This document shows, piece after piece, positions 1 through 64,000 of a DNA stretch of 64,000 nucleotides. The stretch is from Halorubrum xinjiangense (lineage in GTDB: Archaea; Halobacteriota; Halobacteria; Halobacteriales; Haloferacaceae). The stretch covers positions 1 to 64,000 of the forward strand of contig NZ_FNBO01000011.1 of assembly GCF_900102375.1 (NCBI RefSeq), written 5' to 3'. The notes under the pieces are model-generated. The model searched no databases. It saw nothing but the letters and a program-made list of their open reading frames with translations, and was not told the origin of the DNA. How positions within the stretch are numbered: the stretch's first letter is position 1; each line of letters begins with the position of its first letter. Position numbers and translations under genes: made by a program.

Positions 1-1077
1 ACCGACAAAACGGAGAGACGAAAGCGAATCCGCCCGGCTACCGCAAACACGGCGACGAACACCCGCGTTCGACGGTTACGTTCAAATCTGCCGGATTCAA
101 ACTCGACACCCAGTACGACCGCGTCCGACTCTCAAAAGGCTCGAATCTGAAAGAGTACTGGTCGGATTTCGTCCTGTGTAAGTACCGGACTCGCCCCGAT
201 GTTGACCTCTCCACCGTGGAGAACGTCCAACAAGTCAAGGTTGTCTGGACGGGCGACGAGTGGGAACTACACTTCGTCTGTAAGGTCGAAATCGACGTGT
301 CTGAAGCCCCCGGTGAGAAGACGGTGGGTGTTGATCTCGGTATCAACAACTTCGCCGCGCTTGCGTATGAAGACGGTCACAGCGAACTGTACCCGCTCAA
401 CTGCTTGAAACAGGACGACTACTACTTCAGCAAGCGAATCGCTCGGTGTGACGATTCGGACTCTGAGCAGGCCACTCGGCTGAATCAGAAGAAGTCGGCC
501 CGCCGCACCCACTACTTCCACACCCTCTCGAAACACATCGTCAAGCGGTGTGTCGAGGAGGATGTAGGGACGATCGTGGTCGGGGATCTCTCCGGCATCC
601 GTGAGGACGACGAGAACGATGAGTCGAAGGACTGGGGCCGGCGCGGGAATCTCGACTTACACTCGTGGGCATTCGATCGCTTCACAAAACTGCTCACCTA
701 CAAGGCCGAAATGGAAGGCATCACGGTTGAGGAGGTGTCTGAGCGGGATACCTCGAAGTCGTGTTCGTGCTGTGGCCGGAAGCGTGACGCGAACCGTGTT
801 GAACGTGGACTGTATGTCTGCGATGAGTGCGGGACAGTGGCGAACGCGGATGTGAACGGCGCTGAGAACATTCGACAAAAAGTATCTCCAAGTCCCGCCA
901 CGGATGGCGGTGATAGGAGTAACGGCTGGTTGGCACAGCCATCGACGTTCTTGTTTGACAAGGAAACTGGTGCGTTCGCACCTCAAGAACGGGTCACGTC
1001 GTAAACCACAATATCCCAACCCAGCGGCACGATGCCGTGGGAATCCTCGCGCTTCAGCGCGGGGAGGATGTCAAGAG
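1..1077 (+). mobile_element. IS200/IS605 (IS1341-type) element, right part
   Basis: After the tnpB stop comes the motif ATATCCCAACCCAGCGG (about 1010-1026) and then a strong hairpin at about 1043-1067 (TCCTCGCGC, loop TTCA, GCGCGGGGAGGA). This layout is typical of the right end of haloarchaeal IS1341-type elements, and the same blocks recur at 36,960-37,148. In characterised systems the guide (omega) RNA is transcribed from the 3' part of tnpB through this end. The RNA itself is inferred. The left end lies outside the window. Confidence 0.8.
3..1004 (+). CDS. tnpB: TnpB-type RNA-guided nuclease (IS200/IS605 OrfB), 5' end outside window
   Basis: The reading frame is open from base 3 and the true start lies before the window. 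TnpB proteins are RuvC-like nucleases guided by an RNA made from the element's own right end. Visible features: the RuvC-I strand with VGVDLGINN (Asp codon 333-335), the RuvC-II strand VVGDLSGI, a CxCC...CDEC zinc ribbon near 760-830, and the RuvC-III motif ADVNGAENI. Oddity: RuvC-II reads GDL, where many TnpBs have the catalytic Glu (EDL); a Glu may be supplied from elsewhere in the fold. No TnpA is visible. The 3' part runs directly into the right-end hairpin. Confidence 0.93.
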   Translation, partial: RQNGETKANPPGYRKHGDEHPRSTVTFKSAGFKLDTQYDRVRLSKGSNLKEYWSDFVLCKYRTRPDVDLSTVENVQQVKVVWTGDEWELHFVCKVEIDVSEAPGEKTVGVDLGINNFAALAYEDGHSELYPLNCLKQDDYYFSKRIARCDDSDSEQATRLNQKKSARRTHYFHTLSKHIVKRCVEEDVGTIVVGDLSGIREDDENDESKDWGRRGNLDLHSWAFDRFTKLLTYKAEMEGITVEEVSERDTSKSCSCCGRKRDANRVERGLYVCDECGTVANADVNGAENIRQKVSPSPATDGGDRSNGWLAQPSTFLFDKETGAFAPQERVTS

Positions 1078-1090
1078 CGTCGTAACGGCG

Positions 1091-1195
1091 GCTCGTGGCG
1101 ACCGTGGCGAGTGCGATCGAGGGGGACAGTCGCGTCGCCGCCGTCGATGCTCTCGGCGGGTTGCGGGCGGAACGCTCTCAGGCTCGTACACTTCT
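1091..1195 (+). pseudogene. Possible fragment of a GC-rich chromosomal gene
   Basis: Directly after the transposon end one frame (from about 1091) reads as typical haloarchaeal protein, rich in Ala, Val, Asp and Arg, for about 35 codons. It has no start and no sensible 3' end, and gives way to AT-rich sequence near 1,200. I read it as a piece of an older gene cut by the transposon on one side and the integrase cassette on the other. Function unknown; a chance open frame is possible. Confidence 0.25.
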
Positions 1196-1255
1196 CCCCG
1201 CAAATGTATGGATAGAAAGCTGGCCTCGGCACTCACGGAAGCTCTGGTTAGTACT

Positions 1256-1307
1256 AACTATAAAAATTTTGATTGGTATATTGTTGATGTGGAGACGAAC
1301 GGAGGTG
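1256..1307 (+). promoter_or_regulatory. TATA element and Shine-Dalgarno site for the integrase operon
   Basis: An AT-rich TATA-like stretch (ACTATAAAAATTTT, 1257-1270) lies about 50 bases before the ATG at 1315. A clear GGAGGTG at 1301-1307 sits 7 bases before that ATG. The Shine-Dalgarno site decides the start and suggests a leadered transcript. Confidence 0.6.
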
Positions 1308-1314
1308 TAGTTAG

Positions 1315-1809
1315 ATGACTGGCTGGAAAGAGAATATGGGTATGTCGCAAGATACAGGACTGGTGAAAATCTACGTACCGATGAGCCACAAGAAAACGTG
1401 GCAGCAAGAAGCCGACGAGAAAAATTATAAGAGTACTAGTAAGTACCTGCACGAACTGATCCAGGAAGCCCGGGCGATCAGGGAGGAAGGATTCCTCGCG
1501 CCCCAGGGTAGCGATCAGGAAGTCCAGCGGCTGAAGAAGAAAATCGAGGAGTTGGAGGGCCGTTTGGCGCAGGCGAAACAGCAGAGCAGGGATTCGGTGA
1601 CAATTGATGACGCGGCGTTCCTGAAGCAGTTCCTGACCGAGGAGTACCAGACGTTCGACGAAGTCCTGCAGAAGGTCGTTGAGAGCGACACGCTGGATGA
1701 GCTGCTGCGGGAACCGGTCGAGGACGAGCTGTATTTCCTGGCTGCTCGTGAGGAAGTCGAGTTCAAGCACGGGCACGGGTGGCGGCTTGCCAACGGAGGT
1801 GAGCGGTGA
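1315..1809 (+). CDS. Small coiled-coil protein co-operonic with integrase
   Basis: This 164-residue protein is not a family I can name. Residues about 20-55 resemble a compact DNA-binding segment with the motif KSTSKYLHELI, reminiscent of ribbon-helix-helix partners. Residues about 65-95 form a charged coiled coil (EVQRLKKKIEELEGRLAQ). The rest is acidic and helical. Its TGA overlaps the integrase ATG, so the two are probably translationally coupled. The position directly before a tyrosine integrase suggests an accessory or excision/regulatory factor; that role is inferred from context. Composition is less GC-rich than the core chromosome. Confidence 0.8.
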   Translation: MTGWKENMGMSQDTGLVKIYVPMSHKKTWQQEADEKNYKSTSKYLHELIQEARAIREEGFLAPQGSDQEVQRLKKKIEELEGRLAQAKQQSRDSVTIDDAAFLKQFLTEEYQTFDEVLQKVVESDTLDELLREPVEDELYFLAAREEVEFKHGHGWRLANGGER

Positions 1810-2741
1810 TGGCGGACGACTGGTACGAGACGGTCTACGAGAACAAGCACGACGCGATCAACGACTTCATTAAGCAGAAACAGACGACGGGCCGCAGCCC
1901 GCGAACGCTGAACTCATACAGCCGGGTGCTCAAGCGGTACTACCACGAGCACTTCCCCGATCTCACACCTGCGGAGACCGAGGTGCGGCACATCGAGGAG
2001 TACCTCCGAATCTTGGACGACCGCGGGGTCAGTCAGAACACGAAGCGTCGCTACCTCGAATCGCTGTCGGCGTTTTTCAGCTACGCGATGAAACGGCCCC
2101 GGTTCGAGAACATCACGGGAAATCCCGCTGGTGTCGTTTTGGAAGAGATACCGAAGCAGATCCGGCAGCGTCCTGACTGTGCGACGTGGGAAAACGCGAA
2201 GAAGATAGTGAAAGCGATTCCGAACCCGCGGAACAAAGCGGTTGCCGTCCTACTGGCGAAGACCGGGTGTCGGTTGGAGGAAGCCTTGGAGATCAAGATG
2301 GACGACTTGATGCTGGACGAGGGATTCGTCCGGCTTCGGGAGCGGAAGGGTGGGAAGCAGACGGTAGTGCCGATTGACCGTGAGACGGTTCGCACGATCA
2401 AGCGGTTCAAGCTGATTCGTCGGGATACGGATCTGGAGTATCTGTTCGTGAGTATCCGCGACGACCGATTGACGAAGACAGTGATTCAGCGTGCGGTACG
2501 TGAGGCGGCGGTGGTCGAAGGTATCATGGATGAGGGCGAAGACCGATTCCACAAGAAGTTCACACCGCATACGTTCCGCACCGTGTTCACGACGTTGATG
2601 CGGAATCAGGGGATGAAGCAGCACGTCCTCCAGTACATCCGTGGGGATGCAGAGAGCGAGACGATGGACATCTACACCCGGGTTGATAGAGACGAAGCAC
2701 GGGAGGAGTATCTGGACTGCATCAAACCGTTGGGACTGTAA
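1809..2741 (+). CDS. Tyrosine recombinase/integrase (XerC/D-like)
   Basis: A 310-residue integrase that cuts and rejoins DNA through a tyrosine. It has an N-terminal SAM-like core-binding domain (about 12-95) and a C-terminal catalytic domain. Catalytic residues: Arg155 (GCRLEEAL), HTFR at 254-257, and Tyr289 (DIYTRV). The usual second His/Trp position reads YIRGDA, with Gly-Asp. The ATG at 1809 is chosen over the GTG one codon upstream because it forms the stop/start overlap with the preceding gene. No tRNA or obvious att duplication adjoins it, so the element it once moved is not delimited here. Confidence 0.93.
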   Translation: MADDWYETVYENKHDAINDFIKQKQTTGRSPRTLNSYSRVLKRYYHEHFPDLTPAETEVRHIEEYLRILDDRGVSQNTKRRYLESLSAFFSYAMKRPRFENITGNPAGVVLEEIPKQIRQRPDCATWENAKKIVKAIPNPRNKAVAVLLAKTGCRLEEALEIKMDDLMLDEGFVRLRERKGGKQTVVPIDRETVRTIKRFKLIRRDTDLEYLFVSIRDDRLTKTVIQRAVREAAVVEGIMDEGEDRFHKKFTPHTFRTVFTTLMRNQGMKQHVLQYIRGDAESETMDIYTRVDRDEAREEYLDCIKPLGL

Positions 2742-3051
2742 CTATACGGATCCACCTAAGGCGGCGAGCCCGCTCGTCCACTTCACGAATGAATATGATT
2801 CAGTTGCAATTGTTGGTGCTTGTTCAATCTTCATTATAGGTCCTTTCATTCCGAGAATGGATGGTGAACTATAGGTCGCTTCAAAATACATTCTACGCTG
2901 CTCAATCCATCGTTTTATTTCGATTCCGACAAAAATCACTCCGCTTATGCCACGGTCCCCCGCTGTAGCAATGCAGATATGATTGATCCCCGATAGTAAC
3001 ACTTTTTACGAAGCGCGAACACAGTTTTGACTGGAATCAGGGTGATCAGCC
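2742..3051. other. AT-rich intergenic segment, no supported gene
   Basis: About 310 bases of low-GC sequence between the integrase and hsp20. The minus strand is open from 3002 to 2742, but the frame lacks haloarchaeal composition and a convincing promoter, so I do not call it. The last 60 bases hold the hsp20 promoter: a TATA-like CACTTTTTACG near 3000-3010 and AGGGTGATC about 5 bases before the ATG. Confidence 0.5.
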
Positions 3052-3423
3052 ATGGCACTACCGACTGGTCCGACCAGTTCGTGGCTACAGAACTCCGGAT
3101 TCCCGAGCCGACTGTTCGAAACCGGTAGCAACGACTACGAACTGTACGAGGAGGACGACGAGTTCGTCCTGAGCGTCGAGATGCCGGGCTTCGATCCCGA
3201 GGAGATCGATGTCTCCTGGGACGAGGGCGTCCTCAACATCGCCGCCGAGCACGAGGACGAGACGCGGGGCCAACGGAAGACCTATCACCGTCGCTTCCGC
3301 TTCCCGAAGAACGTCGAGGATGACGAGATCGAGGCCCAGTACAATAACGGGATCCTCGAAGTCCGGCTGCCGGTACTGTCGGGTGCCACTACCCGCGGAA
3401 AGCAGATCGAGGTCCAGGCCTAA
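3052..3423 (+). CDS. Hsp20/alpha-crystallin small heat shock protein
   Basis: A 123-residue ATP-independent holdase that binds unfolding proteins in the cytoplasm. The alpha-crystallin domain runs from about residue 25 (YELYEEDDEFVLSVEMPGFD) to the end, with the strand GILEVRLPVL typical of the family near residues 102-111. The C-terminus carries no clear I/V-x-I/V anchor. It is followed 75 bases later on the same strand by a Cdc48 ATPase, so holdase and unfoldase genes sit side by side and may respond to the same stress. Confidence 0.93.
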   Translation: MALPTGPTSSWLQNSGFPSRLFETGSNDYELYEEDDEFVLSVEMPGFDPEEIDVSWDEGVLNIAAEHEDETRGQRKTYHRRFRFPKNVEDDEIEAQYNNGILEVRLPVLSGATTRGKQIEVQA

Positions 3424-3498
3424 CGTCGGCCACGTCGCCTCGTCACAGTGGTATCGACCGACAACCGGTTTCTTCCGTGAGCAATCGAGGTGAGAGCC

Positions 3499-5712
3499 AT
3501 GCGACTCACGGTCAAACAACTCAAGAACCGCGATCCAGGGAGCGGTATGGCCGTCATCGACCGGGAAGCTCTACAGGAAATCGATGTCAGCAGTGGTGAC
3601 TTCGTCGCCATCGAGGGCCGTGACGGTGGACGAACTGTCGCCCGTGTCTGGCCCAGCGACACAAGCGACGCGGGCCGCGGTATCATCCGTATCGACGGCC
3701 AGCTTCGACAGGCAGCGAACGTAAGCATCGACGACCGCGTCGAGGTCGAGAAAACGGAGGTCAAGCCGGCGGACAGCGTTACCGTCGCCTTGCCCCAGAA
3801 CCTCCGGATCAGGGGTGATCTCGGATCGCACCTCCGGGAACATCTCGTAGACCAGGCGGTGACGGCAGGGCAGACGGTCGCCTTCCCCATCGGGTTCGGC
3901 ATGTTCTCCGGGCAGTCCGGCCGCCGCATCCCCCTGACGGTGGTCGATACGCAGCCCAGCGGGACTGTCGTCGTACAGAGTAGTACTGACATCGAAATCG
4001 CCGATCGGACCGCCCAAGAGGTCTCCGTCGAACCGGGCGAACCCGACGATTCGACCGCGCCTGCCGTCACGTACGAGGACATCGGAGGCTTAGACGACGA
4101 ACTCGAGCAGGTCCGAGAGATGATCGAACTGCCGATGCGCCACCCCGAACTGTTCGGGACGCTCGGCATCGAACCGCCGAAGGGCGTGCTGCTTCACGGC
4201 CCGCCCGGTACGGGCAAGACGCTGATCGCGAAGGCCGTCGCCAACGAGATTGACGCCCACTTCCAGACGATCTCCGGCCCGGAGATCATGTCGAAGTACT
4301 ACGGCGAGAGCGAAGAACAGCTCCGCGAGGTGTTCGAGGAGGCCGAAGAGAACGCCCCCGCGATCGTCTTCATCGACGAACTCGATTCGATCGCGCCAAA
4401 GCGCGAAGAAGTCAGCGGCGACGTCGAGCGACGGGTCGTCGCCCAGCTGCTCTCGCTGATGGATGGCCTCGAGGAGCGCGGCCAGATCACGGTCATCGGC
4501 ACGACCAACCGCGTCGACGCCGTGGATCCGGCACTCCGCCGTCCCGGTCGATTCGACCGCGAGATTGAGATCGGCGTCCCCGACCGCGACGGCCGCGAAG
4601 AAATCCTCCAGATCCACACCCGCGGGATGCCCCTCGGCGACGGCGTCGAGCTCGAACGCTACGCCGAGAGCACGCAGGGATTCGTCGGTGCTGACCTGGA
4701 GAACCTCGCCAAGGAGAGCGCGATGCACGCGCTCCGACGGATTCGGCCGGAGCTGGATCTCGAAGAGGAGGAGATCCCCGCCGAAGTCCTCGATTCGATC
4801 GAGGTGACCGAGAACGACTTCAAGGAGGCGCTGAAGGGCATCGAACCCTCCGCGCTCCGCGAGGTATTTGTCGAGGTCCCCGACGTTACCTGGGACCACG
4901 TCGGCGGACTCGACGACGCGAAGGAACGTCTCCAAGAAACCGTCCAGTGGCCTCTGGAACACGCCGACGCCTACGACCAAGTCGCTCTCGACCCGGCCAA
5001 GGGCGTCCTGCTGTACGGACCGCCCGGTACCGGCAAGACGCTGCTGGCGAAGGCCGTCGCCAACGAAGCTCAGTCGAACTTCATCTCGATCAAGGGGCCG
5101 GAGCTGTTCAACAAGTACGTCGGCGAGTCCGAAAAGGGCGTTCGTGAGGTGTTCTCGAAGGCCCGCGAGAACGCTCCGACCGTGGTATTCTTCGACGAGA
5201 TTGACGCGATCGCATCAGAACGTGGCCGAGGCGTCGGTGACTCGAACGTCGGCGAGCGCGTCGTCTCCCAGCTGTTGACCGAACTCGATGGGCTCGAAGA
5301 ACTCGAGGACGTCGTGGTGATCGCCACGACCAACCGCCCGGACCTCATCGACGACGCCCTGCTCCGGCCAGGACGGCTCGACCGTCACGTCGCGGTAGAC
5401 GAGCCAGATGAGGCGGCCCGGCGTGAAATCTTCGAGATCCACACCAGGGACAGGCCATTAGCCGACGATGTGGACCTCGACGAACTCGTCGAGCGGACTG
5501 ACGGCTACGTCGGGGCCGACATCGAGGCGGTCTGCCGCGAGGCCGCGACCATCGCCGTCCGCGAGTACGTCCGCGCGACTGCGAACGACGAAGCTGCTAG
5601 CGTCGATGAGATCGAACTCACGATGAACCATTTCGAGCAGGCACTTGAAGAGGTCGACTCGAACGCCGGGTCCGAACCGCAGGAGTTCGAGGAGGCACCG
5701 GAAGCGGTGTAG
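3499..5712 (+). CDS. cdc48: Cdc48/VAT-type AAA+ ATPase (CdcH)
   Basis: A 737-residue hexameric unfoldase that feeds proteins to the proteasome or takes complexes apart. It has an N-domain (about 1-180: double-psi barrel plus beta barrel), then two AAA domains, each with Walker A GPPGTGKT (about 235 and 510), Walker B ([19 protein letters not shown]), and arginine fingers in LRRPGRFDR and LRPGRLDR. The C-terminus is acidic. The ATG at 3499 is preferred to the GTG at 3490 because GAGGTGAG (3487-3494) lies just before it. Haloarchaea often have several paralogues; this one lies beside hsp20 in accessory-like DNA and may be an extra copy. Confidence 0.95.
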
Positions 5713-5728
5713 AACTCGCGGCGGTCTC

Positions 5729-6337
5729 TTACGCAGTCGAATCGTCGGCCCGATCCGATCGGTGTTCATCGGCTTCTTCGAGCTGTTCGGTCACACGCTC
5801 GTCGATCTGTTCGTCTAGATCCCCAACCTCGGCTTCGACTTGTTCTTCGACCTCCTCTTCGAGGCTTTCGGAAACCTCTTCACCGACTTGCTGTTCGACC
5901 TCGTCGGCGACCTGTTCCTCGACTTCGACACCCACTTGTTCCTCAACCTCGGTTTCGACCTCATCGCCGACCTGTTCTTCGACCTCGGCCTCGACCTGTT
6001 GCTCGGCCTCCTGTGAAATCGTCTCCTCAAGGATGCGCTCGTAGATCGACATCTTCTCCCAAATTCTCAATAGGTAACCGATGACGAGTCCACCCTCGAA
6101 CGCTGCCACCCGGGGGTCAACACGGAATACTAGATACCCGAAGCCGGCAATGAAGAGCAAGCCGTACACCAGTTCGATGTGAAACTGTGTCTGTCTTCCT
6201 CGAAAGCGACCACTGAGCGTACTCAGTGACATCGTTGTCTGATATCTTCGAGTTTCGTGGTCAAAAGCCTGACTTGGGAACTCAGATGAGTAGACGCCCG
6301 GTTCCGATTCGATGACATCCTGGCGCGAACTACTCAT
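5729..6337 (-). CDS. Two-helix membrane protein with long EEQV-repeat coiled coil
   Basis: Two membrane segments (IELVYGLLFIAGFGYLVF and AAFEGGLVIGYLLRIW) precede a roughly 100-residue acidic helix built from near-repeats of the pattern VEEQV-xxEVE, then a charged tail. No enzymatic motif is visible. The ATG at 6337 overlaps the stop of the upstream phosphate transporter (ATGA), which argues for coupled translation. A second ATG at 6232 would begin just before the membrane part and cannot be excluded. The pairing suggests a membrane scaffold or regulator acting with the transporter, which is inference. Not a family I recognise. Confidence 0.75.
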   Translation of the reverse strand: MSSSRQDVIESEPGVYSSEFPSQAFDHETRRYQTTMSLSTLSGRFRGRQTQFHIELVYGLLFIAGFGYLVFRVDPRVAAFEGGLVIGYLLRIWEKMSIYERILEETISQEAEQQVEAEVEEQVGDEVETEVEEQVGVEVEEQVADEVEQQVGEEVSESLEEEVEEQVEAEVGDLDEQIDERVTEQLEEADEHRSDRADDSTA

Positions 6338-7392
6338 ACGAGAAGTTGGAATCGCTCTGCTGCCTCGAACGTGACGAAGGCGATGACGCCCGCGACGGTC
6401 GGGGTGGCGATCCACGTCGTCACGATTCGTTTTGTAGTCGAGGGATCGAACAGATTGAGCTGATCATCGGCCCAGTCCGATCGTTCCGCATTCGAGAGCC
6501 CTTCTGGTCGGACAATCGCATAAAGGGGTACCCGACGGCTCGCCCGCCCCCACCCGAGGCCGATGACGCACGCGGTGAGCACGACGGCGAGGCTCGCCGG
6601 GATTCCAGCCCAGCTCAGACCGGTCAGGATCGAGGCCGCGATCGTTTCGGCGATCAGCGACGCTTCCAGCGACAGGTCCGTGATGTCCTCACCGACAGTC
6701 TCCATCGTTCGAGGACCGATGGCGAAGGCACCGATCCCGATCGCCACGCCGCCAATCGCGACCCCAGGCGTCATCTCGAGTTGCCCGGAGCCGACGAGCG
6801 GCGCGACGGCGTTGGCGACGTTGGAAGCCCCGGCCGAGAATGCCATGTAGCAACCGATCCCGATCACAATGAGTTCCGCAAAGCGACTGGCATCTTCGGA
6901 TCCAAGATCAAGTACATCCACGACCGCGTCGTAGAAGTACCGCCCGACGAACGCACAGACCCAGAAGGCGAGGATCGTCGAAAGCACCCACCACATGCCG
7001 ACGACACCGACGGTCCGCCAGTCGAGCACGCCAAGAGCCGCGCCCATCCCGACGACAGCGGCAACCGCTGTCTGGCTGGTGCTAGTCGACACCTTGAGCA
7101 CATTGCCGAGCAGGATGCCGAGCCCGATGAACAGGAGGACGCCGATCGACGCGCCGAGCGTGAAGTACTCTGCCGGGACGAAGTCCGTCCCCAAGGTGTC
7201 GACGACGTTCGTGCCGATAGTGAACCCGCCGATCAGGACGAACACGGCCATCAATCCGGAAGCTTGTCGCATCGAGAGTACGCCACTTCCAGTCGCAGGA
7301 CCGAATGCCACGCCCGTCGATGAACCCCCGATGTTCACGCCGACAAAGATGGCTGTGGCTATACCGACGATAAACACCACCGACAGCGCCAT
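6334..7392 (-). CDS. pit: PiT-family inorganic phosphate transporter
   Basis: A 352-residue integral membrane protein predicted to import phosphate (or metal phosphate) using an ion gradient. The family's duplicated signature is visible: GVNIGGSSTGVAFGPATGS near residue 20 in the N-terminal repeat and SAGASNVANAVAPLVG near residue 190 in the C-terminal repeat. About ten hydrophobic helices are seen. It is the first gene of a two-gene unit with the coiled-coil membrane protein. An IS6-type element inserted 52 bases upstream of its start may have displaced its promoter. Confidence 0.92.
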   Translation of the reverse strand: MALSVVFIVGIATAIFVGVNIGGSSTGVAFGPATGSGVLSMRQASGLMAVFVLIGGFTIGTNVVDTLGTDFVPAEYFTLGASIGVLLFIGLGILLGNVLKVSTSTSQTAVAAVVGMGAALGVLDWRTVGVVGMWWVLSTILAFWVCAFVGRYFYDAVVDVLDLGSEDASRFAELIVIGIGCYMAFSAGASNVANAVAPLVGSGQLEMTPGVAIGGVAIGIGAFAIGPRTMETVGEDITDLSLEASLIAETIAASILTGLSWAGIPASLAVVLTACVIGLGWGRASRRVPLYAIVRPEGLSNAERSDWADDQLNLFDPSTTKRIVTTWIATPTVAGVIAFVTFEAAERFQLLV

Positions 7393-7444
7393 ACGGTCGG
7401 ATATATGGCATAATTCCGCAAAAGAATATTGATTTGGTGAGGGG

Positions 7445-8141
7445 CCTCGTGTTCAGATAAGCTGATTCCATGCGAAGCTGAACGATCTGAGCCAGTCGTC
7501 GGCAGTTTCTGCTTCGGCGTTGCTGAAACAGTTTGAGAAACAGATAGTTCGGCGTTTTATTTCTCTAAATACACGTTCAACAGCGTTTCGATTTCCATGT
7601 TTCTCGTATCTGAAATCGAAGCCGTGGCGTTGACAGGCATCTTGTAACGAGTGCGATCCATCGACGAGAAACACGGCGTCGGAGACGTCGTGTTTCTCGG
7701 AGAGTTCCGTCAGAAACGAATGAGCGAGAACCTTTGTTGTCGTCGGCTCAAGCTTCGTATGGAGCAATTCGTTTGTCTCGGGATCGACGGCAGCATACAG
7801 CCAATATTGCTCATCGTTGAGTCGGATCACAGTCTCGTCAACCGCAATGTGATCCGGACACCGACCAGCTTCGGGCTGTAGATCGGCCTTGTGAACCCAA
7901 TTATGAACGGTTGATCGAGCACGTCCGACACCAAATATCTCAAGAATAGAAACGGTATTCGAAAGTGATAGCCCAGCCAGATGGAGCTGAATACCGAGGT
8001 TCATCAGCAATATCGGTGTCGCTTCTCGTTCCACAAAACCTAATTCGATCTGGTCGATACTACCGCTGAGGCGTGTGTTTTCGGGCATGAACCACTCAGA
8101 AAACACACCGCCTCACTCTTCATACTTATCTGAACACCGCT
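7445..8141 (-). mobile_element. IS6-family insertion sequence, intact
   Basis: A 697-bp element. Terminal inverted repeats contain GTGTTCAGATAAG at 7449-7461 and its complement at 8125-8137. The flanks carry an identical 8-bp direct repeat GTGAGGGG (7437-7444 and 8142-8149), the target duplication length usual for IS6. The outermost four bases of the two ends match poorly, so the exact borders rest on the duplication. One transposase gene fills the element. Recent insertion is likely because the duplication is perfect. Confidence 0.88.
7453..8088 (-). CDS. IS6-family DDE transposase
   Basis: A 211-residue transposase. It has an N-terminal helix-turn-helix (GRARSTVHNWVHK) followed by the DDE catalytic core: Asp in IAVDETVI, Asp in VFLVDGSHSL and Glu in AVERVFREIKRR, each in the spacing typical of IS6. 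The ATG at 8088 is preferred to an upstream GTG at 8106, because MPENTRL begins the family-like sequence. The frame is uninterrupted, so it is probably active. Confidence 0.92.
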   Translation of the reverse strand: MPENTRLSGSIDQIELGFVEREATPILLMNLGIQLHLAGLSLSNTVSILEIFGVGRARSTVHNWVHKADLQPEAGRCPDHIAVDETVIRLNDEQYWLYAAVDPETNELLHTKLEPTTTKVLAHSFLTELSEKHDVSDAVFLVDGSHSLQDACQRHGFDFRYEKHGNRNAVERVFREIKRRTICFSNCFSNAEAETADDWLRSFSFAWNQLI

Positions 8142-8193
8142 GTGAGGGGGCGAGTAATGCTTAACTGGACCCAGACAATAATTTTTGATAGGT

Positions 8194-8475
8194 ATGACCC
8201 TCCAGCCGTGGCTGTACACGCTCTTCGTAGTCGTCGGAGGGTTCCACGTGCTCGCTGTCCTCTATGCGTATTGGTTCAAGCGGGTTTCCGACGATGGCGT
8301 GGAACCTGCGGACAGCACTGAAAAGTCATTTCAATTAAACGAAGTCGATTGCCCGGAGTGTGGAACCACCAACGAACGAGGATACAGGTACTGTGCAAAC
8401 TGCGTGTCAGAACTCCCTAGCGGGGACAATATCGACAGAAAGCCTACCGCACCTGTCGAGTGGCAGATTTTCTGA
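8194..8475 (+). CDS. Small membrane protein with C-terminal zinc ribbon
   Basis: A 93-residue protein. Residues 4-26 form one membrane helix (PWLYTLFVVVGGFHVLAVLYAYW), and residues about 52-70 hold a CPECGTTNERGYRYCANC zinc ribbon. The architecture, a membrane anchor with a cytoplasmic zinc ribbon, is common among uncharacterised haloarchaeal proteins. The IS6 element lies just upstream, and a TATA-like AATAATTTTTGATA at 8176-8190 is close to the ATG. Function unknown. Confidence 0.75.
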   Translation: MTLQPWLYTLFVVVGGFHVLAVLYAYWFKRVSDDGVEPADSTEKSFQLNEVDCPECGTTNERGYRYCANCVSELPSGDNIDRKPTAPVEWQIF

Positions 8476-8628
8476 TCACTCCAGCCGATCGCCAGCAAAT
8501 GAAAGAGTCAACTCTTCGGCCTCGTAGATATTGATGAGTTCGTTGATGATCTCGTCGTAGGTTTCGTCGTCGATTCGGAGGTTATCGAGCCGTTCGATGG
8601 TTTCCTTCTCAAGATCGATCTTCGGCAT
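8476..8628 (-). CDS. DUF7557-like short antitoxin-type protein
   Basis: Fifty residues starting MPKIDLEKETIERLDNL and containing DDETYDEIINELINIYEAEE, the pattern of the short haloarchaeal DUF7557 family that is often annotated as VapB-like. The ATG at 8628 is used because upstream codons lack family character. Its stop meets the stop of the converging zinc-ribbon gene. No toxin gene adjoins it, so it is an orphan here. The antitoxin role is inferred from similarity only. Confidence 0.75.
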   Translation of the reverse strand: MPKIDLEKETIERLDNLRIDDETYDEIINELINIYEAEELTLSFAGDRLE

Positions 8629-8952
8629 ATCTTGATTATGTGGTCTGTCGTTCGTAAGGCTCACGAAACGGATTGGAGAGGGAAGGGCTGGAGTACGTTC
8701 CGACTGATCTGCTGATCACTACTATAGGACCTCCGCAAACGTTCATAGAACGGAGTATCTCCATGAACAGGCCACTGGAAAATCGCACAGATGAGACATT
8801 GGTTTGATGTGCCACTGGTGAACAGTTGAACAGATCAGAAACTTCGACCAGAGTGATTCCATTAACCTTCACGTAATCGTACAAACATGTAAAAAATACC
8901 AATTAGAACCCCTCTAATTCACGCTGTGGAAATTATAAGCCAAATAACGGTC
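8629..8952. other. Non-coding, low-GC stretch at island border
   Basis: About 320 bases with no frame of haloarchaeal composition. A minus-strand open frame at 8636-8902 is Ser/Val/Asn-rich and has no promoter or recognisable domain. GC content rises abruptly near 8,955, which I read as the edge of the accessory block. Confidence 0.5.
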
Positions 8953-9030
8953 CTAGAGTCGATGGCCTCGGCACTCATAGGGCTCGTCGTCGCCGGGTGC
9001 CGAGTCCGGCTCGGAGCGGTGGTTCGTCAT
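8953..9030 (-). pseudogene. Truncated rubrerythrin-like zinc mini-protein
   Basis: A 25-codon frame starting MTNHRSEPDSAPGDDEPYEC. Short haloarchaeal rubrerythrin-like zinc proteins start in this style (acidic linker, then PYEC..CG), but here the frame stops three codons after CRGHRL, without the second Cys of the first knuckle or the second pair. A TATA-like CCTTTTATTC lies at 9058-9067 on the correct strand. The cut falls at the GC boundary, consistent with truncation by insertion of the neighbouring island. Confidence 0.35.
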
Positions 9031-9081
9031 CGGCCGCTCGTCGGTAGTCGCGCCGTCGAATAAAAGGATCCGGCCGCGCCG

Positions 9082-9372
9082 TCAGTGCGACGAGCCGGCG
9101 TACTCGTTCCAGCGGTCGGTCCCGTTCGCGATCCGCCGGGTGTCCGACGGGTCGAACGTCGCCGCGCACTGGGCGACCGCCTCGGCGGCGGTCGGCAGGT
9201 CGTCGGTCGCGTCCTCGGCGTCGGTCGCGTCGTCGCTGTCGGATTCCGGGAACGACGCCGTTCGGTCGGTCGTCGGTTCGGTCTCGGTCGCCTCGCGCGT
9301 GCTCGGACCGCCGGGACCGGCCGTCGTCCCCGCCGTCGAGCGTGCGTCAGTCGTGTACTACGGGTGGCACAT
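9082..9372 (-). pseudogene. Acidic small-protein gene with TAG at codon 5
   Basis: On the minus strand a frame with strong haloarchaeal character (Thr/Asp/Glu/Ala-rich, ending in RWNEYAGSSH) runs to a TGA at 9082-9084. In the same frame an ATG at 9370-9372 lies about 24 bases behind a TATA element, exactly where a leaderless gene should start, but the fifth codon (9358-9360) is TAG. No ATG, GTG or TTG follows in frame before the conserved-looking part. The gene therefore looks intact apart from one nonsense codon. Alternatives are a sequencing error or a non-standard start. Confidence 0.5.
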
Positions 9373-9390
9373 ATCGGCCGACGGTCGTAT

Positions 9391-9402
9391 CCTTAATAAT
9401 TG
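9391..9402 (-). promoter_or_regulatory. TATA box of the TAG-interrupted gene
   Basis: ATTATTAAGG on the minus strand (9391-9400) is centred about 24 bases before the ATG at 9372, the spacing of haloarchaeal leaderless promoters. Confidence 0.45.
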
Positions 9403-9453
9403 TTTATGTTGGTACGAGGATTCGCCGGGCGAGGTGGGGCGACCGCGCCGCGC

Positions 9454-10110
9454 CTACCAGGCCGACCACGCGGTGAGCGTCTCGTCGCGGGCGTACACCC
9501 GCTTGAGATCCTTCGCGTAGGCGAGGTCGCCGGGGTGGTCGAGCTTCTCGTGGCGGTACTCGGGCGCGTCCGCGCGGATGTGGAGCCCCTCGACGGTGAA
9601 CTCCTCCTCGCCGAACTCGACGGTCTCGTCGACGGTGAACTCGTAGTCGCCGGGGACGTTCACGCGCAGCGAGCGCGTCCGGTCCGCGTCGCCGTCCTTC
9701 GGGTGGAGCGTGACGGGGACCGCGACGTTGTCGACCGCGCGGGTCCACAGCGTCTCGACGTCGGTGATGTCGGCCTCCTCGACGCGCTCTTCGGGCCCGA
9801 GTTCGATCCCCGTGATCCGCACCTGCATCAGCGCGTCGTCGGTGTCGACGACGAACTCCTCGCCGGTGCCGACGTCGCCCTCGGCGGGCACGTCCATCGT
9901 CGTCGTGAACGAGTCGCCGTCCTGCGAGACGACGATCGTCACGGCGACCGTCTCCTCCTCGGGGATCTCGGTCTTGTGGGTGTGGTCGCACTCGGTACAG
10001 CGCACGGTGGCCTGTCCGCCCGGACTGAGGACCTCGTGGACGGTGGGCTCGGAGGGCGAACACGACGGACAGGGGAGTCCGACGCGCGCGCCGGCTTCGG
10101 TGTCGCTCAT
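9454..10110 (-). CDS. HVO_0476-family zinc-finger protein
   Basis: A 218-residue protein. It opens with a zinc finger: CPSC at residues 14-17 and CTEC near 38-41, the second in VRCTECDHTHKTEIP. A long beta-rich region follows with ETLWTRAVDNVAVPVTLHPKDG and a C-terminal domain ending in RDETLTAWSAW. This fits the family known from Haloferax HVO_0476; its biochemical role is unknown. The ATG at 10110 is the only start that precedes the finger. It is divergent from prs, sharing a 179-base intergenic region. Confidence 0.8.
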   Translation of the reverse strand: MSDTEAGARVGLPCPSCSPSEPTVHEVLSPGGQATVRCTECDHTHKTEIPEEETVAVTIVVSQDGDSFTTTMDVPAEGDVGTGEEFVVDTDDALMQVRITGIELGPEERVEEADITDVETLWTRAVDNVAVPVTLHPKDGDADRTRSLRVNVPGDYEFTVDETVEFGEEEFTVEGLHIRADAPEYRHEKLDHPGDLAYAKDLKRVYARDETLTAWSAW

Positions 10111-10289
10111 TGGGCGCTCGTACCCGCCGCGCCCGTAAATATCCGCCCCTGTGGGGCCGGTGTGGGTCGCGCTCGCGTGGCGCGCGGCGGGCCGGGTGGA
10201 CCGGAGTGGGCGGCCGGCGCGTCCCGAGCGCCGCGGCGACGCCGCGCGGTAAGGAAACTGGTTTACCGGTGTCCGGAAAACGGTCGCCC

Positions 10290-11150
10290 ATGATCGTACC
10301 CGGGTCCAGCTCGCAGCAGCTCGCGGCCGCGCTCGCCGAGGAGACGGGCCGGGCGCTGGCGACACCGACATACGACCGGTTCCCGGACGGGGAGGGGCTC
10401 GCTGCGGTGCCCGACTTCGACGCCGACGAGGCCGTGATCGTCGCCGCGACCGACTCCGACGAGGCGTGGGTGGAACTGCTCCAGCTCCAGGACGCCGTCC
10501 GCGAGGCCGGCGCGACGGACGTGACCACCGTGGTCCCCTATATGGGCTACGCGCGCCAAGACGCCTCGTTCGGCGACGGCGAGCCGGTCTCCGCCCGAGC
10601 GATGGCGAAGGCGATCTCGACCGGGACCGACCGCGTCCTGCTCGTCAACCCCCACGAGGCGACCGTCGCCGACTTCTTCGAGGTCCCCGCCGAGGCGGTC
10701 GACGCCGCGGGCGCCCTCGCGGAGCCGCTCCCCGCGGACCTCGATGACCCCCTCTTCCTCGCGCCCGACGAAGGGGCCGTCGACGCGGCCGCCACCGTCC
10801 GCGACGCCTACGGCGCCGGCGAGACGGACTACTTCGAGAAGCACCGCGACCGCGAGACGGGCGCCGTCGCCGTCTCGCCCTCCGACGCGCCCGTCGCCGA
10901 CCGCGACGTCGTCGTCGTCGACGACATCATCGCGACCGGGTCGACGATGAGCGAGTCGGTCGCGGTGCTCACCGACCGCGGCGCCGCGCGGGTGCTGACC
11001 GCCTGCGTCCACCCCGTCCTCGCGGCCAACGCGGTGACGAAGCTCCGCGCTGCCGGCGTCGACCGGATCGTCGGCAGCGACACCGTCGAGCGGGGCTGTA
11101 GCGTCGTCAGCGTCGCGCCCGCCGTGGCGGACGCGCTCGACTCGCCGTAG
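10290..11150 (+). CDS. prs: Ribose-phosphate pyrophosphokinase
   Basis: A 286-residue enzyme making PRPP from ribose 5-phosphate and ATP, the precursor of purines, pyrimidines, histidine and tryptophan. Diagnostic features: the flexible-loop region GYARQDASFGDGEPVSA, and the PRPP-binding loop VVVVDDIIATGSTMSE near residues 205-220. The length fits the archaeal type. A TATA-like GGTTTACC at 10259-10266 lies about 27 bases before the ATG, so the message is probably leaderless. Confidence 0.95.
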   Translation: MIVPGSSSQQLAAALAEETGRALATPTYDRFPDGEGLAAVPDFDADEAVIVAATDSDEAWVELLQLQDAVREAGATDVTTVVPYMGYARQDASFGDGEPVSARAMAKAISTGTDRVLLVNPHEATVADFFEVPAEAVDAAGALAEPLPADLDDPLFLAPDEGAVDAAATVRDAYGAGETDYFEKHRDRETGAVAVSPSDAPVADRDVVVVDDIIATGSTMSESVAVLTDRGAARVLTACVHPVLAANAVTKLRAAGVDRIVGSDTVERGCSVVSVAPAVADALDSP

Positions 11151-11154
11151 CCGG

Positions 11155-11718
11155 TCACTCGTCGTCGATTTCTCGGATCACCTCGGCCGGGTTGCCGCCG
11201 ACGACCGTCCGTGCGGGCACGTCGTCGACCACGACGGCGCCGGCCGCGACGACCGCGCCGTCGCCGACCGAGACGCCGGGCGTGAGGACCGCTCGCCCGC
11301 CGATCCAGACGTCGTCGCCGATCGTCACGGGGTCGCCGAACTCGCGGCCGGCCGCGCGCTCGTCGGGGTCGATCGGATGCGTCGCGGTGTAGACGTGAAC
11401 GCCCGGCCCGAGCATACAGTTCTCGCCGAACGCGACCGGCGCCACGTCGAGGAAGACGCAGCCGCAGTTCGCGAAGAACCTGTCGCCGACGCCGACGTTG
11501 TACCCGTAGTCACAGTGGAACGGCGGCAGCACCGTCGCGTCGCCGCGGACCTCGCCGAACAGCTCGCGGAGGAGTCGCTCCCGGCGGTCGGTCTCCGTCT
11601 GGGCGGTCTCGTTGTACCGCCGGCAGCGGTCCCGAGCGCGCTCTCGCTCGCGCCTGAGTTCCGGATCCCTCGGGTCGTACGCCTCGCCGGCGAGCATCCG
11701 CTCCTTCTCGCGTCCCAT
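11155..11718 (-). CDS. Maltose/sugar O-acetyltransferase (LbH hexapeptide family)
   Basis: A 187-residue acetyl-CoA-dependent acetyltransferase. The N-terminus MGREKERMLAGEAYDPRDPEL is the characteristic Maa/NodL start. The C-terminal two thirds are left-handed beta-helix hexapeptide repeats (IGDDVWIGGRAVLTPGVSVGDGAVV). The catalytic His is in YTATHPIDPDERAAGREFG. The natural substrate could be a sugar or nucleotide-sugar derivative. It converges on prs with a 4-base gap. Confidence 0.88.
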   Translation of the reverse strand: MGREKERMLAGEAYDPRDPELRRERERARDRCRRYNETAQTETDRRERLLRELFGEVRGDATVLPPFHCDYGYNVGVGDRFFANCGCVFLDVAPVAFGENCMLGPGVHVYTATHPIDPDERAAGREFGDPVTIGDDVWIGGRAVLTPGVSVGDGAVVAAGAVVVDDVPARTVVGGNPAEVIREIDDE

Positions 11719-11769
11719 ACGAGTCCCGGCGCGGCGTCATACATAGGCCTGTCCGTCGGTGGCGTCGAA

Positions 11770-12200
11770 GGTTGTTATTTATAAATAGTTGACTGCGTCT
11801 CGGCGGAGAACATCTCCAAAGCCCCAGCCACTCGGCTATACTCGGTTAACTGTGGATCGACGGCGAACTCCTCCAAAGCCCCAGCCGCGAGGATGCCGTA
11901 CGCTCGCTGCGCTCCTCGGTCGCTCGTTTCACTCGCTCCCTGCGGTGCTTACGTCGCCTACGGAATCCTCGCGGCTGCCCCTTTGAGTCCCTCCCCGCAC
12001 CGCAGCCTCACGCCTCCCCAGCCTCGTCGGCCGGTCTCCGCTTCGCTCCGACCGGCCGACTCCCTCGCACGCGCTCTCGCCGGCGGCTTCGCCGCCGGCT
12101 GTCAGAGAGACCTTCGGTCTCTCACTACTCGCGGCCGCCGGTGGCGGCCGCTCGGAGGCGCGCGCCACCGCAGTACCATTTATAATAGTTCGACGGTGTC
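11770..12200. repeat. Hairpin-rich intergenic repeat element
   Basis: About 430 bases without a credible gene. The block CTCCAAAGCCCCAGCC occurs twice (about 11,813 and 11,870). After the second copy the sequence contains a series of stem-loops, several closed by TTCG: GCCGGCGGC-TTCG-CCGCCGGC, GAGAGACC-TTCG-GTCTCTC, GCGGCCGCC/GGCGGCCGC, and GGCCGGTCT paired with a GACCGGCC block. It is flanked by TTTATAAATAGTT (left) and TTTATAATAGTT (right), so the ends resemble each other. I recall similar sequence as a dispersed repeat in Halorubrum genomes, but that is memory, not a search. Confidence 0.6.
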
Positions 12201-12259
12201 ACTCGCGGTCATTTAAATACCGCAGTACTTTGCGCGGTCACGGCGGGACCGCGAGCGAC

Positions 12260-13417
12260 CTACACGATCTTCATCATCCGCGTCTCGAACTTCCCGACGC
12301 GGACGCGGACCCAGCCCGCGAGCTCGTCGTCGAGGTTGGGGTCGTCGGTGTCGACGCGGAGCGCGCGCACGTCGTCGAGCTTGGCGCGCGACGCCACGAT
12401 TCGGAGGTCGCAGCGCCGGATCACGGCCGGCGAGATCTGGGGGTTGCCGCGGCCGAAGACGAACCCCTGCCCGCCGATGGGGGAGACGACGACCACGTTC
12501 TCCTCGCCGAGCGCGTCGAGGATCTCGGCCTCCGTCGCGTCGCGGACGATCACCTCGCCGTCGCGCCAGACGTCGACGCCGATCGGCGACGGCTCGAAGC
12601 CGAGCTCGTCTTTGATCGCGCCCACGGTCGACCCCGGGCCGAGCACGAAGGTGACGCCCTCGCCGTCGCGCTCGCGGATGTCGGCCGCGACGCCCTCCGC
12701 CAGCGACTCGACGGTCCCGCTCGCGGTCTGTTTCGACGACTGGAGGTCGTCTGCGACCGGGACGTGCGCGACCCCGCGGAGCGTCGGATTGACCTCCCCC
12801 TCGCGGTAGGCGTCCTCGTCGATGTCCATCACCTCGCGACGCTCGGTCCGCGAGAACGACGCGGCGACCTCCGCGGCGTCCTCCGGCGACACCGCGAACA
12901 CCGACGAGTACACCTTCACGCCGGCGGGCACGCCGAGCATCGGCACGTCGGTCCCCTCCAGCGCCGCCGCGACGTCCGCGGCGGTCCCGTCGCCGCCGAC
13001 GAATAAGACGAGGTCGACGGGGTCGGCGGGGTCGGCGGCGCTCGCCTCGATTCCTCCGTTCTCCGCTTCGGCGTCAAGCCCCGCGAACGCCCGCACGACC
13101 GCCGCGGTGTGTTCCGCGGTCGTCTCCGTCGGTTCGGGGGGCGCCGACGTCGCCCTCTCGCCCCCGAACGGGTCGACGACGCGGACCGGGTCGAAGCCGG
13201 CCTCGCGGACGACGGACTCGCCCATCGGGTCCGCGGCCACCGAGACGGCCGCGTCGGGAGCGATCGCGGCCAGCCGGCCGAGGGCCCGCTTCGCCCGGGC
13301 CGGCGCCCGGGGTTCCGCGCCGCGCTCGACGGCCTCGGCCACCTTCCCGTCGGTTCCCTTCAGTCCGACGCGGCCGCCCATGCCGGCGACCGGGTTCACC
13401 GCGATCCCCACATGCAT
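12260..13417 (-). CDS. ATP-NAD kinase-like protein (long haloarchaeal form)
   Basis: A 385-residue member of the NAD kinase/diacylglycerol kinase-like superfamily. It starts MHVGIAVNPVAGMGG and contains the signature LVLFVGGDGTAADVA near residue 140 with GVPAGVKVYSSVFA following, the loops that hold ATP and NAD. It is longer than a canonical NadK and matches the acetoin-catabolism-type branch (AcoX-like), so whether NAD is the substrate is open. Conserved Asp of GGDG is present. Acidic insertions at 90-130 look like haloadaptation. Confidence 0.85.
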   Translation of the reverse strand: MHVGIAVNPVAGMGGRVGLKGTDGKVAEAVERGAEPRAPARAKRALGRLAAIAPDAAVSVAADPMGESVVREAGFDPVRVVDPFGGERATSAPPEPTETTAEHTAAVVRAFAGLDAEAENGGIEASAADPADPVDLVLFVGGDGTAADVAAALEGTDVPMLGVPAGVKVYSSVFAVSPEDAAEVAASFSRTERREVMDIDEDAYREGEVNPTLRGVAHVPVADDLQSSKQTASGTVESLAEGVAADIRERDGEGVTFVLGPGSTVGAIKDELGFEPSPIGVDVWRDGEVIVRDATEAEILDALGEENVVVVSPIGGQGFVFGRGNPQISPAVIRRCDLRIVASRAKLDDVRALRVDTDDPNLDDELAGWVRVRVGKFETRMMKIV

Positions 13418-13502
13418 GCCAAACGTTCACCGCGCCGGCCTCTTAAGCGAGCCGCGTCCGGCCGCGCCGCGGGGGCCTCCGAGACGGGCGGCCCGTCCGA
13501 CT

Positions 13503-13670
13503 GATATATAAAGCTCCTCAACACCGAGGCACGGGAACCAACCTGTATCCGCCCGTCTAAATAAGTGCCGATGGAGTGAGCCCGCCATCGGCCTCGTGAC
13601 TGCTCGTCTCACAGGGACCGGATCCCTCCCGTGGTAGCCGCCACACCCTCACCGCTCCTGGTCCCGTTTT
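13503..13670 (+). ncRNA. Candidate structured non-coding RNA
   Basis: No gene covers this stretch. A TATA box GATATATAAAG (13503-13513) and a second A/T box (TAAATAAG, 13558-13565) face the + direction. They are followed by a chain of stems: ACGGG...CCCGT (13531-13555), GCCGATGG...CCATCGGC (13567-13592), AGGGA...TCCCT (13613-13627), and then a CCCGTTTT run ending at 13670 that could terminate transcription. It does not match SRP RNA, RNase P RNA or a tRNA by eye. Expression is not shown. Confidence 0.35.
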
Positions 13671-13759
13671 GACGCCCGCGCGTGGGCACCTGTCCGTCGG
13701 ACGGCCCGCTCCTCGCCCGAGAATCAACGCTTAAGACGCCCCCAAGATAATTCCGGCAC

Positions 13760-13873
13760 ATGATCCTTGAAGCCGCCGTGACGGAGCCGCTGCCGATCAG
13801 CGCGACCGCGGCCGCGGTCCTGCTCGCGAGCCTTGCGCTCGTCGCCGTGTGGGTCGCGTACCTGTACCGCTAG
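13760..13873 (+). CDS. 37-residue single-helix membrane mini-protein
   Basis: An ATG frame of 37 codons: MILEAAVTEPLPIS followed by a hydrophobic helix (AAAVLLASLALVAVWVAYLY) and a terminal Arg. A TATA-like GCTTAAGAC lies at 13730-13738, about 25 bases upstream, matching a leaderless start. The stop shares CTAG with the stop of the convergent gene (13870-13873). Too short for routine gene finding; the function is unknown. Confidence 0.6.
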   Translation: MILEAAVTEPLPISATAAAVLLASLALVAVWVAYLYR

Positions 13874-14568
13874 GCCGACTCCTCCTTGACCGCGTCCGCG
13901 TGCTCCCGGACCCACGCCGCGGCGCGCTCGGCCTCCGCCTCGCTTTCCGCGGTTATCTTCACGGTGACGACCTCGCCCGGATAGGAACCGACGCGCACGT
14001 CGAACCGGTCGCGCAGCGACGCGAACCGGTCGAGCAGCTCGCTCTCCGGCTCGTCGACGTCGACCGTGAGCACGTGGGTGAGCGTCCCCGCGAACTCGTC
14101 TTCGACCAGCTCGAACATCGCTTTCATCTCGGTCGGCACGCCGGGGAGGACGTAGACGGACTCGACGACGGCGCCGGGCGCGACCCCGGCCTCGTTCGGC
14201 AGCGGCCGGCAGTCCGCGGGGAGGTGCGTCGTCTCCGCCGCGAGGTCGCTCCCGCTGTACCCGCGCTCGGCGAGCCACGCGGCCGCCTCCTCGTTCGCCG
14301 CGAGGTCGCGCCCGAACGCGGCCGCGACCGCCTCCATCGTCACGTCGTCGTGCGTCGGCCCGAGGCCGCCGGTGACGATCACCGCGTCGTACTCCGCGTG
14401 GTACTCGTTGACGACCCTCGCGATCTCGGCGACCTCGTCCGGCACGACGGTCACTCGCCGGACGGTGACCCCGCGGGCGTCGAGGCGGTCGCAGAGCCAG
14501 GTGGCGTTCGTGTTCTCGGTGTCCCCGACGAGGAGCTCGTCCCCGACGGTGACGACGGCGGCGTTCAT
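13870..14568 (-). CDS. CinA N-terminal-type MoCF/molybdopterin-binding domain protein
   Basis: A 232-residue protein with the MoCF (MogA/MoeA/CinA) fold: MNAAVVTVGDELLVGDTENTN at the N-terminus, then VIVTGGLGPTHDDVTMEAVAAAFG, and the loop VYVLPGVPTEMKAMFE. It matches the N-terminal half of CinA, in which related domains act as ADP-ribose or nucleotide pyrophosphatases; the C-terminal amidohydrolase half is absent, as is usual in archaea. Substrate is inferred only. Confidence 0.85.
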   Translation of the reverse strand: MNAAVVTVGDELLVGDTENTNATWLCDRLDARGVTVRRVTVVPDEVAEIARVVNEYHAEYDAVIVTGGLGPTHDDVTMEAVAAAFGRDLAANEEAAAWLAERGYSGSDLAAETTHLPADCRPLPNEAGVAPGAVVESVYVLPGVPTEMKAMFELVEDEFAGTLTHVLTVDVDEPESELLDRFASLRDRFDVRVGSYPGEVVTVKITAESEAEAERAAAWVREHADAVKEESA

Positions 14569-14642
14569 ACCGGAGTCAAGCGGGGCGCGGTAGAAAAGGA
14601 CCCCGGCGCGGGCGACGCGGGAACTCGGTACGGCCGCGCCCG

Positions 14643-15422
14643 CTAGAGCCAGCCGTCGTCGTCATCGTCGTCGTAGACGCCCAGGCCGAGGTCGCGGCGG
14701 CGATCGCGGAGCGCCTCCAGCTGTCGCCGGAAGTAGAGCGTCCCGGCGACCGCGGCGATCGCCCCGATGACGAGGATGACGCCGAACACCACCAGGTCGC
14801 CCTCGCGGTACGACTGGACGACGATCGAGCCGCCCGACACCTCCTCCCAGACGATCCGGTCGCGGTCGTCGACCGTCTCGACCGCGTGATCGCGCGGCGA
14901 GACGTGGCCGACGATCGGCACCTCGGTGCTGAACGCCGGCGGGAGCGTCACGGCGTACGACCCCTCGACGTACGCGCGCATGGTGAACCGGCGCGGCGAC
15001 CCGGCGCCCGAGAACGCCGCCTTGCCGCCCGCCATGTCGTCCGCGAAGCGGATCCACGTCTCGTCGGTCGTCCGCTCGATCTCGCCGCCGCGGGCGCGGA
15101 ACTCGCTGCCCGTGATCACCTCGCCGTCCGGGTACTGGTAGCGGAACGCCTCGAACTCCAGCGGCTGGTCGCCCGCGTACGGCGTCTGCTCGTACAGCCG
15201 GAGCTCCTCCCGGTCGCCGACCGCGTAGACGGCGGTGTACGTCGCGTCTGTGGAGAGCTCGAACGCGGCGTCCCGGTCCGTGTCGAACTCGTACTCGCGG
15301 GGCGGCTCGGCGTCGAGCGTCTCGTTCGTCACCTCGCCGCCGCCCGTCGCGTAGCCGAGGCAGCCGGCGCTGACCGCGAGGAGGGCGACCGCCGCCACCG
15401 CGAGCGCGAAGCGTCTGTTCAC
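14643..15422 (-). CDS. DUF5803-type lipoprotein with C-terminal membrane helix
   Basis: A 259-residue secreted protein. The signal peptide ends in the lipobox LAVSAGC (Cys21), so it should be lipid-anchored outside the cell. The body is beta-rich with no catalytic motif. A second hydrophobic helix (VFGVILVIGAIAAVAGTLYF) near residue 215 precedes a basic stretch and a DDDDDD tail, so both ends are membrane-tethered. The gene order DUF5803, DUF2110, TFE on one strand is typical of haloarchaea. Function unknown. Confidence 0.8.
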   Translation of the reverse strand: MNRRFALAVAAVALLAVSAGCLGYATGGGEVTNETLDAEPPREYEFDTDRDAAFELSTDATYTAVYAVGDREELRLYEQTPYAGDQPLEFEAFRYQYPDGEVITGSEFRARGGEIERTTDETWIRFADDMAGGKAAFSGAGSPRRFTMRAYVEGSYAVTLPPAFSTEVPIVGHVSPRDHAVETVDDRDRIVWEEVSGGSIVVQSYREGDLVVFGVILVIGAIAAVAGTLYFRRQLEALRDRRRDLGLGVYDDDDDDGWL

Positions 15423-15437
15423 GGTTTTCGAATCGGG

Positions 15438-16133
15438 TTAGACCACACAGCGCATCTCGGCCGGGAGGTACGAGCCGATGGCGGCGAGTAATCCCGGCGG
15501 GTCGGTCCCTTCGGCGCAGACGATGCTCTGTTCGAGGAGTCCCAGCCGCTCGACGGTGACGATGTCCTGCGCGTGGCCCGCGCGGTTCACCGTCGCGCGC
15601 GTCTCGCCGCGGGTCGCCGAGTTGACGTTCACCCGGCCGTCCCCGCGCTGCCAGTCGTACAGGCGGTCGCGCTCCCCGTCGGCGAGCCGGCTCGGCGCCG
15701 CGTCAGGGTCCCCGGCGTCGCCGCCGTAGACGAACCGCACGGGGAGGTGCTGAACGAGGCCGAACCGCTCGACGACCTGCTCCGGCGAGCCGACGCCGAG
15801 GCCGAGCTCGTCAGCGGGGACGAACACGTCGACGCCGGCGTCGAGGGTGAACCCCACATCGTCCCACGACTCGAGGGTGCCGACGTACTCCTCGCCCGCG
15901 TCGAGCCCGCCGTCGTGGGCGACGACCTCGCCCCACGTCTCCGCGAGGACGTTGCGCGCGACCGGCGCGTCCTCGCCGGTCACGTCGACCTGGACGAAGT
16001 CGTCGTCCCGGACGCCCACCTGCCAGTCGACGTCGAGCTCGCCGACGTCGTTGGCGACGAGCGAGTTCATGCCGTCGAGCGCGCGGTCGCGGGCGTCGCC
16101 CTCGACGTAGCACTTGGTTGCGAGGACGACCAT
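15438..16133 (-). CDS. DUF2110-family protein
   Basis: A 231-residue archaeal protein starting MVVLATKCYVEGDARDRALDG. It has an N-terminal alpha/beta part, a middle beta-barrel-like segment (YVGTLESWDDVGFTLDAGVDVFVPADELGLG) resembling an RNA-binding S1/OB strand pattern, and a C-terminal region with SIVCAEGTDPPGLLAAIG. The ATG at 16133 overlaps the TFE stop (ATGA), so the two are translated together. That link with a transcription factor suggests an information-processing role, which is inference. Confidence 0.85.
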   Translation of the reverse strand: MVVLATKCYVEGDARDRALDGMNSLVANDVGELDVDWQVGVRDDDFVQVDVTGEDAPVARNVLAETWGEVVAHDGGLDAGEEYVGTLESWDDVGFTLDAGVDVFVPADELGLGVGSPEQVVERFGLVQHLPVRFVYGGDAGDPDAAPSRLADGERDRLYDWQRGDGRVNVNSATRGETRATVNRAGHAQDIVTVERLGLLEQSIVCAEGTDPPGLLAAIGSYLPAEMRCVV

Positions 16134-16657
16134 CAGCCCGTCACGTCCGCGTTGAGCTCGTCGCGCAGCGCCTCGATACGCTGGTCCATCGCGTCGCGGA
16201 GCCGGTCGTTGTCCATCGCGTCCAGCGGCGAGCCGCACTCGGGGCACTCGAAGCCGAAGTCCATCGCCTCGCCGAACTCGAAGCGGATCGAACACACCTC
16301 ACAGAGGTAGAACTCGTGGGTGCGCTCGTACTCCTCGCGCTCCTCTAAGGCGTCGAGCAGCCGGTACATCTCCTCCTGGAGGTTCTCCGGGATGTTGTCG
16401 TAGTGGAACGTCCACAGGTACGTGAGCCAGCCGGAGTCCTCGTCGCGGACGCGGCGGTACGTCGCCAGGTCGTTCTCGTACAGGATGAACAGCGCGCGCC
16501 GCACGTCGTTGAGCTCTAAGCCCAGCTCCTCGGCCAGCTCCTCGTCGGTGACCTCGCCGTCCGGCGGCGCGGCCGCGACCGGCATCCCCGTCGGCCCCAC
16601 CAGCTCGTGGAGGTACTTCTGGATGACGGGGTCGTTCAGTAGATCCTCAAAAGCCAT
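16133..16657 (-). CDS. tfe: Transcription initiation factor TFE (TFIIE alpha homologue)
   Basis: A 174-residue factor that helps RNA polymerase open promoters and stabilises the bubble. It has an extended winged helix (residues about 5-85, with EVTDEELAEELGLELNDVRRALFILYENDLATYRR), a linker helix, and a C-terminal zinc ribbon with CEVCS and CPECG pairs (about 120-145). Length and order match archaeal TFE. It is first in the unit with DUF2110. Confidence 0.95.
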   Translation of the reverse strand: MAFEDLLNDPVIQKYLHELVGPTGMPVAAAPPDGEVTDEELAEELGLELNDVRRALFILYENDLATYRRVRDEDSGWLTYLWTFHYDNIPENLQEEMYRLLDALEEREEYERTHEFYLCEVCSIRFEFGEAMDFGFECPECGSPLDAMDNDRLRDAMDQRIEALRDELNADVTG

Positions 16658-16804
16658 TACGGGAAGATGGTGGTGGAATCCGGTTAAAACCTCCGAAAGG
16701 CGCGGTCGCGCGCCTCGATCGATCCCGGAGCGATCGCCCCTCCGGACCCGTACCGACCCGCGGGTCCGGCAGAGCTTTACGCGCCGTGGCTCACACTCGC
16801 CCGT

Positions 16805-17770
16805 ATGGCAGACTCGGTCGGCGGACGGGGGCGGCGCGCGCTCGGCGGCCTCGCGCTCCTCGCGGTTCCGGCGGTGTTGGCGGCGGTCCCGCTGGTCCCG
16901 CTCGCCGCGCTGCTCGGCCCCGGCGGGCTCGGGCTCGTCCCGCTCGGCGCGCTCGGGGGACTGCTCGCGGCCGTCGTCGTCGGGCCGGCCGTCTCCGCGC
17001 TCCTCGGCCCGATCCTCGTCGACAAGCGGATCGCCCGGCTCCCGAACGCCGAGCTGGACGACCGCCGCGCCGACTTCGTCGCCGACCGCGTCGAGGCGCT
17101 CGCGGCCGACGTCGACGTCGAGGTTCCCGAGATACTCCCGGTCCGCGCCGACGCCGCGAACGTCGCCGTCACGGACGGCTACCGCGGGTCGCGGCTGGTG
17201 GTCTCGACGCGGCTGCTCGCCCTCCCGAAGGCCGACCGCGACGCCGCGCTACGCCACGCGCTCGTCAGGCTGCGGACGCGGCAGGCGCTGCTCGCGACCG
17301 CGGCCCTCCCGGCGCTGGCCGCCGTCGAGACCGCGGCGCTGCTCGCGACGCTGCTCGTGGGGCGCCGCGGGGAGCGCACCGCCGCGGACCGCCGCGTCAA
17401 CCGGATCCACGGGTACGAGCCGGACCGCGAGCGGGTCCCGTCGTGGACGTACGCGGCCGCTGGCGTCCTCTGCTGGCTGCTGCTCCTCCCGGCGTGGGTC
17501 CCCGCGACGGTCGGGGACCGGCTCGCCGTCGCCGGGGGGCGCCGGGCCGCGGACGCCCTCGTCGCGCGGGCCGGGACCGAGGAGCGTGACGGGCTCGGCA
17601 ACGCGGTCTCCTTCGCGAGCGACGCCGCGGGCGCCGGCGACTGGCCGCCGCTCCTCGACCGGCTCTCGCTCGTCTCGATGGCCGACGCCGAGACGGGGCG
17701 GGTTCGCGGAACGAGTCGACAGGAGGCGCGGACGCGGCTCGCGCGGCTCCGCTCGAAGCGGACGCTGTAG
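16805..17770 (+). CDS. M48-like membrane protein lacking the zinc-protease motif
   Basis: A 321-residue membrane protein with two N-terminal helices, a soluble segment and two further helices, the layout of HtpX/M48 proteases. Where M48 enzymes carry HExxH in a conserved helix, the corresponding segment here reads ALRHALVRLRT, with no Glu. A distant conserved feature is VVSTRLLALPKADRDAALRHAL. I read it as a degenerate, probably non-proteolytic relative. The ATG at 16805 is the first in frame. Function unknown. Confidence 0.65.
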   Translation: MADSVGGRGRRALGGLALLAVPAVLAAVPLVPLAALLGPGGLGLVPLGALGGLLAAVVVGPAVSALLGPILVDKRIARLPNAELDDRRADFVADRVEALAADVDVEVPEILPVRADAANVAVTDGYRGSRLVVSTRLLALPKADRDAALRHALVRLRTRQALLATAALPALAAVETAALLATLLVGRRGERTAADRRVNRIHGYEPDRERVPSWTYAAAGVLCWLLLLPAWVPATVGDRLAVAGGRRAADALVARAGTEERDGLGNAVSFASDAAGAGDWPPLLDRLSLVSMADAETGRVRGTSRQEARTRLARLRSKRTL

Positions 17771-17801
17771 GGGCGGGAGCGTCCGGGCGGCCCCGACCGA
17801 A

Positions 17802-19397
17802 TCAGGGCTGCGCCGGAACCTCCAGTCGGACCGTCGTCCCGTCCTCGTCGGTGTCGATGTCGAACTCGCCGCCGGCCTTGGCGACGACCCAGTACATGAG
17901 CCAGATGCCGAGCCGGTCGGCGTGGGTCAGCGACGTCTCGCCCGCCTCCAACACCTGCGTCTCGTGGTCCGGGATTCCGGGGCCGTCGTCCGCGACCTCG
18001 ATCGCGATCCATCCGGGGGGGCACCGCTCGACGCGCACGTCGACGGACGGTGACGGACTGTCGTTGTGCTTCACGGCGTTCTCGACCGCCTCCGCGACGG
18101 CGACCGGGAGGCCGACGACCATCACCTCGATCGAGTCGTCTTCCGGCAGCGACAGGGTCACCTCGGCGTCCGGGTAGCGGCTGTGGATCCGGTTCCGGAG
18201 TTCGATCAGCTCGTCGCGGAGGTCGATCGGGGCGTCGAGCGGGGCCCCTGAGACCGTGTCGTCGACGGTCTGGACGGCGGTCGCGATCCCCGTGAGGTCC
18301 GCGGCCGTCTCGGTGATAACGTCGAGCGCCTGGCGCTGCGACTCCGCTTCGGGGTCGTTTCGGAGCAGGTCCGCGTACCCCGAGATGAGGTTCATCTTGT
18401 TGCGGAGGTTGTGGTTGAGCACCCGGGCCATCACCTCCAGTCGCCGCTCGCGGATCTTCCGCTCGGTGATCTCCGTCTGGAACCCGACGAAGTGCGTGGT
18501 CGCTCCCGCTTCGTTCCGCAGGGGTTCGATCTGGAGCCGGTTCCAGAACTTCTGGCCGTTCGCCCGGTAGTTGAGGATGTCCACGTCGACCGGCCGCTCC
18601 TCGTCGAGGCCCCGCCCGATCTCGGCACGCGTCTCGTCGGCCGTGTCGGGCCCTTGGAGGAACCGACAGTCCTCGCCGAGCATCTCCTCGCCGTAGCCGG
18701 TCAGCGACTTGAACTCCTCGTTGATGTATACGAGCGGCCGGTCGTCCCCGCCCGACGCCCGCGCGAGGGTGATCCCGACGGGGGCCTCGTCCATCGCCCG
18801 CTCTTTGAGCCGTAAGTCGGCGACGGTCCGCCTGAGGCGGAGCGAGGTCAGCCGCCGCTTGACCAGGTTCGACACCCGCGTGAGCAGCGCCCGCCGGGCG
18901 ACCGGCAGTTCGATGACGTCGTCGACGCGCTCCCACGCGCCGTCGGCCGGCCCTCCTCGCGCGCTCTCGCTCACCAGCAGCACGAACGGCAGGAACGCGG
19001 GGTCGGCGCGCTCGCGCCGCGCGTCCAGCGCGTCGCCGGCGGCGGCGAAGGCGTTCGCGTCGAGGACGCAGCAGTCGAACTCGGCGTCGAGCGCGGCGGG
19101 GTCGGTCTCGGCCCGGATCCGGTAGCGCTCGCCAAGCGCCTCGGCGAGCAGGTCGCGGTCGCGGTCGTCGTCCATCAAGAGGAGGACCGTCCCGTCCGCG
19201 GTCAGGTTCGCGGCGTCGTCGCGTTCGAACACGAGGGACGGCTCGCTGTCGCGGTCGTCGCCATTGCGGTCGGCTTCGCCGAAGTCGTCACCGCCGTGCT
19301 CCGCCGAATCGCGCCGCTTTCGGCCGGATCCCGTCTCGCCCTCTGCGGACCCGTCGCCGTCGGCGGCATGGTGTGCCCGGTCCGGCTCTGAGTCCAT
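17802..19397 (-). CDS. LOV-domain sensor histidine kinase with receiver-like N-terminus
   Basis: A 531-residue cytoplasmic kinase: acidic N-terminus (1-65), receiver-like domain (70-165), PAS/LOV domain (205-315), HisKA helices with phospho-His329 (LNHNLRNKMN) and HATPase_c (about 420-530, with EVADDGPGIP). The PAS domain carries the LOV flavin signature: GEDCRFLQG with Cys244 at the photoreactive position, Asn276 in NYRANGQKFWN with Asn286, and Gln307 in FVGFQTEIT. These are the residues that bind FMN and form the light adduct in known LOV proteins. One change: Asp243 replaces the usual Asn. It is divergent from a KaiC gene across 73 bases. Confidence 0.88.
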   Translation of the reverse strand: MDSEPDRAHHAADGDGSAEGETGSGRKRRDSAEHGGDDFGEADRNGDDRDSEPSLVFERDDAANLTADGTVLLLMDDDRDRDLLAEALGERYRIRAETDPAALDAEFDCCVLDANAFAAAGDALDARRERADPAFLPFVLLVSESARGGPADGAWERVDDVIELPVARRALLTRVSNLVKRRLTSLRLRRTVADLRLKERAMDEAPVGITLARASGGDDRPLVYINEEFKSLTGYGEEMLGEDCRFLQGPDTADETRAEIGRGLDEERPVDVDILNYRANGQKFWNRLQIEPLRNEAGATTHFVGFQTEITERKIRERRLEVMARVLNHNLRNKMNLISGYADLLRNDPEAESQRQALDVITETAADLTGIATAVQTVDDTVSGAPLDAPIDLRDELIELRNRIHSRYPDAEVTLSLPEDDSIEVMVVGLPVAVAEAVENAVKHNDSPSPSVDVRVERCPPGWIAIEVADDGPGIPDHETQVLEAGETSLTHADRLGIWLMYWVVAKAGGEFDIDTDEDGTTVRLEVPAQP

Positions 19398-19470
19398 TGC
19401 TTATACACAGACGGGCGGAACCCACTAAGAACTACCCCATTTATATCACGGCTCCGTCCGATGGGGCCGT
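19398..19470. promoter_or_regulatory. Shared divergent promoter of LOV kinase and KaiC genes
   Basis: Only 73 bases separate the two starts. On the + strand CATTTATATCAC (about 19,438-19,449) lies 25-30 bases before the KaiC ATG, a good leaderless TATA. On the minus strand GTATAAGCAATGG-like sequence lies close to the kinase start. Such tight sharing suggests coordinated control. Confidence 0.5.
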
Positions 19471-20940
19471 ATGTCATCACCGCTATCCGAGCGAGCGTCG
19501 ACAGGCATCCCCGGCCTCGACGAGGTGTTGTCCGGGGGGTTCGTCCCCACGCGGAGCTACATGGTCCGCGGGCAGGCGGGGAGCGGGAAGACGATCCTAA
19601 GCTTCCACTTCCTCCAGCAGGGGGTCGACGAGGGAGAGACGGCGCTTTTCATCAACCTCGAAGAGGACCTCCGCGACCTGAAGGCGAACGCGGCCGCGCT
19701 CGGCTTCGACACCGACGCGATCGAGTTCCTCGACCTCAGTCCGAGCGCGGACGCCTTCGTCGAGGACGAGTCCTACGAGGTGTTCGCTCCCTCGGAGGTT
19801 GAGCGGGAGCCGCTCACCGAGCGGATCGTCGAGGGCGTGACCGCGGTCGACCCCGACCGCGTCGTCGTCGACCCGCTGACCCAGCTCCGCTTCCTGCTCT
19901 CGGACGACTACCAGTTCCGGAAGCAGGTGGTCGGCTTCATGCGCTTCCTGAAGGACCGCGGGGCGACGGTGCTTTTCACCGTCCAGAACACCGAGTCGCT
20001 GCCAACCGACGACTTGGAGTTCATCACGGACGGGACGATCCGGCTGGACGTCGGAGAGTTCGGCAAGTCCGTCCGCGTGCCGAAGTTCCGCGGGTCGGTG
20101 ACGCAGGGCGGCGACCACGCCTACCGAGTCACCGACTCGGGGATCGAGGTGTACCCCGCGCTCCAGCCGGGTTCGTCCGCGGTCGACGCCGAGTTCGAGC
20201 AGCTCTCCTCCGGGATCCCCGAGGTGGATACGCTTCTCGGCGGCGGGATCGAACGCGGCACCGTCACCATCGTGAGCGGGCCGACCGGCGTGGGGAAGAC
20301 GACCCTCAGCACCCAGTTCATGAAGGCGGCGGCCGACCGCGGCGAGCGCTCGGTCATCTACCTGTTCGAGGAGAACCGAGGGACGTTCCTCGCCCGGTCC
20401 CGGGCGATCAACATCCCGGTCGACGAGATGATCGAGCGGGGGACGCTCCGGGTGAACGAGGTGGAGGCGTTAGAGCGCTCCCCGCAGGAGTTCGCGCGGA
20501 TGGTCCGCGAGGAGGTCGAGGGACGGGACGCCGACATCGTCATGATCGACGGGATCTCCGGGTACCGGCTGACGCTGCGCGGCGAGGACGAGCAGATGCT
20601 CCAGCAGATGCACGCCCTCGGACGCTACCTCAAGAACCAGGGCGTGACGTCGATCCTCGTCGACGAGACGCGGAACGTCACCGGGGAGTTTCAGGCGACG
20701 ATGGAGAACGTCAGCTACCTCGCGGACAACATCGTCTTCCTCCGGCACCTCGAGATCGGAGGCGAGCTCCGCAAGGCGATCGGCGTGTTGAAAAAGCGGA
20801 CGAGCGACTTCGAGCGGACGATCCGCGAGTTCGAGATGACCGACCGCGGGATCGCCGTCGGCGAGCCGATGTCCGACCTCAGGGGTATCCTGACCGGCGC
20901 GCCGGAGTCCGTCGACCGGGACTCGCAGCGAGACGAGTAG
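19471..20940 (+). CDS. Double-domain KaiC-family ATPase
   Basis: A 489-residue RecA-like ATPase with two KaiC domains. Walker A motifs are at residues 34-41 (GQAGSGKT) and 270-277 (GPTGVGKT). Paired catalytic glutamates follow each (Glu64-Glu65 and Glu300-Glu301), so both domains look competent for ATP hydrolysis. Walker B-like segments are VVVDPLTQL and DIVMIDGISG. The phosphorylated Ser/Thr pair of cyanobacterial KaiC cannot be assigned by eye. Haloarchaea use KaiC-like proteins in signalling, and this one is divergently paired with a LOV histidine kinase. Confidence 0.9.
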   Translation: MSSPLSERASTGIPGLDEVLSGGFVPTRSYMVRGQAGSGKTILSFHFLQQGVDEGETALFINLEEDLRDLKANAAALGFDTDAIEFLDLSPSADAFVEDESYEVFAPSEVEREPLTERIVEGVTAVDPDRVVVDPLTQLRFLLSDDYQFRKQVVGFMRFLKDRGATVLFTVQNTESLPTDDLEFITDGTIRLDVGEFGKSVRVPKFRGSVTQGGDHAYRVTDSGIEVYPALQPGSSAVDAEFEQLSSGIPEVDTLLGGGIERGTVTIVSGPTGVGKTTLSTQFMKAAADRGERSVIYLFEENRGTFLARSRAINIPVDEMIERGTLRVNEVEALERSPQEFARMVREEVEGRDADIVMIDGISGYRLTLRGEDEQMLQQMHALGRYLKNQGVTSILVDETRNVTGEFQATMENVSYLADNIVFLRHLEIGGELRKAIGVLKKRTSDFERTIREFEMTDRGIAVGEPMSDLRGILTGAPESVDRDSQRDE

Positions 20941-20945
20941 GGGCG

Positions 20946-21626
20946 TCAGTCGCGCTCGCCGGCGTCGTCGTGCTCGGCTCCGCGCTCTCCGGTGCCGGCG
21001 TCGGCTCCGCGCTCGTCGGTCCCGGTCGCATCGTCGTCTCCGCTCGCCGGCACGTCGTCGGCGTCGACCACGGTTTTCCCGGTCGCCTCCGGAACCACGC
21101 GCCGGTCGGCGTGTTCCCACTCGCGGTCCAGCTCCGCGCCGTCGAACAGCCGGTCGAGGAAGACGGCGAGCCCGGCGACCTCGGAGTGCGGCTGGTTCGT
21201 CACGCCGACGTTGAAGTCGGCGCGCTCGTACAGCGCCCACGGCACCTTCTCGCCGCCGACCACGACGAGGAGGTCGCGGGGCGGCGACGCCTCCCCGACC
21301 ACCTCGGGCTCGTCGAGCCCGACCGCCTCGCGGACCTCCGCCTCGACGTCCTGGACGCGCTCGCCGTACATCGTGAGGTGGACGACGACGCCCTCGAAGC
21401 TCTTGACGATCGCCTTTTGGTCGTCGCGGAGTTCGACCGCGAACGGCCCGCCGAAGCGGTCGGTAACCCCGCGGACCGTCTCCGCCGACTGCCCGGCGTT
21501 GTCGGGGAAGATCACCCGGTCGGCGCCGAGCGCCCGGGCCGTGAGCCCGACGTGCGTCGTCATGCGGTCGTCGCGCCCCGGCCGGTGGCCGTACCGGAGG
21601 ACGACGACCTCGCGCGCATCGTTCAT
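20946..21626 (-). CDS. trm56: tRNA (cytidine(56)-2'-O)-methyltransferase (aTrm56)
   Basis: A 226-residue SPOUT methyltransferase that modifies C56 in the T-loop of archaeal tRNAs. It starts [35 protein letters not shown], the family signature. The knot region includes [43 protein letters not shown], binding S-adenosylmethionine. The last 50 residues form an acidic Asp/Gly/Ala-rich tail not needed for the fold. The ATG at 21626 starts the family sequence; upstream codons are not conserved-looking. Confidence 0.92.
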
Positions 21627-21795
21627 GCCACGGGCTGGGGGGCCGACCCGGGTGTCGCTTTCGATGCGAGCGCGGCGCCGACTGTTCGCTGTCGGAGCGA
21701 AGACGATCCGCACTCGTGGATCAAATTGGGACGAAAACGGACGAGGTGACCACGTAACTGAAAGCTTCATGTGGGAGGCGGTCGCGGTATGCGCC

Positions 21796-22836
21796 ATGAC
21801 GAGCGTCAAGGAGTTCCGCGTCGACGAGCCGGCGACCGCCGAGGGGCTCGGTCGGGGACGGTTCGTCTTCACGGACGCCTACTCGGTGTTCGACTGGGGG
21901 CAGATGCCCGACGCGATCCCGAACAAGGGCGCGAGCCTCTGCGCGATGGGCGCGTTCAACTTCGAACTGCTGGAGGGCGAGGGGGTCCCGACCCACTACC
22001 GAGGGGTTGCTGATTCGAACGAAGTTGTCCCCCTCGACGAGGCGACCGCGCCGCCGACGGAGATGGCCATCGACCTGACGCAGGTGCCGGACCTCCCGTA
22101 CGAGGGGCCACACGCCGGCTACGACTACGACGCCTTCCACGCCGCGGGCGGCGAGAACTACCTCGTCCCGCTCGAGGTGGTCTTCCGCAACCGCGTCCCG
22201 GTCGGGTCCAGCCTGCGGACGCGCGCGGACCCCGCCGACTTCGGCCTCGACGACCTCGCCGGCGCCGACGGCGAGTGGCCGGACGAGCCGGTCGACCTCC
22301 CGGAGCCGGTCGTGGAGTTCTCGACGAAGTACGAGGAGCAGGACCGCTACCTCGCCCGGGCCGAGGCCGCCGAGGTCGCGGGCGCCGCCGACATCGGCGC
22401 CCTCGAATCGCTCGCGCGCGACGTGAACCGCGTCGTCACCGAGCGCGCCGAGGCGACCGGGTTCGTCCACGAGGACGGGAAGATCGAGTGCCTCTACGTC
22501 GACGGCGAGCTCCGCGTCGCCGACGTGGTCGGCACCTTCGACGAGAACCGCTTCTCGTACGGCGGACGGGGGATCTCGAAGGAGGTCGTCCGCCAGTGGT
22601 ACAAGGCGAACGACCCCGACTGGGTCGCGGCCGTCGAGGAGGCGAAGGAGTCGGTGGCGGGCCGCGACATCGACGACTGGCGCGAGCTCTGCGAGCCCGG
22701 CCCCGATCCCCTCCCGCCGTCGGTCGTCGACGCCGTCTCGGACCTGTACGCGGCCGGCACGAACGCGTACACCGACCGCGAGTGGTTCGACGCGCCCGAT
22801 ATCGAGGCCGCGCTCGACGCGGTCGACGCGCTGTAA
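21796..22836 (+). CDS. purC: Phosphoribosylaminoimidazole-succinocarboxamide synthase
   Basis: A 346-residue SAICAR synthetase joining CAIR and aspartate with ATP in purine synthesis. Family features: the N-terminal KEFRVDE strand, [38 protein letters not shown], and [26 protein letters not shown] near residue 235. It belongs to the long haloarchaeal form. The ATG at 21796 (MTSVKEF) is preferred over one at 21769. It follows trm56 divergently. Confidence 0.93.
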
Positions 22837-22932
22837 GGCGGGTCTGCGAATCCGGGTCGAGCGGGCGTCAAACCATCACGATCGACGAAACGCGAGGGAA
22901 CCTCTTTACCGCCGACGCGCGTGGATCGACCC

Positions 22933-23637
22933 ATGTCAACCGACGCCGACTTCGGGGAACGGCTCGAGACCCGGACTGTCGCGTACCTCGACCGAATCGA
23001 CGACTGCGCCGCGCTCCTCCCGCGCGCGCTCGACGAGTACGCGAGCGACGGCTCGTTCGACGAGACGGTCGACGAGATCGCGGCGGTCGAAAGCGAGTGC
23101 GACGACCTCGTCCGCGGGCTCACGGCGCTCATCACCGGCGCCGGGCCCGACGACATCGGCCTGTTGAACACCCGGATCAACTTCAACGAGTCCGCGCTGC
23201 TCGACTTCTACAACGAGCTCGACGTGGTCGCGAACCACACCGAGCGGATCGTCCAGGAGGTGGCGATGATGCGCCCCGACCCCGGCGTCGACCCGTTCGA
23301 CGACATGCGCGAGATGGCGGCGCGGATCGCCGAGATGACCGCCGTCCTCGCCGACGTCGTCGAGGGGTTCGTTCGGGGGCTCGCGCGCGCCGACGCCACG
23401 GAGACGCTCGCCGAGGGAATCGAGGCGATCCGCGCGCTCGAAAGCGAGTGCGACGCGCTCCGCAACGCCGCCATCGAGACGGCGTTCGCCGCCGACGCGA
23501 TCGATCAACCGCTCGTCTACCGCGAGCTCGCTATCCTGTTAGACGAGCTCGCGAACACGATCGAGGACCTCACCGACCGGATCGTCGTGATCGCGAGCAA
23601 GGAGCCGGGGATCGTCACCGACGGGGACGGCGAGTAG
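22933..23637 (+). CDS. DUF47/PhoU-like phosphate regulator
   Basis: A 234-residue all-helical protein with the DUF47 pattern: paired acidic metal-binding motifs (ESECDDLVRGL near 54 and ESECDALRNA near 175) that mirror the E/DxxxD repeats of PhoU. Such proteins usually act with PiT transporters, but no transporter gene adjoins; the window's PiT lies 15 kb away. GTGGATCGACCC precedes the ATG at 22933. It stands alone between purC and dacZ. Confidence 0.85.
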   Translation: MSTDADFGERLETRTVAYLDRIDDCAALLPRALDEYASDGSFDETVDEIAAVESECDDLVRGLTALITGAGPDDIGLLNTRINFNESALLDFYNELDVVANHTERIVQEVAMMRPDPGVDPFDDMREMAARIAEMTAVLADVVEGFVRGLARADATETLAEGIEAIRALESECDALRNAAIETAFAADAIDQPLVYRELAILLDELANTIEDLTDRIVVIASKEPGIVTDGDGE

Positions 23638-23732
23638 AGGCCGGGCGGCTCCGCCCCGACGGACGCGGCACGCCGCGAGGCGCGGCGTGCTACTCCCGAC
23701 GCGCCGATCGCGGCGTGTCGCCTCCGGCGCCG

Positions 23733-24290
23733 CTACTGCTCGGGCCGCCACCGGCCGCCGATCTCTTCGCGGGGGTAGTCCTGAAACGTGCCGTCGAGAT
23801 ACGTGGTGACGCGGCCGTCCTCCTCGCTGAGCGTGACCGCCCACAGGACGTTCTTCCGGAGCGACGTCTCTAGGGCGCTCATGTGTTTGGTCCCCATCCA
23901 GTCGGGGTACTCGAGCTCCGCGACCCCCGGCACCTCCGCGTGGTGGGGGCTTCGGACTCGGACCATCTGTCGCTGGATCGTCCCGTCGCCCGTCACGACG
24001 ATCGCGCCGTCTCGGCTGAACCCCACGTCCTCGGCGACCCGCCGAAACGCCTCGGGCGAGTCGAGCACGATCTTACACCTGTCGGTCGGCCAGACGTTCT
24101 CTCCCAGCGGGTCGGTGTACGCCTCGAAGTCGGTCTCGGCGACGACGAGGAAGTACAGGCTCGGACCGCTCACGTACTGGTCGTCCCACTTCCCGAACTC
24201 CATGCTCAGCGTCTCGGCCACGTATCGGATCCGGTCCATGAGATCCTGGCTGGTGGCGTACTTTTTCAACACCCGATCGAGTTCTTCCAT
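23733..24290 (-). CDS. dacZ: Diadenylate cyclase DacZ (DisA_N/DAC domain)
   Basis: A 185-residue protein with the DAC fold that makes cyclic di-AMP from two ATP. Motif 1 is FSRDGAIVVTGDG (Asp-Gly-Ala, near residue 91). The second catalytic motif, RHRAA in bacterial enzymes, reads GTKHMSALETS here (near 133). Haloarchaeal DacZ is essential in Haloferax and linked to osmotic balance. The full gene is a single domain, unlike bacterial DisA or CdaA. The KHM variant is probably a family trait rather than loss. Confidence 0.78.
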   Translation of the reverse strand: MEELDRVLKKYATSQDLMDRIRYVAETLSMEFGKWDDQYVSGPSLYFLVVAETDFEAYTDPLGENVWPTDRCKIVLDSPEAFRRVAEDVGFSRDGAIVVTGDGTIQRQMVRVRSPHHAEVPGVAELEYPDWMGTKHMSALETSLRKNVLWAVTLSEEDGRVTTYLDGTFQDYPREEIGGRWRPEQ

Positions 24291-24379
24291 TCGGTTCTAC
24301 CGCCACATAGCGGCGGGACCGTGTTAAACGCTCGTCGGGCCGACTTCGCGGCGTGGCCGTCCTCGGTCGCCTCGACCGC

Positions 24380-27115
24380 CTACCGCCGCGCCCAGTCGAG
24401 CATGCGCGCGTAGAACGGCTCCGAGCCGAGCGCGTCGGCGTCGCCCACCAGCGTCAGCTGCTTTTTCGCCCGCGTGAGCGCGACGTTCATCCGCCGGTGG
24501 TCCTCGAAGATCGGCCCGTCGAGGTCGCCGGTCGCGACCAGCGAGACGACGATCACCTCCTTCGAGGAGCCCTGGAAGCGGTCGACGGTGTCGACGGTCG
24601 CGTCGGTCCGGCGACCGATCTCCGCGACCTGCGCGCGGAAGGGGGCGATCACGCCGATATCGTTCAGGTCGACGCCGGCGGCGACGTAGGCGTCGACGAT
24701 CGCCGCGACGCGCGCGGCCTCGCGGACGTTCCGGTTCCCGTCGCGCTCGCCGTCGGGGTCGACGAACCCCACGCCGCCGGTCAGCCCGGGCGCGAGTGCC
24801 TCGGGGTCGACGCCGAGGTCCGCGAGCGTCTGCCCGGCGACCTCGGGGGTCGCGGGGCGGAGCGCGCCGTCGTAGAACTCCGCGGAGGCGAACGCTTGGA
24901 TCCGCTGGCTCATCCGGTACTGGCGGTCGAGCATGACGCTCGCTTCGGGATACGCTTCGATGAGCCGCTGGAAGAGCGACGTCTGGAGGTCGTTTTCCGC
25001 GCGCACGACCGGCGGCAGCTGCTCGTGGTCGCCGACGAGGACGAACCGGTCGGCGAGGTTGATCGCGGCGTGGGTCCCCGGCTCCGTGAGCTGGGAGGCC
25101 TCGTCGACGAGGGCCACGTCGAACTCGCACTCGCGCATGACGCGGGAGCCGCAGGCCGCGGTGGTGGCGGCGACGACCGGCGCGTCTCGCAGCTCGGCCG
25201 CCTTCGCGTTCGGCTCGCCGCGCTGGACGAGGCGCACGTCCTGCATGTCGGCGCGGACGCCGGTCTCGGTGCCCACCCGAAGTACCTCGTCGAACCCCTG
25301 CTCCCGGAGCGCCTCGAGGGCGTTGTCGACCGCGCGGTTCGTGAACGCCGACAGCAGCACCCGGTTCCCCTCGGCGACGAGGGCGCGGATCGCCCGGGCG
25401 ATGGTGTACGTCTTCCCGGTGCCGGGCGGGCCGTGGATCAGCGCCAGGTCCTCGGCGTCGACCGCGAGCCCGACCGCCTCGTTCTGGGCCGCGTTGTTGT
25501 CGATGTACGCGTCCGGGGCGTCGGTTTCGGCGGCATCCGAGTCGTCCGTTCCGGGGCTGCCCGGCGGTCGATCGCCCGGATCGCGAAACTCGGGCTCTCG
25601 ACGGCCGAACAGCACGTCCTTCCTGTCCGGCTCGCCTTTTAATACGGCGTCGTGGAGCGCGGTGAGCGAGCGGTCGACGGAGATCTCCGAGGGGTAGACG
25701 TCGAGGCGGCGCAGCTCGACGGGCTCGTCGGTCTCGACGACGACCTCGTCGCGCCCGAGTTCGGTGATCCGACCCAGCTCCGCGTGCCCGGAGACGGGGT
25801 CGCCGTCGCTCGCGAGCGCCACGTCGCCCTCGCGGAGCTTGGAGACGGCGTCGCCCGGCTTCCGGGCGCGGAGCTCCCACCGGGCGTCGTCGATCTCGGT
25901 CTGCGCGACCGGTTCGAGGTCGATCAGCGCGCGGTCGTCCGCGGCGCGCTCCTCGGGGGTCTGCTCCCACAGCTTCCGGTACTCGGCGTGGGTCTCGCGG
26001 CGCTCCTCCTCGAGGGCGACGTAAAAGCGGTCGAAGTAGTCGCGCTCCCCGTCGGGGACCGGCGTCCCGACCTGCCCCGCCTTCGACTCCTGGTCCAGAC
26101 GGCCGGAGACGACCATACACGTGTCCTGCTCGAAGCAGTAGCTACACGTCGCGTCCGCCTCGTACCCCGTCGGCACCGTGGGGCGCTCGCCGCGGTCGTT
26201 GAGCGCGCGCCACTCCATCGCCGCGAGGGCGTTGCGCTCGCGCACGACGAACTCCAGGAAGCCGCGGCCGACGGTGAACTCCTTGGCGGGCGCCAGATCG
26301 CCCGACTCCTCGTTGCGGTCTAAGGCGGTGTTTTTCGTGTACAGCAGCGTCCCGATGTCGGGGTCGACGCCGCGCTCGTCGAGCATCAGCGCGTAGCAGG
26401 CCGCCTGGACCTTGTCGTGGAACCGCGGCTCCCGCTTGGTGTTCTTCCCGGTCTTCAGCTCGACGGGGGTGCCGCGACGGAGCGCGTCGGCCCGCCCCTT
26501 TAAACCGAACGTCGGCGAGATGAGGGTGAACTCCGAGCGCCACGTGTCCTCGTCTGAGAGCGTCCCCTGCGCGAGCCACCCCTCGACCGCGGCGGCGTTG
26601 CGCCGAACCTCGTCTTCGACCTCCGCGGTCTCGTAGCCTAAGAGTCCGAGTTCGAGGCCGGCCTCCGCGACGCGGTCCGCCACGGATTCCTCCAGCTCCA
26701 TCCCGCGGAGCAGGTCGCCGAACACCTCGTGGACGACCGTCCCCTTGACGACGGGGTAGTTGAGCGGGATGCCGGAGAGCTTATTTAAATAGTACATCCG
26801 CGGGCACTGGACCCACGAGCGGATCCCGGTCACGTCGACGAGGAAGTCGGGCTCGAGGACGACCCACGACTCGTCGGTCGTGGCGTACCCCGTCTCGCCG
26901 CGGTACTCGTCCTCTTCGGGGTCGGTGACGAGCAGCTCCATCCCCGGCTCCGCCTGCTCGGCGGTCTCCGTCCACTTCCCCCACAGCGTCACGTCGACCG
27001 GGTCGCCCGCGCCGCGGTCGGGCCGGATCCGCACCTCGCGGAGGTCGCGCTCGCCGTACGACGTCGACACCGTCCGCGCCTCCCCGACGGAGACGATCGG
27101 CCCCCGAACGTTCAC
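24380..27115 (-). CDS. Dna2-like Cas4-type nuclease fused to UPF1/SF1 helicase
   Basis: A 911-residue DNA-repair protein. Residues about 90-335 form a Cas4/PD-(D/E)xK nuclease: Asp210, Glu219 and Lys221 (VELKTGK) are the catalytic triad, and Cys104 with Cys324, Cys327, Cys333 are placed to hold an Fe-S cluster. From about 540 comes a superfamily 1B helicase: Walker A GPPGTGKT (562-569), VDEASQL, QYRM, VDRFQGSSKEVI and LTRAKKQL. This is the domain order of eukaryotic Dna2. The GTG at 27115 is preferred to a start at 27241, whose first 42 codons look non-coding; a TATA (ATTATTTATAAG) near 27,246 suits this gene. Confidence 0.88.
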   Translation of the reverse strand: MNVRGPIVSVGEARTVSTSYGERDLREVRIRPDRGAGDPVDVTLWGKWTETAEQAEPGMELLVTDPEEDEYRGETGYATTDESWVVLEPDFLVDVTGIRSWVQCPRMYYLNKLSGIPLNYPVVKGTVVHEVFGDLLRGMELEESVADRVAEAGLELGLLGYETAEVEDEVRRNAAAVEGWLAQGTLSDEDTWRSEFTLISPTFGLKGRADALRRGTPVELKTGKNTKREPRFHDKVQAACYALMLDERGVDPDIGTLLYTKNTALDRNEESGDLAPAKEFTVGRGFLEFVVRERNALAAMEWRALNDRGERPTVPTGYEADATCSYCFEQDTCMVVSGRLDQESKAGQVGTPVPDGERDYFDRFYVALEEERRETHAEYRKLWEQTPEERAADDRALIDLEPVAQTEIDDARWELRARKPGDAVSKLREGDVALASDGDPVSGHAELGRITELGRDEVVVETDEPVELRRLDVYPSEISVDRSLTALHDAVLKGEPDRKDVLFGRREPEFRDPGDRPPGSPGTDDSDAAETDAPDAYIDNNAAQNEAVGLAVDAEDLALIHGPPGTGKTYTIARAIRALVAEGNRVLLSAFTNRAVDNALEALREQGFDEVLRVGTETGVRADMQDVRLVQRGEPNAKAAELRDAPVVAATTAACGSRVMRECEFDVALVDEASQLTEPGTHAAINLADRFVLVGDHEQLPPVVRAENDLQTSLFQRLIEAYPEASVMLDRQYRMSQRIQAFASAEFYDGALRPATPEVAGQTLADLGVDPEALAPGLTGGVGFVDPDGERDGNRNVREAARVAAIVDAYVAAGVDLNDIGVIAPFRAQVAEIGRRTDATVDTVDRFQGSSKEVIVVSLVATGDLDGPIFEDHRRMNVALTRAKKQLTLVGDADALGSEPFYARMLDWARR

Positions 27116-27260
27116 GTCCCCGCTCGGCGGCGGCAGCGAAAAACGCTGTCGGTGGGCGGGGTGGGTCGGCGGTCGCCGCGGCTGTGTGTTGCCGTCTCGC
27201 GTGCGCACCCCGCCGGCACCGACACGCTCAAGCGGGTTCACTTATAAATAATCGACCGAC

Positions 27261-27812
27261 ATGCGCGTACGAGACTGGGACGACATCCTCGCGGACGTCG
27301 CGAGCGACTCGACCGACCCCGACGGCTGGCGCGCGGTCGCCGGCTCCCGCCGCGGCGGCCTCGGCGAGGACCTCTACTTCGGCCACCCGAGCGTCGGCCT
27401 CTACCACCTGAAGACGTACGCGAAGAACCCTCGCGACCTCCGCGGCGTCGGGACGAAGGTCGCCCGGAAAGTCGACGACGGGCTCGATCCGCTCCTCCCG
27501 GACGCCGACAGCGACGGGCGGTTCGCGGTCCGGTCGGCGCCCGAGGACGAGGATCACGCCGAGGAGATGGCGACGCGGCTCACCGAGACGCTGCGGGTCC
27601 ACGCCGAGGCGCCGACCGACCCCGACCACCTCTTCGAGGACGTGATGGAGGCGGTCGAGTCGCCCGCGTTCGGCCCCATGGAGTACGAGTTCGACGGCCG
27701 GCCCGACGAGCTCGACGAGCTCTCCGACACGTTCGAGGAGGCCGAGGAGCTGCTCACGGGCGAGCTCGACGACCTGATCGAGGACGACGACGTCGACCGC
27801 GGCTTCCACTGA
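27261..27812 (+). CDS. Conserved-looking haloarchaeal acidic protein
   Basis: A 183-residue, strongly acidic protein starting MRVRDWDDILADV. A central part (GLGEDLYFGHPSVGLYHLKTYAKNPRDLRGVGTKVARKVDDGLDPLLP) looks like a folded DNA- or protein-binding unit. The last 60 residues are a helical Glu/Asp tail. No catalytic motif is visible and I do not recognise the family. The TATA-like TTATAAATA is only 15 bases before the ATG, too near to drive it as a leaderless gene, so it may serve the divergent helicase gene. Confidence 0.8.
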   Translation: MRVRDWDDILADVASDSTDPDGWRAVAGSRRGGLGEDLYFGHPSVGLYHLKTYAKNPRDLRGVGTKVARKVDDGLDPLLPDADSDGRFAVRSAPEDEDHAEEMATRLTETLRVHAEAPTDPDHLFEDVMEAVESPAFGPMEYEFDGRPDELDELSDTFEEAEELLTGELDDLIEDDDVDRGFH

Positions 27813-27899
27813 CCGCCGCCGCGACCGCCTCGACCTCGGTGGCCCGGGCGCGGCCGAGCCCGCCGCATCCGTTTTGTTACTTCGTCGCCAATGAGGCCC

Positions 27900-28067
27900 A
27901 TGGGACTCAAAGAAGACACGGCGAACGGCGTAATATCGCTCGGCATCGGCGTCGCAGTCACCTGGCTCACCGCCTCGGACGGCGACCACGACACGACAGA
28001 CCTCCTCGTTGCGGTCGCGATAAGCTCCTTCCTCTCGGGATTCTTCACGAGCTACTTCGCGAAGTGA
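27900..28067 (+). CDS. 55-residue two-helix membrane protein
   Basis: A short frame missed by length cut-offs: MGLKEDTANGVISLGIGVAVTWL is the first helix, then an acidic loop DGDHDTTD, then a second helix LLVAVAISSFLSGFFTSYF and a final AK. An in-frame ATG also occurs at 27891. The hairpin form with an external acidic loop is common in small haloarchaeal proteins. Function unknown. Confidence 0.6.
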   Translation: MGLKEDTANGVISLGIGVAVTWLTASDGDHDTTDLLVAVAISSFLSGFFTSYFAK

Positions 28068-28103
28068 CGGCCGATCGGTGGGGGCGGTCCGGGGCGGTCG
28101 GCG

Positions 28104-28502
28104 TCAGATCGCCGTCACCCACGCCCGGTACTCCTCGTCGAGCTCGTACACCTCGCAGAAGGCGCGCTCGATGAACCCCGCGACGCGGTTCGCGTCCGAC
28201 CGCGCGGTGACGACGGCGTTCGTCCCCTCGGCCTCCTCCGGGCTGACGAGCTCGTCGATCCGGAACTCCGGGAACTCCGAGAGCAGTTCCTTCAGGCGTT
28301 CTAGCTCCTCGTCGGTACAGTCCATGATGAGTTCGGTGCCCGCGAGCTGGATCCACGGCGGCACCTCGCCGCCCTCGGTGTCGTCGCTGTCGGGGTCGAC
28401 GTCGACGGTCATCACGTCGCCGGAGCGCGCGCGGTGCGCGGCCGCGGCGTCGGCGAACAGCTTCAGCCGCTCGTCCTCGGTCGCGGCGTCGAATCGGGTC
28501 AT
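28104..28502 (-). CDS. Conserved-looking haloarchaeal protein
   Basis: A 132-residue acidic protein: MTRFDAATEDERLKLFADAAAAHRARSGDVMTVDVD, then ELERLKELLSEFPEFRIDELVSPEEAEGTNAVVTARSDANRVAGFIERAFCEVYEL. The second half looks like an alpha/beta domain of the kind that binds a partner through its helix. No metal site or catalytic motif is visible. The ATG at 28502 is preferred to a GTG two codons earlier. I do not recognise it; it may belong to one of the short DUF58xx haloarchaeal families. Confidence 0.78.
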   Translation of the reverse strand: MTRFDAATEDERLKLFADAAAAHRARSGDVMTVDVDPDSDDTEGGEVPPWIQLAGTELIMDCTDEELERLKELLSEFPEFRIDELVSPEEAEGTNAVVTARSDANRVAGFIERAFCEVYELDEEYRAWVTAI

Positions 28503-28577
28503 ACCCACGCTCGGCCGCGACGGGGCTTAAAAATCCGCACTCTGCGGCGGCGCGCGTTCAGTCACCAACCGCGGCGC

Positions 28578-29768
28578 TCACTCCCGCTCCGTCTCCGCCA
28601 GCACGTCGTCGACGAGCGAGCGCGTCCGCTCGGCCTCGGCGACGCGCTCCTCGGCCTCGCCGCGCTCGATCAGCGCGAGTTCGGCGTCGTCGAGCGCGTC
28701 GCGCACCTCGGCCGCGCGCCGGAGCCGCTCGTACTCGTCGCCCCGCGCGAGTTCTCGGACGGAGCGCAGGGTCGCGACGACCTCGTCGTCCGCGATCCGC
28801 CCGACCAAGGGGACCAGCTCGTCGATCTCGTAGGCGAGCTCGTCGCCCGGCTTCGGCGGCCAATCGAGGGTCAGCGGCTCGCCGTCGAGGCGTTCGAGGT
28901 ACGTCCGGTGGACCGCGACCGCGGTGCGGAGCGCCCCCGGGTCGTCGACGTAGTGCTCCAGCTTGGAGTTCGTGTAGTCGGCGTACTCCAGTAAGGTCGC
29001 GGGCGGCTCCTCGCCGGCTGCGTGCGTCTCGACATACTCCGCGAGGTCGGTCGGCGGCACGTCGACGTCGACGAAGGGGGTCGCGTCCGCGCGGTCGAGG
29101 AAGTCGAACACCTCGCGGGCGGACGCCGACTTGAAGAACTCCCGGAACGCCTCCCGGACGCCCTCGTCGTACGTCTCGATCGGGTCGCGGAGGCGGGAGA
29201 GGTCGGCGTCGAGGTCGGCGTCGGCCATGTCGGCGACCTCGCGGAGCTCCTCGAGCCGCGAGTCGAGTCGCTTGCGGGCCTCGCGGGCGTCTTTTCGGGC
29301 CGCCCGGTAGTCGTCGACCGCCTCGTCGTACGCCTCCAGGAGGTCGACGAACTCCCCGGCCGGCTCCAGCGCCTCGCGGGCCGCCGTGAAGTCCGACTCG
29401 GAGAGCCGGCGCTTGTCCACCGCCTCGTCGGCCGCCTCGAAGGCCTCCCCGGCGGGCGTGTCGTCGTCGACGTCGACCGCGTCGCCGAACTCGCCGCGGA
29501 AGCGAACGTACGACTCGAAGTCGCCGGAGCCGACCGCGTCCTCCTCGAACCGGTCGAGGATCCGATGGGCGCGCCGGTACGCGTCGGCCGCGGCCTCGAC
29601 GCGGTCGCGCCCGTAGCCGTCGATCCGCGACGTCGTTCGGCGGAGCTCGTCGTAGCGCTCGCGGAGCCGCGCGGCCGCTTCACCGGCCTCGGCGACGGGG
29701 TCATATCCGTCGCCCGTTTTGCTCTCCTCGCCGCCTCGCCGCGCGGTCCCGCCGGCACCCTCGGCCAT
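28578..29768 (-). CDS. Long coiled-coil haloarchaeal protein (DUF7118-like)
   Basis: A 396-residue, almost wholly helical acidic protein with heptad-rich segments (YDEAVDDYRAARKDAREARKRLDSRLEELREVADM; LARGDEYERLRRAAEVRDALDDAELALIERGEAEERV). There are no membrane segments and no ATPase head as in SMC proteins. Its start lies 3 bases after the hisI stop, so the two are probably co-transcribed. The resemblance to DUF7118 is from memory. It could be a structural or segregation-linked protein. Confidence 0.75.
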   Translation of the reverse strand: MAEGAGGTARRGGEESKTGDGYDPVAEAGEAAARLRERYDELRRTTSRIDGYGRDRVEAAADAYRRAHRILDRFEEDAVGSGDFESYVRFRGEFGDAVDVDDDTPAGEAFEAADEAVDKRRLSESDFTAAREALEPAGEFVDLLEAYDEAVDDYRAARKDAREARKRLDSRLEELREVADMADADLDADLSRLRDPIETYDEGVREAFREFFKSASAREVFDFLDRADATPFVDVDVPPTDLAEYVETHAAGEEPPATLLEYADYTNSKLEHYVDDPGALRTAVAVHRTYLERLDGEPLTLDWPPKPGDELAYEIDELVPLVGRIADDEVVATLRSVRELARGDEYERLRRAAEVRDALDDAELALIERGEAEERVAEAERTRSLVDDVLAETERE

Positions 29769-29771
29769 CGG

Positions 29772-30155
29772 TCAGTACACCTCGTCGGGGTCGAAGACGC
29801 GCTCGCCGACGTTCTCGCCGTCTATCGTCCGGTGGAAACACGACCGGTGGCCGGTGTGGCAGGCGCCGCCCGCCTGGTCGACGAGGTACAGCAGCGTGTC
29901 GGCGTCGCAGTCGACCCGGACCTCCCGGACCGACTGGGTGTGCCCCGAGCTGCCCCCCTTGTGCCACAGCTCCTCGCGGGACCGGGAGTAGTAGTGGGCC
30001 TCGCCGGTCTCGCGGGTGCGCGAAAGCGCCTCGGGCGAGACGTACGCGAGCATCAGCACCTCGCCGGAGTCGGCGTCCTGGGCGACCGCCGGCACCAGCC
30101 CGTCCTCGCCGAAGTCGACCTCGATCGACCCGGTCTCCGCGTCGGCGTCACTCAT
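29772..30155 (-). CDS. hisI: Phosphoribosyl-AMP cyclohydrolase
   Basis: A 127-residue enzyme of histidine synthesis that opens the purine ring of PR-AMP. Zinc and magnesium ligands are visible: [13 protein letters not shown] (Asp motif) and the Cys pair in [14 protein letters not shown] near the end. The HisE domain is not fused, as usual in archaea. The ATG at 30155 starts the family sequence within a much longer open frame that runs upstream without biological meaning. Confidence 0.93.
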
Positions 30156-30229
30156 GGCTGTCCGGAGGCGTGGCGTTCGAATAGTCCTTGTGCCTGCGGC
30201 GGTCGCACGGGGGATCCGCCGGCGGCCCG

Positions 30230-30661
30230 CTACGGGACGTGTCGCAACACGAGCCCGTCGCCGTCGGCGTACGCGTCCGGCCGCCGCTCGACGACCTCGA
30301 AGCCGAGCGACTCGTAGAGGGCGAGCGCGGCGTCGTTGTCCGGGTGCGCCTGAAGCGTCACCGGGCCGTCGGCGTCGGCGATCGCGGCCCGGAGGAGCCC
30401 GCGGGCGCGCCCCTCGCGCCGGAAGGCGGGCGCGACGACGAGTTCCGCGACGTGGACGCCCGGGCGGTTCGGCGCGTCCACCGGGAGGAGGTAGCCGACG
30501 ACCCGGCCGTCGGCGACGCTCACGCGCGCGGCGCCCACCGCCAGCCCGTACTCCAGCAGGTCCGGGCTGGGCTGCCGGAGGTGCGACTGGAGCTCGCGGA
30601 TCCGGTCGGCGTCGGCGGTCCGTCCCGGGCGGACCCGGGGATCGGGGTCCTCGCCCGCCAC
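30230..30661 (-). CDS. GNAT-family N-acetyltransferase
   Basis: A 143-residue acetyl-CoA-dependent acetyltransferase. The acetyl-CoA loop is [20 protein letters not shown] near residue 77, and the final motif is [19 protein letters not shown]. The substrate could be a protein N-terminus, an amino acid or an antibiotic. It begins with GTG directly after the TGA of the upstream DUF92 gene, so the two form one unit. Confidence 0.85.
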
Positions 30662-31996
30662 TCACACCACCGCCCAGAGCGCGACAGCGACGGCCGCGCC
30701 GGCCAGCGTCGCGAGGAAGTTCACGGTCTGGTTGCCGATCCGATCTCCCTCGATAAGGGCGCCGAGGAGGCTGTCGACGGTCATCCCGGCGACACCCGCG
30801 GCGACGACCGCCCCGCCCGCGGCGACCCCGCCGGGAACGACGGGATCGAGGATCGGCGCCCCGCCGGCGGCGAGGAGGCCGACGAGCAGCGCGCCGGAGA
30901 GGCCCGCCAGCTCGCCCTGCCAGGTGATCGCGCCGTCGGTGCCGGGCTCGACGCGGCGGAGCGTCGTCACCAGCCGGGGGCCGTCGAAGAGGCCGCCGAT
31001 CTCCGAGGAGAGCGTGTCGGCCATCGCGGTCGCCGTCGCGCCCGCGAACACGAACCCGAAGGGGGCGGTCGGGACGGCGAGGTGCGGCGCGGTCGCGTAG
31101 CCGACCACCGCCGCGAGCGCGATCGCGGAGTTCGCCAACACGTTGCCGGTGCCGCGGGCCCCCTCGTTCTCCTGAGCGACGCCCCGAGCCGCCTTCTCGT
31201 CGAACCGGTACTTCGAGGCGAGCCCGCCGAACGCGTAGAAAGACATCAGCGTGAGGAACCAGCCGACGCCGCCGAGGACGACCGCGAGCAGCGCCGAGAC
31301 GACGCCGGTGAGCATCCCGGCCACCGAGGCGGTGCCGATGGCGAAGGAGACGTAGCCGAGCGCGCCGGTCACCGCGAGGCCGGCGACGATGAGCGGGGCG
31401 TCGACGGTCGGCTCGACGGCGAGGAACCCCCACGTCACGAACGCGACGAGGACGGTCGTGATGTGCGCGTCCCGCGAGAACACCAGCGAGCGGACGAGCG
31501 CGGCCGTCAGCGCGGCCCCGGCCGCGAGGAAGACGAGCAGGGGAAGCGTCGCGCCGTCGACCGGGGCGCCGGTCTGGAGGCGCACCGCGATCTGTCCGAG
31601 GAGGGCGGCGGCCGTCCCGGCGACGACGTAGCCGGCGACGAGGGGGAACTCGTCGCTCGTCTGCCGGGAGACGAGTGTCCGTCCGAGGCGCCCAGCGCCG
31701 ACCGCGAGGGTCGCTGCCGCGAACGCCTCGTACGGCAGCGGAGCGCGCGGCAGCGACGCGAACAGCCCGAGGCCGGCACCCGCGAGCGCGAACGAGACGA
31801 GCCCGTAGAGGCGTTCGGCCTCGCGGTCGCCGGGCAGGGCGAGCGTCTCGAACCACTCGCCGTCGCGGACGCCGAGGAACGCCGCTCCCGCCACGGCGAA
31901 GAAGGGGACGGCGGCGGCGGCCTCGAGCGCCGGCGCGAGGACCGCCAGGGCGGCCACCGCGGCGAAGATACTCTCGCGTCGGAGCCTCCGTATCAC
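30662..31996 (-). CDS. DUF92-family membrane protein (VTE6-like)
   Basis: A 444-residue protein with about twelve membrane helices. The C-terminal half has the DUF92 pattern: [47 protein letters not shown] and [25 protein letters not shown]. Plant VTE6 of this family phosphorylates phytyl phosphate; the archaeal members may act on polyprenyl phosphates, which is inference. Haloarchaeal forms have an additional N-terminal membrane half, as here. GTG start at 31996. Confidence 0.88.
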
Positions 31997-32146
31997 ACCC
32001 TCGGCTACCCGCGACGCCCACTTAACGGTCCCGACAGCCGTCGGGCGGTCGGTCGCGCCTCGCGCACACGCTGATACCGCGGTGTGGGTATCTGGTGCTA
32101 GTCGGTATCGTATTCGGTGCCCGTCAGTGTCAGTAGTCGGTGCCCG

Positions 32147-32287
32147 TCAGTACCGGTACTCGTTGAACTGGACCGCGTGTCCCTCCAGCACGCGGACGGA
32201 CTCCTCGGGATCCTCCTCGTCGTCCCCGGTCCGGTTTTCGTGTGAGCCAACCACTCCCATGTGCGAGTGGTACGCTCCCTCGTACAT
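32147..32287 (-). CDS. 46-residue acidic mini-protein
   Basis: An ATG frame encoding MYEGAYHSHMGVVGSHENRT, then GDDEEDPEESVRVLEGHAVQ and FNEYRY. Acidic composition and the aromatic C-terminus look like a true small haloarchaeal protein. Past its stop, GTCGGTGCCCGTCAGT-like units repeat twice (about 32,118-32,149), partly duplicating the 3' codons. It sits between the HAD hydrolase and the DUF92 gene on the same strand. No function can be given. Confidence 0.55.
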   Translation of the reverse strand: MYEGAYHSHMGVVGSHENRTGDDEEDPEESVRVLEGHAVQFNEYRY

Positions 32288-32335
32288 AACTGTTCTCCAC
32301 GCGGCGGACACTGTCGGCGGTCCGATGCCTGCTCC

Positions 32336-33115
32336 TCAGCCGATGACGCGGTCGATCTCGCCGAGGTGGTCGATCACGTGATCGGGGGAGACCTCGGACG
32401 CCGCGAGGGCGGCCTCGTCGGTGACGCCAGAGCGGACAAGGACGGTCGTCATCCCGGCGCGCTCGCCGAGCGCGATGTCCGTGTCGAGCCGGTCGCCGAT
32501 CACCAGGCACTCCTCGGCGGGATACGGGAGCCGCTCGCGCACCATCTCGATCGCGGTGTCGGACGGCTTGCCGAGGACGGCGTCGGGCTCGCGCTCGGCG
32601 ACGCCGGCGATCGCGTTGATCACGGCGCCGGACCCGGGGACGTCGCGCTCGGGGGCCGGGATCACCACGTCGGGGTCGGTGCCGATGAACGGGATGTCCC
32701 GCTCTAAGGCCCACAGCGCGGTACAGAGGTCGTCGTAGTCGAACTCGCGGTCGATGGAGGCGATCAGGGCGTCGGCGGCGTCCACGTCGTCTGTCGTCGA
32801 GAGCCCCGCCGCCGCGAACTGGTCGAGCAGCCCCGCTTCCGCGATACAGAGCAGGTCGGCGTCGGCGTGTCGTTCCCGGAGGTACCGCGTCGTCACGCTA
32901 CCCGCGGTGAAGACGCGCTCGGCGCCGACCTCGTACCCCGCCGCGCCGAGGCGGTCGACGTACGCCGGGGGCGCCTTCGTCGGGTTGTTCGAGACGAACA
33001 GCGTCTCGATCCCCGCCTCGCGGAGGCGTCGGTAGCCCGCCGGGGCGCCCGGGATCGGATCGTCGCCGCGCACGACCGTGCCGTCGACGTCGACGACGGC
33101 GCCGCTGAATTCCAT
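32336..33115 (-). CDS. HAD-IIA (NagD-like) phosphatase
   Basis: A 259-residue phosphatase of the HAD superfamily. Motif I is VVDVDGTVVRG (nucleophile Asp near residue 9). The NagD-specific cap (about 75-175) follows LFVSNNPTKAP. Motif III/IV is GKPSDTAIEMV...CLVIGDRLDTDIALGERAGM. Likely substrates are sugar or nucleotide monophosphates. It overlaps no neighbours and has its own upstream space before the divergent GTP cyclohydrolase. Confidence 0.9.
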   Translation of the reverse strand: MEFSGAVVDVDGTVVRGDDPIPGAPAGYRRLREAGIETLFVSNNPTKAPPAYVDRLGAAGYEVGAERVFTAGSVTTRYLRERHADADLLCIAEAGLLDQFAAAGLSTTDDVDAADALIASIDREFDYDDLCTALWALERDIPFIGTDPDVVIPAPERDVPGSGAVINAIAGVAEREPDAVLGKPSDTAIEMVRERLPYPAEECLVIGDRLDTDIALGERAGMTTVLVRSGVTDEAALAASEVSPDHVIDHLGEIDRVIG

Positions 33116-33251
33116 ACCCGCGATGGGGGCGCCACGGCCGTAGGGGTTGCGCCCGCGTTCGCGAACGGCTAGATCGACTCAAGGATCACGAACTCGGTAC
33201 CGGTCCCACCTTCGGGATAACGGAAGGGTAAAGCGGCCACGTTCCGTACCG

Positions 33252-34034
33252 ATGTTCACTGTGACGACGACCCAGGTGACCCTCGTCCAGATCGACAACT
33301 ACGGCCCGTGGACGACGACGCCGGAGCCGCGCCGGGAGATGGACCTCCAGACGCTCCAGTCGCGGCTGTTCGCCGACGTCGCCCAGTTCCTCGGCCACCG
33401 CGACGCCTACGTCTTCTTTACGCGCTTCGACAACATGATCGCGGTGACCAACGGCGTCGACGGCGCGGCTCACGCGAGCCTCCAGGAGTCGATCGGCAAC
33501 CGCTACCCGGTCAGCGTCAGCCTCGGCACCGCCGTCGCCGAGCGCCCCGTCGACGCGCTCGAAGCGGCGAACCGGCGGCTCCAGACCGCGGGCAGCGCGC
33601 AGGACGAGAGCCGGACCGAGGTGCTCGCCGGCGAGTACCTCTCGGAGACGGACCGGTCGGACCTCCAGGTCGCGCACTTCGACGTGGTCAACGCCACCGG
33701 CAAGTACACCGACCGGCTCAACGAGTTCGACACGTTCATCAACATCGAACAGGCGTACGGCTCGCTGATGCGGCACCTCCGCGAGGCGCACGGCGCCCTC
33801 GCCTTCTTCGTCGGCGGCGACAACGTCGTGGCGGTCTGCCCCGACCTCCCCGAGTCGGCGTTTTCGTCGGCGGTCGCCCACGTCGAGGACGACGTCGACA
33901 TCGAGCTCCAGGTCGGCGTCGGCCGCGGCGCCTCCGCCCACGAGGCCGGCTTCGCGGCCAAACACGCGCTCGAGGACTGCCGGCACGACGGAACGAGCGT
34001 CGAGCTGTTCGGCGCGCCCGCCGTCAGCGACTAG
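33252..34034 (+). CDS. gch3: GTP cyclohydrolase III (archaeal, ArfA/gch3)
   Basis: A 260-residue enzyme that converts GTP to 2-amino-5-formylamino-6-ribosylamino-pyrimidinone phosphate, the archaeal entry into riboflavin and F420 synthesis. It has two ferredoxin-like repeats: TTTQVTLVQIDNYGPWT...YVFFTRFDNMIAV and FDVVNATG...LAFFVGGDNVVAVC. The GGDN and RFDN motifs carry the metal-binding residues. Length fits the family. ATG at 33252. Confidence 0.95.
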   Translation: MFTVTTTQVTLVQIDNYGPWTTTPEPRREMDLQTLQSRLFADVAQFLGHRDAYVFFTRFDNMIAVTNGVDGAAHASLQESIGNRYPVSVSLGTAVAERPVDALEAANRRLQTAGSAQDESRTEVLAGEYLSETDRSDLQVAHFDVVNATGKYTDRLNEFDTFINIEQAYGSLMRHLREAHGALAFFVGGDNVVAVCPDLPESAFSSAVAHVEDDVDIELQVGVGRGASAHEAGFAAKHALEDCRHDGTSVELFGAPAVSD

Positions 34035-34104
34035 CGGCCCGGCCATGCCCTCGGCCGGTTTCTCCCCGTACTCATAGAATCATAACTGATAATTTCGGTG
34101 CGAG

Positions 34105-34114
34105 GTTTTTATAC
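34105..34114 (+). promoter_or_regulatory. TATA box for the small His/Cys protein gene
   Basis: GTTTTTATAC is centred about 29 bases before the ATG at 34139, and no Shine-Dalgarno site intervenes: a textbook leaderless haloarchaeal promoter. Confidence 0.65.
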
Positions 34115-34138
34115 ACCGGTCGGGAACCCCCGGATAGC

Positions 34139-34378
34139 ATGTCAGAGGAGATAGTGTTCGTCTGTACGGCGGACGGCTGTGACGAGGGCCCGTGGGAGGG
34201 CTCGCACGACGCGATGGCACACTGCTCCGAGCATCCGGACCACGGCTACACCGGGATGCCGCGGTCGGAGATCGACCCGACCCGCGAGGTCATCCCCGCG
34301 ACCGCGACGCGGAAGCGCGACAACCGCAACCTCCAGCACAAGGGGCACCCGAAGGGTGCGTACGCGCAGCACGACTGA
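34139..34378 (+). CDS. Small haloarchaeal Cys/His protein
   Basis: Seventy-nine residues: MSEEIVFVCTADGCDEGPWEG then HDAMAHCSEHPDHGYTGMPRS and a basic tail RKRDNRNLQHKGHPKGAYAQ. Cys9, Cys14, His23/His27/Cys28 and His31 could form a C2H2-like zinc site. The basic tail is unusual in an acidic proteome and hints at nucleic-acid or ribosome contact. Not a named family. Confidence 0.75.
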   Translation: MSEEIVFVCTADGCDEGPWEGSHDAMAHCSEHPDHGYTGMPRSEIDPTREVIPATATRKRDNRNLQHKGHPKGAYAQHD

Positions 34379-34537
34379 CAGACCCCGACGGGCGAGCCGC
34401 GACTCCGGCGTCCGCCCCAGACGCTGGCGTCGGCTCCCCCTCCTCGCCGCGGAGCGCGAGGAGTTCCCTCCCTGACCGGACGCGTTCCTCCCGGTCGATC
34501 CGTCGCCGTTTATGAGCGGCCGGGCCCACGTTCCCCC

Positions 34538-35449
34538 ATGGTTTCGGAGATCTTCGATCCCGACGCGTGGGAAGCCGTCACCGACGAGTTCGACGACATC
34601 ACCTACCACCGCGCCGTTGACGTCCCCGCGGTCCGGATCGCCTTCGACCGCCCGGCGGTCCGCAACGCTTTCCGACCCGGTACGGTCGACGAGCTGTACG
34701 CCGCGCTCGACCACGCGCGCAAGCAGGCGGACGTGGGCTGCGTCCTCCTCACCGGCAACGGCCCCTCGGAGAAGGACGGCGGCTGGGCGTTCTGCTCGGG
34801 CGGCGACCAGTCGGTCCGCGGCGGCTCCGGCTACGAGTACCGCGACGACGACGAGGCGGGTGACGACGACGACGACCTCGTCCGCTCGGCGCGCGCCGGT
34901 CGGCTCCACATCCTCGAAGTCCAGCGGCTGATCCGGTTCATGCCGAAGCCGGTCGTCGCGGTCGTCCCCGGCTGGGCGGTCGGCGGCGGCCACTCGCTAC
35001 ACGTCGTCTGCGACATGACCCTCGCCAGCGAGGAGCACGGGAAGTTCCTCCAGACCGATCCCGACGTTGGCTCGTTCGACGGCGGGTTCGGCTCCGCCTA
35101 CCTCGCGCAACAGATCGGCCAGAAGAAGGCTCGCGAGGTGTTCTTCCGCGGGAAGACCTACTCCGCCGAGGAGGCCGCGGACATGGGGATGGTCAACGAG
35201 GTCGTCGCACACGAGGAGTTAGAGGACGTGGCCTTAGAGTGGGCCGACGAGATGACCCGGAAGTCGCCGACCGCGATGCGGATGCTGAAGTACGCGTTCA
35301 ACATGGCCGACGACGGGATGGTCGGCCAGCAGGTGTTCGCGGGCGAGGCGACGCGGCTCGCGTACATGACTGAGGAGGCCCAAGAGGGTCGCGACGCGTT
35401 CTTGGAGGGCAGGGAGCCGGCGTTCCGCGAGTACCCCTGGCACTACTGA
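34538..35449 (+). CDS. menB: 1,4-dihydroxy-2-naphthoyl-CoA synthase
   Basis: A 303-residue crotonase-fold enzyme closing the naphthoquinone ring in menaquinone synthesis. Features: an FRPGTVDELYAAL substrate segment, oxyanion-hole CSGGDQSVRG, the insertion loop with acidic DDDEAGDDDDD (haloadapted), VVPGWAVGGGHSLHVVCDMTLAS and the family-specific DVGSFDGGFGSAYLA. The C-terminal AREPAFREYPWHY resembles MenB tails. No other men gene adjoins. Confidence 0.95.
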   Translation: MVSEIFDPDAWEAVTDEFDDITYHRAVDVPAVRIAFDRPAVRNAFRPGTVDELYAALDHARKQADVGCVLLTGNGPSEKDGGWAFCSGGDQSVRGGSGYEYRDDDEAGDDDDDLVRSARAGRLHILEVQRLIRFMPKPVVAVVPGWAVGGGHSLHVVCDMTLASEEHGKFLQTDPDVGSFDGGFGSAYLAQQIGQKKAREVFFRGKTYSAEEAADMGMVNEVVAHEELEDVALEWADEMTRKSPTAMRMLKYAFNMADDGMVGQQVFAGEATRLAYMTEEAQEGRDAFLEGREPAFREYPWHY

Positions 35450-35541
35450 GCAGCGGCGACCGCGCCCGGGGCGATCAGGACGAGCGCGCCGCCGCGCGCG
35501 GCGCAGCCACCTACAAGTACCCCGCCGCGGTATCGAGTCGC

Positions 35542-35985
35542 ATGCTCGTCGAGGAGGTGATGACGACGGACCTCGTGACCTGCGACGTCGACGCCACTGT
35601 CCGGGACGCCGCAGAGCGGATGCTCCGCGACCAAGTCGGGAGCGTCGTCGTCACCGACGGCGGGACTCCGGCCGGGATCCTGACCGAGAGCGACGTCCTC
35701 CAGGCCGGGTACGTCACCGACGATCCGCTGTCTTCGATCCCGGTCCGGAAGGCAGCGAGCGCGCCGCTCGTCACCGTTCGCCCGGACGCGACGCTCCGGA
35801 CGGCGACGGAGCGCATGCGCTCGGAGGGCGTCAAGAAGCTCGTCGTCGTCGACGGCGTGACGCCCGAGGGGATAGTCACCACGCAGGACGTCGTCGACAA
35901 CTTCGCGCGGGTCCGCCGGGAGGTCCGCGACCTCGCGACCGACTCGACCGGGTGGTCGGAGCGGGCGGACGACCTCCCCGACTGA
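35542..35985 (+). CDS. CBS-domain pair protein
   Basis: A 147-residue protein made of two CBS repeats: MLVEEVMTTDLVTCDVDATVRDAAERML...GILTESDVL, and PLVTVRPDATLRTATERMRSEGVKKLVVVDG...GIVTTQDVV. Such pairs (Bateman modules) bind adenine nucleotides and regulate a partner enzyme or channel. The partner is not evident from the neighbours. The C-terminal tail is short. Confidence 0.9.
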   Translation: MLVEEVMTTDLVTCDVDATVRDAAERMLRDQVGSVVVTDGGTPAGILTESDVLQAGYVTDDPLSSIPVRKAASAPLVTVRPDATLRTATERMRSEGVKKLVVVDGVTPEGIVTTQDVVDNFARVRREVRDLATDSTGWSERADDLPD

Positions 35986-36018
35986 GGGCCGCGTCGTGGC
36001 GAGGGGGGTCCGCGGCGG

Positions 36019-36138
36019 TCAGTCGTCGCTCACGATGCCCTCCGCGACCGCCATGTCGTCGACGCTGGGGTCGTCCTCCGACGCGCGGAGGACGAACCGC
36101 CTGCGGATCAGGTCGGCAACGTAGATGGCCGTGAACAT
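36019..36138 (-). CDS. 39-residue acidic mini-protein
   Basis: An ATG frame: MFTAIYVADLIRRRFVLRAS followed by EDDPSVDDMAVAEGIVSDD. It looks like a short amphipathic helix plus an acidic tail. It is divergent from the MoaD-like gene across 43 bases. No family is recognised; the start is the only ATG giving this composition. Confidence 0.5.
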   Translation of the reverse strand: MFTAIYVADLIRRRFVLRASEDDPSVDDMAVAEGIVSDD

Positions 36139-36181
36139 GTTCGCGGGTCGGCTTACCCCGACCGACGGCCTACGAACGCGT

Positions 36182-36610
36182 ATGACCCAAATCAGCGAGC
36201 CGGCGGAGTCGAGCCCGGACGCGGCGGACGCGACGGCGACCGCGGCAGAGACGACCGTCACCGTGCGGTGTACCGGCCACGTGCGCACGGAGCTCGGCGC
36301 CTACGAGTTCGAATACGCGTTCGAGGGCGACACGCTCCGCGCGTTCTTAGACGAGCTGTTCGAGGACTACCCCCAGCTTCAGGACATGCTGATCGCGGAG
36401 TCGGAGTCCGACGCGACCCACAGCGGCTGGGCGCCGACGCCGGAGGAGCTGCCCGGCACGTGGTCGAAGAACCCGGTCGGCGAGCAGACCATCGCGTACG
36501 CCCGGATCCTCGTGAACGGCCACTTCAACGAGAACGAGAACGGCTTCGACACGAAACTGGAGGAGGGCGACCGCGTCGCCTTGGTCTACCCCTTCATGTT
36601 CTGCTGTTAG
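36182..36610 (+). CDS. MoaD/ThiS-like beta-grasp protein ending in Cys-Cys
   Basis: A 142-residue protein. After a 25-residue acidic N-terminus it has the beta-grasp pattern VTVRCTGHVRTELGAYEFEYAFEG...LRAFLDELFEDYPQLQDML and the closing strand ARILVNGHFNENENGFDTKLEEGDRVALVYPFMFCC. MoaD, ThiS and archaeal SAMPs end in Gly-Gly, the residue pair adenylated by E1 enzymes. This one ends in Cys-Cys, so it cannot act in the usual way and may bind metal or a lipid. An insertion of about 30 residues separates strands. Confidence 0.75.
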   Translation: MTQISEPAESSPDAADATATAAETTVTVRCTGHVRTELGAYEFEYAFEGDTLRAFLDELFEDYPQLQDMLIAESESDATHSGWAPTPEELPGTWSKNPVGEQTIAYARILVNGHFNENENGFDTKLEEGDRVALVYPFMFCC

Positions 36611-36648
36611 CGCCGTCGCGCTCGCCGATTCGGCGGCCGGGTGCGGAC

Positions 36649-36703
36649 GTTCGGAGGGCGCGCGTGGTCGTTCGGAGGGCGCGCGTGGTCGTTCGGAGAG
36701 CGC
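36649..36703. repeat. Tandem 21-bp repeat
   Basis: The unit GTTCGGAGGGCGCGCGTGGT-C occurs at 36649-36669 and 36670-36690 without change, and a third, partial unit (GTTCGGAGAGCGC) follows at 36691. It lies between the MoaD-like gene and the transposon relics. There are too few copies, and no spacers, for a CRISPR. Confidence 0.8.
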
Positions 36704-36737
36704 CCCATCGACGCGGGGACCCTATCTTTCTTCGAGG

Positions 36738-37148
36738 AGAGAATCCCGCCGTTCACGGCGGGCGTGAATCCGACAACGCCTCCACAACCTACGTTCAGCA
36801 ACAATACGGATATTTAACTAATAGTGTATCGTAGCATGACGTACACCGAGGCGGTCACACCGCCCACTCAAATGCACAATATCGGGACTCCGAGGCCCAG
36901 AACGTTCGAGACACACTCTCGAACCGCTGTGGTGTCTCGGTCAAGATAACTCCGAGTCCCCTGCCGGGATAGGAGTAACGGCGGTGTGGCCCCGTCCTCA
37001 GAAATCTTCGATTTCTGATGGGCTGCACGAGAACAGCGTTCTCGTGAACGCCATCGGCCTGTCATACCGACAGGCCGTGAACCAGCAAATATCCCAACCC
37101 AGCGGTGTAGTGCCGTGGGAAGCCTCGCCGTTTACGGCGAGGAGGAGG
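36738..37148 (+). mobile_element. Decayed IS200/IS605 (TnpB) elements, two right ends
   Basis: Two relics in a row. At 36738-36768 there is a right-end hairpin GAATCCCGCCGTTCACGGCG. From about 36,888 a broken frame reads EAQNVRDTLSNRC...KITPSPLPG, matching the C-terminus of TnpB. Then come GATAGGAGTAACGGC (shared with 912-926) and ATATCCCAACCCAGCGG (shared with 1010-1026). The final hairpin GCCTCGCCG-TTTA-CGGCGAGG ends near 37,146. The relic stops exactly at the stop codon of the histidine kinase. No nuclease could be made, but the part that encodes the guide RNA is kept. Confidence 0.75.
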
Positions 37149-38258
37149 TCACTCGGCCGCCAACTCGACGCCAGTGACCTCGAACCGGGCGCCGCCGTTC
37201 GTGCCCTCCGTGATTCGGATCTCCCAGTCGTGGGCCTCGACGATCTGTTCGACGATACTCAGTCCGAAGCCGGTTCCCTGCTCCGAGGTGGTGTGTCCCG
37301 TTTTAAATACGTCACCCCGCTCACCGGGCGGGATACCGGGACCGTCGTCTTCGAGATAAAACCCGTCGTCGAGGTCGCCGACCGTCACGGTCACGTCGGA
37401 ACCGACGTGTTCGACGCCGTTTCTGATGAGGTTCTCGAACAGTTGGCCGGTCCGGCTCTCGTCGGCGCGGATCGTCCCGTCCGTCACGAGACGCAGCGTC
37501 GCCTCCTCCGTCTGAACGTTCCGCCAACACCCCTCGGCCAGATCCGCGAGCCGAACGCTGCTCCACTCGCTCGGGGACTGGTCCTGCCGCGCCAGCGTCA
37601 GGAGATCGGTGATCAGCGCCTCCATGCGGTCGTGGGCGTTCTCCACGTCCGCGAGATGGTCGCTGTCGCACTCCTCTCGGGCCAGTTCCAGCCGTCCGCT
37701 GGCGACGTTCAGCGGGTTCCGCAGGTCGTGTGAGACGACGTCCGAGAACTGGTCTAACCGTTCGTTCTGCCGTTCGAGGTGGCGTTCCCGGTCCTTGAGT
37801 TCGCACGTCCTCGCTTCGAGTTCCTCCGTTCGGATCCGCACCTTCGACTCCTGAATGCCGATCAGTAACCCACCGATAGAGCCGATCATCAGCGCGATCG
37901 ACTGCGTCCCGACCGACCACTCGACGGTAACCCCGGGGTGGAGGTCCCGCAACAGGATGAAGCCGAACATCACCCCGGTACCGCCGACAATCCTCGCGAT
38001 GACCCGCGGATAGTACTCCGGTTCGATGTCGGAGCGAGGCATCCAATACCCGGCGTACATGAGGATCGTCCCCGGGATCCCAACGAGGATGAGATTGAAC
38101 AGCGCGATCACGACCGACCCGCCTCCGAACAGTTCCAGAACGCCCTGCGCAATTCCTATAAGGAATATTAAACTACCTGCGACAAACACCAAACCCGGGA
38201 GAAGCGACGAGTATCGGCCGAGTCCGCGGTTCGACTCGGCGCGTCCCGAGTCATCCAT
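37149..38258 (-). CDS. Membrane sensor histidine kinase
   Basis: A 369-residue kinase with four predicted N-terminal membrane helices (about 18-135), a coiled-coil linker (QESKVRIRTEELEARTCELKDRERHL), HisKA with phospho-His in FSDVVSHDLRNPLNVASG, and HATPase_c with N-box NLIRNGVEHV, G1 LEDDGPGIP and G2 GTGFGLSIVEQIV. No response regulator adjoins. The stop codon coincides with the end of a TnpB relic, so the last codons could have been altered by that insertion, though the ATPase domain looks complete. Confidence 0.9.
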   Translation of the reverse strand: MDDSGRAESNRGLGRYSSLLPGLVFVAGSLIFLIGIAQGVLELFGGGSVVIALFNLILVGIPGTILMYAGYWMPRSDIEPEYYPRVIARIVGGTGVMFGFILLRDLHPGVTVEWSVGTQSIALMIGSIGGLLIGIQESKVRIRTEELEARTCELKDRERHLERQNERLDQFSDVVSHDLRNPLNVASGRLELAREECDSDHLADVENAHDRMEALITDLLTLARQDQSPSEWSSVRLADLAEGCWRNVQTEEATLRLVTDGTIRADESRTGQLFENLIRNGVEHVGSDVTVTVGDLDDGFYLEDDGPGIPPGERGDVFKTGHTTSEQGTGFGLSIVEQIVEAHDWEIRITEGTNGGARFEVTGVELAAE

Positions 38259-38353
38259 TCAGGGCACATTCTCTTCCCCCGTACTTAATTCATGAGACAT
38301 ACGACCGCCGAGGTGTCCTGTCCTCCGGAAATAGTAACAATCAACCATATTCG
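38259..38353. other. Upstream region of the histidine kinase
   Basis: Short AT-richer spacer between the kinase start and the tRNA-derived array. ATTAAGTAC near 38,281-38,290 on the minus strand is a plausible TATA for the kinase. The tRNA-Leu and array are on the same strand upstream. Confidence 0.4.
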
Positions 38354-38801
38354 CACCCGTGGAATTCGAACCTCGCTCACCTCCCGTTCACTGATTCGAA
38401 TCCCTTTCAATCAGAGACGCGGCGCTCACGGTGTGTGAGCGCCGCGATATGCGGGGGAAGGGATTCGAACCTCACTCACTCCGTTCGCTGCTTCGAATCC
38501 TTCCTTGTCTACATTTGCGGCTCGCGGATTGCTCGCCGCAGGAGTGCGGGGGAAGGGATTCGAACCACAGTCGGACGTGCTCGCTTCGCTGCGCGCGACC
38601 TCCCTGATTCGAATCCCTTTCAATCAGAGACGCGGCGCTCACACACCGTGAGCGCCGCGATATGCGGGGGAAGGGATTCGAACCAACGAAAGACGGTCCG
38701 GGCGTGCGGCTCGCTCCGCTCGCCGTTCCGGGCTGCGACTTTCTGGGTTCGAATCCCTTCCTTGTCTACACCTGCGGCTCGCGGATTGCTCGCCGCAGGA
38801 G
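38354..38801 (-). repeat. Array of tRNA-Leu 3'-end copies with inverted partners and variable spacers
   Basis: The tRNA-Leu 3' sequence (TGCGGGGGAAGGGATTCGAA on the + strand) recurs at 38450, 38545 and 38663, besides the tRNA itself at 38802; a worn copy starts at 38361. Each copy is followed by a spacer of different sequence and length (about 21-64 bases) and then an inverted partner TTCGAATCCCTT (at about 38395, 38492, 38608, 38748). After the partner comes one of two alternating tails: CAATCAGAGAC plus hairpin GCGGCGCTCAC/GTGAGCGCCGC, or CCTTGTCTACA plus TGCGGC/GCCGCA. The order is A, B, A, B, tRNA, so a two-part unit of about 212 bases is duplicated. Confidence 0.85.
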
Positions 38802-38886
38802 TGCGGGGGAAGGGATTCGAACCCTCGAACCTCTACAGGAGCGGATCTTAAGTCCGCCGCTTTTGGCCAGGCTCAGCCACCCCCGC
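38802..38886 (-). tRNA. tRNA-Leu (UAA)
   Basis: Eighty-five bases on the minus strand fold as a class II tRNA. The acceptor stem pairs GCGGGGG with CCCCCGC plus discriminator A. The anticodon stem GCGGA/TCCGC encloses CTTAAGA, giving anticodon UAA. There is a long variable arm and a T-arm GGGTTCGAATCCC. No CCA is encoded and no intron is visible. Copies of its last 20 bases follow downstream as an array. Confidence 0.95.
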
Positions 38887-38941
38887 TCTGATTCGGCTAC
38901 CGGCGGCGCGGTGAAACCCCTTTCGGAAATGCGGCCGCGCG

Positions 38942-39319
38942 CTACCAGTCGACGGATAGCGTCCCGTCGCCGTGCGGGTCGGGCGCGATTTCCTCGTCCG
39001 TCCGGCGGTCGACGACGTGGATCACGCCCGCGTCCTTCTTCGCGGGGCACGCCTCGGCCGCGCGGACGTTCTCGGCTAAGTCCTCCTCGCCGATGTAGTA
39101 CGCCTCCGGCTTCGCCATGCCGCTCACCACATCCATCACCCAGTTGTCGGCGACCTCGGCGCACTTCCCCGCCCCGAAGCACTTGTTCGCCTCGAAGACG
39201 ATCTTGTAGGGCTTCTCCTCGACCGGCGGCCCCTCGCCGCCGATGTCGCTGGCGCGAAGCACCTCGTCGCCGCCGTCGGTCTCGGCCTCGTCGCCGTCGG
39301 TCTCGGCCTCGTCGCTCAT
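38942..39319 (-). CDS. Ferredoxin with three-Cys cluster motif
   Basis: A 125-residue single-cluster ferredoxin. The N-terminus carries a short acidic repeat (EAETDGD EAETDGG). Cluster ligands are Cys in ANKCFGAGKCAEV and in EACPAKKDAGVI: a CxxxxxC...CP pattern lacking the central Cys, typical of 3Fe-4S ferredoxins, often partners of cytochrome P450s or oxidoreductases. It is first on this strand before tRNA-Leu. ATG at 39319. Confidence 0.85.
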   Translation of the reverse strand: MSDEAETDGDEAETDGGDEVLRASDIGGEGPPVEEKPYKIVFEANKCFGAGKCAEVADNWVMDVVSGMAKPEAYYIGEEDLAENVRAAEACPAKKDAGVIHVVDRRTDEEIAPDPHGDGTLSVDW

Positions 39320-39393
39320 GTCGCTCCCTCGGCGGCGACCGGACTTTCGTCTGTCGGTCGTTCCCGGTCGCTCGAACCGCGCCGACGGAGCGG

Positions 39394-39633
39394 TCACTCC
39401 CCGACGTGGTCCGCGAGCAGCCGCTCGGCGTGCTCGGGCGAGTCTGCGAGTTCCCACCGCACCTTGGCGGCGTCGCCGTACGCGAGCGCCTCCTTCAGCT
39501 CGTCGCGGAGGACGCCCGTCCCGAACCCGACCGTGTCGCCGTCCGAGTCGCCGAGTTCGTACAGGGCGTAGCGGTCCGGGGCGCTCCCGACCGCCGACCG
39601 GTCGAGGTCGCGCCAGGGTTTCGCGAGGCTCAT
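39394..39633 (-). CDS. Small conserved-looking haloarchaeal protein
   Basis: A 79-residue protein: MSLAKPWRDLDRSAVGSAPDRYALYELGDSDGDTVGFGTGVLRDELKEAL... ending HVGE. It resembles a GIY-YIG-like or beta-strand mini-domain by pattern (YALYELGD), but catalytic residues are not evident. It lies between ferredoxin and DUF5796 genes on the same strand with short gaps, so it may be co-transcribed with them. Confidence 0.75.
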   Translation of the reverse strand: MSLAKPWRDLDRSAVGSAPDRYALYELGDSDGDTVGFGTGVLRDELKEALAYGDAAKVRWELADSPEHAERLLADHVGE

Positions 39634-39670
39634 CGCATCGACCCCCCGGACGGCCGCCCACTCGTCGGCG

Positions 39671-40129
39671 TCACCGATGCGCGTCGAGGCCGTCCTCGGG
39701 GCCCTCGACGATCTCGTAGCTCCCCTCGGTCCAGCCGTCCTCGACGAAGACGAACACGCGCCCGCCGGCGATCTCGGGGTCGGCGACGACCTCGTTGCGC
39801 CGCCCGTCCCGGCCGACGATCACGCCAGGGAACACTTCGTCGCGCTCGCTATCCTCGACGACGACGCGGCCGACGCCCGACTCTTCGAGGATCTCGTCGT
39901 CGGTCTTGTAGTCGTTCACGTACGTCATCACGCCCTCCGTCTCCGTGGGGTCGGTGACGAGGACATGGGTCTCCTTGCCGGGGCCAGCGGTCACCGATCC
40001 CTCGGCGGACTCTGGGACGCCCCGGTAGAGGGTCGTCCGGCCGTCGAGGTACTCGACGACGACGCCCTCCTCGCGGAGGTCGACGCCGATCGAGGTCGGC
40101 GGCACGTCGCTGCGTGATGGCGCGGACAT
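39671..40129 (-). CDS. DUF5796-family protein
   Basis: A 152-residue all-beta-looking acidic protein starting MSAPSRSDVPPTSIGVDLREEGVVVEYLDGRTTLYRGVP, the haloarchaeal DUF5796 signature; VLVTDPTETEGVMTYVNDYKTDDEILEESGVGRVVV follows. No catalytic motif; function unknown. The ATG at 40129 starts the family sequence. Confidence 0.82.
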   Translation of the reverse strand: MSAPSRSDVPPTSIGVDLREEGVVVEYLDGRTTLYRGVPESAEGSVTAGPGKETHVLVTDPTETEGVMTYVNDYKTDDEILEESGVGRVVVEDSERDEVFPGVIVGRDGRRNEVVADPEIAGGRVFVFVEDGWTEGSYEIVEGPEDGLDAHR

Positions 40130-40264
40130 ACGCGACGCTCGGGGTGCCGGCCTCAAAAGGGACGCGCTCGGGGCCGCGCCGACGCGCGGCGGTCGGTGAC
40201 CCGACTGGATCCCCCTCTCTCCCCCGCGCGACGGGGCGCCCTCAGCCGCGAGAATTGGCGTGCC

Positions 40265-40273
40265 ACATTTAAG
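40265..40273 (+). promoter_or_regulatory. TATA box of the lipoprotein operon
   Basis: ACATTTAAG lies about 28 bases before the ATG at 40298 with no Shine-Dalgarno site, fitting a leaderless transcript for the three-gene unit. Confidence 0.5.
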
Positions 40274-40297
40274 TCCCTGCCGTGGGGAGTGCGTGTC

Positions 40298-41680
40298 ATG
40301 GAACGGACGCGACGGACGCTTCTGGGCGTCGGCGCCGCCCTCGTCGGGACCGCCGGGTGTCTCGGCGTCGAGGGCGTCGAGTACCCTGACGCCCCCGACG
40401 CCCCCGAGGACGCCGACGCGCCGGGCGACGGGGACGACCCCGGCGGCGACCCGCCCGAAGACGGCCCTCCCGACGACCCGCCCGAGGAGACCGATGGCGC
40501 CCCGCCGGTGACGAACGCCGCGCTGGCGGACGCGACGCGCGAAGTCGTCGACGACGCGGTGTGGTTCGCGACCGAGTACCCGGACGCGGTCGCGACCTAC
40601 CGCGACGCGGTCGCCGACGCGGTCGCGACCGTCCGGTCGGTCCGCGCGACCGTCGACGAGGAGGCGGCCATCACGGCCGAGCAGGTCGACGAGGTCGCGG
40701 CCGCGGGCGAGACCGCCGCCGACCGCGCGGCCGAGGCCCTCGAACCGCACTTCTCACCCGGAATCCGAATCCGCGATCTAACGGAGCGCCACGTCGGCGT
40801 GCTGCGGAGAGTTGCCCCTCGCGACGACATCGACCGCGCGCTCGAGGAGCTCGACCGGATGCGGACCGACCTCGCGAGCATCGGCACGGCTACCTACGTC
40901 GAGGACGCGTTCTCGCGAGACCCGATTCACAACCGGATGTTCCGCCGGCTGCTGGCGCCGCTGCCGACGGACGACCGCGAACGGGGGCGCGTCACGGGTG
41001 GGACGCTCGTCGAGCTCGCCGTCGCGAGCCGCGGCTTCTCGACGTTCGCGCACCGGCCGTACGACCGCGACGAGGTCGACCGCGACCGGATCCCGCGGAT
41101 CTACGGCGACGCGTTCGCCTCCGAGCGTCGGCGCGAACTGCGCGCGCGGCTCGGCCCGATTCCGCGGCCGGCGGACCGCGTGGAGGAGCTGTTCGTCGCG
41201 TTCGCGGACCGCCCTCCCCTGGGGAACCGACGCCGAGAGGCGTTCGAGGGGTGGGCCCGCGAACTCGGCGGCGTCCCTGTCTACGTCCAGCGGTACCCGG
41301 ACGCCGAGACCGCCGAAGCGCGGCTCTCCGCGGCCCTCGACGAGGGATCGACGGAGGGCCGCGCCCCGATCGACCCCGAAGCGACCCTCGCCGGCTCCGA
41401 CTTCGACGGGAACAGCTCGGACGATGCGAACGGCTCCGACGGTGAGAACAGCTCCGACGGCGACGCCGAGACCGATGATGGGCCGACCGCCTGGCACCGG
41501 TTCTACCACCGCGAGGCGGAGGGCGACCGGTACGGCTTCGACGAGCACGCCGGCGTCCAGTACGGGTACGTCGTCCGAGCGGGCGAGTTCCTGCTCGCGA
41601 CCGGCTTCTCCGGCGACGCGTGGGAGGAGCGGACCGGCTGGCACGGCCGCTTACGGCACGGGTGGGTGACCGGCGCGTGA
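40298..41680 (+). CDS. Large exported lipoprotein, first gene of envelope operon
   Basis: A 460-residue protein with an Arg-rich signal (MERTRRTLLGVGAALVGTAGC); the twin Arg RR and lipobox TAGC point to Tat export and lipidation. A Pro/Asp/Gly linker (about 25-65) is followed by a helical, acidic domain and a C-terminal domain ending in GWVTGA. A Ser/Asp/Asn-rich loop at about 365-395 looks like a surface spacer. No enzyme motif is recognised. GTGA overlap with the next gene. Confidence 0.8.
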   Translation: MERTRRTLLGVGAALVGTAGCLGVEGVEYPDAPDAPEDADAPGDGDDPGGDPPEDGPPDDPPEETDGAPPVTNAALADATREVVDDAVWFATEYPDAVATYRDAVADAVATVRSVRATVDEEAAITAEQVDEVAAAGETAADRAAEALEPHFSPGIRIRDLTERHVGVLRRVAPRDDIDRALEELDRMRTDLASIGTATYVEDAFSRDPIHNRMFRRLLAPLPTDDRERGRVTGGTLVELAVASRGFSTFAHRPYDRDEVDRDRIPRIYGDAFASERRRELRARLGPIPRPADRVEELFVAFADRPPLGNRRREAFEGWARELGGVPVYVQRYPDAETAEARLSAALDEGSTEGRAPIDPEATLAGSDFDGNSSDDANGSDGENSSDGDAETDDGPTAWHRFYHREAEGDRYGFDEHAGVQYGYVVRAGEFLLATGFSGDAWEERTGWHGRLRHGWVTGA

Positions 41681-42138
41681 ACGCCGACCAGATCGGCCTC
41701 GTGGCCGCGGCGTTCGCCTTGGTCGGCGCCGGCGTCGGCATCGTCGGCGCGGCCGCGACGGGGTGGGCGGAGGCGGCGCTGGCGACCGCCGCGACCGGCG
41801 AGACCGCGCGGTTCGGCCCGGTGTTCGTCGCCCAGTCGTACCTCGCCGCGACCGCGACCGTTCTCATCGCCGCGGTCCCGCTGGCCGGCGTGTTCGGCGT
41901 CCTCGTCGGCTCGCGGGCGCGGGGCGTGGTCTCTGCGGCGACGACCTGCGGGCTCGGGACCGGCCTCGGCGCGCTGGCGTACGGGCTGGTCGCGGTCACC
42001 GTGATAGTCGTCTCGCAGGGCGACGCCGCGACGCAGGCGCACGGGCTCGTCGACGCGCTCGTACCGACCATCGCGACCGCGTTCGTCTCCGGCGCCGTCG
42101 GCGCGTCGACCGGCGTCCTCGGGACGGTGATGCGATGA
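41677..42138 (+). CDS. Four-helix membrane protein, second gene of envelope operon
   Basis: A 153-residue membrane protein with four helices and Gly/Ala-rich small-residue packing. The GTG start at 41677 overlaps the TGA of the lipoprotein. It has no charged pores or known transporter motif. Its stop overlaps the ATG of the next gene, so all three are tightly coupled and probably form one membrane complex (inferred). Confidence 0.78.
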   Translation: MNADQIGLVAAAFALVGAGVGIVGAAATGWAEAALATAATGETARFGPVFVAQSYLAATATVLIAAVPLAGVFGVLVGSRARGVVSAATTCGLGTGLGALAYGLVAVTVIVVSQGDAATQAHGLVDALVPTIATAFVSGAVGASTGVLGTVMR

Positions 42139-42791
42139 CCCGCCCCGACTGGCGCTCGGACCCTAGTGATGCCGGCCGACCGATCCGAAGCGCGTCGCGG
42201 CGGGGCGTCCTCGCGGTCGGCGCCGCCGGACTGCTCGCCGGCTGCCTCGTGACCTCGGAGGAGGAAGACTCCGACACTCGACAGACGGACGACGGCGCGA
42301 GCGGCGACGACTCGGATGACTCGGATGACTCAGATGACTCGGACAGCGACGGCGGCGGCGGTTCGGGCGACGACGGCGGCGAAGCGGGAGACGACTCGGG
42401 GAGCGACGACGCCGACGAAACGACGCCCGACGAAGTCGGTCCCGACGGGTCGGGGCTCGTCGTTACCGACGCGACGGTTCTGGACGTGACCGAAGGCGGG
42501 GGGCGGACCACGGTCACGGCTCGCTTGACCGTCGAGAACGCGGGCCGGTTCGAGTACGGAACCGTCGAGTTCCGGGTCGACGCGTACGAGACGCCCGCAG
42601 GATCGGACGAGCGCGACTCCGTCGCGTTCGACTACGTCACGCGGCGGTTCAACGGCGATAACCGGTTCGACGGCTCGCGGCCCCGGCGGTTCGAGGTGGA
42701 GATCACGTTCCCGAGCCGACGGAGCAGTGTCCGCCCCGAGTCGGCCCGGTACGCGGTCGACGCGGCGGTCAGGCGCGCGGAACCGATCTGA
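42135..42791 (+). CDS. Tat-type lipoprotein with Asp/Ser linker, third gene of envelope operon
   Basis: A 218-residue lipoprotein: SRRGVLAVGAAGLLAGC gives a twin-Arg and lipobox. A very acidic low-complexity linker (DDSDDSDDSDDSDSDGGGG) spaces a C-terminal beta-sandwich-like domain (VVTDATVLDVTEGGGRTTVTARLTVENAGRFEYGTVEFRVDAYE), the type often seen in cell-surface CARDB-like domains. The ATG overlaps the previous stop. Confidence 0.8.
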   Translation: MTRPDWRSDPSDAGRPIRSASRRGVLAVGAAGLLAGCLVTSEEEDSDTRQTDDGASGDDSDDSDDSDDSDSDGGGGSGDDGGEAGDDSGSDDADETTPDEVGPDGSGLVVTDATVLDVTEGGGRTTVTARLTVENAGRFEYGTVEFRVDAYETPAGSDERDSVAFDYVTRRFNGDNRFDGSRPRRFEVEITFPSRRSSVRPESARYAVDAAVRRAEPI

Positions 42792-42885
42792 GAGGATCCG
42801 ACCGGTGCTACGGCTCCGGCCCTCGCCGGCCGAGAGACTCGCCGTGATCGCTACCTCTTTGTCTGCGCTCGCGAGCCGTGGACCC

Positions 42886-43818
42886 ATGGAGGGACGGGCG
42901 GCGGCGCTCGGCGCCGGAACGGTGTTGAACGCGCTCGCGACCGGTACGGGCGCCGCCTTCGGCATCGACGTCGAGACGCGCGCGACGGTCGAACTCGACC
43001 CCGAAGCGGACGGCGTCGAGGGGGAAATCGCCGAGGACGCCGCCGCCGACACCGACCTGATCGAGCGCTGCGTCGCGCTCGCGACCGAGCGCTGGGGCGA
43101 CGGCGAGGGCGGCCGCGTCCGGACCGACAGCGACGTGCCGCTGGCGGCGGGGCTGAAGAGCTCCAGCGCGGCCGCCAACGCGACCGTCCTCGCGACCTGC
43201 GACGCGCTCGGGCTCGCGGTCGGCGACGGCGGCCGCGCAAGTGACGACGCGGTCGGCGACGACCCGGACGACCCCGCGGTCGACGTCACCCGCCTGGAGG
43301 CCTGCCGGCTCGGCGTGCGCGCGGCCCGGGAGGCCGGCGTGACGGTTACGGGCGCCTTTGACGACGCGACCGCGTCGATGCTCGGCGGCGTCACCGTCAC
43401 CGACAACGGCGCCGACGAACTGCGCGTCCGCGAGACGGTCGACTGGGAGGTCCTCGTGTGGACGCCGCCCGAGCGCGCCTACAGTGCGGAGGCCGACGTG
43501 GCGCGCTGCGAGGCGGTGGCGCCGATGGCCGACCTCGTCGCCGACCTCGCGCTCGACGGCCGCTACGGCGAGGCGATGACCGTGAACGGGCTGGCGTTCT
43601 CAGCCGCGCTCGGCTTCGACGCCGACCCCGCGGTCGAGGCGATGCCGCACGCGACCGCGGTGTCGCTCTCTGGCACCGGTCCGAGCGTCGTCGCCGTCGC
43701 GGACCCCGCCGACCCCGAGACGGACCTCGACGCGGTCGCCGACGCGTGGGGCGACCGCCCGGGAGCGCTGCGGCGAACCACGACTAGGAACGACGGCGCG
43801 GCCGTCGAGCGCCCGTGA
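42886..43818 (+). CDS. aroK: Archaeal shikimate kinase (GHMP type)
   Basis: A 310-residue GHMP kinase that phosphorylates shikimate in aromatic amino acid synthesis, unrelated to the bacterial enzyme. The GHMP signature VPLAAGLKSSSAAANATVLA is at about residue 84, and the C-terminal glycine motif SLSGTGPSVVAVAD near 265. Followed 47 bases later by the chorismate mutase gene, so two shikimate-pathway steps are grouped. Confidence 0.93.
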   Translation: MEGRAAALGAGTVLNALATGTGAAFGIDVETRATVELDPEADGVEGEIAEDAAADTDLIERCVALATERWGDGEGGRVRTDSDVPLAAGLKSSSAAANATVLATCDALGLAVGDGGRASDDAVGDDPDDPAVDVTRLEACRLGVRAAREAGVTVTGAFDDATASMLGGVTVTDNGADELRVRETVDWEVLVWTPPERAYSAEADVARCEAVAPMADLVADLALDGRYGEAMTVNGLAFSAALGFDADPAVEAMPHATAVSLSGTGPSVVAVADPADPETDLDAVADAWGDRPGALRRTTTRNDGAAVERP

Positions 43819-43865
43819 CCACCACGACTGCCGTGAACACCACTGACTGACCCCACTACCCACCA

Positions 43866-44159
43866 ATGAGCGACACACCCAACGCGGAGGACCGGAGCCT
43901 CGACGAACTGCGACACGAGATCGAAGACATCGACCGCGAGATCGTCGAACTGATCGCCCGCCGGACGTACGTCGCCGACACCGTGGCGGCCGTCAAGGAG
44001 GAGCGCGACCTCCCGACGACGGACGAGGGCCAAGAGGAGCGCGTGATGGAGCGCGCCGGCGAGAACGCCGAGCGCTTCGACGTGGACGCGAACCTCGTGA
44101 AGGCGATCTTCCGGCTGCTGATCGAGTTGAACAAGGTCGAGCAGCGTGAGTCTCGGTAG
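43866..44159 (+). CDS. aroQ: Chorismate mutase, AroQ class
   Basis: A 97-residue all-helical enzyme converting chorismate to prephenate. Helix 1 is LDELRHEIEDIDREIVELIARRTYVADTVAAVK with the catalytic Arg and Lys; the C-terminal helix is DANLVKAIFRLLIELNKVEQRESR. It follows shikimate kinase. Its last 33 bases recur, with mostly synonymous differences, at 45360-45392, on the far side of a toxin-antitoxin pair. Confidence 0.93.
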   Translation: MSDTPNAEDRSLDELRHEIEDIDREIVELIARRTYVADTVAAVKEERDLPTTDEGQEERVMERAGENAERFDVDANLVKAIFRLLIELNKVEQRESR

Positions 44160-44335
44160 CCACAAACAGGCGTCTTAGGCCGTTTATAACTGGTTTGGCT
44201 GCGGAATTACCTTCCGATAGCTGCTCTTTCGATTCAGGCTCGATGAAAAACACCATGTCCGGTTTCGGTGGCTCCGAAGGATATGGTGGTGATAAGGGAG
44301 CAAGCGTTTTGCCCCTGTGCTCACAACGTACACAT

Positions 44336-44656
44336 ATGAGTTCCGAGTCCGAAAAGAAGCGCGTCCAGTTCCGCGCACCGAGGGGACTGGTAAACCGGGC
44401 CGACGCGCTCGCTGCGGTGTTCGAGACGGATCGGACGGACATCCTCATCTCCGCGCTTCGGGATTACCTGCGGGACGCCGCGCACTCCGACGAAGTGAAA
44501 CAGGAGATCGCGGAGGCCTTCTACGACGACGACATCACGTTCGAGGAACTGAAAGACCTCGTCGGGCACGAGGAGGCCGCCAACTTCCGACTGCTGAAAG
44601 AGCAACTGGCCGACGAATTCGTGGACGAGGTTGCGGAGGAGCTGGCCGACTCGTAG
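44336..44656 (+). CDS. Antitoxin, ribbon-helix-helix-like
   Basis: A 106-residue protein. Its N-terminal part (KKRVQFRAPRGLVNRADALAAVFETDRTDILISALRDYL) fits a ribbon-helix-helix DNA-binding fold; the acidic C-terminal helices (EELKDLVGHEEAANFRLLKEQLADEFVDEVAEEL) would hold the toxin. The ATG at 44336 is used since upstream codons lack composition. Its TAG is directly followed by the toxin ATG. Confidence 0.8.
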   Translation: MSSESEKKRVQFRAPRGLVNRADALAAVFETDRTDILISALRDYLRDAAHSDEVKQEIAEAFYDDDITFEELKDLVGHEEAANFRLLKEQLADEFVDEVAEELADS

Positions 44657-45196
44657 ATGGTTCTGATAGTCGCCGACACGTCGGCTCTCGTAAGCCTCGG
44701 GACGGTGGCGGGCACCTCACCGAATCCACTCGACCTTCTCCTCGATTCGCACACCGTGGTCGTCCCCGAGCAGGTCGTCGACGAACTCATCGAGACCGCG
44801 TCCTACGACGACGCATCCGGTGAGGCGGCGCGGGCGGCTCTCGACCGTCGCTCTGCGTTGGAGACTCGTTCCATCGAACTGGACGAGACGTTCCCGCTGG
44901 ACGACGGCGAGAACGCGGCGGTCACGCTGGCGAACGATATCGACGCCGTGCAACTGCTCTGTGACGAGTTCAATCGACTTGCGCTCGTCCACGCCTCGCT
45001 GGCCGAGACCCGCCTCGTCACGACGCCCATCCTCCTCACCGCACTGGTTCGCAACGACGCGATCTCGCCGGACGCTGCCGACGAGTTCTTGGCCGAGATG
45101 AGTGACGCTCGCAGTTGGTCGTCGAACTCCTACGTCGAGCGGGCGCGGTCCACGCTTCGACAGCAACGCGATAACGAGCAACCCGATCCGAACTGA
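44657..45196 (+). CDS. PIN-like toxin
   Basis: A 179-residue protein starting MVLIVADTSALVSLG, the first PIN strand with an acidic residue (Asp7) and Ser/Ala pattern. Next comes a Glu motif (VVPEQVVDELIE), then DDGENAAVTLANDIDAVQLLCDE and RLVTTPILLTALVRND, matching the acidic sites that bind metal in PIN RNases. It starts directly after the antitoxin stop. RNA cleavage is inferred from the fold. Confidence 0.8.
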   Translation: MVLIVADTSALVSLGTVAGTSPNPLDLLLDSHTVVVPEQVVDELIETASYDDASGEAARAALDRRSALETRSIELDETFPLDDGENAAVTLANDIDAVQLLCDEFNRLALVHASLAETRLVTTPILLTALVRNDAISPDAADEFLAEMSDARSWSSNSYVERARSTLRQQRDNEQPDPN

Positions 45197-45464
45197 TCGA
45201 CTCGTTGGAGACGCGCTACCCGATCGGAACGACTCTCCGTAGAGCAAGGGCATCTCAATTAAATACGCCACCGATACACGCCCTTTGTGTCCTGAATTCT
45301 GTCGTGTCGGACTGTTGATGGACACTATTTCTCAAGAATCCATTATGGATTTTAGCGACTTGAACAATGTCGAACAGCGGGAGAGCCGCTAGCGTTCCCG
45401 CAGACCGGAGGCCGTCTCCGGGAAGCTTGTTGACTCCTTTCCGGCAACCGGCGCGGCTCCCGCG

Positions 45465-45860
45465 CTACTCGTCGCCGTCGCGGATCAGCATCACCTTCAC
45501 CCGTCGAACGGCGTCGAAGTCGCGGAGCCGGTACGTCAGTTCGCGGACGCGCTCTGCGTCCCCCCGGCAGAACAGCGACTCGAGACACCACTCGCCCTGA
45601 TGAGTGTGGCTCGTGTTGAGGATGACGTCCTGGTACTCGTGTTGGGCGCCGTGGAGCTCTCGGATGACGTCGTGGTGGCGGTAGTCGAAGCCGACGAGCG
45701 CGACGACCTCGCCGGACGTGTCCTCGAGCCGCGAGTGCGACTCGACGAACTCCAGCATCGCCTCCCGCACCGCCCGCGACCGGTTTTCGATCCCCTCGTC
45801 TCGCCACGTCCGGTCGAACTCCGCGACCAGCTCGTCGGGGATGTTGAAACTCGTTCGCAT
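45465..45860 (-). CDS. nikR: NikR-type nickel-responsive regulator
   Basis: A 131-residue RHH repressor. DNA-binding strand-helix-helix: MRTSFNIPDELVAEFDRTWRDEGIENRSRAVREAML. The ACT-like metal domain has His in HHDVIRELHGAQHEYQD, HTHQGEWC: the H...HxH...C set that binds nickel in NikR. It is divergent from the nickel transporter gene, its probable target. ATG at 45860 preferred to GTG at 45863. Confidence 0.88.
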   Translation of the reverse strand: MRTSFNIPDELVAEFDRTWRDEGIENRSRAVREAMLEFVESHSRLEDTSGEVVALVGFDYRHHDVIRELHGAQHEYQDVILNTSHTHQGEWCLESLFCRGDAERVRELTYRLRDFDAVRRVKVMLIRDGDE

Positions 45861-45964
45861 CACCTGGTCGTCGAACCCGGGGACACAAGAGGCTCCGTAT
45901 TACGTTCCCCCCGGTTCGGTACTAACAACCGCTAAACGGCCCCGTTCCCGACCCTCGCACACCG

Positions 45965-46813
45965 ATGCTCTCAAGCGAACTGTTCGGGCCGCTCGCGGGC
46001 GCGATCCTCCTCGGCGCGGTCCACGGCGTCGAACCGGGCCACGGCTGGCCGGTCGCGGCCTCGTACGCGCTCGATCAGACCAACAAGTGGCTGTACGGGT
46101 TCGCGGCGAGTTTCATCATCGGGTTCGGCCACCTCGTCAGCAGCCTTGCGATGGTGGCGGCGTTCTTCTATGCGAAGAGCTACTTCGATCTCACGCAGGT
46201 CAACGAGCCGATTACGGTGCTCGGCGGCGTTCAGATCGGCGGCCCGGTCAGCCTCGTCGCCGGCGTCCTGCTGATCGGGCTCGGCGTCCGCGAGTACTTC
46301 CACGGCCACTCGCACGGGTCTCCGGGTGAGGCGCACGACCACGGCCACGACCACGGCCACTCACACGACGGCGAGGACCAGCACGACCACGGCCACTCAC
46401 ACGACGGCGACGACCACGAGCATTCACACGACAGCAACGACGGCGGCGGACGACTCGCCCAGATAAAAGGCGCGCTCCCGTTCGTCGGCGGCCACTCCCA
46501 CTCGCACGACGGCTTCGACGAGAGCGCCGACCGGGGGCTCCTCGGGATCGCGTGGTTCGCGTTCGTCCTCGGGTTCGCCCACGAGGAGGAGTTCGAGATC
46601 ATCGCGCTGTGTGCGGGGTCGAACTACTGTCTCGAACTGATGAGCGCCTACGCGCTCACGGTCATCGCGGGCATCGTCGGACTCACAATGCTGCTCATCG
46701 CGGGCTACCACCGCTCCAGGGAGCGCGTCGAGCGGTACACGCCGTACCTGCCCGCGTTCTCCGCGGCGGTTCTCATCGTCATGGGCGTCGGGTTCATCGC
46801 CGGCGTGTTCTGA
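45965..46813 (+). CDS. NicO/RcnA-type nickel (cobalt) transporter
   Basis: A 282-residue membrane protein with six helices. The first helix has GAVHGVEPGHGWPVAASYA (HX4-5H/D motif of NiCoT-like transporters). A cytoplasmic loop (about 105-185) is extremely rich in His/Asp (HGHDHGHSHDGEDQHDHGHSHDG), a metal-binding sponge. The later helix carries GFAHEEEFEIIALCAG. Nickel direction (uptake or export) cannot be told from sequence; the NikR neighbour favours nickel. Confidence 0.88.
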   Translation: MLSSELFGPLAGAILLGAVHGVEPGHGWPVAASYALDQTNKWLYGFAASFIIGFGHLVSSLAMVAAFFYAKSYFDLTQVNEPITVLGGVQIGGPVSLVAGVLLIGLGVREYFHGHSHGSPGEAHDHGHDHGHSHDGEDQHDHGHSHDGDDHEHSHDSNDGGGRLAQIKGALPFVGGHSHSHDGFDESADRGLLGIAWFAFVLGFAHEEEFEIIALCAGSNYCLELMSAYALTVIAGIVGLTMLLIAGYHRSRERVERYTPYLPAFSAAVLIVMGVGFIAGVF

Positions 46814-46843
46814 GCCGTGGACGCCCGCTCGGGGCCCGCGGCG

Positions 46844-48004
46844 CTATTGGTACGCCTGTATTCCGGTGAGGTCCTCGCCGAGGATCAGCGTGTGGATGTC
46901 GTGGGTACCTTCGTAGGTGTACACCGTCTCCATGTTCGCCATGTGGCGCATCGGCGAGTAGTCGGCGGTGATCCCGTTGCCGCCGAGCATCTCGCGGGCG
47001 ATCCGCGACTGATCGCGCGCCGTCCTGACGTTGTTGCGCTTGGCCATCGAGACGTGTTGCGGCCGCATCTCGCCCGCCTCCTTGAGGTCCGCGAGCCGGT
47101 GGGCGAGCAGCTGCGCGAGCGTGATCTGCGTCGCCATCTCGGCGAGCTTCTCCTGTTGTAGCTGGAAGCTGCCGATCGGCTTCCCGAACTGCTCGCGGTC
47201 GGTGGCGTACTCGCGGGCGACCTCGAAGCAGTCCGCGGCCGCCCCGACCGCGCCCCACGCGATGCCGTAGCGGGCCTGCGTCAGACACGACAGCGGGCCC
47301 TTCATCCCCTCAACGCCCGGGAGGCGGTTCTCGGCGGGAACGCGGACGTTCTGGAGGCTGATCTCGCCGGTGATCGACGCGCGGAGACTGAGCTTCTCGT
47401 CGATCTCGTTCGTCGTGACGCCGTCGCGGTCAGTCTCGACGAGGAATCCGCGGACGGGAGTTCCCTCCTCGCCGTGGTCCCTCGCCCACACGACCGCGAC
47501 GTCCGCGATTGGGGAGTTCGTGATCCACGTCTTCGAGCCGTTCAGCACGTACTCGTCCCCGTCGGGCTCGGCCATCGTCTCCATCGCGGAGGGGTTCGAC
47601 CCGTGTTCCGGCTCCGTGAGTCCGAAGCAGCCGACGGCCTCGCCGGCGCCGAGCTTCGGGAGCCATTCCTCCTTCTGCGCGTCGCTGCCGAACGCGTGGA
47701 TCGGGTACATCACTAAGGCGCCCTGGACGCTCGCCATCGACCGGAGCCCGGAGTCGCACGCCTCCAGCTCGCGCATCAGCAGGCCGTACGCCCGCTCGCT
47801 GACGCCCGGCAGGCCGTACCCCTCCAGGTTCGGCGCGTAAAAGCCCATCTCGCCCATCTTCGGGATGATCTCCGTGGGGAACGTGCCGTCGATCCAGTGT
47901 TGCCCCACGTCGTCGACCTCGCCGTCGATGAACGATCGGGCGGAGTCGACGAGCAGGCGCTCCTCCTCGGACAGCGTCGACTCCGTGTCGAAGTAGTCGA
48001 GCAT
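46844..48004 (-). CDS. Acyl-CoA dehydrogenase (glutaryl-CoA type)
   Basis: A 386-residue flavoenzyme. It has N-terminal helices, a central beta domain with CFGLTEPEHGSNPSAMETMAEPDGDEYVLNGSKTWITNSPIADV (FAD and acyl contacts), and the C-terminal helices with ARYGIAWGAVGAAADCFEVAREYATDREQFGKPIGSFQLQQEKLAEM. The catalytic base is in VYTYEGTHDIHTLILGEDLTGIQAY. Similarity to glutaryl-CoA dehydrogenase is from the motifs around NHMANMETVYTYEGT. ATG at 48004; TATA 26 bases upstream. Confidence 0.92.
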   Translation of the reverse strand: MLDYFDTESTLSEEERLLVDSARSFIDGEVDDVGQHWIDGTFPTEIIPKMGEMGFYAPNLEGYGLPGVSERAYGLLMRELEACDSGLRSMASVQGALVMYPIHAFGSDAQKEEWLPKLGAGEAVGCFGLTEPEHGSNPSAMETMAEPDGDEYVLNGSKTWITNSPIADVAVVWARDHGEEGTPVRGFLVETDRDGVTTNEIDEKLSLRASITGEISLQNVRVPAENRLPGVEGMKGPLSCLTQARYGIAWGAVGAAADCFEVAREYATDREQFGKPIGSFQLQQEKLAEMATQITLAQLLAHRLADLKEAGEMRPQHVSMAKRNNVRTARDQSRIAREMLGGNGITADYSPMRHMANMETVYTYEGTHDIHTLILGEDLTGIQAYQ

Positions 48005-48024
48005 GCGAACCTCTTCGATCCCAA

Positions 48025-48036
48025 GGATAAATAAGT
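48025..48036 (-). promoter_or_regulatory. TATA box of the acyl-CoA dehydrogenase gene
   Basis: ACTTATTTATCC on the minus strand is centred 26 bases before the ATG at 48004, giving a leaderless start. Confidence 0.6.
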
Positions 48037-48169
48037 ACACTCTCGCCGGTCGAGACGGTGGAAACCGGGCGGCGTGACGGTTCCGCGGCTCCGACTCAGC
48101 GCCCGCCGATCCCCCTCGTCCGTCGCCTGTAGGGAAACGTTTTCACGCGACACTCGGAATTGACGAAAC

Positions 48170-48958
48170 ATGGACCTACAGATCGACGGGAACGCCGCCC
48201 TCGTGACGGCTTCATCGAGCGGACTCGGCAAGGCATCGGCGAAGGCGCTCGCCCGCGAAGGCGTCGACGTGGTCATCAACGGGCGCGACGAGGAGCGGCT
48301 GGCGGACGCGAAAGCGGAGGTCGAGGCGTTCGCGACCGGCGAGGTCGTCGCTCACTCCGCCGACCTGACGGACGCCGACGAGATCGCCGCGCTCGTCGAG
48401 GCGACCGCCGACGAGTTCGGCACGATCGATCATCTCGTGACGAGCGCTGGCGGCCCGCCGTCGGGCGCGTTCCTCGACACCGACGACGAGGACTGGCAGC
48501 ACGCCTACGACCTGCTCGTGATGAGCGTCGTCCGCCTGGCCCGGGAGTCGTACCCCCACCTCAAGGAGGGCGACGGCGGCACCATCGTCAACATCACCTC
48601 TCGGAGCGTCAAGGAGGCCATCGACAGCCTCGTGCTGTCGAACTCCGTCCGGATGAGCGTCATCGGGTTGGAGAAGACCCTCTCGAAGGAGTTCGCCCCG
48701 GAGGTGCGCGCGAACGCCGTCCTGCCGGGCCCCCACGAGACGAGCCGGATCCGCGACCTCGTCGAGGCCGCCGTCGAGCGCGGCGACTACGACTCCTACG
48801 AGGCGGGGCTCGACGACTGGGCGGGGAACCCGCTCGAGCGCATCGGCGACCCAATGGAGCTCGGCAACACCGTGGCGTTCCTCTCGTCGCCGAAGTCGGG
48901 GTACGTCAACGGCACCGCGCTCCCGATCGACGGCGGCTCGACCGGTGCGAACCTATGA
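48170..48958 (+). CDS. Short-chain dehydrogenase/reductase
   Basis: A 262-residue NAD(P)-dependent oxidoreductase. The cofactor motif near the N-terminus reads TASSSGLGKASA (TGxxxGxG-like). NNAG-equivalent is VTSAGG near residue 90. The catalytic Ser lies in NITSRSVKEAI; the usual Tyr-x-x-x-Lys site is replaced by LSNSVRMSV, so the normal Tyr is missing, as in some atypical SDRs. First of a three-gene unit, ATGA overlap with the cupin. Confidence 0.88.
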   Translation: MDLQIDGNAALVTASSSGLGKASAKALAREGVDVVINGRDEERLADAKAEVEAFATGEVVAHSADLTDADEIAALVEATADEFGTIDHLVTSAGGPPSGAFLDTDDEDWQHAYDLLVMSVVRLARESYPHLKEGDGGTIVNITSRSVKEAIDSLVLSNSVRMSVIGLEKTLSKEFAPEVRANAVLPGPHETSRIRDLVEAAVERGDYDSYEAGLDDWAGNPLERIGDPMELGNTVAFLSSPKSGYVNGTALPIDGGSTGANL

Positions 48959-49302
48959 GGCCGGTCGCGTTCGACGACGCGGAGACGTACGAGCCCGAGG
49001 AGGGCTGGCGGCGCGTGTCGATGGCCGGCAGCGACCGGTTCTCCTTCGAGTGGTTCGAGAAGCCGCCGGGCCACAGCTCGCCGATGCACGACCACGAGAA
49101 CGAGCAGGTCTGCCTCTGCCTGGCGGGCGAGCTCACGGTCGCGACCGAAGACGACGAGGTCACGCTCCAGAAGAACGACTCCGTGCTCCTAGCGTCCAAC
49201 GAGACCCACCGGGTGGAGAACACCGGCGACGAGCGCGCGGTCGGGCTCGACGTGTTCGCGCCCGGGCGCTCGTTCGACTTCTGGACGGACCGGGAGGAGT
49301 GA
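48955..49302 (+). CDS. Cupin-domain protein
   Basis: A 115-residue single cupin barrel. Motif 1: PGHSSPMHDHENEQVCLCLAGELTV, giving His/His/Glu-type metal ligands; motif 2: ASNETHRVENTG with the second His. Related cupins are isomerases, dioxygenases or sugar-binding proteins. The ATG overlaps the SDR stop, so it is coupled and probably acts on the same substrate. Confidence 0.88.
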   Translation: MRPVAFDDAETYEPEEGWRRVSMAGSDRFSFEWFEKPPGHSSPMHDHENEQVCLCLAGELTVATEDDEVTLQKNDSVLLASNETHRVENTGDERAVGLDVFAPGRSFDFWTDREE

Positions 49303-49323
49303 GATGAACGGAGCGAACGCGCG

Positions 49324-50145
49324 GTGAAGTACCTCGCGCGCACGGCGACCGGCGACCCGCTGCTCGGCGGCGACGAGGGGTACGTCCCCCTCGGCGCGGT
49401 CGAACCGGGGATAGAGCGCGTCTGCGACGCGCTCCCCCTGGCGGCCGCGGGCGACTTGGGAGACGTCGCCGACGCGACCGCCGACCCCGTTCCGGCCGCG
49501 GACCTGTCGTTCGGCCCTCCCCTGGGGTCGTTCGGGAAGCTGTGGGGGATCGGCCTGAACTACGCGGAACACGCCGGCGACCTCGACGAGCGGCGCCCCG
49601 AGGAGCCGGCGAGCTTCATGAAGCCGTCGTCGGTCCTGACCGGGCCGGGCGGCCCGATCCGCCTGCCGCCGGCGTCACAGAGCGAGCGAGTGACCGCCGA
49701 GGCGGAGCTGGCCGTCGTGATGGGCCGGGCCTGCCGGAACGTCGACGAGAGTGACGTCGACGACGTGGTGGCGGGTTTTCTCCCCGTGATCGACATGACC
49801 GCCGAAGACGTGCTCCAGCGGAACCCGCGGTTCCTCACGCGGGCGAAGAGCTACGACACGTTCCTCGTGCCCGGCGCCGCGCTCGCGGTGCCGGAGGGGC
49901 CGCTCGACCTCGACGCCCTCTCCGTGCGGACGGAGGTCAACGGCGAGGTGGCGGCCGAAAACGAGGTCCGCAACATGCTGTTCCCGCCAGCGGAGATCGT
50001 CTCGTTCCACTCCGACGTGATGACGCTGAAGCCGGGCGACCTGTTCAGCACGGGGACGCCCGGCGCGGCGCGCATCGAGCCCGGCGATGAGGTGCGAGCG
50101 GTCGTCGAATCGATCGGCACCGTCACCGCGCCGGTGACGCGGTAG
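49324..50145 (+). CDS. Fumarylacetoacetate hydrolase-family enzyme
   Basis: A 273-residue FAH-fold protein starting at a GTG 21 bases after the cupin. Signature: GLNYAEHAGDL, PASFMKPSSVLTGPGGPI, metal ligand region EAELAVVMGR and GDLFSTGTPGA. Such enzymes cleave or decarboxylate acylpyruvates and related 2-oxo acids. With the SDR and cupin it suggests a breakdown path for a sugar acid or aromatic intermediate (inference). Confidence 0.9.
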   Translation: MKYLARTATGDPLLGGDEGYVPLGAVEPGIERVCDALPLAAAGDLGDVADATADPVPAADLSFGPPLGSFGKLWGIGLNYAEHAGDLDERRPEEPASFMKPSSVLTGPGGPIRLPPASQSERVTAEAELAVVMGRACRNVDESDVDDVVAGFLPVIDMTAEDVLQRNPRFLTRAKSYDTFLVPGAALAVPEGPLDLDALSVRTEVNGEVAAENEVRNMLFPPAEIVSFHSDVMTLKPGDLFSTGTPGAARIEPGDEVRAVVESIGTVTAPVTR

Positions 50146-50248
50146 CGGATCGGCGCCGTCGCCGACGCCGCCGTCGGTTTTCCCGTGAACCGCTACCCGG
50201 AGGGCCGGGTGGCCGATCGCTTTTGTCCTGCCCCGTCGAACCACGGGT

Positions 50249-51154
50249 ATGACTCGCGTCGCCGAACTCGTCGCCTACCCGCTGAAGTCCTGTGACGGCG
50301 TCGCCGTCGACCGCGCCGCGATCGGTCCCGAGGGCGCGCTCCGCGGCGACCGCTCGTACGCGCTCGTCGAGGCCGGCGTCGACCCCGAGACGGCCTCGGT
50401 GGGCGGTGGCGGCGGCTACGTGAACGGGAAGAGCGAGCCGGCGATCCACGGGCTCCGCGCCGAGTACGACCTCGCGGGCCCGACCGATGCGACGCCCACG
50501 GCCGTGACGCTCTCGCGGCCCGCGACGGAGCGCGCGCCCGCTGGAGAGCGCACCTTCGCGCTCCCCGACGGGGGCGACGACCTCGCCGGCTGGGTCGGCG
50601 AGTACCTCGGATACGAGGTCGACCTCGTCCGCGACCCGGCCGGTGGCTTCCCCGACGACCGCGCCGCCCACGGCCCGACGGTCGTCTCCCGTGCGACGCT
50701 GGAGACGGTCGCGTCGTGGTTCGACGCGGTCGCGGACGCGACCGAGATGCGCCGTCGGCTCCGGCCGAACGTCGTGGTGGACGACTGCCCCGCCTTCTTC
50801 GAGGACCGACTGTTCGCCGACCACGGGGAGGGCGTCCGCGTCGCGGTCGGCGACACGGAGCTGATCGGCGTCAATCCGTGTCAGCGCTGCGTCGTCCCCT
50901 CCCGCGATCCGGACACGGGCGCCGCGATCGACGGGTTCCGCGAGCGGTTCGTCCGGAAGCGCCGCGAGACGCTACCGGAGTGGACGGTGAGCGACCGCTT
51001 CGACCACGACTTCCGGCTGATGGTCAACACCGTCGTCGAGGAGCAGTCGTGGGGGGACGTCCTCGCTGTCGGCGACGAGGTCACGAGAGACGGCGTCGTC
51101 GCTGTCGACGAGAACGGGACGCCGGTCGCGGAGGCAGAGTCCGCGGCCGAGTGA
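50249..51154 (+). CDS. MOSC-domain protein with N-terminal beta barrel
   Basis: A 301-residue protein of the mARC/YiiM type. The MOSC_N barrel is MTRVAELVAYPLKSCDGVAVD...GDRSYALV; the MOSC domain holds NPCQRCVVPSRDPDTG, whose Cys would bind molybdenum cofactor sulfur. Possible role in reducing N-hydroxylated compounds or carrying sulfur. It stands alone. Confidence 0.9.
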   Translation: MTRVAELVAYPLKSCDGVAVDRAAIGPEGALRGDRSYALVEAGVDPETASVGGGGGYVNGKSEPAIHGLRAEYDLAGPTDATPTAVTLSRPATERAPAGERTFALPDGGDDLAGWVGEYLGYEVDLVRDPAGGFPDDRAAHGPTVVSRATLETVASWFDAVADATEMRRRLRPNVVVDDCPAFFEDRLFADHGEGVRVAVGDTELIGVNPCQRCVVPSRDPDTGAAIDGFRERFVRKRRETLPEWTVSDRFDHDFRLMVNTVVEEQSWGDVLAVGDEVTRDGVVAVDENGTPVAEAESAAE

Positions 51155-51206
51155 TCGAGCGACGGCGTCGAAGAAAGGTGGGAAGGCGGTACCGCGTGGA
51201 GCTTCC

Positions 51207-52121
51207 TCAGCGCCCGCCGTCCGTCATCGCGACCGGTTCGTCGGGGTCGGCGTCGGCCGCTTCCGCGGCGGACTCGCCGTGAGACGCCGGGTCGACCGCG
51301 GCGTCAGTGACGCCGAACTGCGTCCAGAGGGTGGCGACGACGACGGCGTAGGCGACGAGGTCGTAGTGGACTGCGCCCTCTAGTCCGGTGAACGCGGTCA
51401 GCGTGCTGTAGCCGTAGAGGGCCGCGACGCTCCCGACGAACGCGACCTCGTTGGTGAACTCGCCGTCGCGCACCGCCGCCCACGCACGGCGGATCGTGGG
51501 GCCGCAGGCGACGAGGAACGCGATCCCGGAGAGCGCGCCGAGGTTGATGAAGAAGTGCGTCGTCATCTGGGAGTCGAGGATCGACTGGAGGTACTGGACC
51601 GTCACGGGGTCGTAGAACAGCCACTCGATCCGGGTCGGGTACAACACCGCGATGTACGGCGTCGCGACCATCAGACCGAACAGGACCGCGACCGCGACGC
51701 GGGCCGACGCGAACTGCGACGCGCGCCGCGCCTCGAACGCCTCGTCGCCGGACGCGACGACGAGCCCGCACTCCGCCAACACCTCGCGGAGCGCGTCGCG
51801 CGTCAGCGACGGGTCGTGGTGGACGCCGACGGTCCCGTTGCGCCGCGTCGCCGAGGCGGCGCTGACGCCGTCAACGTCTCGGAGGACCGCCTCCAGCAGC
51901 CCCTCGCGGCGGTCGGTGTCGATCCCCTCGACCGAGAACGTGTCGTGGTCGTGGTCGGCCGGGACGCGGGCGACCCGCGGTCCCGTCCCGGCGGCGTCGC
52001 CCCGGGTCGTTTTCTCCCCGGAGGAACCGGCCGCCCCTGTCTCGTCGGGGGCGTCGATTCCCCGCTCGCGGGCCGCGGCGTCGAGCGGCGTCTTGCCCCC
52101 GCGGTGGTCACTATCTCGCAT
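51207..52121 (-). CDS. HMA-like domain fused to membrane helices, P-type ATPase derived
   Basis: A 304-residue protein: acidic N-terminus, a ferredoxin-like HMA domain (about 60-125: FSVEGIDTDRREGLLEAVLRDVDGV), then about four membrane helices resembling the front half of a CopA-type P1B ATPase. The HMA domain lacks the CxxC copper ligands, and the phosphorylation (DKTGT) and ATP domains are absent. It may sense or scaffold rather than pump. Convergent with the MOSC gene. Confidence 0.75.
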   Translation of the reverse strand: MRDSDHRGGKTPLDAAARERGIDAPDETGAAGSSGEKTTRGDAAGTGPRVARVPADHDHDTFSVEGIDTDRREGLLEAVLRDVDGVSAASATRRNGTVGVHHDPSLTRDALREVLAECGLVVASGDEAFEARRASQFASARVAVAVLFGLMVATPYIAVLYPTRIEWLFYDPVTVQYLQSILDSQMTTHFFINLGALSGIAFLVACGPTIRRAWAAVRDGEFTNEVAFVGSVAALYGYSTLTAFTGLEGAVHYDLVAYAVVVATLWTQFGVTDAAVDPASHGESAAEAADADPDEPVAMTDGGR

Positions 52122-52204
52122 GAGTGATGTCTACGGTTACAAGAGCTTGAAACTTCCCCCGAGCGGAAGCGTCGCGTCCGGCCCCGAACCGCGGTGTCCG
52201 GTCG

Positions 52205-53074
52205 TCAGGCGTTGACGGATTCGAGGTAGGAGCTCACGATCATCTGGCCCTTCCGGGTGAGCGTCGTCCCGTCCTCGCCGTCCGCGACGAGGTCGGCCTC
52301 CCGGAGCGTGTCGAGGATCATCGAGGTCTGCGCGACGTCGCCGGTGATCACGTCGGCGATGTTCGCCTCGCCGCCCGCGGAGTAGATGGAGACGAGTATC
52401 TCCAGCTGCTCTTCGGTCGGGTCGAAGGAGTCGAGGTCCTCCATCGCCTCGTCGTACTCGATCTTGATGTACCGGCCGAGGATGTTGAGCGCGCGCTCGT
52501 TCGGCACGGTCGCGATCGACGTGACCGTTCGGCCGTCGGCGACGTGCCGGAACACGAGCGCGGGCCGCTTTTTCCCGCCGAGGGTTCGGTCGGTGCGCTC
52601 GTAGTCGATCACCGCGGAGAGGTCGACGGCGAACGGCTCGGGGCAGTTCTCGAACCGGATCTCGCCCGGCGACACCGACACCGAGGCGCGGTGGTCGCTC
52701 GCGTCCGTGACGCGCCCGCCGACCTTCGCCGGGTGCCGTACCGTGACGGTGACGTTCCGCAGCAGGGCCTTGAACAGCAGCCTGACGAACCGGTCCATGT
52801 CCTCGGGCTCGCCCTCCACGAGCGCCGCGCGCCGCGACCCGTCGCGCTCGTACGCGACGGTGACGCTGTCGTTGAAAAACGAGCGCAGGTCGCCGGGGAC
52901 GCTCCCGACGACGACGTCGAACACCCGCGTGAGCGGGACCGTCTCCTTCCCGTCGTCCGTCGCGATGACTAACCGTCGCTGACTCAGCAGGACGCGACCT
53001 GTCACCGGTTCGTCGGTCTTCAGGGTCCCCGCGTGGACGCGACCGACGAAGTCGGCGACGACGGACTCCTCCAT
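52205..53074 (-). CDS. cheF: CheF chemotaxis adaptor
   Basis: A 289-residue archaeal protein linking the Che system to the archaellum switch. Visible: N-terminal DUF439-type PH-like domain (VGRVHAGTLKTDEPVTGRVLLSQRRLVIATDDGKETVPLTRVFDVVVG), repeat strands, and a C-terminal winged helix (TSMILDTLREADLVADGEDGTTLTRKGQMIV). Other che and arl genes are not in the window, so it stands apart from the usual cluster. Confidence 0.9.
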   Translation of the reverse strand: MEESVVADFVGRVHAGTLKTDEPVTGRVLLSQRRLVIATDDGKETVPLTRVFDVVVGSVPGDLRSFFNDSVTVAYERDGSRRAALVEGEPEDMDRFVRLLFKALLRNVTVTVRHPAKVGGRVTDASDHRASVSVSPGEIRFENCPEPFAVDLSAVIDYERTDRTLGGKKRPALVFRHVADGRTVTSIATVPNERALNILGRYIKIEYDEAMEDLDSFDPTEEQLEILVSIYSAGGEANIADVITGDVAQTSMILDTLREADLVADGEDGTTLTRKGQMIVSSYLESVNA

Positions 53075-53308
53075 CGGTGAGTACTGAGCGCCGTACGCTA
53101 TTTATTGTTACCCACCCCGTATCAGTCATGATAACCGTCTGTCACGCGAGCGGCCGCGGGTCGCCGGGTGGACGGGAACGATCCGAGCGTTCGACGCCGC
53201 GAAACTCGTCTGATCGGGCCGAATTTGTTCGGTCGTCGGCGCCCGTTCTCGAAGCGATCGGGTGGGGAACAGCAAAGCCTAATGAGGTGGGCTTCAAACC
53301 ATCAGGTG

Positions 53309-53698
53309 ATGCCCACAGTAGAATACCTCAACTACGAAGTGCTCGACGACCACGGCTGGTCGATGGACGACGACAACCTCTTCGAGGAGGCCGCAGACGC
53401 CGGCCTCGACGCCGAAGACTACGGTACCCTCGAAGTGAATCAGGGCGAGTACATCCTCGAATCGGCCGAGGCGCAGGGCTACGACTGGCCCTTCTCGTGC
53501 CGTGCCGGCGCGTGCGCGAACTGCGCCTCCATCGTCAAGGAAGGCGACATCGAGATGGACATGCAACAGATCCTCTCCGACGAGGAGGTCGAAGAGAAGA
53601 ACGTCCGCCTCACCTGTATCGGCAGCCCGGCAACCGACGAGGTCAAGATCGTCTACAACGCGAAACACCTCGACTACCTGCAGAACCGCGTCATCTAA
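53309..53698 (+). CDS. fdx: 2Fe-2S plant-type ferredoxin (halophilic)
   Basis: A 129-residue halophilic ferredoxin with the acidic N-terminal insertion ([20 protein letters not shown]). Cluster Cys are in CRAGACANC and the distal LTC. It serves pyruvate and 2-oxoglutarate ferredoxin oxidoreductases as electron carrier. ATG at 53309 with GGTGATG just upstream; the open frame upstream is not conserved. Confidence 0.95.
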
Positions 53699-54080
53699 GC
53701 AGCAGCGTAAAACCCTCGTTAAACAATCGCGGCTCTTCGGAATCAGCTTTGATTTCGTATCCGCGACATTCACACTATAGAGCCGATCTGTAGCAGGTTC
53801 TCTAATCACTAGAGAACTCGGAGCAGAACTTTCTTTTGTAATCCACGACGTTTGGTCACCCTTGAGTCGATGTCAGATGCTCGCGCCCCAGCTTCCGATG
53901 TACTTGTACCTCCGCTCCGCTCACCCGAGATGTAGTCTCAACACAAAATCCTTTGAATAGCGCCACATCTCCCGGAAGTACACGCCGACACAGAGTGAAC
54001 TACCCTTCTTTTCTCGGCAGCTACCACTAGCTCATTGAGATAGGTGTTTGATATCCGACTCGCTGATACCTACCCAGAAT
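53699..54080. other. Intergenic drop in GC, start of the right-hand accessory region
   Basis: About 380 bases of clearly lower GC than the ferredoxin before it; no frame with haloarchaeal composition. From here to the end of the window GC and codon use differ from the core. I see no tRNA, integrase or direct repeat that marks the boundary. Confidence 0.5.
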
Positions 54081-54989
54081 TCACTCTGCTTCCACAAGTT
54101 GTGTTGCCAGCGATTCGAGTTCCCCAACTTCATCGATCGCACTCAGCCACCGATCCGGAAGCTGTGACGCCCCGAACCGCGCACCTGCGACCGCACCCGC
54201 AATCGCGCCGATCGTGTCGGTATCTCCACCGCGATTGACCGCAGTCACGATTGCTTCCTCGGCATTCTCTGCGAATAACCCATCGTGGAGCGCCGTCTGT
54301 AGCGAGTGAACGACGTACCCTGACGTCTCCAACGTATCGAGAGAGTCACCACGAGCGAGCGGTTGAAGCGCCGTCACAAGCTCACCAGGCGCGTCTGAAC
54401 CGACGCTGTCAAGCGCGTCCTGTAACGGCGTGTCTGTACCTTCAAGAAGGCCTGCCACCGTGAGGTTCAGCACCGCGCAGCCGTACGTACACCGCGGGTC
54501 AGCGTGCGTGATCTGCGAGGACTGGCGGCTCACCTCCACGAGTCGTTCCCGGTCTGTCGCGTACGGAATGGCGAGCGGCGCGCATCGCATCACACTCCCG
54601 TTGCCCGCATTCTGGCCTTCAGGGCTCGTCTCCCAGACGTGCTGGCCTGCTTCGTCCCACTCGTCACCGTGTTTCAGTCGGCTGAGCGACTTCATCGTCA
54701 TCCGTCCGATGTCGAACGGGTTACTGTCATACCACGCGACGAACCGCTCGGCAATGTCTGCCGGATCGAACTCGTGTTGCTCAACGAGACTCCGCGCAAT
54801 ACACAGCGCTTGCTCGGTGTCGTCTGTGATCGTCCCAGCGGGCTGGTTCCACGTTCCGTGCCCAATCATCTCGTCGAGCTGCCCGTGCTCAGCCCGAATC
54901 TCGGACGCAGACACAAACTCAACCGGCCGGCCAAGCGCATCTCCACAGGCGATCCCACAGAGAACACCACGAGCTCGATCGGTATCCAT
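54081..54989 (-). CDS. ADP-ribosylglycohydrolase (DraG-like)
   Basis: A 302-residue all-helical hydrolase removing ADP-ribose from proteins or small molecules. Metal motifs: GTITDDTEQALCIAR (Thr-Asp-Asp near residue 55) and VNRGGDTDTIGAIAGAVAGA near 243, which together hold two Mg ions. The substrate is not known; such genes often occur in phage or defence contexts. No partner ADP-ribosyltransferase adjoins. Confidence 0.93.
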   Translation of the reverse strand: MDTDRARGVLCGIACGDALGRPVEFVSASEIRAEHGQLDEMIGHGTWNQPAGTITDDTEQALCIARSLVEQHEFDPADIAERFVAWYDSNPFDIGRMTMKSLSRLKHGDEWDEAGQHVWETSPEGQNAGNGSVMRCAPLAIPYATDRERLVEVSRQSSQITHADPRCTYGCAVLNLTVAGLLEGTDTPLQDALDSVGSDAPGELVTALQPLARGDSLDTLETSGYVVHSLQTALHDGLFAENAEEAIVTAVNRGGDTDTIGAIAGAVAGARFGASQLPDRWLSAIDEVGELESLATQLVEAE

Positions 54990-55190
54990 ACGTCACACTA
55001 CATGATCCTCGACGAAAAGTGTCGGGTGAGAAGTACTGCTTCGGTTGTCTCTGTATCGCAGCTGAAGGTTCTGGTGGACTCCGACTACAGCGGTCCCATT
55101 TCGGCGTCTGCGATCGGGTCAGATAGCTTTCTCAACAGAAACCGGAATCGGAATTCAAATGGCCGAATGGTTGTAACACGGGATGTCCGA

Positions 55191-55406
55191 ATGTCAGAAG
55201 ATAGCAGTTCTACCCACGTACCCAGCCAGCCCGTTGTCGTCCAAGAAGATACCCATCAAAACGAAATTCCGGAGAATATCGACTCAGAGCTGTATTCGGC
55301 AGATAGCCCCACTAACTCGTTCCATGAGTTCACAATCGAGCGTGGGGATGAGCTTGTTGAAGCACTTCGCAATAACGGCTACACAGTAGAATTCAGAGAC
55401 CAGTAA
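55191..55406 (+). CDS. Hypothetical acidic protein, 71 residues
   Basis: MSEDSSSTHVPSQPVVVQED then ...NSFHEFTIERGDELVEALRNNGYTVEFRDQ. The C-terminal 30 residues resemble a short alpha/beta tail. Starts at 55191 (ATGTCAGAAG); an in-frame ATG at 55167 is also possible. No recognised domain. Lies between two island genes. Confidence 0.5.
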   Translation: MSEDSSSTHVPSQPVVVQEDTHQNEIPENIDSELYSADSPTNSFHEFTIERGDELVEALRNNGYTVEFRDQ

Positions 55407-55429
55407 CGTCTCGACATCCAAGATGGACG

Positions 55430-55726
55430 TCATCTATCTTGCTCTGATAGCCCACCCTTCTCATCGGTCTTCTGTTTGTCTCGATCTCGCTCGTCACAGA
55501 GTTCCATCGTGGCTGATCTCTCTTCTTTTTCGCTCTCAGACGCAAGTCCACCGCGAATATCGGACGGGCGCTTGACCGATTGAATCACCACCTCTCCTTC
55601 CTCAGTTTCAATAAACCGGACTCGTCCCGGCGTGTCGATGTTGAGCTTCTCACGAAAGTCTTGGGGGATCGTCACCTCCCCCTGGCTCGTGACAGTGAAG
55701 ACCGTTGCGTCGTGAGAATCGCTCAT
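55430..55726 (-). CDS. AbrB/MazE-type swapped-hairpin DNA-binding protein
   Basis: A 98-residue protein with the SpoVT-AbrB fold: FTVTSQGEVTIPQDFREKLNIDTPGRVRFIETEEGEVVIQSVKRPSDIRGGL. The C-terminal half is a charged helix as in antitoxins that cap a PIN toxin. No toxin gene follows, so it is an orphan antitoxin or a stand-alone regulator. Confidence 0.85.
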   Translation of the reverse strand: MSDSHDATVFTVTSQGEVTIPQDFREKLNIDTPGRVRFIETEEGEVVIQSVKRPSDIRGGLASESEKEERSATMELCDERDRDKQKTDEKGGLSEQDR

Positions 55727-55760
55727 GAGTACTGAAATTGGTTTAGTGCTACTTTGATCT

Positions 55761-55964
55761 TTGGCCCTGTTGGAATTCTTTCTCGTCGTACAAGAGGAAT
55801 TGTCAGACGACGATTTCCAAGATTCCGCGAGCTATTATGGTATCGAGGACATCGTGACGGAACTCATAGAACTTCTTCGCTCAGAAGGAGAGACCGCATC
55901 GGACAACACACCACGATGGGAAGAGTTCGAGACACTGGCTTCCGAGTACGAGGTAGCTCTCTGA
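55761..55964 (+). pseudogene. Short fragment of a gene with no proper start
   Basis: An acidic frame (ELSDDDFQDSASYYGIEDIVTELIELLRSEGE...RWEEFETLASEYEVAL) begins with no ATG; its TTG at 55761 lies next to a 55,764 sequence GGCCCTGTTGGAATTC that resembles the end of the small repeats found downstream. It looks like the 3' part of a truncated gene. A real TTG-started gene cannot be ruled out. Confidence 0.4.
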
Positions 55965-56044
55965 GCTAGGAATCAACGTTCCTCGTCCGCGCTCCGCCAG
56001 CAGTTCTGTGAACTTGTGAGTCTCATGGGGGACGACCTGACAGT

Positions 56045-56668
56045 CTAGGCTGTCCCGCGATCGGTTGTCGGAAGTTCCTCGTCAATGCCGACATCGTGCC
56101 CAGCGGCGTACCCGTTCAGCTTGGCAGCGATTGGCGACTCACGCAACTCGTCGTCGCCGTATCCCGCCGTCTCAAACGCGTCCATGAGCGAGGAGACGGA
56201 CCGCAGCTTGTACTTCTGGTGATAATCCTCAGCAGGATAGAAGCGTGAGAGCTGCTCGATGCGTGTTCCGATCCCATCGGCAGTGAGCCCTCGCGTCGTG
56301 AGAAATTCGTCGAGGACTGCTCGTTGGTCTTCCGTCCCAGCGAACACGATGTTCTGATACTGTGTTTTTCTGGTCTGGTGCTGCGGATTGTGTGATTCAA
56401 ACACCCGATTCAGAAGGTCTCGATACGCTACCGTGTCGGGATCGAACTCAACTTGGAACACTTCCGTGTGGTCGCCTAACGCGTGATACGTCGGATCGTG
56501 TTTTGTACCGCCGGCGTAGCCGACCCGGGTACGAACGACGCCGTCCATCGCACCGAACTGGGCATCAGGTCCCCAGAAGCAGCCGATTCCGAACGTCGCC
56601 GTGGCAGTCTCCGCACTATCCATCGCACGGCGGTCGTACTCGCGTATCTGTGTTTGTGTGAGCGTCAT
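56045..56668 (-). CDS. msrA: Peptide-methionine (S)-S-oxide reductase
   Basis: A 207-residue MsrA that repairs oxidised methionine. The catalytic GCFWG motif is near residue 31 (FGIGCFWGPDAQFG). Substrate-binding region RVGYAGGTKHDPTYHALGDHTEVFQVEFDPDTVAY and NPQHQTRKTQYQNIVF follow. The thioredoxin-recycled C-terminal Cys pair is missing. ATG at 56668. Confidence 0.95.
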   Translation of the reverse strand: MTLTQTQIREYDRRAMDSAETATATFGIGCFWGPDAQFGAMDGVVRTRVGYAGGTKHDPTYHALGDHTEVFQVEFDPDTVAYRDLLNRVFESHNPQHQTRKTQYQNIVFAGTEDQRAVLDEFLTTRGLTADGIGTRIEQLSRFYPAEDYHQKYKLRSVSSLMDAFETAGYGDDELRESPIAAKLNGYAAGHDVGIDEELPTTDRGTA

Positions 56669-56962
56669 TGGAGTCACCAGCCTCGAGAGTCGCCGGAGCG
56701 CGGGTCGTGGATCCCACCGCATCTATCACCAGTTAGGCTCGCAGCCGTATATGCTGAGCGTCGATATCCATGCGCAGTCGGCAGCGAAAAGACACTCTCG
56801 GCGTCGTGAGCTGCTGTGGAGTGCGGTCGACGGTTCGGGTCATCGAATACTCGACCTACTGAGTTTGCCCATCTCCTAATTGTACTAAGTTAGCTCGCGG
56901 CCGATCTGGTGAGATACGGGAAGGAAGCAGCGACGATTGACCAACCCGGGTGCGGGTGGCCG

Positions 56963-57367
56963 TTAGGGCGCTGCCGCGCCGATGTCCCCGTTAGATCTCG
57001 CAAAGGGAATGTCGATTTCGAGGCCGTCGTAGGTCAGTTTCGGTTTCTTCGCGTGACCTGCTCCGCCACCTTCGAACTCGATAACGCCGATATCGTCGAG
57101 TTCAGAGAGGTTTCGGTGAACCTGTTTGTAGTCCCGGTCCACCAGTTCGGCAGCTTCGCGGATACTTTCGGGTTCGTGTTCAGATATTGCCTCTAACAAC
57201 TCCAAGTTCTTCGGACTGAGGAGTCGGCTGAGTTCAGCGTACGAGCCGAAGTTCAGTACCGGCTGGGCGTCGTCGAGATCCTCACCCTCCTGAGCGGCCT
57301 TGATGCGACTGCGCGTGCGCTGATCGAGGCGGTCGCGTTCGCCGACGGTGACTTTGAGTGTGGGCAT
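56963..57367 (-). CDS. wHTH antitoxin (HVO_A0114/TumA-like)
   Basis: A 134-residue winged-helix protein: EHEPESIREAAELVDRDYKQVHRNLSELDDIGVIEFEGGG is the DNA-binding wing with the HVO_A0114 pattern. It starts 23 bases after the DUF6516 toxin gene on the same strand; the pair matches TumE/TumA-type toxin-antitoxin loci, where the HTH protein neutralises and autoregulates. Confidence 0.78.
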   Translation of the reverse strand: MPTLKVTVGERDRLDQRTRSRIKAAQEGEDLDDAQPVLNFGSYAELSRLLSPKNLELLEAISEHEPESIREAAELVDRDYKQVHRNLSELDDIGVIEFEGGGAGHAKKPKLTYDGLEIDIPFARSNGDIGAAAP

Positions 57368-57390
57368 GGTATGTCTCTCCCGGAGGCGTC

Positions 57391-57696
57391 CTACTCTGAC
57401 CAGTCCCACGAAACGGGAGTCATTTCTTCAACGTCACGCTTGAAGCGGTCGTAAAGCGTCAGCATTTCTGGGAACTGAATGATTTCGACATCGTCCCCGA
57501 TGTGGCGCTCGTGACCTTTCCTCCGTTCGTGAGCGTTGTCGTAGCGGAGGATGGTGTCGCCACCGACTTCCCCGAGGTGTAGACCGTAGTCCCACCCGCT
57601 CGGGTACTTCTCATCCTCCGTCTGCCGGATGGTCACACTGACAACGTAGCCATCTTTGACATCCTTCCAATCTTCGATGGTGGTGTAGGACGCCAT
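57391..57696 (-). CDS. TumE-like toxin (DUF6516)
   Basis: A 101-residue protein with the DUF6516 pattern: GDTILRYDNAHERRKGHERHIGDD...FPEMLTLYDRFKRDVEEM. Conserved RYDN and His residues may form the active site. First gene of the pair. The unit lies 84 bases before the first small inverted-repeat element. Confidence 0.75.
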   Translation of the reverse strand: MASYTTIEDWKDVKDGYVVSVTIRQTEDEKYPSGWDYGLHLGEVGGDTILRYDNAHERRKGHERHIGDDVEIIQFPEMLTLYDRFKRDVEEMTPVSWDWSE

Positions 57697-57779
57697 CCGT
57701 CATCCTATGTTATCACCTCCATATGTATAAGCCTATGGACCCCACGACATAGGTATAGTCGGCTCAGACAGGTTCAGGT

Positions 57780-58312
57780 GGTTCTGTTGAGCCCTGAAAA
57801 GGTGATCTGTTTTGCTCCGATCTGGTCAATACAGAGGACGCACGGATTGTTTTGTGTAGTTGTTTCACCGACAATTCTTAGTTACGGGATATGTTATTAG
57901 CCCACATGTTCGATCTGTTCGGCGGCGACGATGACCATGATGATCGTGTAGAGTCCCAGGCAGACTTGTTCAGAGATCTCGGCTATTCAGACATTCGAGC
58001 CGATCACACATCAGAATACCCGGACCCAAAGAAACGAAACGGCCGGATCCCCGATGTGACCGCTGATAATCCGTTTGGGCGTGACCCTGTAGTTGAAATC
58101 GATACTGGGAAAGATACCTCAAAAAGAGACCAGCGTCAACTTAATGATCTCTCATCAGGACTTGATCCGAATGAGACTCTAATTCAGGTTGACGAAGATG
58201 ATCGGCTTGTTGACGGCTGGTAAGACCATCTGAATACTCGCGCGATTAGCAGTCTTTAGCCACCGGCTGTTTCACCATATTGTATATCTGAAGAATAGAT
58301 TTCAACAGAGCC
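57780..58312. mobile_element. Small inverted-repeat element 1, with a cargo gene
   Basis: Left end GGTTCTGTTGA...AGGTGATCTG, with a further block AATACAGAGGACG at about 57,827; right end CCGGCTGTTTCA...GAAGAATAGATTTCAACAG, ending AGCC at 58312. The two ends pair as inverted repeats (GGYTCTGTTGA against its complement) and match the ends of the elements at 62,224 and 61,129. The flanks differ (GTTCAGGT left, GCTCACTC right), so no target duplication survives. One small gene lies inside. Confidence 0.65.
57906..58223 (+). CDS. Cargo gene of element 1: 105-residue acidic protein
   Basis: MFDLFGGDDDHDDRVESQAD...PDVTADNPFGRDPVVEIDTGKDTSKRDQRQLNDLSSGLDPNETLIQVDEDDRLVDGW. The VEIDTGKDTSKRDQRQL segment recalls nuclease-like (PD-(D/E)xK, E-x-K) strand patterns, but the match is too weak to name. 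It lies fully inside the inverted-repeat element. Start at 57906 chosen over an upstream ATG 15 bases before. Confidence 0.6.
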   Translation: MFDLFGGDDDHDDRVESQADLFRDLGYSDIRADHTSEYPDPKKRNGRIPDVTADNPFGRDPVVEIDTGKDTSKRDQRQLNDLSSGLDPNETLIQVDEDDRLVDGW

Positions 58313-58445
58313 GCTCACTCATATTGTTGGGTTCCGTGACGAACCGCTGTATATGCCGCGTGGAGCGCGTCGAATAGGGTGGGATCGTGTTATCATCTCC
58401 ACACACTTCGGTGACTCGAAAACACCAGAACTCGGTCAACCCTGG

Positions 58446-58742
58446 TCAGGTATCGTCATCAGACGGTGGTCGTTTTGACAGTCGATCGAACCGATCTTGC
58501 GCTGCCGAGGATCGTTCCGCTGTCTCTTCAGGCTCGTATACTGCTTCCTCAATATCTCCATCACGAAGCGTTACTGTGAGGATTGCGTCGGCGTGCTGCG
58601 CATCTGTAGGAAACTGTGCTGCGTCGATCACAGCGTTCCCAACTTCGTCTCCATCGCGTTCGAAAAACACGGTTGCGTAGCCGTCTTCGACGCTGTCGAT
58701 AACAGCCGTGTACGTGCCGTCAGGTAGCTCAACTGGCGACAT
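58446..58742 (-). CDS. DUF3006-family protein
   Basis: A 98-residue protein: LPDGTYTAVIDSVEDGYATVFFERDGDEVGNAVIDAAQFPTDAQHADAILTVTLRDGDIEEAVYEPEETAER, the DUF3006 pattern (small beta barrel). Its ATG overlaps the stop of the MBL gene (TAATG). DUF3006 genes are known to sit next to ComEC-like MBL hydrolases, as here. Confidence 0.85.
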   Translation of the reverse strand: MSPVELPDGTYTAVIDSVEDGYATVFFERDGDEVGNAVIDAAQFPTDAQHADAILTVTLRDGDIEEAVYEPEETAERSSAAQDRFDRLSKRPPSDDDT

Positions 58743-60160
58743 TAGTATTGCTCCTCCACGACACGCTCACCATCATCTGTTGTGACTATCACTGTATCGC
58801 CATTATTGTTCCATATTGGAGAGCCCGACCCCCAGTACAGTTCGGTTTCCGTATTGGTCCCGCTCCCAGTTCGAAGCGTTAGGGTTGCTTCTGGGCCGAT
58901 CGTGACGTCATCAGGGATCGTGTAGGTGTGCCCAGCGTCATCAGCGACGGTCCATCCGGAGACATCAAGCGGGTCGTCTCCCGTGTTCTCGAAGACGATG
59001 TACTCGTCATTGAGGTTCTCCCGATCATCGCCTTCTGCATCGGCGTTGATTTCTGCGACTGCGAGCGTCACGTTCTCAGTCGACGTCTCGTCATCATCGT
59101 CTTCTGTAGAATCGTCACTCCCGCCCGAATCAATCGCCCCAGTCCCAGCTCCGCCAAGCCGGTCGCGTTCAGTCACTGTGCCGGTCGTCCCTGGTTCGAC
59201 AGCATCCCCATCACGAAGCGCACCGGGGTCTGTCGGGGCAGCCACCTGGGTTTGAACGGAGACTGCGCTCCCGTCGCTCACAAGCACGATGTCACCGTGC
59301 GTCGCGGTCCAATACGTCGGGATCGACCGATCCGACAATCGCTGTAGCACCTCATCGTTCGGGTGCTCGTACTGCGAATCATACGCGCTTGACACCACGA
59401 CTGCTTCCGGCTGTACCGCATCAAGGAACGCTTCACTCGATGAGCTCGCAGAGCCGTGGTGTCCGGCTTTCAGCACCGTGGATTGTAACTGCTCGCCGTA
59501 CCTCTCAACGAGGTATGCTTCCTGGTCGTCTTCGGCATCACCAGACAACAGAAAGCTTGTCTCTCCGTACGTGAGCTTCAACACGATGCTGTTCTCGTTG
59601 CGCCCTTCATTCTCTAGATACGGCTCCGGTGGCCCTAACACATCAACGGTGACCGCACCGAACGCAAGCGAGTCACCTTCTCGTGTCTCGTACAGCGTCA
59701 CATCGTGCTCCTCGATCGCATCAAGGTACTCCCCGTACGTTTGTGTGCTCGCGGCGATCCCGGGATCGTACACCGCACCGACCCCGTCTGCCTCCGTCTC
59801 GTAGTAGTCGATGATCGCTGCGTTCCCACCAATGTGGTCAGCATCGTTGTGTGACGTGACGAGATGGTCGATCCGCGTGATGTCGTGGCGTTGTAGATAG
59901 TCGATGACGTACTCGCCGTCATCGTTGTAGTGTCCGGTATCAACGAGCATCGTCTCCCCATCCGGCTCGATAATGAGCGTGCTCACTGATTGCCCGACAT
60001 TGATATAGTGGACTTCGACGGTCCCGTTTGTCGTCGCTACAGATTCTGTGTTATTCTCTGGTGTGGACTCTCCTGGTGTCGAATCACCAGGGGCCGTACC
60101 CGCACAACCAGCGAGCACGACCATTACCCCGACGACAACCAACAGCACCCCGCGTCTCAT
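58742..60160 (-). CDS. Secreted ComEC-like MBL hydrolase lipoprotein with lamin-tail domain
   Basis: A 472-residue lipoprotein. Signal and lipobox: VVVGVMVVLAGC. MBL fold: INVGQSVSTLIIEPDGETMLVDTGHY, SHNDADHIGG (zinc ligands), FLLSGDAEDD and LKAGHHGS, as in the hydrolase part of ComEC. After a linker, the C-terminal LTD beta sandwich (IVFENTGDDPLDVSGWTVADDAGHTYTIPDDVTIGPEATLTLRTG) probably binds DNA or wall. It could be a surface nuclease feeding on DNA (inference). Confidence 0.88.
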   Translation of the reverse strand: MRRGVLLVVVGVMVVLAGCAGTAPGDSTPGESTPENNTESVATTNGTVEVHYINVGQSVSTLIIEPDGETMLVDTGHYNDDGEYVIDYLQRHDITRIDHLVTSHNDADHIGGNAAIIDYYETEADGVGAVYDPGIAASTQTYGEYLDAIEEHDVTLYETREGDSLAFGAVTVDVLGPPEPYLENEGRNENSIVLKLTYGETSFLLSGDAEDDQEAYLVERYGEQLQSTVLKAGHHGSASSSSEAFLDAVQPEAVVVSSAYDSQYEHPNDEVLQRLSDRSIPTYWTATHGDIVLVSDGSAVSVQTQVAAPTDPGALRDGDAVEPGTTGTVTERDRLGGAGTGAIDSGGSDDSTEDDDDETSTENVTLAVAEINADAEGDDRENLNDEYIVFENTGDDPLDVSGWTVADDAGHTYTIPDDVTIGPEATLTLRTGSGTNTETELYWGSGSPIWNNNGDTVIVTTDDGERVVEEQY

Positions 60161-60240
60161 ACACACCAGTCTGGCGGAAGCGTGTTGAGCGTTCGGATGG
60201 CGTACTCATCGTCGAATCAACCCGCACAGTCTGTGGAGCT

Positions 60241-61086
60241 CTAGTTTCGGTCACCCAGTGCTCTCCTGCCCCAGATGACTCCAAGCGTCACCAGCATCCC
60301 AGTCGTGAATCCTGTGCCATGCGCAACGACGTTCACGAAGCGACGGCTCGCATCGAGTTCAACTTGGAATAGCACAGCAATCAGGGCCACCACGACAACC
60401 CATCCGACACCCACACGCACCCCCGCATCACGACCGTGGGCCCAGGCACGTCGCACCCGTTGAATCAGAGGTCTGTGATGCGCCCCGATTCCGAACAGAA
60501 TTACACTCGTCACCCCAAGGGCGATTCCCGCGATTTCCGGCAGCACATCGGATGTGACCGACAGCACGGTGAGTGACGCAACTGTTACTGTCCCTACCGT
60601 GACCATGCCAGCCGCATACCCGTACCACGCCGTCACTGATCCAAGCAGTACCACGTACAACATCCCACCAAACGCGCTCACCACCCCAGAAAATCCGCTT
60701 GCCGTCGTCACCTCCGCAACGACTTCCCACTGAAGCAGGAGGACCCAGTAATCAACGAGCTTCGTCACTGGCGGCGCAACCACAACGCACCCAGCGGTAG
60801 CGAGCCAAAACGTGCGTCGACGTCCTCGCTTGGCGAGCAGTGCGTATATCGAACCGACCACAACAGCGTACCACGCAACGTTCGACACGAGGTGCGACCA
60901 ACTGTCGTGGACCGCTGCCGCTGTCCATGCTGACACCAGCGACGGCTCCCCATACGTGAACACAAGCTCTGTCCGGAGTGACTCAGGGAACAACAGATGG
61001 ATCGCAACAAGGAGACCACCCACCCCAGCCAGTATCGTCGCCTCTACCGACTGTTTGAGTGTAGATACAGGTGGGACTCCACTCAT
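60241..61086 (-). CDS. Rhomboid-like intramembrane serine protease
   Basis: A 281-residue protein with about seven membrane helices. GFSG (ATTASGFSGVVSAFGG) supplies the catalytic Ser; His in NVVAHGTGFTTGM is the partner in a later helix. HDSWSHLVSNV in an earlier helix is the family's N-terminal motif. Convergent-free neighbour of the MBL lipoprotein. Confidence 0.75.
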   Translation of the reverse strand: MSGVPPVSTLKQSVEATILAGVGGLLVAIHLLFPESLRTELVFTYGEPSLVSAWTAAAVHDSWSHLVSNVAWYAVVVGSIYALLAKRGRRRTFWLATAGCVVVAPPVTKLVDYWVLLLQWEVVAEVTTASGFSGVVSAFGGMLYVVLLGSVTAWYGYAAGMVTVGTVTVASLTVLSVTSDVLPEIAGIALGVTSVILFGIGAHHRPLIQRVRRAWAHGRDAGVRVGVGWVVVVALIAVLFQVELDASRRFVNVVAHGTGFTTGMLVTLGVIWGRRALGDRN

Positions 61087-61346
61087 TGCCGTGGCGTAGC
61101 CGAGTCAGATGGAAAAACATCAAGAAGTGGCTCTGTTGAAATCCTCAACCGGTGATATGTTCTTAGCGTTCTGCTGAATACAGAGCGCAAATCTTGTACG
61201 ATGCTAGCCGTTTGAGACAAGTTGATCCTAGTCAGTGTAGGGAGTATACACCTCAACGGGAGACTGCCTATCGAAAATCCACTAGACACGCTGTGACCGA
61301 TTCAGAGCGTGTGTGTGAAATTTAGCGATGATCCGTCGCTTGTCTG

Positions 61347-62195
61347 TTACAGTAAGTTCTCTATCCTCTGTCTCAGGAGGTTAAAATACGCTTCACGGGC
61401 AGCACTTCCATTGAAATCTCCTAGGTCCTTGATTTTCCCCTGTTCAGCATACGAATTGAGTATCGGCTCTATCAACGCCGACTTCTGAAACTGATTAAAT
61501 CGAACATTCGTATTAGTTGGATGGATAGCTGGGATCAATGTCCAATCCGGTGTCTCAAACTTGTCAAAAAACCCTTCCTCAAGTTTTGGAGCGTTTGATT
61601 TTGGAGGTAACGAGTCAAATCGTGAGAATACTGCCTTGGTTGCTGGACTACCAAGGGTCACAACTATCTTCGGTTTGATCAGTTTCAACTCCTCTGATAG
61701 ATACTCAGTGCAGTGATCTGCTGCTTCGGAATAGTCGCCTTCGTCCGGCAAAAAAGGTTCGTCTAAGTCATCGTATGTCTCGTGACACTTTTTAGCGTTA
61801 GTAAGATAATATTTGTAAGACGGGGAATCACTTGGCTCCTTTAGAGGCGCTTTTTTACCTACTGCTATCTCAAGAAGATGGTCACTGAACATAGCAGAAT
61901 TGTCTCTTGGGAATTCAGATGGACTCCAATCTCTGGTGGCCATTCGTTTCTTAGCCTCTGTTAATGATATCCCTTCTCTATGCCACTCAGTAGGTGGTTT
62001 ATCTGTATTTGTGCCAGGTTCTTTACCAATGAAAACAACATCTGCATCGAGGTTACCTTCCCGGCTTGCAGCAAAAAAGGGGCGACTAAATCCGCCTGTT
62101 GCCCAGTGTGGACAGGTCTTACAGGGCTGTTGACTTTGGTGCCAATTTGACTCTATTTGTTGGAGATACGAGTGTAAGTCTTCACTCATTATCAT
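61347..62195 (-). CDS. Uracil-DNA-glycosylase-superfamily protein
   Basis: A 282-residue protein. UDG-like pattern: CKTCPHWATGG (metal or Fe-S Cys), ADVVFIGKEPGTNTD (motif I-like GxxPG), IVVTLGSPATKAVF and IPAIHPTN (motif III-like HPxN/S). Typical enzymes excise uracil or damaged bases. It is much less acidic and lower in GC than the core, and enclosed by the inverted repeats of element 3. Starts are unclear: ATG 62195 or 62189. The N-terminal codons upstream come from the nested repeat. Confidence 0.65.
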   Translation of the reverse strand: MIMSEDLHSYLQQIESNWHQSQQPCKTCPHWATGGFSRPFFAASREGNLDADVVFIGKEPGTNTDKPPTEWHREGISLTEAKKRMATRDWSPSEFPRDNSAMFSDHLLEIAVGKKAPLKEPSDSPSYKYYLTNAKKCHETYDDLDEPFLPDEGDYSEAADHCTEYLSEELKLIKPKIVVTLGSPATKAVFSRFDSLPPKSNAPKLEEGFFDKFETPDWTLIPAIHPTNTNVRFNQFQKSALIEPILNSYAEQGKIKDLGDFNGSAAREAYFNLLRQRIENLL

Positions 62196-62223
62196 TGGCA
62201 AGTAAGTCAATACAAAAATAAGT

Positions 62224-62598
62224 GGCTCTGTTGAAATCCTCAACAGTTGATATTTTCACAACTCTGATCGCTCAGTACCGGATCTCTATGGATCGATGTG
62301 GTGTACCGCTTCAGGAGACAGGAGTCGGTCGGTGGGCAACGCAACCCACCCGTTCGGGAGAACACGAACCTTGCCTTGGTGAAGCACCTTCTCTTGTTCT
62401 AAATCCCCATACACGGTCGCGTTTTCGTAATCAACTAAGAGTTGATCCGGGAGTTCATCAGGTACGAAGACCATATTTGACGGACCGTTCCTGCGAGCAT
62501 AGTTCTTGTCACAAGCCGAGATACGGTCGCTTTGGGGCTCGCATCAACCGGCTGTTTCATGCGAAAAAATATTTGAAGAATAGGATTTCAACAAAGCC
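62224..62598. mobile_element. Small inverted-repeat element 2, perfect target duplication
   Basis: A 375-bp element. Ends: GGCTCTGTTGAAATCCT (62224-62240) and the complement of GGCTTTGTTGAAATCCT (62582-62598), a 17-bp inverted repeat with one mismatch. The flanks are the identical octamer AAATAAGT at 62216-62223 and 62599-62606. The right inner part (CCGGCTGTTTCA...GAAGAATAG) matches element 1. An open frame inside encodes 62 residues. It is non-autonomous: no transposase. It lies inside element 3 next to the UDG-like gene start. Confidence 0.85.
62286..62474 (-). CDS. Cargo gene of element 2: 62-residue protein
   Basis: MVFVPDELPDQLLVDYENAT...LEQEKVLHQGKVRVLPNGWVALPTDRLLSPEAVHHIDP. It fits a small beta-rich fold with codons typical of a protein. 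No family recognised. It takes up half of the small inverted-repeat element, leaving only about 60-120 bases on each side. Confidence 0.6.
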   Translation of the reverse strand: MVFVPDELPDQLLVDYENATVYGDLEQEKVLHQGKVRVLPNGWVALPTDRLLSPEAVHHIDP

Positions 62599-62849
62599 AA
62601 ATAAGTATTCATCATAGTATACCATTTTAATAAGAAGCAGAATCAGTAAAACCGGTGATGAATACATCCTCTGTATCTCGCACACTGACCCTCTCAGTTC
62701 TTAAGAATTTCAACAGAGCCAAAGAAGTCTGTCAGGCCCGGCTATCTGAATTCTATCCTCCGTAGGATACCACCGGCACGATCTTGGGGGTTATGGTACA
62801 GACTCGTGAGAACTGTTCAGTCCTGTCTCACGCGAGGTCGTATACGAGG

Positions 62850-63068
62850 TCACTCCGCAGTCTCCCCATCGAGTTCGTCGCTGTCGATCTCGATGATGTC
62901 ACCGTCACCGACATCAAGCGTATCTCGAAGCACCGTAAGCTTCTCATCTGCCTCCTCACGCAGTTCTTTGGCCGTCTCGAGTCCGACTTCACCGTCTTCA
63001 AGCGTTTCAGCGATTTCTTCAAGGCGATCAATTGTGCCGCCAATATCGACGTCGTCGTGCTGACTCAT
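62850..63068 (-). CDS. xseB: Exonuclease VII small subunit
   Basis: A 72-residue helical-hairpin protein: IGGTIDRLEEIAETLEDGEVGLETAKELREEADEKLTVLRDTLDVGDGDIIEID, matching XseB. It wraps the XseA coiled-coil arm. ATG at 63068. It follows xseA on the minus strand, 33 bases after its stop. Confidence 0.85.
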   Translation of the reverse strand: MSQHDDVDIGGTIDRLEEIAETLEDGEVGLETAKELREEADEKLTVLRDTLDVGDGDIIEIDSDELDGETAE

Positions 63069-63101
63069 ACCTGTGTGATTACCGCCCAGCCTTTTCAACC
63101 C

Positions 63102-64000
63102 TCAGAGAACACCCACGGCGAGTGCCAGCAACGTAAGCCCCAGCACGACAAGCAATACAATAACGGCAACTCGGAGGCGTCGAGCCTCACTCTGCCCGGC
63201 TTGTACGCGGGCGTCGGTTTCGATCTCGCGGTACCCATCCTCGATTCGAGCTTCGAGCGCCCCCAGCTCACGGGCAACGCGTGTCTGATACGCCGTGTCG
63301 ATCCGCGATTCGAGCCCCGCTACTCGACGCTGCGCGGCCCGAACAGTCACCGCATCCGTCTCCACAGCATGTTCGAGGGCCTGGTACGCGTCATTCAGTT
63401 GGGTTTCGATCGCAGTCAGCCGCGACGTGACAAGCGCCTCGTACGCGACCGTGATCCGGTGTTCAAGATCAGCGGTGCGCTGCCGTGTCGCCTCCCGAGC
63501 CTGCGCTCGCTGTTGAAGCGTTTGGAGCCCAGCGTCAAGCCGTTGGGTGAGTGCCGCCACGCGGTCGGTGACGACCGAGGTGTAGGCACGATCCACTCGG
63601 TGTTCAATATCGGCGACGCGCTGGCGAACTGAAGCGAGGTCCGGGGCGACCGCCACACCAGCGTCGGTTGGCGTCATCGACCGGTGATCCGCTACCGCCT
63701 CCGCAAGTGTCTCGTCATCTTCGTGCCCAACCGCAACGACCGTCGGTGTCGCACAATCAGCGATCGCTCGAACGACCGGTTCCTCATTGAAACACCACAG
63801 ATCCGCGTCAGCGCCCCCACCACGCGTCACCACAATCACATCGATTGCCGAGTCCTGCTCTAGTCGTCGCACCGCAGTAACGAGTGAGGCGACTGCGGCC
63901 TCGCCTTGGACTGTCGCGCCACAGACTGTGATCGGAACCCCCGGATGTCGCGCCCGGACCGCTTCCTCGAAGTCACGGCGAGCGGACCCAGACAGCGACG
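63102..64000 (-). CDS. xseA: Exonuclease VII large subunit, C-terminal part (5' end outside window)
   Basis: The frame is open to the window end, so only about 300 C-terminal residues are seen. It contains the XseA catalytic core GSARRDFEEAVRARHPGVPITVCGATVQG, VVTRGGGADADLWCFNEEPV and GHEDDETLAEAVADHRSMTPTDAGVAVAP, followed by long coiled-coil arms. Unusually it ends in a membrane helix (VAVIVLLVVLGLTLLALAVGVL). Bacterial XseA has no such anchor. Confidence 0.88.
   Translation of the reverse strand, partial: SLSGSARRDFEEAVRARHPGVPITVCGATVQGEAAVASLVTAVRRLEQDSAIDVIVVTRGGGADADLWCFNEEPVVRAIADCATPTVVAVGHEDDETLAEAVADHRSMTPTDAGVAVAPDLASVRQRVADIEHRVDRAYTSVVTDRVAALTQRLDAGLQTLQQRAQAREATRQRTADLEHRITVAYEALVTSRLTAIETQLNDAYQALEHAVETDAVTVRAAQRRVAGLESRIDTAYQTRVARELGALEARIEDGYREIETDARVQAGQSEARRLRVAVIVLLVVLGLTLLALAVGVL

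Follow-up and report, generated by a model that had tools for sequence, protein, structure and literature searches.

A histidine kinase with pseudo-receiver and LOV domains is divergently paired with a two-domain KaiC in Halorubrum

Results

Organization of the locus

In the window, i.e. the whole 64,000-nucleotide stretch of Halorubrum xinjiangense DNA analysed here, a histidine kinase gene and a gene for a two-domain KaiC lie back to back with 73 bp separating their start codons. The first-pass annotation had described the two genes as divergent over a 73-base promoter region, and both open reading frames lie exactly where it had placed them. The features of the locus are as follows:

17802..19397, minus strand: histidine kinase, 531 aa; in order, a disordered acidic N-terminus, pseudo-receiver, LOV, HisKA and HATPase_c
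18807..19196, minus strand: pseudo-receiver (PsR), aa ~68-197; retains Asp113, lacks the receiver Lys and the acidic pair, and has a long C-terminal helix running into the LOV linker; assigned from AF2, Foldseek, VIA-align and residues, no Pfam
18459..18803, minus strand: LOV domain, aa ~199-313; Cys244 at 18666-18668; Asn276, Trp285, Asn286, Gln307
17805..18458, minus strand: HisKA (His329) and HATPase_c (Asn440, Asp470, Gly472, Gly474)
19398..19470, no strand: divergent promoter region, 73 bp; TTTATAT at 19440-19446, 24 nt from the KaiC ATG; CACTAAG at 19423-19429, 25 nt from the kinase ATG
19471..20940, plus strand: ATPase/kinase of the two-domain KaiC type (489 aa), each domain carrying Walker A, Walker B and a Glu pair; Thr410, Ser415 and Tyr416 at the clock phosphosite

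Most Halorubrum relatives conserve both promoter elements, CACTAAG at ~25 nt from the start of the kinase and, at ~24 nt from that of KaiC, a TTTATA-like box. The arrangement would fit two leaderless transcripts whose core promoters abut.

The kinase contains a LOV domain and a pseudo-receiver

In Pfam searches the kinase matches PAS_9 (aa 218-312) and, clearly, HATPase_c, and HisKA scores 25.1 bits, just under the cut-off of 26.9. The residues of the kinase core (His329, Asn440, Asp470, Gly472 and Gly474), i.e. the phosphoacceptor His and the ATP-binding motif, are invariant in 37 aligned kinases. Among the best 60 of 151 PDB sequences matched at E<=0.001, the top match (8e-27) covers region 208-320, and blue-light photoreceptors, blue-light-activated histidine kinases and phototropins are included; several further PDB matches are entries that we take to be LOV proteins. 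Matches to NCBIfam LOV families range from 1e-34 to 1e-29, yet they lie below the whole-protein cut-offs of these families. The full-length AF2 model of the kinase has a mean pLDDT of 70.1 and a pTM of 0.43, and its LOV part is poor.

The LOV cysteine motif reads GEDCRFLQ (compared to GxNCRFLQ), and the photoactive Cys244 proposed in the first-pass annotation is retained in 35/37 aligned kinases; the residue before it, Asp243, is Asp in 32/37 and Asn in 5/37. Asn276, Trp285 and Gln307 are invariant in the 37 kinases and Asn286 is present in 36/37. Of the residues that contact flavin in LOV domains, Arg245, Gln248, Asn276, Asn286 and Gln307 are present and position 261 is Gly in place of Arg. 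The proposal that the domain carries all residues of a flavin-binding LOV domain therefore holds for Cys244, Asn276, Trp285, Asn286 and Gln307 and is slightly overstated because of Gly261, which is found only in the kinase of the window, the other 36/37 having Arg. Presumably this Arg is the flavin-phosphate contact that corresponds to R467 of AsLOV2. The surrounding sequence is Ile-Gly-Arg-Gly in the window and Ile-Arg-Ala-Gly in its kin, and this local difference may be genuine or an assembly error.

A LOV domain of this kind could also sense redox or flavin instead of blue light. Two metagenome-assembled relatives have His in place of Cys and retain the other flavin residues, a Cys-less LOV domain of a Halorubrum Bat is described in passages of PMC4682037 as binding flavin and being photoreduced, and Gly261 in the window points the same way. 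The retention of the Cys in nearly all relatives and the characterization of the LOV domain of a Halonotius kinase (ALovD-1) as an archaeal photoreceptor, as far as described in passages of PMC12202551, make this alternative improbable, and we favor a blue-light input.

N-terminal to the LOV domain lies a domain (aa ~68-197) that was missed in the first-pass annotation and that matches no Pfam family. AF2 predicts a five-stranded alternating fold for this domain (pLDDT 91.1), and searches with this predicted model by Foldseek and VIA-align returned receivers throughout the matches listed, the top VIA-align match being PleD (Z 15.9, rmsd 2.2, 131 aligned). An ordinary two-component receiver was rejected: the receiver Lys is found in 0/42 rows and the acidic pair is unconserved; Asp113 is kept in 38/42. 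In the relevant passages of PMC12632262, a receiver domain that lacks one or more of the five receiver residues counts as a pseudo-receiver, and by this definition the domain is a pseudo-receiver. Pfam searches with 44 such pseudo-receivers gave only sporadic low-scoring matches, the best with an E of 0.0012 and one, from a single member, to KaiA_N (0.043); we do not count these as evidence.

The KaiC is a two-domain ATPase

The KaiC protein has two KaiC/RecA-like domains, each with Walker A, Walker B and a Glu pair. The two catalytic Glu pairs that had been noted earlier are thus present, and among the relatives Glu occupies the two positions of the CI pair in 99/105 and 105/105 and those of the CII pair in 106/107 and 107/107; the Walker motifs are intact over 107 relatives. 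At the clock phosphosite Ser415 is found in 107/107 relatives, Tyr416 in place of Thr in 103/107, and position 410 is Thr in 99 and Ser in 8. From our own alignment and the usual KaiC numbering, we take Ser415, Tyr416 and Thr410 to be the counterparts of S431, T432 and T426. Tyr at the phosphosite is also known in some KaiC3 proteins (PMC5520375).

KaiB was found in 0/52 Halorubrum genomes, in a search in which the positive control was detected in 6/14 genomes and above cut-off in one, and KaiA was not found in the one genome searched, that of the window (0/1), its positive control being detected in Synechococcus elongatus only. A KaiC-based clock is possible but unsupported. That the two genes constitute a genuine timer, built on KaiC and set by blue light, is in our judgement very unlikely: a full two-domain KaiC with a conserved Thr/Ser/Tyr site would suit it, and in Haloferax volcanii, where cirC adjoins fixL, the four cir genes are reported in passages of PMC3941300 to be expressed rhythmically and in a light-dark dependent manner; against it stand the searches for KaiB and KaiA, the placement of the Haloferax cirC-type KaiC in another clade, and the genomic nature of the present data.

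The divergent pair is conserved in Halorubrum

The first-pass annotation had staked its reading on a conserved pairing of the two genes in other haloarchaea, and such a pairing was found. The kinase orthologue is present in 45/52 Halorubrum genomes and the KaiC orthologue in 42/52, and in 42/42 genomes having both the genes are adjacent and divergent (these and the other Halorubrum counts below, including the comparison of coordinates, were taken by hand from listings; the KaiC count includes the split genes of G043 and G023 and the fragments of G004). Because the divergent arrangement is kept in all genomes with both genes, the pairing exceeds chance. In a KaiC tree for which 20 divergent-clade loci were retained from the named set L150-L229, the divergent pairs form one clade (20 rows, SH-aLRT 100). 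Divergent pairs also occur beyond Halorubrum, e.g. in Haloplanus ruber and several metagenome-assembled genomes. Separately, we note broken KaiC genes in several species (G004, G023 and G043). Viral contigs contained no relative of the kinase.

Three Halorubrum genomes have the kinase and lack the KaiC orthologue. In G044 the kinase lies at a contig end, and in G045 (locus L189, assigned to this locus by contig position) the kinase has no pseudo-receiver and KaiC does not precede it. In G039 KaiC is gone, the kinase-side promoter element is retained and a Trm56 gene reaches this element; therefore, KaiC was lost cleanly and, as the kinase and its promoter element were kept, the kinase can exist alone. 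G039 also holds a second pseudo-receiver kinase without KaiC. Seven genomes have neither orthologue: in five of these a pseudo-receiver gene adjoins a different two-domain KaiC (45-56% identity), and the remaining two (G033 and G037) yielded no pseudo-receiver match and no relative of the two-domain KaiC.

The pseudo-receiver tracks the two-domain KaiC

Starting from the pseudo-receiver, with a profile built from KaiC neighbours, Halorubrum genomes gave 67 matches of at least 79 bits, the next match being at 54: 61 lie within a KaiC cluster, one lies ~1.1 kb from KaiC and five are without KaiC, two of the latter at contig ends. The genome of the window has 25 kinase matches and one pseudo-receiver domain of this type. 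A sample of 69 genomes of the order gave 44 matches, i.e. 38 at 75 bits or more and six weaker (the 75- and 79-bit lines were chosen after the gaps were visible). The 38 stronger matches divide into 36 with KaiC (in G111 a KaiC fragment only), one with a weak KaiC-like open reading frame only, and one with none; among the six weaker matches one is with KaiC and the five of 62-66 bits are without. Therefore, the link to KaiC belongs to the high-scoring subfamily. Outside the order, among the loci retrieved, a KaiC gene lies beside or near the pseudo-receiver gene in three of six family-21 loci (53-90 bits) and at 0/4 family-19 loci (~50 bits). Pseudo-receivers without KaiC occur in Salinibaculum sp. 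KK48, Haloarcula pellucida and Halorubrum aidingense contig 17.

Starting from KaiC, 55/56 two-domain KaiC genes in Halorubrum adjoin a pseudo-receiver gene. In 80 regions picked by hand (the upper part of the listing of relatives and seven genus paralogues), 63/87 KaiC genes have a pseudo-receiver gene scoring above 75 bits within 700 bp; the other 24 belong mostly to one clade, and two of these (L104 and L144) do have such a neighbour under the 75-bit line.

Centred on the kinase, the named loci have KaiC at 47/51 with a pseudo-receiver compared to 0/29 without, and outside the divergent clade, the rows of which are mostly close kin so that test P values overstate independence, at 10/12 compared to 0/28. 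Across the 69 genomes of the order, both pseudo-receiver and KaiC are present in 29, the pseudo-receiver only in four, KaiC only in one and neither in 35. The LOV domain as the link to KaiC was rejected: no KaiC lies near LOV kinases that lack a pseudo-receiver, and among the KaiC-linked pseudo-receiver genes the majority have no LOV motif (12/63 neighbours have one). Thus, it is the pseudo-receiver, rather than the LOV domain, that goes with KaiC.

The partners of KaiC are exchangeable. Ten of the 63 pseudo-receiver neighbours are pseudo-receiver-GAF-BAT proteins instead of kinases, with HTH_10 seen in nine of these and the tenth (L111) cut by a contig end; some clusters have KaiC and two pseudo-receiver kinases in a row. 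Gene order varies as well, with six of the 63 neighbours divergent, 55 downstream and two upstream of KaiC. These data bear on the possibility that kinase and KaiC are neighbours only, i.e. that they share a promoter region and are co-regulated with the proteins having no mutual action. Divergent genes with abutting promoter elements can stay joined for co-regulation, and the kinase persists without KaiC in G039; the link, however, outlasts changes in gene order and the swap of the kinase for a Bat-type output, and it is also seen as presence and absence across genomes, and we consider this explanation unlikely.

Finally, the divergence of the pseudo-receiver is correlated with that of KaiC (r 0.56) more strongly than is the kinase core of the same proteins (r 0.23; 68 loci, including six of L150-L189 from the divergent clade; bootstrap 95% of the difference 0.15 to 0.46), and position alone could explain or contribute to this tracking, the pseudo-receiver end of the gene being the KaiC-proximal end. 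Alternatively, then, the pseudo-receiver may act within its own protein by holding the kinase off and track KaiC only through this gene end. Passages of PMC12632262 describe intramolecular action of this kind for ShkA and CikA, and the position effect is present in divergent and downstream arrangements. Since the domain also occurs in fusion with a DNA-binding protein that has no kinase, and since its presence across genomes matches that of the two-domain KaiC, we likewise consider this explanation unlikely.

Discussion

Combining the conserved pairing with the domain content, the intact motifs and the statistical association between pseudo-receiver and KaiC, we suggest, with reasonable but not high confidence, that the two genes form a two-gene signalling unit in which a two-domain KaiC is joined by a dedicated partner kinase, with the pseudo-receiver as the KaiC-coupled module and the LOV domain adding a blue-light input. 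In this model, (i) KaiC would act as an ATPase in CI and as a predicted autokinase in CII on Ser415/Tyr416, (ii) the pseudo-receiver would dock onto the KaiC ring and read its nucleotide or phosphorylation state, (iii) blue light would induce a flavin-Cys244 adduct in the LOV domain, (iv) the KaiC and light signals would converge in the helix before HisKA and in that way set autophosphorylation of His329, and (v) the phosphate would pass from His329 to a response regulator whose gene lies at another locus. Elsewhere among haloarchaea, this pseudo-receiver is combined with other sensors or linked straight to a DNA-binding output of the Bat type. The earlier proposal of a light-signal module made of a blue-light input and a clock- or switch-type ATPase is well supported as a genomic unit (a conserved pair, a single clade, and intact LOV and KaiC motifs); the LOV domain as the tie to KaiC does not survive and, with KaiB in 0/52 genomes and KaiA not found in the genome of the window, the clock-type label is unsupported.

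A broader and distinctly more tentative scenario, which we hold to be rather doubtful, is that of a haloarchaeal KaiC device without KaiA and KaiB: one dedicated pseudo-receiver family would replace the KaiB/SasA/CikA interface and, with sensors that can be exchanged, relay the KaiC state either to a histidine kinase or directly to a DNA-binding protein of the Bat type, and in Halorubrum a single kinase would combine this state with blue light sensed by its LOV domain and might serve as a dusk/dawn timer. Makarova, Galperin and Koonin reportedly proposed in 2017 that KaiC-like ATPases are archaeal signalling hubs with linked sensors. As a candidate for the missing KaiC partner in archaea, the kinase can be tested: a specific domain can now be named that follows the two-domain KaiC through haloarchaea and ends in a kinase or a DNA-binding protein, and this makes the partner question testable in a tractable organism.

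Comparison with known systems

The Halorubrum KaiC shares its two RecA-like domains with the KaiC that drives the cyanobacterial clock. SasA has a KaiB-like domain, and CikA a GAF domain and a C-terminal pseudo-receiver. In the kinase Pfam finds neither KaiB nor GAF, and its pseudo-receiver is N-terminal. CikA and KaiA carry pseudo-receivers (passages of PMC12632262), and in Foldseek the model of the kinase pseudo-receiver matches that of CikA, 5jyu (TM 0.63/0.72). The Halorubrum pair differs from cyanobacterial KaiC/CikA/KaiA/SasA in that KaiA and KaiB were not found in the genomes searched for each, in the Tyr at the second phosphosite, in the N-terminal position of the pseudo-receiver and in the LOV domain inside the kinase.

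In H. volcanii, cirC/fixL likewise consists of a two-domain KaiC adjoining a sensor kinase, as described in passages of PMC3941300. In both H. denitrificans and H. massiliensis the cirC primers given there fall within the KaiC open reading frame, with 0-1 mismatches, and the gene that follows KaiC encodes a pseudo-receiver and a LOV motif. Loci of the Haloferax cirC/fixL type, compared here in species other than H. volcanii itself, are colinear, have several PAS domains and belong to a different KaiC clade. The pair as an orthologue of H. volcanii cirC/fixL was rejected on this placement of the Haloferax KaiC rows.

Like the Halorubrum kinase, ALovD-1 of Halonotius is a LOV domain in a haloarchaeal PAS kinase (passages of PMC12202551); the term KaiC is absent from the main text of that paper. 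The bacterio-opsin activator Bat, as described in passages of PMC5847659 and PMC4682037, combines a divergent receiver, sensor domains, BAT and HTH_10, and the same output stands behind the pseudo-receiver in ten KaiC neighbours; the protein of the window, in contrast, is a kinase without a DNA-binding domain. In titles and abstract starts of the open-licence literature we found no description of the pair or of a pseudo-receiver linked to archaeal KaiC. Haloferax cirC adjoining fixL and archaeal LOV kinases were thus already known, and it is the link between pseudo-receiver and KaiC that, relative to this literature, is new here.

Gene content around KaiC in related loci

In ten loci of relatives, a Bat-type transcription regulator, in which the pseudo-receiver is joined to GAF-BAT-HTH_10, stands in place of the kinase adjoining KaiC (HTH_10 was seen in nine; L111 is cut by the contig end). 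In L105 and L119, the pseudo-receiver kinase is absent where a stand-alone receiver-like gene comes after KaiC.

L107, L110, L111, L112, L114, L116, L118, L121, L122, L125: pseudo-receiver-GAF-BAT-HTH_10 fusion adjoining KaiC
L105:3056-3472: stand-alone receiver-like gene immediately 3' of KaiC (PF00072, ~30 bits)
L119:5031-5492: stand-alone receiver-like gene immediately 3' of KaiC (PF00072, ~30 bits)

KaiC and two consecutive pseudo-receiver kinases form three-gene clusters in L146, L148, L149, L099 and L100, and KaiC is cleanly lost in one Halorubrum, in which the Trm56 gene extends to the kinase promoter element (L270:3470-4160). His replaces the photoactive Cys in the LOV-like domains of the KaiC-paired kinases of two metagenome-assembled genomes (L181 and L182), the remaining flavin residues being retained.

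One further gene was recorded in the window itself:

23733-24290, minus strand: the encoded protein matches the DisA/DAC cyclic-di-AMP synthase domain below threshold (22.3 bits vs a cut-off of 27 bits)

One clade of two-domain KaiC has no pseudo-receiver neighbours in L081, L087, L089, L090, L092, L093, L096 and L098. KaiC of this clade frequently occurs as two copies separated by a few kb, and a PF04199 cyclase-like gene adjoins it divergently in all three loci tested (L081, L092, L098).

Follow-up and report, generated by a model that had tools for sequence, protein, structure and literature searches.

The tRNA-Leu(UAA) array of Halorubrum xinjiangense

The window, a 64,000-nucleotide stretch of the Halorubrum xinjiangense genome, carries on its minus strand a gene for tRNA-Leu(UAA) (38801-38886; ARAGORN and Rfam). 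Its terminal 22 nt (38802-38823; D0) are the living version of a sequence that recurs downstream. Three exact copies of this 22-nt end (GGTTCGAATCCCTTCCCCCGCA) follow on the minus strand at 38663-38684 (D1), 38545-38566 (D2) and 38450-38471 (D3), each matching at 22 of 22 positions, and a fourth, worn copy (D4; GGTTCGAATTCCACGGGTGCGA) is the most distal, at 38351-38372. The initial annotation had counted three clear copies and one worn one, and its count held at 22 nt. It had also given each copy an inverted partner at variable distance; four partners are present, at 38747-38759, 38607-38619, 38491-38503 and 38394-38406, with 0, 1, 3 and 1 mismatches per 13 nt and with spacers of 19-61 nt.

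These elements form four units on the minus strand, each ordered as hairpin tail, inverted half-site, spacer and direct copy of the tRNA end. Unit 1 comprises tail hairpin A (38762-38801; CTCCTGCGGCGAGCAATCCGCGAGCCGCAGG...), the inverted T-loop half-site I1 (38746-38761; 16 nt complementary to the tRNA end), a 61-nt spacer of family S2 (38685-38745; CCAGAAAGTCGCAGCCCGG...CCGGACCGTCTTTCGTT) and D1. Unit 2 has tail hairpin B (38620-38662), its loop flipped relative to that of unit 4, followed by I2 (38607-38619), a 40-nt spacer of family S1 (38567-38606; CAGGGAGGTCGCGCGCAGCGAAGCGAGCACGTCCGACTGT) and D2. Tail hairpin A returns in unit 3 (38504-38544) with I3 (38491-38503), a shortened 19-nt spacer of family S4 (38472-38490) and D3, and tail hairpin B returns in unit 4 (38407-38449), where a perfect 12-bp stem spans 38418-38446, with I4 (38394-38406), a 21-nt spacer (38373-38393) and D4. 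The tails therefore alternate in the order A-B-A-B, as originally described. Measured with their flanking arms, copies of the A-tail repeat (68 nt) share 97% identity and those of the B-tail repeat (84 nt) 93%, and the earlier description of a duplicated two-part unit is borne out for tails and arms; as a description of the whole unit it is too strong, because the spacers have changed and all four differ in sequence.

Arrays recur at other tRNA genes and in other haloarchaea

We scanned the 300 bp behind each of the 44 tRNA genes of this genome for a 21-nt match, with at most 3 mismatches, to the gene's own end. A copy was found at 17 of 44 genes, compared with 1 of 44 in an upstream control, where the single match is a neighbouring duplicate of tRNA-Asp. 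Since about 0.002 matches are expected in total behind all 44 genes, chance is excluded. In a genome of another haloarchaeal family (G058), 10 of 31 tRNAs carry an array, whereas a second genome of that same family (G043) has none at the 31 sampled (p = 0.0008), and a phylum-wide sample gave a copy at 1 of 35 tRNAs, in a genome (G037) of the same order as Halorubrum xinjiangense. The fractions from these tRNA scans (17/44, 10/31, 0/31 and 1/35) are unbiased. The layout was thus recovered where the initial annotation had suggested looking, behind further tRNA genes of this genome and in different genomes, and its recurrence contradicts the idea that the spacers are remains of unrelated integrated elements with no conservation elsewhere.

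Within Halorubrum, the tRNA-Leu end was found within 2 mismatches in 51 of 52 genomes, and 44 of the 52, counted from the matches listed, have at least two neighbouring copies of it. Among the 50 of 52 Leu loci that were parsed (all except L101 and L128), 0, 1, 2, 3 and 4 downstream copies occur at 6, 27, 15, 1 and 1 loci, respectively. A 20-base motif from the spacer end was found in at least 118 stretches of GTDB genomes, all but one archaeal and nearly all from named haloarchaea; the genera among the stretches listed include Haloferax, Halobellus, Natrinema, Natronococcus, Halomarina and Halogeometricum, and the sole non-archaeal record among those 118 is a Gemmatimonadetes MAG. Copies accompany 91 of 116 parsed tRNAs in this set, a fraction that is biased because the loci were fetched by the spacer-end motif. 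We found no description of such arrays in the open-licence PMC literature, a scope that leaves out subscription papers, and on our best reading short gene-less units stacked behind tRNA genes are a kind of element for which no description was found.

Units end sharply at the T-loop and at the tRNA terminus

A set of 171 units, which omits those with more than 4 copy mismatches or longer than 260 bp, shares one layout: tail hairpin, inverted half-site (tRNA positions 54-66), spacer and direct copy of positions 53-73, with 128 of the 171 direct copies perfect over 21 nt. Across 114 distinct units, identity of the copy to the host tRNA is 0.91-1.00 per position at 53-73, only 0.11-0.28 at 49-51, and falls after 73 from 0.6 to about 0.3. 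We place the left edge at 52/53 because copies behind tRNAs having C52 mostly carry a different base there (4 of 5). For the inverted half-site, complementarity to its own tRNA is confined to 54-66. Complementarity to own versus other tRNAs is 0.97 versus 0.45 at position 57, 0.65 versus 0.24 at 64 and 0.59 versus 0.27 at 65, with no own-tRNA excess at 67-73; because the inverted sites were chosen by similarity to 53-65, these values are somewhat too high, whereas the absence of signal past 66 is unaffected. The inverted site therefore comprises the 7-base T-loop together with the 3' strand of the T-stem; the direct copy contains this segment and, beyond it, the remainder of the tRNA end. According to PMC8371274, integrases of archaea use three parts of tRNA genes as targets, namely the anticodon stem-loop, the T stem-loop and the 3' end, and the 52/53 edge fits the T stem-loop class.

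Units of typical size (about 70-170 bp) contain no genes, and only 3 of 132 inter-copy gaps in the 118 named loci exceed 300 bp. One gene-bearing unit of about 800 bp lies in the tRNA-Leu(UAA) array of Halorubrum vacuolatum DSM 8800 (L134/L233), with its insert between inverted site and copy. One of its two ORFs encodes a MarR-type HTH protein, the other gave no family match and no significant PDB match (best E 0.09), and neither is integrase-like; reading the pair as a toxin-antitoxin system is only a guess. A second unit type, which combines an inverted copy of the acceptor strand, a hairpin resembling CTCCCG...CGGGAG and a copy restricted to about 61-73, occurs at L141, L147, L255 and, in genome G000, at tRNA-Gly(tcc) and tRNA-Arg(gcg). 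Separately, two complete tRNA-Asp genes lie 103 bp apart ahead of an array at G000:C10:134737-134912 (L062), and in many relatives the first copy behind tRNA-Asp is spaced at 100-105 bp.

Spacers are shared among tRNAs whereas tails mostly stay with one

The spacers fell into 30 clusters, and 8 of the 10 clusters with at least two units cover more than one tRNA type, the largest holding 53 units from 15 isoacceptors. The tails fell into 66 clusters, of which only 4 of the 14 with at least two units do so. Tails thus mostly stay with one tRNA, whereas spacers are shared among isoacceptors. Within Leu arrays the two modules combine almost freely and are only weakly linked (mutual information 0.50 versus 0.31 after shuffling; p = 0.015). 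Orientation also varies: two spacers (L093 and L113), among the 30 clusters, are clearly inverted between their arms, and the loops of tails change orientation from copy to copy, including inside the Leu(UAA) array of the window, while clearly inverted whole tails number 0 of 127, with three near-ties. The spacers of L119 and L129 look chimeric. The spacer-end motif has 11 matches in the 3.26-Mb genome, all in arrays or a tRNA: nine fall in inverted half-sites downstream of tRNAs, one in a direct copy in reverse orientation and one within tRNA-Gln.

Arrays differ by whole units and decay away from the tRNA

In arrays of at least two units, inner copies are perfect more often than last ones (44 of 50 versus 24 of 38; p = 0.006), which is the pattern that entry of new units at the tRNA would predict. 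When similar units from different genomes were compared (93 pairs), the copy had diverged by 0.026 and the remaining unit by 0.105 substitutions per site, an approximately 4-fold difference. Both the gradient and the low divergence fit copies that were recently living tRNA ends; the low divergence also fits selection on the copy.

Relatives, compared at one genome per species, differ by whole units. L105 has exactly one unit more than L132 at the tRNA, with the tail of the next unit almost unchanged, and L127 has one distal unit more than L114, differences that can equally be read as gain or as loss. Between L088 and L090 the differing block is bounded by inverted sites. L100 versus L107 was considered as a clean empty site and rejected, as flank homology starts far from the tRNA. 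Near-identical units within one array were seen in 5 of 38 multi-unit arrays and alike adjacent pairs in 3 of 50; because the units of one array seldom resemble one another, we rejected tandem duplication as their main source.

Hairpin stems behave as DNA palindromes

The predicted fold of the Leu(UAA) array lies far below that of shuffled sequences (z = -10.7), and the array is on the tRNA's strand. Both observations would suit a transcribed pre-tRNA trailer whose hairpins assist tRNA processing or termination or are themselves small RNAs, and so would the lower divergence of the copies. A transition in one strand of a stem is as likely to produce G-T as A-C, of which RNA stems tolerate G-T alone. 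We tallied stem mismatches in 153 of the 171 units. In the tails 1192 of 1230 pairs are Watson-Crick, with 5 G-T and 7 A-C mismatches, and the spacer stems have 1 G-T and 3 A-C in 368 pairs, as against 39 G-T and 1 A-C in 1210 pairs of the tRNA stems (tails versus tRNA, p = 4e-5). Because the two mismatches balance in the tails, unlike in tRNA stems, the tails are maintained, or produced, as DNA palindromes. The inverted and direct arms do show more G-T than A-C (154 versus 69), in the direction expected of RNA; 68 of the G-T mispairs come from position 53 alone and 19 from position 60, the latter because a one-base deletion shifts the register, and at 54-59 the counts are 22 versus 13. The proposal that read-through RNA would present a series of T-arm-like stems was not supported: tail and spacer hairpins have no G-U excess, and the inverted partner is not a T-arm, because it pairs with the T-loop and the 3' half of the T-stem. 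Most tRNAs, moreover, lack an array (27 of 44 here and 31 of 31 in G043), and an Rfam scan of the array locus matched the tRNA alone. We therefore regard a functional trailer RNA as unlikely. Elsewhere in the window Rfam matched the sense overlapping transcript sot0042 (880-1065, plus strand) and the C/D box RNA sR-tMet (8964-9035, minus strand).

Near-perfect DNA palindromes with balanced mismatches speak for local rearrangement, which we rate as less likely than insertion: template switching at the T-loop palindrome (TTCRAA) during replication or repair would yield inverted and direct copies with no dedicated enzyme. On the same reading, gene conversion, haloarchaea being polyploid, and recombination between short repeats could at a later stage have spread, flipped and mixed the modules. 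The flipped tail loops, the two inverted spacers, the chimeric-looking spacers and the change at inverted sites between L088 and L090 all point to such events, and PMC3119063 describes repeat-mediated deletion at short direct repeats in Haloquadratum. Local rearrangement leaves unexplained, however, the constant limits of copies (53-73) and inverted sites (54-66), the presence of one spacer family behind up to 15 isoacceptors and the scarcity of alike neighbours.

Ordinary islands at the same tRNAs use other attachment sites

The 3' ends of tRNA genes are classical attachment sites, and islands are present at these tRNAs, with integrase-bearing elements sitting between tRNA and array. The arrays might accordingly be attachment-site fragments left by lost ordinary islands or proviruses. 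At tRNA-Gly, islands L254, L255, L257 and L258 (genomes G004, G016, G012 and G022) have a terminal fragment running from the anticodon arm to the tRNA end, and at L171 and L202 a copy of about 61-73, with a last ORF that we read by eye as an integrase, precedes an older array unit. Because these attachment sites differ from the edges of the units, ordinary islands did not leave the units: such fragments yield neither 53-73 copies nor inverted sites nor spacers, and the rarity of inter-copy gaps above 300 bp is likewise at odds with lost islands. Remains of this kind are very improbable, and the initial annotation's view that repeated ordinary integration fails to account for the inverted partners and hairpins agrees with the use of other attachment sites by integrase elements at the same tRNAs. 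Near tRNA-Gly(tcc) in Halorubrum lie several distinct islands (L254-L258), with sizes from about 1 to 12 kb. An autonomous T-loop element at tRNA-Gly was considered and rejected, the far copies there belonging to islands with other attachment sites or to an unrelated insert within a tail (L256).

No integrase-bearing element using the T-loop edge (52/53) was seen among the islands examined. Among PF00589 recombinases in this genome, G058 and G043, none was clearly common to both array genomes and missing from G043, a weak negative, as some ORFs are in the wrong frame (e.g. L382, L384, L386 and L397). A tyrosine recombinase domain (PF00589, in a 312-aa ORF) lies near the start of the window (2190-2690, plus strand). 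Searches of phage and plasmid records with the window's array, and of IMG/VR with two unit motifs, gave no match. We rejected a viral or plasmid source on these results; the one IMG/VR match to the bare tRNA end (L038) is not followed by an array of this kind within the part inspected.

A candidate mechanism of stepwise insertion

The explanation that we favour, at about even odds, is that miniature tRNA-specific units without genes were inserted stepwise at the T-loop by a trans-acting recombinase, stacked up into the array and were later shuffled at palindromes. On this model a site-specific recombinase, most likely of the tyrosine type and acting in trans, would exchange strands within the 7-bp T-loop; the incoming unit would bring a matching 53-73 segment and so keep the tRNA intact, while the old end would be displaced downstream as a direct copy that decays afterwards. 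The inverted half-site would be a second putative binding site for the same enzyme, and spacers could later be swapped, flipped or lost through recombination among the many short direct and inverted repeats. Insertion is supported by the sharp edges at the T-loop and tRNA end and by the whole-unit differences between relatives. The searches that yielded no candidate enzyme and no mobile form count against it, as does the unit size, since about 70-170 bp is very short for a double-stranded circle, and the flipped tail loops and the two flipped spacers are no proof of a recombinase, because plain palindromes also yield them.

The nearest parallel to stepwise insertion is offered by T-loop tyrosine integrases such as that of mycobacteriophage Ms6, in which, as proposed for the arrays, a 7-bp T-loop crossover displaces an exact copy of the tRNA 3' end and the incoming DNA restores the tRNA; PMC1762012 gives the 7-bp T-loop as a possible strand-exchange site with a 26-nt core. 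In the arrays the copy likewise starts at the putative crossover loop and reaches the tRNA terminus. Unlike those elements, array units are small, gene-less and several deep, each with an inverted half-site and hairpins, and no integrase was found in or linked to them, the 800-bp unit included. IntSNJ2 resembles the fragments at L171 and L202 in that its attachment site, 14 nt long according to PMC8371274, lies at a tRNA 3' end in haloarchaea, but such sites give a copy of only about 61-73 and belong to gene-bearing elements.

Comparisons with shufflons and integrons are likenesses only, the defining features of each being absent as far as our analysis goes. The sfx sites of the shufflon recombinase Rci have, as described in PMC11852207, a 7-bp core with one conserved arm, alternating orientation and a variable other arm, as do the arrays. 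The arrays have no coding segments, however, and no invertase was found nearby. Segment inversion is rare (two clear spacers among 30 clusters), and a strict shufflon was rejected, as the tail inversion that it predicts is absent (0 clear cases of 127, with three near-ties).

Integron attC sites consist of a direct and inverted box pair around a variable hairpin, as array units do, and both systems are polar arrays of exchangeable modules. In an integron-like system the tRNA gene would be the entry site, the inverted half-site, spacer and direct copy would fold as a single strand into a recombination hairpin recognised by its shape, and the replacement tRNA 3' end would be the sole cargo. This reading is improbable. 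Unlike in integrons, the site lies inside the tRNA, and gene cassettes are lacking apart from the one gene-bearing unit and the few long gaps. If it were true, conservation of the T-loop would let spacers move among all tRNA genes of a cell.

The arrays differ further from CRISPR arrays in that spacer families are common to several tRNAs and genera, spacer lengths are uneven and phage and plasmid records gave no match. Like MITE/PATE elements, array units are short, non-coding, palindromic repeats in a mosaic of modules, and BIME/REP repeats share these features. In contrast to both, the arrays occur strictly at tRNA 3' ends and have arms matching the tRNA beside them, and the genome-wide dispersal of MITE/PATE elements is absent, all 11 motif matches lying in arrays or a tRNA. 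Nor do they resemble a known structured RNA, having no Rfam match beyond the tRNA and stems that are not G-U tolerant (5:7 versus 39:1).

Implications for haloarchaeal genomes

If stepwise insertion is correct, many haloarchaea would remake the 3' ends of about a third of their tRNA genes through repeated, tiny, gene-free insertions, and a layer of mobile or recombining DNA would have been overlooked by annotation pipelines. The presence of arrays in G058 and their absence from G043, within one family, offers a route to the enzyme. The arrays would then be a natural record of polar insertion events, in which the movement of DNA units of about 100 bp and the spread of a site preference between tRNA genes would become testable.

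Follow-up and report, generated by a model that had tools for sequence, protein, structure and literature searches.

Transposase-free gene cassettes with IS5-type ends in Halorubrum xinjiangense, probably akin to mobile insertion cassettes

The window analysed here, a 64,000-bp stretch (contig C11, positions 1-64,000) of a 3.26-Mb genome whose relatives and end matches are haloarchaeal, contains gene-carrying elements that are very probably non-autonomous transposable gene cassettes working like mobile insertion cassettes (MICs). This reading draws on what sequence comparison establishes: shared ends and modules, target duplications, an empty site, units that have moved, nesting, exchange of ends and an IS5-family partner. 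A cassette consists of one short gene or gene pair flanked on either side by an end module of ~65-70 bp, whose outermost ~16 bp match the terminal inverted repeat of an IS5-family element of haloarchaea, a relative of ISHxa2/ISHla2. Making no transposase of its own, it would depend on the transposase of an autonomous element in the same genome, which would recognise the two ends and insert the cassette as a unit elsewhere, duplicating 8 bp of the target.

Gene-carrying elements in the window

The end motif occurs seven times in the window with at most one mismatch, versus 1.08 copies expected from shuffles. Six ends lie where an initial annotation of this DNA had placed them, five being exact and one carrying one mismatch, and the spaces between them are free of transposase genes, as that annotation stated. 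It had described three elements, each enclosing a different gene; the ends and the genes stand, but the pairing had to be revised, since the element at 62224-62598 is nested within the one at 61129-62720. The ends at 61129 and 62720 thus bound an outer element of 1592 bp, those at 62224 and 62598 bound an inner element of 375 bp, and the outer element consequently encloses a UDG-like gene plus the inner element. Each window element is bracketed by two IS-type inverted repeats, and the inner sequence blocks reported to be shared among the ends are real, belonging to the ~65-70-bp end modules that are conserved across unrelated cargos.

The outer element (61129-62720, minus strand) has an L module at ~61129-61199 and a B module at ~62650-62720, and measures 1209 bp when the inner element and the target copy created by its insertion are subtracted. 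It is flanked by CAAGAAGT on the left (61121-61128) and by AAAGAAGT on the right (62721-62728), which match at 7/8 positions. Two relatives of the same genus (G089 and G102) have the uninterrupted sequence ...ATCAAGAAGTCTGTCAG... at this place, with a single target copy CAAGAAGT and no cargo. The site is therefore empty in these relatives; cargo standing in place without ends, which would have told against a mobile element, was not what they showed for the outer element. Its gene (61347-62195, minus strand) encodes a 282-aa protein of the uracil-DNA-glycosylase superfamily (Pfam UDG, E = 1.5e-12) that has no other match at E<=1e-15 among 170 genomes of the family. The protein was also considered as a known defence protein, an idea dropped for want of a PADLOC match.

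The inner element (62224-62598, minus strand) carries an A module at its right end and an unclassified module at the other. Its target copies at 62216-62223 and 62599-62606 both read AAATAAGT (8/8), which confirms the perfect 8-bp duplication reported previously; the left copy occupies the positions 21-28 bp upstream of the start used for the UDG-like ORF (62195). The enclosed gene (62286-62474, minus strand) encodes a 62-aa protein with no Pfam match. The same 375-bp element is present in three other genomes (G081, G112 and G106) with identical boundaries, 96-98% identity and unrelated flanks; a 7/8 duplication surrounds one of these three copies, and none surrounds the other two.

The third element, E1 (57780-58312, plus strand), combines an Lp-type left module (~57780-57854) and an A-type right module (~58240-58312) with one gene (57909-58223, plus strand) for an acidic protein of 104/105 aa, which has no match in Pfam, NCBIfam or PADLOC. 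The PDV...EIDTGK pattern of this protein had raised the possibility of a PD-(D/E)XK-type nuclease, an idea abandoned because the AlphaFold model was unusable (mean pLDDT 44.6). Matching ends and an enclosed gene are thus present in E1 as had been described, but its flanks, GTTCAGGT and GCTCACTC, lack the target duplication of a MIC, so it is not claimed as a complete one. Its left end has diverged. Homologues of its protein, 76-90% identical, are encoded in four other genomes with no cassette-end pair around them, and in the closest of these the nucleotide similarity spans the stretch that the modules enclose (E1 positions 76-451). At the E1 site of G089 and G110 the left end is kept, and the inner sequence and predicted genes are different. 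The left end of E1 is therefore resident at this site, bordering other sequence there in these two relatives, and E1 may be a chimera formed around it.

The content of the E1 site varies among relatives (L229 in G089, L215/L228 in G110 and L230 in G102), resembling a local spot of turnover. E1 is adjoined by genes for a TumE-like toxin and its HVO_A0114-domain partner (56963-57409 and 57391-57696), and a TumE-like/HVO_A0114-type pair also occurs within a cassette elsewhere in this genome (C5:21137-22491, target 7/8). Between the two element sites lie genes for a metallo-beta-lactamase/lamin-tail protein (58742-60166) and a weakly rhomboid-like membrane protein (60241-61086).

The IS5-family partner and the end modules

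An autonomous element with the same ends, which the initial annotation had proposed to look for, was found in the same genome. Of the two types suggested (IS1595/ISH4- or IS5/ISH1-like), it is the IS5 type and not the other. The element is 1319 bp long and is present in three identical copies at the ends of contigs C4, C8 and C11. Its 273-aa transposase matches the IS5 model NF033579 (E = 8.6e-66, 222 bits vs a cut-off of 140) as well as DDE_Tnp_1, and is 96% identical to an ISHxa2-family and 94% identical to an ISHla2-family transposase annotated on haloarchaeal plasmids. A predicted passenger of 125 aa lies antisense, downstream of the transposase. The sequence AAATAGAG is found on the left flank on C21 and on the right flank on C8, representing an 8-bp duplication whose two copies an assembly break has separated; 8-bp duplications flank other autonomous copies as well, and ISH1 itself is described as generating an 8-bp duplication (PMC10264941). 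These matches suggest that the cassettes are mobilised in trans by the transposase of the IS5 partner.

Two other candidates for the partner were set aside. The IS6 family was considered because of the type of its ends, and the genome has three weak DDE_Tnp_IS240 matches, but the end-bearing element is IS5. A second IS5-type transposase clade (~46% identical) has different ends, GGCTCTGGTGAATCGC, and compact copies of ~0.93 kb; its copies L275, L276, L277 and L279 leave no room for a passenger.

A single layout recurs at 30 transposase loci in the family: a T end near the transposase start, the transposase, passenger ORFs and a distal end. The passenger ORFs usually differ from locus to locus, and the distal ends comprise 14 A, 2 L, 0 Lp and 0 B, the rest being unclassified or not found. 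One genome, that of the halophilic archaeon SHRA6 (G001), has many duplication-flanked cassettes and transposases of the partner type only as fragments; its cassettes may have been left with no means of moving, or a different enzyme may act on them.

Despite the unrelated cargos, conservation of each end extends beyond the ~16-bp repeat to ~65-70 bp, dropping to background further inward. Four module types (A, Lp, L and B) were distinguished, and A and L are also the distal ends of transposase-bearing copies. In a set of 57 cassettes, 21 pair A with Lp and 20 pair L with B (41/57 together), versus 11.3 on average and never more than 22 in 10,000 shuffles of the ends; in the window, E1 is of the Lp/A and the outer element of the L/B type, and the inner element has A and an unclassified end. 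The orientation of the cargo relative to the modules is random (B to L 11, L to B 9, Lp to A 11 and A to Lp 8), so the idea of a fixed gene orientation was discarded. A conserved hairpin in the end modules had also been suspected, from a GTGC...GCAC pattern; it is unsupported by alifold, which gave no conserved fold in the 37-base subterminal segments of B, A and Lp and a negligible one in L.

In autonomous copies the order is thus end T, transposase, passenger and a distal end that is often A and sometimes L. Most cassettes retain the A or L end and have Lp or B at the other. The cargo would change ends by homologous recombination or gene conversion at a subterminal block. In two cassettes, each found with the same cargo at unrelated sites, the copies differ in the outer ~45 bp of one end and are nearly identical inward from the ATACAG block, from which we infer that ends were swapped by recombination at this conserved block. 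In another genus, locus L210 holds a UDG-family gene (28% identical to that of the window) between the same ends, with a 7/8 duplication and transposase remnants, and this is what the step from an autonomous IS with a passenger to a cassette would look like.

Cassettes in other haloarchaea and the rival explanations

A search of 99 genomes of the family found the ends in 84, with a reversed-pattern control of nearly zero. For inward-facing end pairs from this genome and its relatives, the flanking 8-mers differ at no more than 2/8 positions in 35 of 63 cases, versus about 1.5% in a mismatched-pair control, and a second set of end pairs yielded 29 perfect 8-bp duplications. The 78 duplication-supported elements fall into 65 clusters. 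A non-redundant set of transposase-less elements of at least 290 bp, to which E1 was added, comprises about 57 cassettes from several haloarchaeal genera. They enclose different genes, as the initial annotation had anticipated for a search with the same ends. The genome sample behind this survey is not random, all cassettes but E1 were selected for their 8-bp duplications, and a few pairs could be due to chance (~1.5% of those tested).

Pfam matches among the cassette cargos include gene pairs (TumE with HVO_A0114, HicA with a DUF7387 partner, and PIN with a MazE-like protein), histidine kinases, AstE/AspA, GNAT, BrkB/YihY, a Rce1-like protease, an AsnC-type regulator with HalOD1, a luciferase-like monooxygenase, an alpha/beta hydrolase, an SBF transporter, a globin, a pentapeptide-repeat protein and UDG. 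Small membrane proteins are also found, and many other cargo proteins fall into no Pfam family. One candidate defence match, PDC-S31, was obtained (L094). An ORF of at least 60 aa is present in 55 cassettes and the median coding fraction is 0.70, which distinguishes them from MITEs, defined as short and non-coding. True MITEs do exist alongside: L100, L102 and L103 are gene-free elements of 124-125 bp that share these ends and are flanked by perfect 8-bp duplications. Two further cassettes of this genome carry an 86-aa gene with the perfect duplication ACAGAAAA (L044, C16:55931-56367) and an aspartoacylase-like gene with a 7/8 duplication (L043, C16:34668-35712). Two genera have a histidine-kinase cassette at unrelated sites, the copies sharing 95.7% identity over 1.87 kb, and a cassette of another genome (L204) contains two nested cassettes. 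In the IMG/VR virus collection, a search with one left-end pattern gave no match.

The elements might instead be decayed copies of a passenger-carrying IS that lost their transposase in place, the gene-only form never moving. Autonomous copies do bear passenger genes, L210 combines a UDG-family gene with transposase remnants, and E1 and some other copies lack duplications, all of which this account would accommodate. It is nevertheless improbable: gene-only elements have perfect duplications, one and the same gene-only unit stands at unrelated sites, and the inner element sits inside another gene-only element. Moreover, no transposase-bearing copy was seen with Lp or B, the second end of the cassettes. 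What would tell against in-place decay, a gene-only unit at several sites with perfect duplications and no transposase remnant, has largely been seen.

An integron-like or other site-specific cassette system, with a recombinase acting on the end modules, would explain why many different cargo genes stand on standard end modules and why ends are exchanged at a conserved subterminal block. Such a system is very improbable in view of the 8-bp duplications at varied, unrelated targets, the random orientation of the cargo, the lack of a conserved folded structure in the subterminal segments and the ends held in common with an IS5 element. It is scarcely credible that the ends are short repeats arising by chance or composition, or that they belong solely to intact IS copies, the genes being ordinary residents; the core motif is short and some ends are unpartnered, but the shuffle and reversed-pattern controls, the duplication statistics and the conservation of the modules contradict this, and the duplications and the empty site refute it. 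Non-autonomous cassettes moved by an IS5-family transposase are thus the preferred reading.

Relation to known elements and significance

To our knowledge, MICs have been described for a few IS families of bacteria, with only a handful of different cargos. The initial premise that small non-autonomous elements usually carry no genes overlooks these bacterial elements. Like MIC231 and the qnrS2/qnrD mic elements (PMC3913671, PMC2266710, PMC3129680), the haloarchaeal cassettes have two IS inverted repeats around a cargo, no transposase, target duplications and a cognate IS with the same ends. For MIC231 of Bacillus cereus, the cognate IS231A can act in trans (PMC3913671), and a 2008 review knew of no other IS family with the modular arrangement of passengers found in IS231 (PMC2266710). 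The cassettes described here differ from known MICs in IS family (IS5 with 8-bp duplications vs the IS4-family IS231), in domain (Archaea), in cargo diversity (dozens of types) and in their non-randomly paired modules of ~65-70 bp; they are also found nested. No report of archaeal MICs was found in the open-access literature, and the claim of novelty is limited to it.

With transporter IS (PMC3129680) the autonomous partner shares a predicted passenger beside the transposase, but no transposase is encoded in the window elements, one end of which is unlike those of autonomous copies. The haloarchaeal MITEs of Haloquadratum (PMC3119063) and ISH2 (PMC10264941) likewise are transposase-free with IS-matching ends, and are described as mobilised in trans (PMC3119063), ISH2 by the ISH8 transposase (PMC10264941); in the parts of these two papers that were consulted, however, they are described as too short for a transposase, and no cargo genes are reported. 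The comparison with gene cassettes made in the initial annotation is apt for the cargo diversity and for interchangeable single-gene units on standard ends, but not for the mechanism, given the random orientation of the cargo to the modules. Unlike integron gene cassettes, these elements transpose with target duplication at varied sites and have no fixed gene orientation and no attC-like folding in the segments tested.

More tentatively, and with more doubt than conviction, haloarchaea may have in common a standing pool of transposable cassettes that hold single genes on one of two chassis (A/Lp and L/B). New cargo would enter, and ends would be swapped, by recombination at the subterminal block, amounting to open-ended gene capture by one IS5-type transposase. 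If true, this would be a gene-capture system functionally analogous to integrons and mechanistically unrelated to them.

In summary, an archaeal IS5-type element appears to support dozens of different single-gene cassettes, with toxin-antitoxin pairs, sensors and a transporter among the cargos. The end modules, the empty site, the remnant-bearing cassette and the exchange of ends at one block make gene capture testable, and the cassettes offer a concrete means by which haloarchaeal genes can turn over.
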